Shown: positions 1 to 14,605 of the stretch, piece by piece
Numbering within the stretch: position 1 is the stretch's first letter
Layout: every line of letters begins with the position of its first letter
Assembly: GCA_005881995.1 (NCBI GenBank)
Contig: VBHV01000619.1
Location: 1 to 14,605 of the forward strand
Source: Chloroflexota bacterium
Lineage (GTDB): Bacteria > Chloroflexota > Ktedonobacteria > Ktedonobacterales > Ktedonobacteraceae
Reading direction: 5' to 3'
Length of the DNA: 14,605 nucleotides
The notes under the pieces: generated by a model
What the model was told of the DNA's origin: nothing
Database searches by the model: none
What the model saw: only the letters and a program-made list of their open reading frames with translations
Translations under genes and position numbers: made by a program

Positions 1-409
1 CGGCGCGTGAGCGAGCGAGTCCCGCATCGTAGTCCTGTCCGTTGAGACGCAGCAGGTAGGCGCGCATGGCGTGCGCGTAGGCGTTGGCGGGGTCTTCACT
101 AATGACGGCTTCAAGATGCTGTAGGGCGCGGTCATAACGCCGGTCAAGCAGGTTGAGCAGCGCCTGGGCCATTTCGTTGGCCGCGCCGCCCTCCGGCTGC
201 AGTTCCTGTACTTTGCGGCACGCCATATATACTACGCCATAGGAGCCGAGTGCGAGGTTGGCCTCCGCGAGCCCCAGGTGAATGTAGGGATTGTTGGGTT
301 CTATTTGAGCGGCATGGGCAAACGCAATCGCGGCTTCGCGTGCCTGACCTTGTGCAAGCGCCTGTTTGCCGCGTTCTATATAGGTTTGTACGTCGGTTTG
401 TGCTTCCAA
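1..409 (-). CDS. TPR-repeat protein, C-terminus beyond window
   Basis: Partial gene read leftwards, 136 codons visible, still open at the window edge. The start I choose is TTG at 409-407 (LEAQTDVQTYIERGKQALAQ). It has no upstream in-frame ATG, and a GGGAGGAT ribosome site lies 6-8 nt before it, overlapping the stop of the rhomboid gene. The translated segment is helical pairs in tetratricopeptide register: ERGKQALAQGQAREAAIAFAHAAQIEPNNPYIHLGLAEANLALGSYG (written here in part: A-x-F-x-x-A-x-x-x-x-P-x-N pattern), then a second unit ending QELQPEGG and a third ending ISEDPANAYAHAMRAYLL. At least three repeats are present. TPR proteins are protein-protein scaffolds, and no enzyme domain is visible in the part seen. 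The four-base gap to the rhomboid gene means they are almost certainly co-translated, so this may be a partner or regulator of the protease. The function itself is unknown. Confidence 0.8.
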   Translation of the reverse strand, partial: MEAQTDVQTYIERGKQALAQGQAREAAIAFAHAAQIEPNNPYIHLGLAEANLALGSYGVVYMACRKVQELQPEGGAANEMAQALLNLLDRRYDRALQHLEAVISEDPANAYAHAMRAYLLRLNGQDYDAGLARSRA

Positions 410-413
410 AAGA

Positions 414-1316
414 TTATCCTCCCATAAAATGTAACGCGATGAGCGCGAGTAAAATCGTAGCTGCGATTGTCAAGAGGGCTAGAGGCCACCTTCGCGCCAG
501 GCGATGGGTATCCTTCAACTGTGTTTGGCCATTCCCTGTTGCGAGAACATAATGGGGTGTAAAAAACCAACCCAGGATGCAGCCACTGAGAAACCCACCC
601 AGGTGGGCATAATTATCGACATTCGGTATGACGAGTCCAAGACCAAGATTAATGCCGATGACTACGACCAGCCAGATGATTACCGGTATACCGCCTCGCC
701 GGAAGGCTTTGCGATGCACCAGCATAAAAACGCTGTACGCTCCCACAATGCCGAAGATTGCCCCCGATGCTCCAACACTCACATCTTGAGGAGCGAAAGC
801 GAAGCTGGCGATGATGCTGATGATACCTGTCACCAGGTAAATAAACAAGAAGCGCAGGTGTCCAAAAATGCGTTCGATGATGATGCCCAGCACGAAAAAG
901 TTGAGCATATTAAGAGCGATATGCAAAATGTTGGCATGCAGGAAGATCGGTGTCACAAAGCGCCAGTATTGACCGGCGCGAATGGCCTCATTATATTTGG
1001 CTCCATAGGCCACGAGTACATCCCCGTTTTGCGCATTGCTGAATACATTGGCCAGGATGTCATGCAAGGTGTGCGCGTCTGCAGCGAGCGCGACCTGGTA
1101 GGCTGTGATGCACCACATGACAATTGTGCCAATGGTAATGATCCAGGTGACCCAGGCGAAGCTTTTGAGTCTGCCCAGCGCTCTATTGCGGCCTATAGCA
1201 GTGTCATAACTCAACCTGATGGCGTCGTTGCGGTTTATTCCGATCATATGGGTAGTGGGTGTCCCTTGCGAGAAACCTGCCTGGTCTCCAGAACTATAGG
1301 TGAAATCTTCTGTCAT
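414..1316 (-). CDS. Rhomboid family intramembrane serine protease
   Basis: 300 aa. Rhomboids cleave membrane proteins within or next to the bilayer using a Ser-His dyad. The family signature is complete: HANILHIALN (H127, H132, N136; the HxxxN segment of the oxyanion region), GASG with nucleophile Ser184 (VGASGAIFGIVGAY), and the catalytic His238 in NYAHLGGFLSG. Hydrophobic segments are at about 52-76, 124-148, 153-175, 184-201, 208-230, 236-252 and 277-297, that is the six-helix core plus one extra. About 50 hydrophilic N-terminal residues precede the first helix. The ATG start has GGAG about 5 nt upstream. It lies downstream of the broken MarC-family gene and directly before the TPR gene on the same strand. 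Substrates cannot be told from sequence. Family assignment is secure. Confidence 0.95.
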   Translation of the reverse strand: MTEDFTYSSGDQAGFSQGTPTTHMIGINRNDAIRLSYDTAIGRNRALGRLKSFAWVTWIITIGTIVMWCITAYQVALAADAHTLHDILANVFSNAQNGDVLVAYGAKYNEAIRAGQYWRFVTPIFLHANILHIALNMLNFFVLGIIIERIFGHLRFLFIYLVTGIISIIASFAFAPQDVSVGASGAIFGIVGAYSVFMLVHRKAFRRGGIPVIIWLVVVIGINLGLGLVIPNVDNYAHLGGFLSGCILGWFFTPHYVLATGNGQTQLKDTHRLARRWPLALLTIAATILLALIALHFMGG

Positions 1317-1429
1317 GATCTCCGTGCTTTTGAATCGTAGGAACGCAACATATCGCGCCCTGGTATCCCGCCTCTACATATATTACGTTTGATAAGGATG
1401 ATGGTTGTCTTGTATATCGCATTGTACGG

Positions 1430-1435
1430 ATTATA
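1430..1435 (-). promoter_or_regulatory. Possible -10 box upstream of the rhomboid gene
   Basis: A perfect TATAAT reads on the minus strand about 115 nt upstream of the rhomboid ATG, in the gap after the MarC-family gene. No good -35 hexamer is found at 16-18 nt, so this may be an internal operon promoter or chance. Weak call. Confidence 0.3.
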
Positions 1436-1474
1436 ACCTATTCTGTGACAATTGCCTATAAGCTGGCTGGAACA

Positions 1475-2034
1475 TTATACGGGGAGATGGGCGAATATGG
1501 CGATACCATTGAGAATAAACTGAACAGCTAAGGCTGCCGGTAAAATGCCCAGAATGCGCGATGTGACCAGGATGCCGGTGCGGCCAACACGATTCACGAT
1601 CCATATGCTGCTCCGCATCACCAGCCACGCGGTAAACAAGGCGCTGATGATGGCTCCCGCGACTGAGATCAGGTCGATGATATTGGGTGCGGCGAGGTCG
1701 ACATAAAGTATGGTGGTGGCAATGGTGCCGTGGCCAGCGATCATACGCGTGTGCCGGATTGCCGCCCAAAAAGCATATCGACCGCTACGAGAAAGAGCAG
1801 AGCTCCACCCGCGATATTAAACGCATACAGGTTGATGCCCAGGCGATCGAGCAGGAAACGGCCCACCAGTGCGAAAAAAGCGATGATAATAGCGCTGATG
1901 ATGACTGCTCTTGTCACGATGGTGCTTCTCTGCGCCTTGTTCAGGTGACTGGTGAGGCCGATGACGACAGGAGCAAGGCCCACAGGATCGATGATGGTGA
2001 AGAATGTGACAAAAGCGCGAATAGTAAAGATCAC
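1475..2034 (-). pseudogene. MarC/UPF0056-family membrane protein, split by a frame break
   Basis: Two adjacent reading frames together make one MarC-family (UPF0056) integral membrane protein of unknown transport role. The N-terminal half (GTG at 2034-2032, 97 aa) carries FTIIDPVGLAPVVIGL and FNIAGGALLFLVAVDMLFG, then meets TGA at 1743-1741. The C-terminal half (ATG 1744-1742, overlapping that stop as ATGA, 89 aa) carries MIAGHGTIATTILYVDL and LGILPAALAVQFILNGI. In intact relatives such as E. coli YhgN, about 23 residues, including a PLAIP motif, separate the DML/KMI-F helix end from the AGP-G loop. Here only about 7 remain, so roughly 16 residues seem to be missing exactly where the frame changes. 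A single deletion of a length not divisible by three explains both. The overlapping ATGA could allow coupled translation into two half-proteins, but loss of PLAIP argues for inactivation. It lies between the GlsB-like gene and the rhomboid gene, same strand. Confidence 0.75.
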
Positions 2035-2100
2035 AATAAAATGCCCCCGGATTTTGTGTATAGTATATCACTCATCCGAGGGCTATTGGTTAGTAGGGAC

Positions 2101-2115
2101 AGAGTGTTACACTCT
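2101..2115. repeat. 15-nt perfect palindrome at the end of the GlsB-like gene
   Basis: AGAGTGT-T-ACACTCT is a perfect 7-bp inverted repeat around a single T, and it contains the TAA stop of the GlsB-like gene. The loop is too small for an ordinary hairpin and no T-tract follows on the minus strand, so it is not a convincing terminator. It could be a protein site or chance. Confidence 0.35.
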
Positions 2116-2475
2116 ACGGTAATAGTAGCGTCGACGGCTGCGGTAGAGTGGATAGGTTATCAGGTGCCAGAGCGCTACGAAGATGAGCGCGCCGATCAAT
2201 GCTCGAATCAGTGGGACAGGAGGACTCGTGGGAATGTTGATATCACCGATCCCAGTGATAATGATAACCTGTGTCATCAGCCAGATGCCAATCAACGCGG
2301 CAATAATTGCGCCGATGAAACCGAACGGCAGACGCCACCCTACCAGGGCCTCGGCTATGAAACCCACGATAGCAGCCACGATCAGGTACACAATGAAGTT
2401 CAGACCGAATGTCCAGACGTTGTCACCAATTTTAATGGTTACGCCGTCTGCAAGAATGAGTGATAAAGTCAGCAT
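2107..2475 (-). CDS. GlsB/YeaQ/YmgE-family stress membrane protein
   Basis: 122 aa, a member of the transglycosylase-associated (Tgt_ass) family of small integral membrane proteins induced by general or envelope stress in other bacteria. The biochemical role is unknown. The family core is at about residues 28-68: FIVYLIVAAIVGFIAEAL, then GWRLPFGFIGAIIAALIGIW, with the typical glycine-rich helix packing. A third helix (about 88-110) precedes a strongly basic tyrosine/arginine-rich tail (YRSRRRYYYRRV) that should sit in the cytoplasm. It is somewhat longer than the usual 80-90 aa family members because of the N-terminal strand and this tail. ATG at 2475-2473 follows an excellent AAGGAGAAAT Shine-Dalgarno. 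It is the first gene of the leftward set and has its own promoter-like region upstream. Confidence 0.88.
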   Translation of the reverse strand: MLTLSLILADGVTIKIGDNVWTFGLNFIVYLIVAAIVGFIAEALVGWRLPFGFIGAIIAALIGIWLMTQVIIITGIGDINIPTSPPVPLIRALIGALIFVALWHLITYPLYRSRRRYYYRRV

Positions 2476-2495
2476 ATATTTCTCCTTCTCCTTTC

Positions 2496-2520
2496 GTCCT
2501 GCCTTACAGGTTAGCAGGAC
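2496..2520 (-). promoter_or_regulatory. 5'-leader hairpin just before the GlsB-like gene's ribosome site
   Basis: In the leftward transcript, GTCCTGC and GCAGGAC form a perfect 7-bp stem around an 11-nt loop, ending about 20 nt before the ATG and immediately upstream of the purine-rich GAAAGGAGAAGGAGAAA. It could affect mRNA stability or ribosome access. No known riboswitch class is recognised. Confidence 0.4.
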
Positions 2521-2598
2521 ACATAGGTGCTAATGCCAGGATACAGCATGTATATTGAATAGTGGGAGCATCCCCATTTTTCATACACCTATGAACTT

Positions 2599-2627
2599 GT
2601 TATACTAATTGACCTGTACAAAGACAA
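2599..2627 (-). promoter_or_regulatory. Sigma70-like promoter for the leftward GlsB/MarC/rhomboid set
   Basis: On the minus strand, -35 TTGTCT (2627-2622, 4/6) and -10 TATAAC (2604-2599, 5/6) are separated by exactly 17 nt. The predicted start is near 2592, giving a leader of about 115 nt that contains the hairpin at 2496-2520. An imperfect inverted repeat, GACCTGT-6 nt-ACAAGTC (2611-2630, 6 of 7 pairs), overlaps the spacer and -35 box and could be an operator. The 11-bp direct repeats at 2646-2671 lie just upstream, in activator position. Confidence 0.5.
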
Positions 2628-2645
2628 GTCAACAATAAAAAGTCT

Positions 2646-2671
2646 CAGAGTATTTTCAGAGTATTTTCAGA
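2646..2671. repeat. 11-bp direct repeats resembling a response-regulator box
   Basis: CAGAGTA-TTTT-CAGAGTA-TTTT-CAGA: a 7-bp unit repeated with 4-nt T-only spacers, that is an exact 11-bp period for 2.4 units. This is the layout of PhoB/OmpR-type binding boxes (7-bp half sites with 4-bp AT-rich spacers), although the half-site sequence is not the E. coli one. The centre lies about 65 nt upstream of the predicted leftward transcription start. Confidence 0.5.
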
Positions 2672-2858
2672 TTTCTAAGGAATTACTGGCCTCACCTGCG
2701 AGGTCGGGCATTAAAAGATATCCAGAGTGTCAGCTATTTGTCCTCATTTCCTGATGCTGGAACGTGTCTATAGATAAGGAGAGCCGAGTTTTGGCTTGCA
2801 TCGGCCAGATTTCAGGTGTAAACAGAGGATTCCCCTGGTTTCCTGAAGTGTTCTACGC

Positions 2859-2904
2859 TATAATGTAGGAGTGCGATTACTCCCTTGCGGCTTCTTGAGC
2901 CGCA
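2859..2904 (+). promoter_or_regulatory. Possible rightward promoter and leader hairpin for the gene at 2965
   Basis: A perfect TATAAT -10 box is at 2859-2864; the -35 region (TGGTTT, 17 nt away) is poor. The predicted start near 2871 gives a leader of about 95 nt. The leader contains a 7-bp perfect stem, TGCGGCT/AGCCGCA (2886-2892 with 2898-2904, loop TCTTG), with no U-tract, so it is not an obvious terminator. The rest of 2476-2964 between the divergent promoters shows no gene. Confidence 0.4.
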
Positions 2905-2964
2905 GGCAAGCCGGGTATTCAAGATGATCGCGTCCTGGAAAATATCTTTGTAGGGAGGCATGCC

Positions 2965-3480
2965 ATGAAGCGTGCGAAAAACTATCTCATCATCACCGGG
3001 GTAATTGTCCTGGTATTACTGGTTGCAGGGTTCATACTTGCTGGTATCTTCGGTGTATTGCTGGATGTCCTATACATTGCGTTGATACTTCTGGCTGCCT
3101 TTTCCTTGATCTCCACGGCTGTCCTCATTTATGCGCTGCTGACGCTTATCAACACCATCATCACGGTACGCAATGAGGTGAAGCCTTTGATAGAGTCAGT
3201 GCAAGAGACGGTTAACGATGTCAAAGGATCGGTGGAAGAGACATTGGGAGTCGTTAAAGATACCGCCAAAAGCGCGGGTCACGCGGCAACTACCATCGGC
3301 AGTACTGCAAAGCTGACCACTGAATTTGGGATTGCCCCCGGCGTGCGTGCAGCAGCCCTGGTAGTGGCAACACAGAAAATGGTGCGCGTCTTTATGGGGA
3401 AAGGCCGTACGCGCGACCGTTATGATGAACGCCGCAAACAGCAGATGGAATTATTGGATTCGGCTGTCGGAGGAGAATAG
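2965..3480 (+). CDS. Membrane-anchored helical protein, DUF948/YtxG-like
   Basis: 171 aa, not assignable to a named protein. Residues 7-29 and about 33-68 are strongly hydrophobic (two membrane segments, the second long). They are followed by an amphipathic, Val/Thr/Ala-rich helix (about 70-115: RNEVKPLIESVQETVNDVKG, then SVEETLGVVKDTAKSAG) with the loose heptad pattern seen in DUF948 (YtxG general-stress) and apolipoprotein-like proteins. A basic segment (KGRTRDRYDERRKQQ) is near the C-terminus. ATG has GGGAGG 7 nt upstream. It is followed after 2 nt by a gene of the same architecture, so the two probably act together at the membrane. The DUF948 link is by resemblance only. Confidence 0.75.
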   Translation: MKRAKNYLIITGVIVLVLLVAGFILAGIFGVLLDVLYIALILLAAFSLISTAVLIYALLTLINTIITVRNEVKPLIESVQETVNDVKGSVEETLGVVKDTAKSAGHAATTIGSTAKLTTEFGIAPGVRAAALVVATQKMVRVFMGKGRTRDRYDERRKQQMELLDSAVGGE

Positions 3481-3482
3481 CC

Positions 3483-4124
3483 ATGTTTATCCTGAGTGAC
3501 GCGCTTGCTCCATGGGGGCAGGCAGCAGCTATTATCCTGGCAATCTATACGTTCATCAATATCCTGGTCGGCCTGGCATTCGCGGCAGCCCTTATGTTTG
3601 GCTTCGCCTGGATACGCCAGAAGGCCGAATTGATCAAAAAATTGCGGCCGATGGTCGATAGTGTGAATAAAGCAATTGAAGCTCCAGAAAGCGCTGCTCC
3701 TCTTCAAGAGCCTCAGCACAAGCTCGTTCAGGTCGTCCATAAGGTGCAATCATTAGAGATACCACAGAAGATCGAGGGGGTGGATCACCAGGTTCACGGC
3801 GTTGAGCAGAAGATCGATCAAGGCGCCGACCGCGTAGCAGAGGCGGTGATTGAGTTTCGCGCACGTACCGTGATGGCGAAGACAATAGTCAAAGCCTTTT
3901 TCTTGCCCGGCCTGACGAAGCCAAAACGCCAACTCTCCTTAATGGAAGTACACGGTTTTGAGGGGGCGGTGAACAGGGACGGGATGGGTCCTCAATACTT
4001 GCCAGCAGAATCTTCGGGAGCTGTAGTTGCCCGGTCAACGCTATCTGACGGGGTTGAGGATGCACAGATTCAGGAGAGAGAGCCTGCGGGGGCCAGGCGG
4101 GCTGACAATGCACCTCCTCGTTGA
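3483..4124 (+). CDS. Second membrane-anchored coiled-coil protein, unknown function
   Basis: 213 aa. One long hydrophobic stretch (about residues 13-45) is followed by a basic stop-transfer (WIRQKAELIKKLRP) and a predicted helical/coiled-coil region (about 48-125; repeated motifs VQSLEIPQKIEGVDHQVHGV and EQKIDQGADRVAEAV). The tail from about residue 150 is low in hydrophobicity and Gly/Ala/Arg rich. Same general plan as the preceding protein: membrane anchor plus cytoplasmic amphipathic helix. ATG 2 nt after the previous stop with GGAGGAGAAT in the end of that gene implies translational coupling. Its last 17 nt overlap the transporter's start, so the three genes form one transcription unit. 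No family name can be given with confidence. Confidence 0.75.
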   Translation: MFILSDALAPWGQAAAIILAIYTFINILVGLAFAAALMFGFAWIRQKAELIKKLRPMVDSVNKAIEAPESAAPLQEPQHKLVQVVHKVQSLEIPQKIEGVDHQVHGVEQKIDQGADRVAEAVIEFRARTVMAKTIVKAFFLPGLTKPKRQLSLMEVHGFEGAVNRDGMGPQYLPAESSGAVVARSTLSDGVEDAQIQEREPAGARRADNAPPR

Positions 4125-5601
4125 GTATGCGTGGCAGTTTGGGCGTTTCCAGCGCAATGCTCGTCTCTATCTGATAAATAATGCCCTGAGCGGTATGACC
4201 GCGGGCATTCTCCTGGTGCTTTACAATCTCTATCTTATCTCGCTGGGTTACGGGCCTGATTTTGTTGGACTCGTGCTGTTCGTGGGTACAATCGGGGCAG
4301 GCATCGCCATCTTTCCGGCGGGTCTCTGCGTTGATCGTTTCAGCGGGAAAGTCATCCTCATCTGGTCGAACCTGCTGATTGGCCTGGCGGGTCTAGGCCA
4401 GATTCTTTTTCGCCAGCCTATTCCACTGCTGATAAGCGGCTTCATCGTGGGCGTTGGCCTGGCTTTTACGCTGGTCATCAATGCCCCCTTTCTAACGTTC
4501 AATAGCTCCCCCGAAGAACGTTCGCATCTTTTTAGCATGAACATTTCGCTAGGGCTGGTGACGCTGGTATCAGGTGAGGTACTTGGCGGGGCCTTACCGG
4601 GCTGGTTTCGCACAATTCCCTGGTTGATGGCTCCTCTCCCATCGTGGGTACCCCCCATATTGGCGAACCAACCTGATCCACGTGCCTATCAACTGGCTCT
4701 GCTCTTTGCAGGGATCATCGCTGGCCCAAGTCTTATCCCTTTGTTTATGTTGAGGAATGATCGGCCTCGTAGGAATGGTGATACAGTCTCCCCCAGGTCT
4801 GTAGGGGCGAGGGAGGAAGGGATGAGGGGAGAGGGCCTTTATGGTCGCCCGCCAAACTTAGAGACCGAGGACGGGCGACCACAAGGGCCCTCCCCTCACC
4901 CCTCGTCCGCCCTCGCCCCTACGGAATTGAGGGAGACTGTATCAGAAGCCGATGAGAGGGCGACCGCAAGGGTCCCCACCCTACCCCGCCCTACTCCCGC
5001 CCTTACAAAGATGACGAACGTGAAGGCGACGCTCAACGCTTCCAGTATGAGGAAGTTAGTGGGCAGTCGCTTCTTTTTTCTGGCGCTGGTGTATGTGCTG
5101 ACGGGGTTGGGGGCGGGTCTGTTTATTCCTTATTTCAATATCTTTTTTGTGCAGCATTTGAGGGCTTCTCCCGCACTTTTTGGGGTGATTGATGGGGGAG
5201 CGAATGCTACGACTGCGCTCTTCACGCTGGCCGCTCCGTGGTTAGCTGCGCGCATTGGCAGAATTCGCGCGATTGCTTTGACGCGCCTGGTGAGTATTCC
5301 CCTGCTGCTGACAATCGGGTTGACGAGTTATTTACCGCTAGCCGCCCTGCTGTATCCATTCCGCCAGGCAACGATGGATATGAGTGCTGGCGTTTTGCAG
5401 GTCTACTCGATGGAGGTGGTGCCGGAGCGATATCGCGGCCTGGCAAACAGCAGTTACCAGGCTGCTTTTCAAGTTCCCTGGGCCATTACCGCTTCTCTTG
5501 GCGGCTTGATTATTGTGCATCTTGGCTATCCTCCGCTTTTCCTGCTGGCGGCGTGCTGCTACATTCTGACGATTGTTATATTACTGTTTCGCCAGCTGTA
5601 A
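4108..5601 (+). CDS. Major facilitator superfamily transporter with palindrome-encoded central loop
   Basis: 497 aa from ATG 4108. I prefer this start to the TTG at 4027 (27 residues longer) because GGCGGG lies 7 nt upstream and MHLLVEYAWQFGRFQRNARLYL is a typical MFS N-terminus. About 12 hydrophobic helices form two six-helix halves. The first half includes LYLINNALSGMTAGILLVLY and GFIVGVGLAFTLVINAPF. The loop between helices 2 and 3 has the MFS motif-A relative GLCVDRFSGK. The C-terminal half starts at SRFFFLALVYVLTGLGAGLF and includes APWLAARIGRIRAIA, the second motif-A-like loop. The substrate is unknown. The cytoplasmic loop joining the halves is very long (about residues 220-305), Pro/Arg/Glu rich, and residues 224-279 are encoded by a large inverted repeat (see that entry), so much of the loop looks inserted. 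The gene overlaps the upstream gene by 17 nt. Confidence 0.88.
   Translation: MHLLVEYAWQFGRFQRNARLYLINNALSGMTAGILLVLYNLYLISLGYGPDFVGLVLFVGTIGAGIAIFPAGLCVDRFSGKVILIWSNLLIGLAGLGQILFRQPIPLLISGFIVGVGLAFTLVINAPFLTFNSSPEERSHLFSMNISLGLVTLVSGEVLGGALPGWFRTIPWLMAPLPSWVPPILANQPDPRAYQLALLFAGIIAGPSLIPLFMLRNDRPRRNGDTVSPRSVGAREEGMRGEGLYGRPPNLETEDGRPQGPSPHPSSALAPTELRETVSEADERATARVPTLPRPTPALTKMTNVKATLNASSMRKLVGSRFFFLALVYVLTGLGAGLFIPYFNIFFVQHLRASPALFGVIDGGANATTALFTLAAPWLAARIGRIRAIALTRLVSIPLLLTIGLTSYLPLAALLYPFRQATMDMSAGVLQVYSMEVVPERYRGLANSSYQAAFQVPWAITASLGGLIIVHLGYPPLFLLAACCYILTIVILLFRQL
4779..4944. repeat. 166-bp palindromic element (MITE/REP-like) inside the transporter gene
   Basis: Two arms of about 72-73 nt are separated by a 20-nt centre (4852-4871). 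Outer ends: TGATACAGTCTCCC left (4779-4792), its exact reverse complement right (4931-4944). Inner matching blocks: GTAGGGGCGAGGG (4801 onwards) with CCCTCGCCCCTAC; TGAGGGGAG with CTCCCCTCA; GGTCGCCCG (4843-4851) with CGGGCGACC (4872-4880). The arms differ at only a handful of positions plus small indels. There is no transposase and I see no clear target duplication. The transporter frame stays open right through it. This is the structure of a short palindromic mobile repeat or MITE. No known family is asserted. Confidence 0.9.
4957..5006. repeat. Diverged partial copy of the palindrome's right arm
   Basis: GGGCGACCGCAAGGGTCCCC... runs parallel to the right-arm sequence GGGCGACCACAAGGGCCC... 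(from 4873), through C-rich blocks to CCCTTAC versus CCCCTAC about 50 nt later. It starts 12 nt after the palindrome ends, in direct orientation and in frame in the transporter. It looks like a decayed second insertion or a partial tandem duplication. Confidence 0.6.
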
Positions 5602-5746
5602 CATTCTGGGCCTGTAATCTGAAAGTACTCAAAGATGCACGCGTCCTCAAAAGCGAGAAGAGTGCTCAGGAAGTCTATTACTGGCTTGACGGAGAGAGAG
5701 CGGCAGTACAAGCCAAACAAGACCCATCTTCACAGAGGAGGAACGA

Positions 5747-6160
5747 ATGGCTAAGAACATCAAATCCACGATGCTGGTCTCAGTAGTAGGCCAAAAGTAT
5801 ATCAGCCTGACGACGTTTCGCAAGACGGGAGCAGCGGTCGTCACTCCCGTCTGGTTCGCTGAACTGGCAGGCACTCTGTATGTCTATACGGATGCAACAG
5901 CGGGCAAGGTCAAGCGCATCCGCAACAACCCACAGGTGCAGTTTGCAGCCTGCACTCTGCGTGGAGTGGTGACCGGTCCAACCATTCCAGGCTCAGCGCG
6001 CATTGTGACTGACCAGGCGGAAATTGCCAGCGCGGAGACTGCTATCAACAAAAAATATGGAGTGGAACGTCGTCTTCTGCGGCTGGCCAATTCGATCATG
6101 GGCCTCTTTCGACGCAAGCAGCCCGAAACAGGGATCGTCTACCTTGCCATCACAGCCTGA
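5747..6160 (+). CDS. PPOX-class F420-dependent oxidoreductase (Rv2061-like)
   Basis: 137 aa, the full length of the small split-barrel flavin/deazaflavin family (pyridoxamine-5'-phosphate-oxidase-like; mycobacterial Rv2061c type). Family landmarks: KYISLTTFRKTGAAVVTPVW (N-terminal barrel strands), GTLYVYTDATAGKVKRIRNN (cofactor phosphate-binding K/R segment), VQFAACTLRGVVTGPTIPGSAR, and the C-terminal KKYGVERRLLRLA...GIVYLAI. In this family the cofactor is F420 or a flavin, and the reduced substrates are mostly unknown. ATG is preceded by AGAGGAGGAACGA, an almost perfect Shine-Dalgarno. It lies 145 nt after the transporter, so it could have its own promoter or be read through. It ends at a strong hairpin 7 nt downstream. 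Confidence 0.9.
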   Translation: MAKNIKSTMLVSVVGQKYISLTTFRKTGAAVVTPVWFAELAGTLYVYTDATAGKVKRIRNNPQVQFAACTLRGVVTGPTIPGSARIVTDQAEIASAETAINKKYGVERRLLRLANSIMGLFRRKQPETGIVYLAITA

Positions 6161-6167
6161 TACGATT

Positions 6168-6211
6168 GAGGGTGGGTACCACTTCGTTTGTTCGAAGTGA
6201 TACCCACCCTC
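6168..6211. terminator. Bidirectional hairpin between the PPOX gene and tatC
   Basis: Two 19-nt arms, GAGGGTGGGTAcCACTTCG and its complement, pair at 18 of 19 positions around a TTTGTT loop. It begins 7 nt after the PPOX stop and ends 33 nt before the tatC stop on the other strand, the classic place for a shared terminator. There is no clean U-tract on either side, so it may work with Rho or simply protect 3' ends. Confidence 0.7.
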
Positions 6212-6244
6212 TGATTTATGCTTCATTACACCAGGCGAAGCTCG

Positions 6245-7033
6245 TTAGTGTTTCGTGATCCGAATGAACACAATAGTCAGTTCATACAGGAAAGACATCG
6301 CCACGCCCAGGATAATCGGGCTGTAGAAGTCTGCGCCTGGGGTGAGGAATGTTGCTGCAATCCACATGCCGATGTGCGCGGTTGGTCGTTTCCTGCGCAG
6401 CGTCTGAGAAGTTACCAGGCCTAGTTGGGCCAGGAAGGTCAGCACAAGCGGTATCTCAAAGACGATGCCAAACGCGAGCAAGAAGAACGCTACAAAGGTG
6501 AAGTAGCTGTCAGCCGAGACCAACTCTGTAAAGCTATCGGATGCGAAGTTGACGAGCCACTGCACCGGATATTGCAGCACGATGTAGCCAAGCGAGATAC
6601 CTACCAGGAAGAGCACTATGCCTACGAAAATGAATGGAACGGCTGTTTTTTTCTCTTTATCATACAGTCCAGGCGCGACAAAGGCCCAGATCTGGTAGAG
6701 AATCACCGGTATTGCAATCAGGATGCCCGCGGCAAGTGAAAGTTTGAGGAAGACAGTAAACCCTTCTGCCAGCCCTGTAACTATCAGCTTGCCTTTACCA
6801 ATCTGGTCCGCCGTTTTTGGCAGCGGCCAGGTGAGAAAGGTCATGATCTGGACGCGGAAGAAGAAAGCGGCGATCGCCCCGACTACGACGGCAATGATTG
6901 ACTTGAAGATACGCCAGCGCAACTCTTCCAGGTGATCCACCAGTGACATGGCGGATTCATCCAGTTCTTCCTCTTCATCTGTGCTGTATTCATCAACTGT
7001 TGCCATAGGGTCCTGCTGATCTATGGTTGCCAT
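6245..7033 (-). CDS. tatC: Sec-independent (Tat) translocase subunit TatC
   Basis: 262 aa. TatC is the six-helix receptor for twin-arginine signal peptides. Landmarks: SLVDHLEELRWRIFKS at about 30-45, with the conserved LxELRxR cytoplasmic motif that contacts the signal peptide; FKAGLL-like segment FLKLSLAAGILIAIPVILYQIWAFVAPGLYDKEKK; YFTFVAFFLLAFGIVFEIPLVLTFLAQLGLV; and LTPGADFYSPIILGVAMSFLYEL. An acidic N-terminal extension (YSTDEEEELDES) precedes the core. ATG 7033-7031 has AGGAGT 5-6 nt upstream. A second in-frame ATG nine codons later starts a near-repeat of the first residues (MATIDQ.. / MATVDE..), so the start is slightly uncertain. Downstream of tatA on the same strand with a 76-nt gap; the pair is the minimal TatAC system. 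Confidence 0.96.
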   Translation of the reverse strand: MATIDQQDPMATVDEYSTDEEEELDESAMSLVDHLEELRWRIFKSIIAVVVGAIAAFFFRVQIMTFLTWPLPKTADQIGKGKLIVTGLAEGFTVFLKLSLAAGILIAIPVILYQIWAFVAPGLYDKEKKTAVPFIFVGIVLFLVGISLGYIVLQYPVQWLVNFASDSFTELVSADSYFTFVAFFLLAFGIVFEIPLVLTFLAQLGLVTSQTLRRKRPTAHIGMWIAATFLTPGADFYSPIILGVAMSFLYELTIVFIRITKH

Positions 7034-7109
7034 ATCTACTCCTGTAGAGCGGGTATAATGCTAACAAGGGAACCATGCATGCATGTCCTCCCGCTTGCGG
7101 CAACCGCCG

Positions 7110-7415
7110 TTAATCATTACTGTGTAATTCTGTGTGAGTTGTTTCAGTGCGAGTTACTTCGCTGTAGGCGGGTTTGGCGGGTACCTCGTCCTGCAAGGGA
7201 ACGCTGCCCTGGCTGAGCTTACTCATATCTTTGGAACTAACCGGCAGCTTCTCTTCCTCTTCCTTATGCGCGGTCAACTCGTTCATGCCTTTGCGAAACT
7301 CTTTTATACTTTTACCGATGGCAGAACCCATCTCCGGCAGCTTTTTGGGGCCAAAGATAAGCAGAGCGATGATAAGAATGACGATCAAATCGAATCCGTG
7401 AAATCCGGGGATCAT
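7110..7415 (-). CDS. tatA: Sec-independent (Tat) translocase subunit TatA
   Basis: 101 aa. One N-terminal membrane helix (residues about 8-21, FDLIVILIIALLIFG), the invariant FGPKKLPE hinge at about 21-28, then the amphipathic helix MGSAIGKSIKEFRKGMNEL. The rest is an acidic/polar unstructured tail. TatA oligomerises to make the translocation path for folded proteins. The ATG start has AAAGGA about 9 nt upstream. The gene precedes tatC, as usual. Only one TatA-type protein is seen and there is no TatB, which fits a monoderm TatAC system. Confidence 0.96.
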   Translation of the reverse strand: MIPGFHGFDLIVILIIALLIFGPKKLPEMGSAIGKSIKEFRKGMNELTAHKEEEEKLPVSSKDMSKLSQGSVPLQDEVPAKPAYSEVTRTETTHTELHSND

Positions 7416-7447
7416 GGTGAGTGTCCTTTCTTGCCCTATCGAGACCT

Positions 7448-7461
7448 GTACAAATTTGTAC
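7448..7461. promoter_or_regulatory. 14-nt perfect palindrome upstream of tatA
   Basis: GTACAAATTTGTAC, fully self-complementary, is centred about 40 nt before the tatA start and overlaps the expected promoter region. It looks like an operator for a dimeric regulator. Its left half lies in GACCTGTACAAA, which is also found at 2611-2622 in the divergent region ahead of the GlsB-like gene. Confidence 0.4.
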
Positions 7462-7488
7462 GCTTCTTAACTATTCGATACTAGCTTG

Positions 7489-7536
7489 CATCCTGCCTGA
7501 GTGCGCAGCACTAGCACGCAGTGCGTTGGCAGGATG
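7489..7536 (-). terminator. Hairpin between the LCP gene and tatA
   Basis: CATCCTGCC (7489-7497) and GGCAGGATG (7528-7536) form a perfect 9-bp stem closing a 30-nt loop with an inner TGCG/CGCA pairing. It lies 24 nt past the LCP stop on the minus strand and before tatA. No U-tract follows, so termination or attenuation is possible but unproven. Confidence 0.45.
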
Positions 7537-7559
7537 GATTTCAAGGTACTACCTAAATA

Positions 7560-8735
7560 CTATCCAGGCCCATTCACATTACAACTCTGCGCATCGCCCA
7601 GGTTAAAGATGCTATTCCATACCGGTTGGATATTGGCGCAGTTGGGAATGACCACATCCTGATTTGAGCCTGCAGAGGGATCATAGACCGAAGTTGTGTC
7701 CCCATAATCCATATTTCCCTGGCCTGGCCCCAATGTCAGACGCTTCACCGATGAATCTGAGAGGGAACGTCCGAAGTTCGCGAAAGCCAGCATCTCTTGT
7801 TGACTGAAATCGGTATAGACTTTGCCCTGCAAGTCCGTAATGATCTGTGTGAGATGGGTAAACACGTTCGACAGCGTCAGCTTCTTCTTGAGGGCAGTCA
7901 AGACTTCCTGTTGGCGATTGGTGCGACCGAAATCACCTATCAGGTCCGCGTGCCGGGAACGCACGTATTCCAGCGCCTCTTGCCCGTTTAAATGCTGCGG
8001 CCCTGGCACGAGATAGAGACGCCGGTAGGCATAAGGGTTGTTCTGATTGCTGCCGGTATCATCTGGATAGGAGTCATCGACAATGGGGTGCGTCACATCG
8101 ATATCCACGCCGCCGAGCGTATCGATCACGCTGGCAAAACCGCTCAAGCCCACCCAGGCATAGCGGTCAATAGTAATGCCATAATCTTTCTCAATCGTCA
8201 AACGCGCCAGCCGCACCCCGTCATCAAAGCTATTGTGCTGGGTCGCTCCCAGGAAAAACGCCTGGTCGATTTTATGCATCCCGCCAACCTCTGGCACATA
8301 CACCCACGAGTCGCGCGGAATAGAGACCATGTTGACCGTGTTGTGATCGGGATCGATATGAATAACCATCATTACCTGTGTCAGCACGGCGGGGAAGTTA
8401 TATTTCCCATCGTTATCGCTGCCCAAAAGCAGGATATTCCAGGCATGCCCTGTAATAGATCCCTCATCATAGTTTGCAGCCGGTGGTTCATCCTGGCCAC
8501 GGCTGACCGGGTGAATAAAATGCGAAATGGGTATGAGAATATTGTTGTCGATGTAGTAAAAGGCAAAGGCGCCAATGCCGCCTAGCAGCAGGAAGAAGAG
8601 CAGCACGATACTGAGGATAATGCGTTTCCTCCTTGACCAGGGGTTTAGTTTGCGCGGCTGCTTTGGCGGAACAAAACGCGCTTGAGAAGGTTGAGGACGC
8701 AGCGGTAATAATTTTTGCGTAGGTTCTTTATCCAT
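7560..8735 (-). CDS. LytR-CpsA-Psr (LCP) family protein
   Basis: 391 aa. LCP proteins transfer undecaprenyl-linked glycopolymers to peptidoglycan outside the membrane. Order: basic/proline-rich cytoplasmic N-terminus (1-37, ending SRRKR), one membrane anchor (about 38-62, IILSIVLLFFLLLGGIGAFAFYYI), then the extracytoplasmic LCP domain from about 98. Motifs: NILLLGSDND; TQVMMVIHIDP; SIPRDSWV (Arg141, Asp142); GITIDRYAWVGLSGFASVIDTLGGVDIDV; and EALEYVRSRHADLIGDFGRTNRQQ (conserved Arg259/Arg261, Asp268, Arg271, Arg274 that bind the lipid pyrophosphate). The C-terminus ends in a short Gly/Asn-rich segment with two cysteines (VVIPNCANI, AQSCNVN) that could form a disulfide. The ribosome site is poor (GAGG about 14 nt away or CAGG close to ATG). 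Faces the M24 gene divergently. Confidence 0.93.
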   Translation of the reverse strand: MDKEPTQKLLPLRPQPSQARFVPPKQPRKLNPWSRRKRIILSIVLLFFLLLGGIGAFAFYYIDNNILIPISHFIHPVSRGQDEPPAANYDEGSITGHAWNILLLGSDNDGKYNFPAVLTQVMMVIHIDPDHNTVNMVSIPRDSWVYVPEVGGMHKIDQAFFLGATQHNSFDDGVRLARLTIEKDYGITIDRYAWVGLSGFASVIDTLGGVDIDVTHPIVDDSYPDDTGSNQNNPYAYRRLYLVPGPQHLNGQEALEYVRSRHADLIGDFGRTNRQQEVLTALKKKLTLSNVFTHLTQIITDLQGKVYTDFSQQEMLAFANFGRSLSDSSVKRLTLGPGQGNMDYGDTTSVYDPSAGSNQDVVIPNCANIQPVWNSIFNLGDAQSCNVNGPG

Positions 8736-8810
8736 AGCCTGATTAATACCTCATTGAATATAGGAGAATATTCTCTCTCTTCATAGTATTCACACCCTTC
8801 CAACGTAGAT

Positions 8811-8853
8811 AGTATATCATGCTTGAGTCCACTCAAGAAAGACATGATACAAT
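8811..8853. promoter_or_regulatory. Divergent promoter region with palindromic operator candidate
   Basis: Between the LCP gene (leftward) and the M24 gene (rightward). The palindrome CTTGAGTCCACTCAAG (8822-8837) is a perfect 7-bp inverted repeat with a CC centre. Rightward: TTGAGT (8823-8828) and TACAAT (8848-8853) with a 19-nt spacer. Leftward: TATACT (8816-8811) with a poor -35. The palindrome overlaps the rightward -35 box, so a bound dimer could regulate both genes. Confidence 0.4.
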
Positions 8854-8876
8854 AGCATCAACGAGGAGGAATGCTT

Positions 8877-9990
8877 ATGCATCTTGAACATATTCAACAG
8901 GCGTTACGGGACGAGAAGCTGGATGGCTGGCTCTTTTATGACTTTCGCAAATCAAACCCTATCGCGTACCAGATCTTATCAATTTCCCTCGACAGTTTCT
9001 TTTCACGTGGGTGAACTGCCGGGGAACCGCGTCATTTTCCGTACCTGGCAGGAGATACAGACCCACCTGCAGTCCATATTGCTCGCGGGTACGCGTATCG
9101 CGATGGAATATTCCCCCATGAACGCCATCCCCTATATGTCGCGTGTGGATGCAGGCACGCTCGAACTGGTGCGTTCGTGCGGTGTAGAGGTTGTCAGTTC
9201 CGCCAACCTGGCGCAGCGCTTCGTGGCCCAGTTGAGCGAGGCGCAGATGGAGAGCCACCGCGAAGCCGGTAGGCGTTTGATCGCCGCCAAAGATGCGCTC
9301 TTCGCGGCCCTGGGCGACGATGTACGCGCCGGTGCGGCCCTCGATGAGTACAGCGTGACGCAGCGTTTTACCACCCTTATTTCGCAGGCAGGGCTAGTTT
9401 TGCCGGAGGGATCACCTCATGTCGCGGTCAATGCCAATGCCAGCAACCCGCACTATGAACCGACCAGCGCTCAGCATAGTCCTATTGGGCATGGCGACCT
9501 GGTACTCTTCGACTTCTGGGCAAAATTGCCAGAACCGCATTCCATCATTGCCGATTATACATGGATGGCTTTTGCTGGCACACGCGACGAGATCCCCGCA
9601 CTGCAGCGTGAGGTGTTCGAGATCGTGAGGCGAGCGCGCGACACAGGTATAGCCTTTGCACGTAAGCAACTTGCGGCGGGCGAGCGCGTCGAGGGCTGGC
9701 AGGTGGATGATGCTACACGTGCGGTTATTGCCGGGGCGGGCTATGGCGAGTATTTCATTCACCGCACCGGTCACAGCATCGGCACGGTGGTGCATGCCGA
9801 TGGAGCAAATATGGATAATCTTGAGACACGCGATGAGCGTGTCCTGCTCCCCTCGACCTGCTGCTCTATTGAGCCTGGCATCTATCTACCGGAGTTTGGC
9901 ATACGCAGCGAGGTCAACATCCTCGCGCATGAGCATGATGTAGAAGTCACCGGAGTGCCTGTGCAAGCAGAGATTGTCGCCCTCTTGTAA
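8877..9990 (+). pseudogene. M24-family metallopeptidase (Xaa-Pro aminopeptidase-like), frame break near the N-terminus
   Basis: The 5' end, ATG 8877 with AGGAGG 8 nt upstream, encodes MHLEHIQQALRDEKLDGWLF and YDFRKSNPIAYQIL, the usual N-terminus of this family, but stops at TGA 9012-9014 after 45 residues (FFSRG). The rest continues in the next frame from about 9005 (HVGELPGNRVIFRTWQEI) to 9990. Relatives have about 20 residues here (a WFY-x-I-P...KLVH segment) that are missing, so a deletion not divisible by three is the simple explanation. The pita-bread catalytic domain is intact: metal ligands Asp (codon 9511, LFDFWAKL), Asp (9553, IADYTW), His (9772, HRTGHSIG), Glu (9871, SIEPGIYLP) and Glu (9910, RSEVNI). 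Without re-initiation the gene should be dead. A TTG-initiated protein from 8884 would have a nonsense N-terminus. Sequencing or assembly error remains possible. Confidence 0.8.
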
Positions 9991-10090
9991 GGACTCCCTA
10001 CAACCCTCCTCATATTTCAACGTATATGATTGTGAGAACTCAATGTTGAACAGGCGTCGTTAATCAACGCCATCTAGGGAGGTATTATCT

Positions 10091-11572
10091 ATGGGTGATG
10101 AATGGCAAGAGGGTCCTGATGCCACATCAGACAGGCCCCCTCAGTACTCACAAGACGATTTAGATAAACGCATCGAAGAGATTCGGCGTAAAGTTATAGA
10201 AGGCACCAGCGAAGCACAACAGCGTATCAAACGTGTCGTTGATAGAGCGGGGGGGTACTGGCAGCAATCGAATACCTCGTTACAAGCGCGCCAGGCGAAC
10301 AGTGTAGAAGAGGAACGTATTCGCCACCTGGCCAATTCATGGAGCCTGGGCAACTGGCAGCTTGCGCGCGAACTTGGCACCTATATGGACCTCGTTTCGT
10401 GGGCCGAAGACGAGGTATGGGAGATCACTCTACAGTCGCGCTGGGAGACGCGCACAATGGAAGTCATCTCCGAACCTTATAGCGGTCGTCCTGTTGGAAA
10501 AGTGCAGCCGTTATTGCCTGTATGGGATTATGAACTGCCCCCCGTCACCGGTTTGAAAGCTCCCGAGAGCCGCACTCGCCTTACAGGGCAGGAAGAGGTA
10601 TTTGCCTGCACCGCCTGTAACAGCACCGGGCGTCTGCTCTGCGCCTCCTGTAGCGGGCGCGGCTGGGTTGTCTGCCCGGACTGCAAAGGGCGCACGCGCC
10701 TGCGCTGCACCACGTGTCGTGGTCGGGGCTACGTCGCCGACTGGCAAGACGCGAAAAAGAAATCGTTTTTCCAGAAGCGTGCCGAAAATCTGACCGATTC
10801 GGTCACGAATAAGGTCTCCGACCTGTTCGAAGGCATGCGCCAGCAGGGTGTGCCTGTCTCCAATCCCATGGATGCTGACCCTGCTAGCAAGGGGCGTACT
10901 GTTCCCTGCCCGGACTGCGTTAATGGCGAGGTCGATTGCACCTGTGGCACGGGTAAGCGCGTCTGCGAGAATTGCCAGGGCTCAAAAACTGAGATTTGTT
11001 CCCACTGCGGTGGCACAGGCAAAGTAGTACGTCATCGCGAGATTGTACGGCGTTTCGACCTGAGCACACAGACGCAGATTGTTGGGGCGACAGCTATTCC
11101 TGAGCAGCGCCTGGCGAAAGCGAGTGGGGACCTGGTCTATAACGCCGAGGTCAACGAAACGCTCTATCCAGATGCCGCTCCCGAAAGTGTGCCGATGGAT
11201 GTATGGAGCGCCGCCGTCCAGTTGGCGCAAAACGTCACCGCTGGTGAGCGCACAACCAACCCGCGTGAGCAGTCGCGAGCCAGCTTACAGGTGTTGGAGT
11301 TAACGCGCATCCCCTATACCAAAGTGGATTATCGCTATGGAGACCAGGACTATGTCTTCTACATCTACGACGTGGATGGAAAAGAGAAGTTTTATGCTGA
11401 CCGCTATCCCGCTCGCTGGGATCGCGTCGAGCGCCTCTTCCGCTCCATCACCAACGACCTGATGGCTCCCGCCCAGGGCACCGCGCAGGCCAATGCGGCT
11501 GGCGATCAGGTACGCGGCTATCGCGTGCCCGTTGAGAAGCCACCCTACTCGATTACTGAAGAAGAGGAATAG
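10091..11572 (+). CDS. SSUH2-like protein with two cysteine-rich (DnaJ-type) zinc clusters, no J domain
   Basis: 493 aa, soluble. Residues 1-75: charged, predicted helical. About 100-170: beta-rich segment with RWETRTMEV and VWDYELPPVTGLKAPESR. Cluster 1 (173-213): four CxxC units (C173, C184, C195, C206) spaced exactly 11 residues apart, two with the full CxxCxGxG form (CASCSGRG, CTTCRGRG). Linker 214-270, basic then polar. Cluster 2 (273-311): CPDC, CTCGTG (one cysteine pair compressed), CENC, CSHCGGTG. C-terminal domain (about 315-465): IPEQRLAKASGDLVYN, ELTRIPYTKVDYRY and DYVFYIYDVDGKEKFYADRYP. The order (WD-x-PP entry, cysteine clusters, then 'leucine-lysine-alkaline' tail with YxYxxxxYVxYIYxxD) matches what I remember of animal SSUH2 proteins, not DnaJ, which would need an N-terminal HPD domain. 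Role unknown; zinc binding and protein binding are likely. ATG with GGGAGG about 9 nt upstream; ends at a strong terminator. Confidence 0.82.
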   Translation: MGDEWQEGPDATSDRPPQYSQDDLDKRIEEIRRKVIEGTSEAQQRIKRVVDRAGGYWQQSNTSLQARQANSVEEERIRHLANSWSLGNWQLARELGTYMDLVSWAEDEVWEITLQSRWETRTMEVISEPYSGRPVGKVQPLLPVWDYELPPVTGLKAPESRTRLTGQEEVFACTACNSTGRLLCASCSGRGWVVCPDCKGRTRLRCTTCRGRGYVADWQDAKKKSFFQKRAENLTDSVTNKVSDLFEGMRQQGVPVSNPMDADPASKGRTVPCPDCVNGEVDCTCGTGKRVCENCQGSKTEICSHCGGTGKVVRHREIVRRFDLSTQTQIVGATAIPEQRLAKASGDLVYNAEVNETLYPDAAPESVPMDVWSAAVQLAQNVTAGERTTNPREQSRASLQVLELTRIPYTKVDYRYGDQDYVFYIYDVDGKEKFYADRYPARWDRVERLFRSITNDLMAPAQGTAQANAAGDQVRGYRVPVEKPPYSITEEEE

Positions 11573-11577
11573 ATTGA

Positions 11578-11625
11578 CGGTATAAAAAATCCCCGCAACA
11601 AGCGTTGCGGGGATTTTTTATACCG
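11578..11625. terminator. Perfect intrinsic terminator after the SSUH2-like gene
   Basis: Two 22-nt arms pair without mismatch (CGGTATAAAAAATCCCCGCAAC with its complement) around loop AAGC. The GC core CCCCGCAAC/GTTGCGGGG is followed by TTTTTT on the plus strand and flanked by AAAAAA on the other side, so it can terminate in both directions. It starts 5 nt after the stop and ends 25 nt before the adenosine deaminase ATG I favour. Confidence 0.93.
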
Positions 11626-11650
11626 ACTCATGATGAAAGGAAATTCGACC

Positions 11651-12709
11651 ATGATTGCTGAGCATCTCGAACGCTACCTTTTAGCCATACCGAAAGCCGA
11701 ACTGCACGTTCACCTGGAAGGGTCTATACAACCTGCGACGCTGCTCATCCTGGCACAGCGGAATGGGGTTGACCTGCCGGTACACACTATTGAAGACGTG
11801 CAAAAATGGTTCATCTTTCGCGATTTTAACCACTTCATCGAGATTTATCTGGATATCACCCGCTGCTTGAGAACGATCGAGGATTACGAGCTGATCGCCT
11901 ACGAGTTTGGCGCGAATATGGCAAGACAGAACATCCGCTATGCCGAAGTGACATTCTCGCCGAGTACCCATCGCTACGCCCTCGACATTCCTCATGACAC
12001 CTATTTTGCCGGATTGACACAAGGGCGAGAACGAGCGCGGGCTGAATTTGGCGTCGAAATTCGCTGGGTCTTCGATATCGTCCGAAATGTCGAGGACGAG
12101 GCACGAAACCGCGAACTGGCCGACTACGTGACATCTGTAGCGATAGAGGGCAAGGACGATGGTGTGGTGGCGTTAGGTCTTGTCGGAGCAGAGATAGGCT
12201 ATCCACCCGAACGCTACGCCCGCTGGTTTGAGAGGGCGAGGGAAGCTGGATTGCACAGCGCACCTCACGCCGGAGAAACTGTCGGGCCGACCAGCGTATG
12301 GGGCGCTTTGAGGGTATTGGCAGCCGAGCGCCTGGGACATGGTGTGCGAGCTATTGAGGACCCTGCGCTGGTGGAATACCTGGCGGAACAGCATATACCG
12401 CTCGAACTATGTCCAACAAGTAATGTATGCCTGGGCATCTATGCAAATACTGCTGAGCATCCATTCCCGCGCTTGTATAGTGCAGGAGTGCCTGTTACCA
12501 TCAACTCTGACGATCCGCCCTTGTTCAATACCGATCTCAATACCGAGGTCAAACTGCTGGTTGACCCGTTCAATTTTGACATTGAGACGGTCAATCACAT
12601 TGTACTGAACGGTGTGCGTCACAACTTCTTGCCTTTAGAAGAGAAGCAGGTAATGGAAGCGACGTTTTCGGCGGAAATGGCGCGACTGCGGCAAGTATAC
12701 GGGTTGTAA
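11651..12709 (+). CDS. add: Adenosine deaminase family protein
   Basis: 352 aa from ATG 11651, chosen over ATG 11630 (7 codons longer, almost abutting the terminator) because AAAGGA lies about 9 nt upstream. The enzyme deaminates adenosine/deoxyadenosine to inosine in purine salvage. All zinc and catalytic residues are visible: His19 and His21 (PKAELHVHLEGS), His206 and Glu209 (SAPHAGET), His230 (RLGHGVRA), Asp287 and Asp288 (TINSDDPPLF), plus ELCPTSNVCLG. Length matches the family (330-350 aa). Close relatives in the same family deaminate adenine or 6-aminodeoxyfutalosine (menaquinone pathway), so exact substrate is not fixed by these motifs. Spacing leaves almost no room for a normal promoter between the terminator and the start codon (see findings). 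Confidence 0.92.
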   Translation: MIAEHLERYLLAIPKAELHVHLEGSIQPATLLILAQRNGVDLPVHTIEDVQKWFIFRDFNHFIEIYLDITRCLRTIEDYELIAYEFGANMARQNIRYAEVTFSPSTHRYALDIPHDTYFAGLTQGRERARAEFGVEIRWVFDIVRNVEDEARNRELADYVTSVAIEGKDDGVVALGLVGAEIGYPPERYARWFERAREAGLHSAPHAGETVGPTSVWGALRVLAAERLGHGVRAIEDPALVEYLAEQHIPLELCPTSNVCLGIYANTAEHPFPRLYSAGVPVTINSDDPPLFNTDLNTEVKLLVDPFNFDIETVNHIVLNGVRHNFLPLEEKQVMEATFSAEMARLRQVYGL

Positions 12710-12892
12710 TGAAGAGCGGCAACTGTATATCATGGGGACACTTCTTTGTGGGAAGGCGCAGGAGCAAAGCATAGAAGCCAATCCGAAGCAGATTTTACCT
12801 TAGTCCTGATGCTTTTGTACTGGACAAATAGAGACGCTACGCAGGTTGATAGACTGTAGACGAAGTAGCAACCATAATTAACCACGCTCCCC

Positions 12893-12976
12893 ATGGTACG
12901 CCGATATTCTAAATATAAACTGCTGTTAGATGAAGGATTTCCCCCGCGCTCGTACTTTCCCATGCTCAACTGGTAA
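12893..12976 (+). pseudogene. Possible N-terminal remnant of a DUF5615/PIN-like toxin gene
   Basis: A 27-codon frame encodes MVRRYSKYKLLLDEGFPPRS followed by YFPMLNW and TAA. KLLLDEG-PPR-YFP-LN resembles the conserved N-terminus of PIN-like/DUF5615 RNases (the Asp-Glu of LLLDE is a metal-binding acid there). The rest of a 110-130 aa protein is absent. Similarity is by memory of the motif only. It may be chance. Confidence 0.3.
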
Positions 12977-13111
12977 ATAGGCCGAAGGTTCGGACAAATT
13001 GGGCCAAATAATCAGAAATCGGGCTCAAGGCTTGGACACACAATAAACCACTTAGCTCTTCTCCCTCCTGGAGCGGAAACTTCCAGGCAAGGGGTGGAAA
13101 CCTGTGCTACA

Positions 13112-13133
13112 TCTTTTGTACCGAGAAATGCTC
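13112..13133 (+). repeat. Direct repeat copy 1 (TCTTTTGTAC...GCTC)
   Basis: TCTTTTGTAC-CG-AGAAA-T-GCTC matches the copy at 13432-13453 at 19 of 22 positions. A shorter CTTTTGTAC also occurs at 12812-12820. Meaning unknown. Confidence 0.45.
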
Positions 13134-13431
13134 TCTTCTCGTGAAATGGGGAAGACAAATGGAAATTGTGACGAACCTTGGGCCAAACATTTTTTATCTC
13201 GACGCCTTTTTGATAGAGGCAACAAAGTAGAGGAAGAATATGCTGTTACCTTTTTTCTTTCGTCCTGGAAGCGTTATCTCGATGAACATGATTTCGTAGG
13301 GGAAGTATACTGATAAGTAAATAGGAGCTGCTAGCGCTGTCGGTGATGGGGTCAGCATAGCGAAACTTGCTTTCTGTACGCTAAAAATAGGACGCGAAGA
13401 TTCTCCGACAGGTTTCTCCGGCACACTCCTC

Positions 13432-13453
13432 TCTTTTGTACGCAGAAAAGCTC
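13432..13453 (+). repeat. Direct repeat copy 2 (TCTTTTGTAC...GCTC)
   Basis: TCTTTTGTAC-GC-AGAAA-A-GCTC, in the same direction as copy 1, 320 nt later and about 285 nt upstream of the regulator's start codon. Together with the CTTTTGTAC at 12812 these sit at intervals of about 300 nt. Confidence 0.45.
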
Positions 13454-13596
13454 GAAGTACTTGCATTGCTCGATTCAACTTGTCAGAGGATGGCTCTTCT
13501 CCGTCAAACATGCTCCGACCAGTTGACGACAGACTGCACACGCATTTTCGAAACGTTCATGTTGAGAGCGTCTCTCCCATCTTTGTCATTATCTTC

Positions 13597-13640
13597 CCTG
13601 ACTTGCAATGGCGTTAGGGAACAGGTATACTCCTGTCAGG
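13597..13640 (+). promoter_or_regulatory. Promoter for the LuxR/MalT-type regulator, -10 box in a palindrome
   Basis: -35 TTGCAA (13603-13608, 4/6) and -10 TATACT (13626-13631, 5/6) with an exact 17-nt spacer; start near 13638 gives a leader of about 80 nt to ATG 13718. The -10 box is the centre of ACAGGTATACTCCTGT (13621-13636), and an outer pair CCTGAC/GTCAGG (13597-13602, 13635-13640) brackets the promoter. This nested symmetry suggests an operator, possibly for autoregulation. Confidence 0.5.
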
Positions 13641-13717
13641 AACATCTCTTCTGTTACATCGTGTGCGGTCACCATCGTCAGGAAACCGTGTGTTGGCTGA
13701 TCGACAAGGGGGATGCT

Positions 13718-14605
13718 ATGCCCAAGGCCAAAGCAAAGCTGAGTTGGTCTGCCGCTCTCGAGATCTATATCTTGTCCGAGCCACACAGCGGGGAGGACCG
13801 CTCCATTACGCCGGAGAGTCCCGCCTGGTTTGCCTGGCTGGCCGAGCGGTCTTCCTTTGCTTTTCAGGGTCAGCAGGGCTCCTTCAGCGCCCTGCTGGAA
13901 GCCGTGCAGCGTGGGGAGCGCTACTGGTATGCGTACCTGCGCACGGGCCAGCAAGTGCGCAAGAAGTATCTGGGCAAGACCGCTGATCTGACCCTCGCCC
14001 GGCTCGAGCAGGTCGCACGGGTGCTGCAGACGGAGCGGGCCGGCGCCGTCTTGCCCGACACCGTGCTTCCCACGCGAAAGGCTCACCATGAGCCGGTGCG
14101 CACACCCCAGGTCGTCACCCCTACGCCTGCGCAGAAAGCGATGGACGGGCCTGCACCAGTCGTCGTGGGGCACACCGCTACGGCCACTGCCATGCCCGCT
14201 CAGCCGCTCCTGTCCACCAAGCTCTACGTGCCTCGACTCCCTGCCCGGCTGGTGCCCCGCTCCCGCCTGATCGAGCGTCTGCGGCAGGGGCTCGCCGAGT
14301 GTGGGGTGCCCGCCGTCTGGCTCTCCCTCGATGCTGAGGAGAACGACCCGCAGCACTTCCTCTCCACCCTGCTGGCCGCCTTCCAGACCCGTGATCCCTC
14401 GATTGGGGCCAGTGTCCAGGCGCACCTCTCCTCGCCACATGGTCTGCAAGGCCTCTCCCTCTCGGCTGTCTTCACACAGCTGATCAACGACCTGACCAGC
14501 CGCACCAGTGGCGAGTTCCTCCTGGTGCTGGACGACTACCACACCATCACGCTTGAGCCTCTCCAGCACGCCATCGCCCAGCTTTTGGAGCACTGCCCAC
14601 CCCAG
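13718..14605 (+). CDS. LuxR/MalT-type STAND ATPase regulator, partial, Walker A loop missing
   Basis: 296 codons visible; the gene runs off the right edge, so the expected TPR-like and LuxR helix-turn-helix domains are not seen. ATG 13718 has AGGGGG 6 nt upstream. N-terminal module (about 35-105): SPAWFAWLAERSSFAFQGQQ then GERYWYAYLRTGQQVRKKYL and ADLTLARLEQVA, typical of Ktedonobacteria regulators. Proline-rich linker 110-162. STAND region: PLLSTKLYVPRLPARLVPRS (163-182), RLIERLRQG-LAECGVPAVWLSLDAEENDPQHFL, and Walker B EFLLVLDDYHTI (266-277). Relatives carry a segment of the type LTLVSAPAGFGKTTLL (P-loop) between RLRQG and the LAEC-G-VAW-SL strand; here those parts are joined directly at about residues 189-193, so about 23 residues are absent, in frame. 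Such a protein could not bind ATP normally. GC content is clearly higher than in the preceding kilobase. Confidence 0.82.
   Translation, partial: MPKAKAKLSWSAALEIYILSEPHSGEDRSITPESPAWFAWLAERSSFAFQGQQGSFSALLEAVQRGERYWYAYLRTGQQVRKKYLGKTADLTLARLEQVARVLQTERAGAVLPDTVLPTRKAHHEPVRTPQVVTPTPAQKAMDGPAPVVVGHTATATAMPAQPLLSTKLYVPRLPARLVPRSRLIERLRQGLAECGVPAVWLSLDAEENDPQHFLSTLLAAFQTRDPSIGASVQAHLSSPHGLQGLSLSAVFTQLINDLTSRTSGEFLLVLDDYHTITLEPLQHAIAQLLEHCPPQ

Follow-up and report, generated by a model that had tools for sequence, protein, structure and literature searches.

In Rickettsia, palindromic elements have reportedly been captured in frame as protein sequence at tolerant sites, as described by Ogata et al. 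In other bacteria, GTAG-tagged REPs of 20–40 bp are tied to RAYT transposases, as REPtrons (Di Nocera et al. 2013, PMC3733652). That report already records intragenic GTAG-REPs, the TruB genes of several other bacteria being among the carriers, and equates RPE-4 and RPE-6 with CGTC repeats and not with GTAG repeats. Coding palindromes are also known from mitochondrial genes of Nematomorpha (PMC6649704).

In this study, we analyse a palindrome contained in a transporter gene of a soil bacterium of the Ktedonobacteraceae. We are confident, short of certainty, that the feature is a head-to-head dimer of GTAG-type REP units accompanied by a single third unit, inserted without loss of frame into an MFS protein's linker. 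This degree of confidence applies to the explanation as a whole, including the probable spread of the repeat by RAYT, its survival in the linker and its remodelling through the hairpin.

Results

A palindrome within the open frame of an MFS transporter

The window, that is, the whole stretch of 14,605 nucleotides analysed (contig VBHV01000619.1), contains an MFS transporter gene (Table 1) whose reading frame matches Pfam MFS_1 with an E-value of 1.4e-25; a search of solved structures with the window protein also gave MFS transporters among the matches. The longest open frame starts from a TTG at 4027, and the start was placed at the ATG by homology, the M being invariant there in the homologue alignment. 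In MFS proteins generally, the loop that joins the two halves is cytoplasmic. In the model of the window protein (mean pLDDT 70), residues 220–309, numbered from nt 4105, have values under 50 and are bordered on each side by a set of six long helices, so the predicted structure agrees with the original prediction that the insert occupies the loop joining the two six-helix halves.

The inverted repeat lies where it had been located, with arms at 4779–4851 and 4872–4944 that are 20 nt apart and 81% complementary without gaps, and the MFS frame reads through it. Among the six frames of 4779–4944, the coding one alone is free of stops. Folding of the RNA bore out the very stable mRNA stem that had been proposed: the segment reaches −129.7 kcal/mol, compared with a mean of −66.4 for dinucleotide shuffles (sd 4.0; n=200; z −15.7), and none of the 200 shuffles attains its stability. 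As for the extent of the element, the palindrome does occupy 4779–4944, but the repeat-derived stretch continues to 5006 with a third unit. A comparison with Rfam families yielded 35 matches at E≤1, nearly all of them eukaryotic microRNA hairpins and each far under its gathering score, which were discarded.

Two other places in the window may be mentioned. At 11578–11625, two perfectly matched 22-bp arms enclose a 4-nt loop, with a run of T in the stem; this inverted repeat, situated between an open frame ending at 11572 and an adenosine-deaminase-like gene starting at 11630, resembles a terminator. At 13391–14605, an open frame runs off the end of the window, with no Pfam match from 13565 on.

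Table 1. Positions in the window of the transporter gene, its linker and the repeat-derived segments.
Feature	Position	Strand	Evidence
MFS transporter gene	4108..5601	+	ORF list; Pfam MFS_1; homologue alignment; structure model; PDB matches
Codons of the disordered linker between the six-helix halves	4762..5031	+	Residues 220–309; pLDDT <50; sole length-variable stretch in 121 homologues, residues 2–492
Left outer arm TGATACAGTCTCCC, beyond the REP end; probably host 4931–4944 copied in inverted orientation	4779..4792	+	Locus search; P0002 and P0003 peptides
Left GTAG-type REP unit, 50 nt, read as VGAREEGMRGEGLYGRP	4801..4850	+	82% to nearest dispersed unit; shuffles at most 26.5 matches
Spacer of the head-to-head dimer (hairpin loop)	4851..4872	.	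Inverted-repeat layout
Right GTAG-type REP unit, 50 nt, inverted, read as GRPQGPSPHPSSALAPT	4873..4922	-	82% to nearest dispersed unit; shuffles at most 29.5 matches
Right outer arm GGGAGACTGTATCA, probably host linker sequence	4931..4944	+	Orthologue peptide comparison
Third REP unit, 49 nt, degenerate tag GTAA, other frame, read as RATARVPTLPRPTPALT	4958..5006	-	Core motif; dispersed-unit match

The palindrome is made of REP units dispersed in related genomes

The palindrome is a head-to-head pair of GTAG-type REP units, after which a third unit follows. The core GGGCGACCRYAARGG is present in three copies in the window, at 4836–4850 (minus strand), 4873–4887 (plus) and 4958–4972 (plus), where 0.13 would be expected by chance. 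The ends of the repeat are marked by GTAG at 4801–4804 and CTAC at 4919–4922, and the GTAG-type REP design is recognised, with GTAG at 4801 and, inverted, at 4922, and a GGGCG/CGCCC stem in the folds of the units. Shuffled versions of the window units share at most 29.5 matching positions with dispersed units. The third unit is 88% identical to the one at L216:686, which lies beside the RAYT gene of genome G001, and to one further unit. All three units (4801–5006) carry a G-quadruplex motif on the GTAG strand; the idea of a role for it was abandoned, the motif being no commoner in the long units of relatives than in shuffles (4 of 19 in G001, 3.7 expected; 4 of 9 in G003, 3.2 expected; 0 of 2 in G007, 0.1 expected).

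Related Ktedonobacteria genomes contain dispersed units of the design GTAGGGGCG[A/G]...GGTCGCCC. Among the loci examined, 40 of 42 distinct units of 44–56 nt measure 49–51 nt. Short units of 25–34 nt occur in loci of relatives too, and for this reason the long form, of about 50 nt, is best regarded as a variant. With the 166-bp segment as query, matches at E≤1e-3 were obtained in 6 of the 29 family genomes; the core motif was detected in 13 of the 47 genomes from the order, with a maximum of 183 matches in one genome; the reversed motif, used as a control, gave at most 1 per strand per genome. In a first search of five genomes, G002, G004 and G005 had nothing better than E 0.7. The repeat thus has many copies in relatives, which takes away, for those genomes, the possibility that no other copies exist. 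The proposal of a dispersed palindromic repeat that became coding sequence within the transporter loop stands.

Association with RAYT genes

A search of 47 genomes with the NF047646 profile at E≤1e-10 identified 23 RAYT loci in 13 genomes, with the curated cut-off passed in 4 genomes. The repeat is present on both sides of the gene at four of these loci (in G001, G029, G003 and G034) and absent within the stretch examined at the remaining 19. All four flanked genes match Y1_Tnp, one of them under the cut-off, and that of G001 is the only one of the four to pass the RAYT cut-off. This last gene is bracketed by the repeat at L216:686–734 and L216:1342–1390, and L216 is a REPtron of Ktedonobacteria. 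Five repeat-bearing genomes (G007, G035, G028, G015 and G008) had zero RAYT matches at E≤1e-10. The long REP family has probably been spread by RAYT (REP-associated tyrosine transposase), and it is from sequence associations of this kind that we infer its mobilisation.

REP insertions recur at the linker

Homologues were sought among about 5.8 billion proteins; 7998 candidates were scored and 724 relatives retained, of which the best 120, with the window protein, make up the set of 121 used here. The linker varies from 28 to 157 aa in this set, and each segment of 22–30 aa outside it (residues 2–492) is constant in length within 2 aa (sd 0–0.18). At E≤1e-3, 55 of the 121 linkers match translated dispersed REPs and 66 have no such match; the corresponding controls gave 3 (reversed), 2 (shuffled), 0 (pieces of the N-terminal half) and 6 (linkers against non-REP DNA). 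The translated pool was taken from the REP DNA of relatives minus the MFS loci and 12 in-frame loci, which left 134 of 149 segments. The contrast is weaker by cluster than by sequence: under single linkage at 85% identity, 5 of 11 clusters have a REP match, whereas each of three controls gives 2; one cluster holds 76 sequences.

In the copies that matched, every frame of one strand serves to read the core (10, 12 and 8 linkers), and of the other strand mainly two (16, 1 and 12 linkers); the frame that turns GTAG into a TAG stop accounts for one linker. When the presence of REP peptides, scored with six peptide patterns devised here (43 of 121 positive), was placed on a quick maximum-likelihood tree built with the linker left out, in which 30 of 111 inner branches are weakly supported, at least 19 changes were required. 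Linkers differ even between very close proteins. The window protein and P0002 are identical outside the linker and have linkers of 98 and 126 aa respectively, the longer one containing a tandem duplication. Another pair identical outside the linker, P0026 and P0044, has linkers of 105 and 64 aa. The closest orthologues' linkers were compared as protein sequence. In two of the three nearest orthologues examined, those of G001 and G028, the linker is 23 aa long and without the repeat, in line with the proposed capture; the third, from G007, has a linker of 46 aa with a possible degenerate repeat. A protein search with the linker only, which was word-based and of low sensitivity, retrieved P0001–P0004 alone at E≤10 among 129 candidates and thus gave no sign of spread to other proteins. 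Judging from the alignment and the tree, relatives have gained and lost REP insertions at the linker many times, with the rest of the protein constant in length.

In-frame copies in other genes

The transporter is not the only gene with an in-frame copy. In G007, in-frame copies of the core are present within TruB, a MurT-type ligase, a DUF1385 protein and an Eco57I-type methylase; a further one is read upstream of the SLT domain of a lytic transglycosylase. In TruB (L160:1224–2258), a short GTAG-REP lies in frame with a 21-aa insert relative to most relatives; none of the 25 other genomes whose alignment spans the site has the insert, and 2 more genomes do not cover it. Because REPs have been recorded in TruB genes of other bacteria (PMC3733652), TruB may be a repeated target of REPs. 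The case of DUF1385 (L165), where the REP peptide is also in frame, is weaker than that of TruB, the site being a variable linker in relatives too. A core in frame in an NB-ARC protein (L166) shows no evident insert, may be due to chance and was left out of the count. In G001, the core is found inside an anti-sigma-factor-like protein without Pfam hit (L182:1209–2438); two or three segments of its linker appear to derive from REPs. A mechanical scan of stretches of G007, G001 and G003 placed 34 of 79 motif clusters in some open frame that extends for 40 codons or more in both directions; most of these frames need not be genes, and we rely on those with Pfam support.

Outer arms and alternative explanations

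The original prediction spoke of a MITE/REP-like element. The repeat is indeed a dispersed REP, but the description as a MITE ending in TGATACAGTCTCCC did not hold, since the REP boundaries fall inside the arms. A single insertion of a MITE, moved by another type of transposase and having TGATACAGTCTCCC as terminal inverted repeats, would account for the exact complementarity of the outer 14 nt and for a length of 166 bp, which is MITE-like. However, the first 13 letters of TGATACAGTCTCCC occur in none of the 297 loci examined, many of which carry the repeat, dispersed units start at GTAG, and P0003 has the right-end peptide RETVSEADE while the left-end peptide is missing, all of which makes a MITE highly improbable. 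Judged from the protein sequence of relatives, the outer arms are most simply read as host linker sequence that lies on the right and has been copied, inverted, onto the left side through a template switch in the hairpin; the left-end peptide of P0002, DTVSLNSVGAR, is the exact translation of the reverse complement of the right arm in the window.

Assembly errors are common at long palindromes, and an assembly artefact, or a palindrome arisen by chance, might also be considered. We give almost no credence to either, in view of the stability of the fold (z −15.7), of the 82–88% identity between window units and dispersed units and of the near-identical linkers of P0001, P0002 and P0003, each of which stands for a cluster (3, 10 and 3 sequences respectively) with a different longest contig. 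A selected function, in which the mRNA stem slows translation between the halves or the transporter is under the control of the linker peptide, is attractive in that a very stable stem lies exactly between the two halves of the transporter. Nevertheless, presence and length of the insert differ among orthologues that are otherwise identical or nearly so, different frames are used, and a 23-aa linker suffices in G001 and G028. Such turnover makes a function of the hairpin unlikely; the gain and loss of inserts among near-identical orthologues speak against a conserved role, and the chances of a selected function are in our opinion slim. We prefer tolerance of a captured REP to function, because the presence of the insert is not conserved among near-identical orthologues.

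Discussion

How could a palindrome of this stability persist inside a coding sequence? A REP spread by RAYT would insert across the genome and, within the MFS gene, the only insertions to survive would be those that fall in the disordered linker and keep the frame open. The GC-rich units contain few stops, and in the linker nearly every length is tolerated, which would explain their survival there, presumably as neutral sequence. Once inserted, the palindrome might be reshaped by hairpin-linked copying, slippage, deletion and template switching, and the outcomes would include tandem duplication, a changed spacer and an inverted copy of the host flank. A more speculative proposal, which we consider rather improbable, is that the linker is a fast-evolving REP landing site kept open by selection, where repeated capture indifferent to frame provides variation in length and charge, or a translational pause, between the halves of the transporter. 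If true, a parasitic palindrome would be a source of new protein segments.

The 121 orthologous linkers represent a dense natural series of the capture of a mobile palindrome as protein, in which insertion, choice of frame, tandem duplication, inverted copying of the flank and loss can be followed. They also make the distinction between tolerated and used REP insertions directly testable, and they extend intragenic REPs to Ktedonobacteria, with a link to RAYT there. In the open-access literature, outside which most subscription papers lie, the papers listed on palindromic repeats in Ktedonobacter, on RAYT in Chloroflexi, on palindromic elements sharing one site and on palindromic-repeat insertions in the MFS interdomain loop included no report of such a case.

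The analogy with the palindromic elements of Rickettsia, put forward in the original prediction, is sound in idea: both are palindromes inserted in frame in protein genes, a likeness of principle and not of compared sequence. The mitochondrial palindromes of Nematomorpha resemble the one studied here in being long and translated within a protein gene, but their arms encode conserved regions of the protein, whereas the arms in the window encode a variable disordered linker and derive from a dispersed repeat. The closest likeness is to the GTAG-REPs of PMC3733652: an unpaired GTAG, a GC-rich stem, head-to-head dimers, clusters, repeats flanking RAYT (here in relatives), in-frame copies in genes and TruB among the targets. 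Compared with those 20–40 bp elements, the window units are longer (50, 50 and 49 nt) and have a long G-rich middle, the hosts are Ktedonobacteria, and many independent-looking events affect one linker of one orthologous gene. The Ktedonobacteria unit is likened by general design to the 24 REP families given in that source. Since intragenic REPs are known as such, the window case is a variant of a known phenomenon; what is new is the long GTAG-REP unit of Ktedonobacteria, together with a transporter linker that acts as a recurrent and fast-turning-over REP sink.
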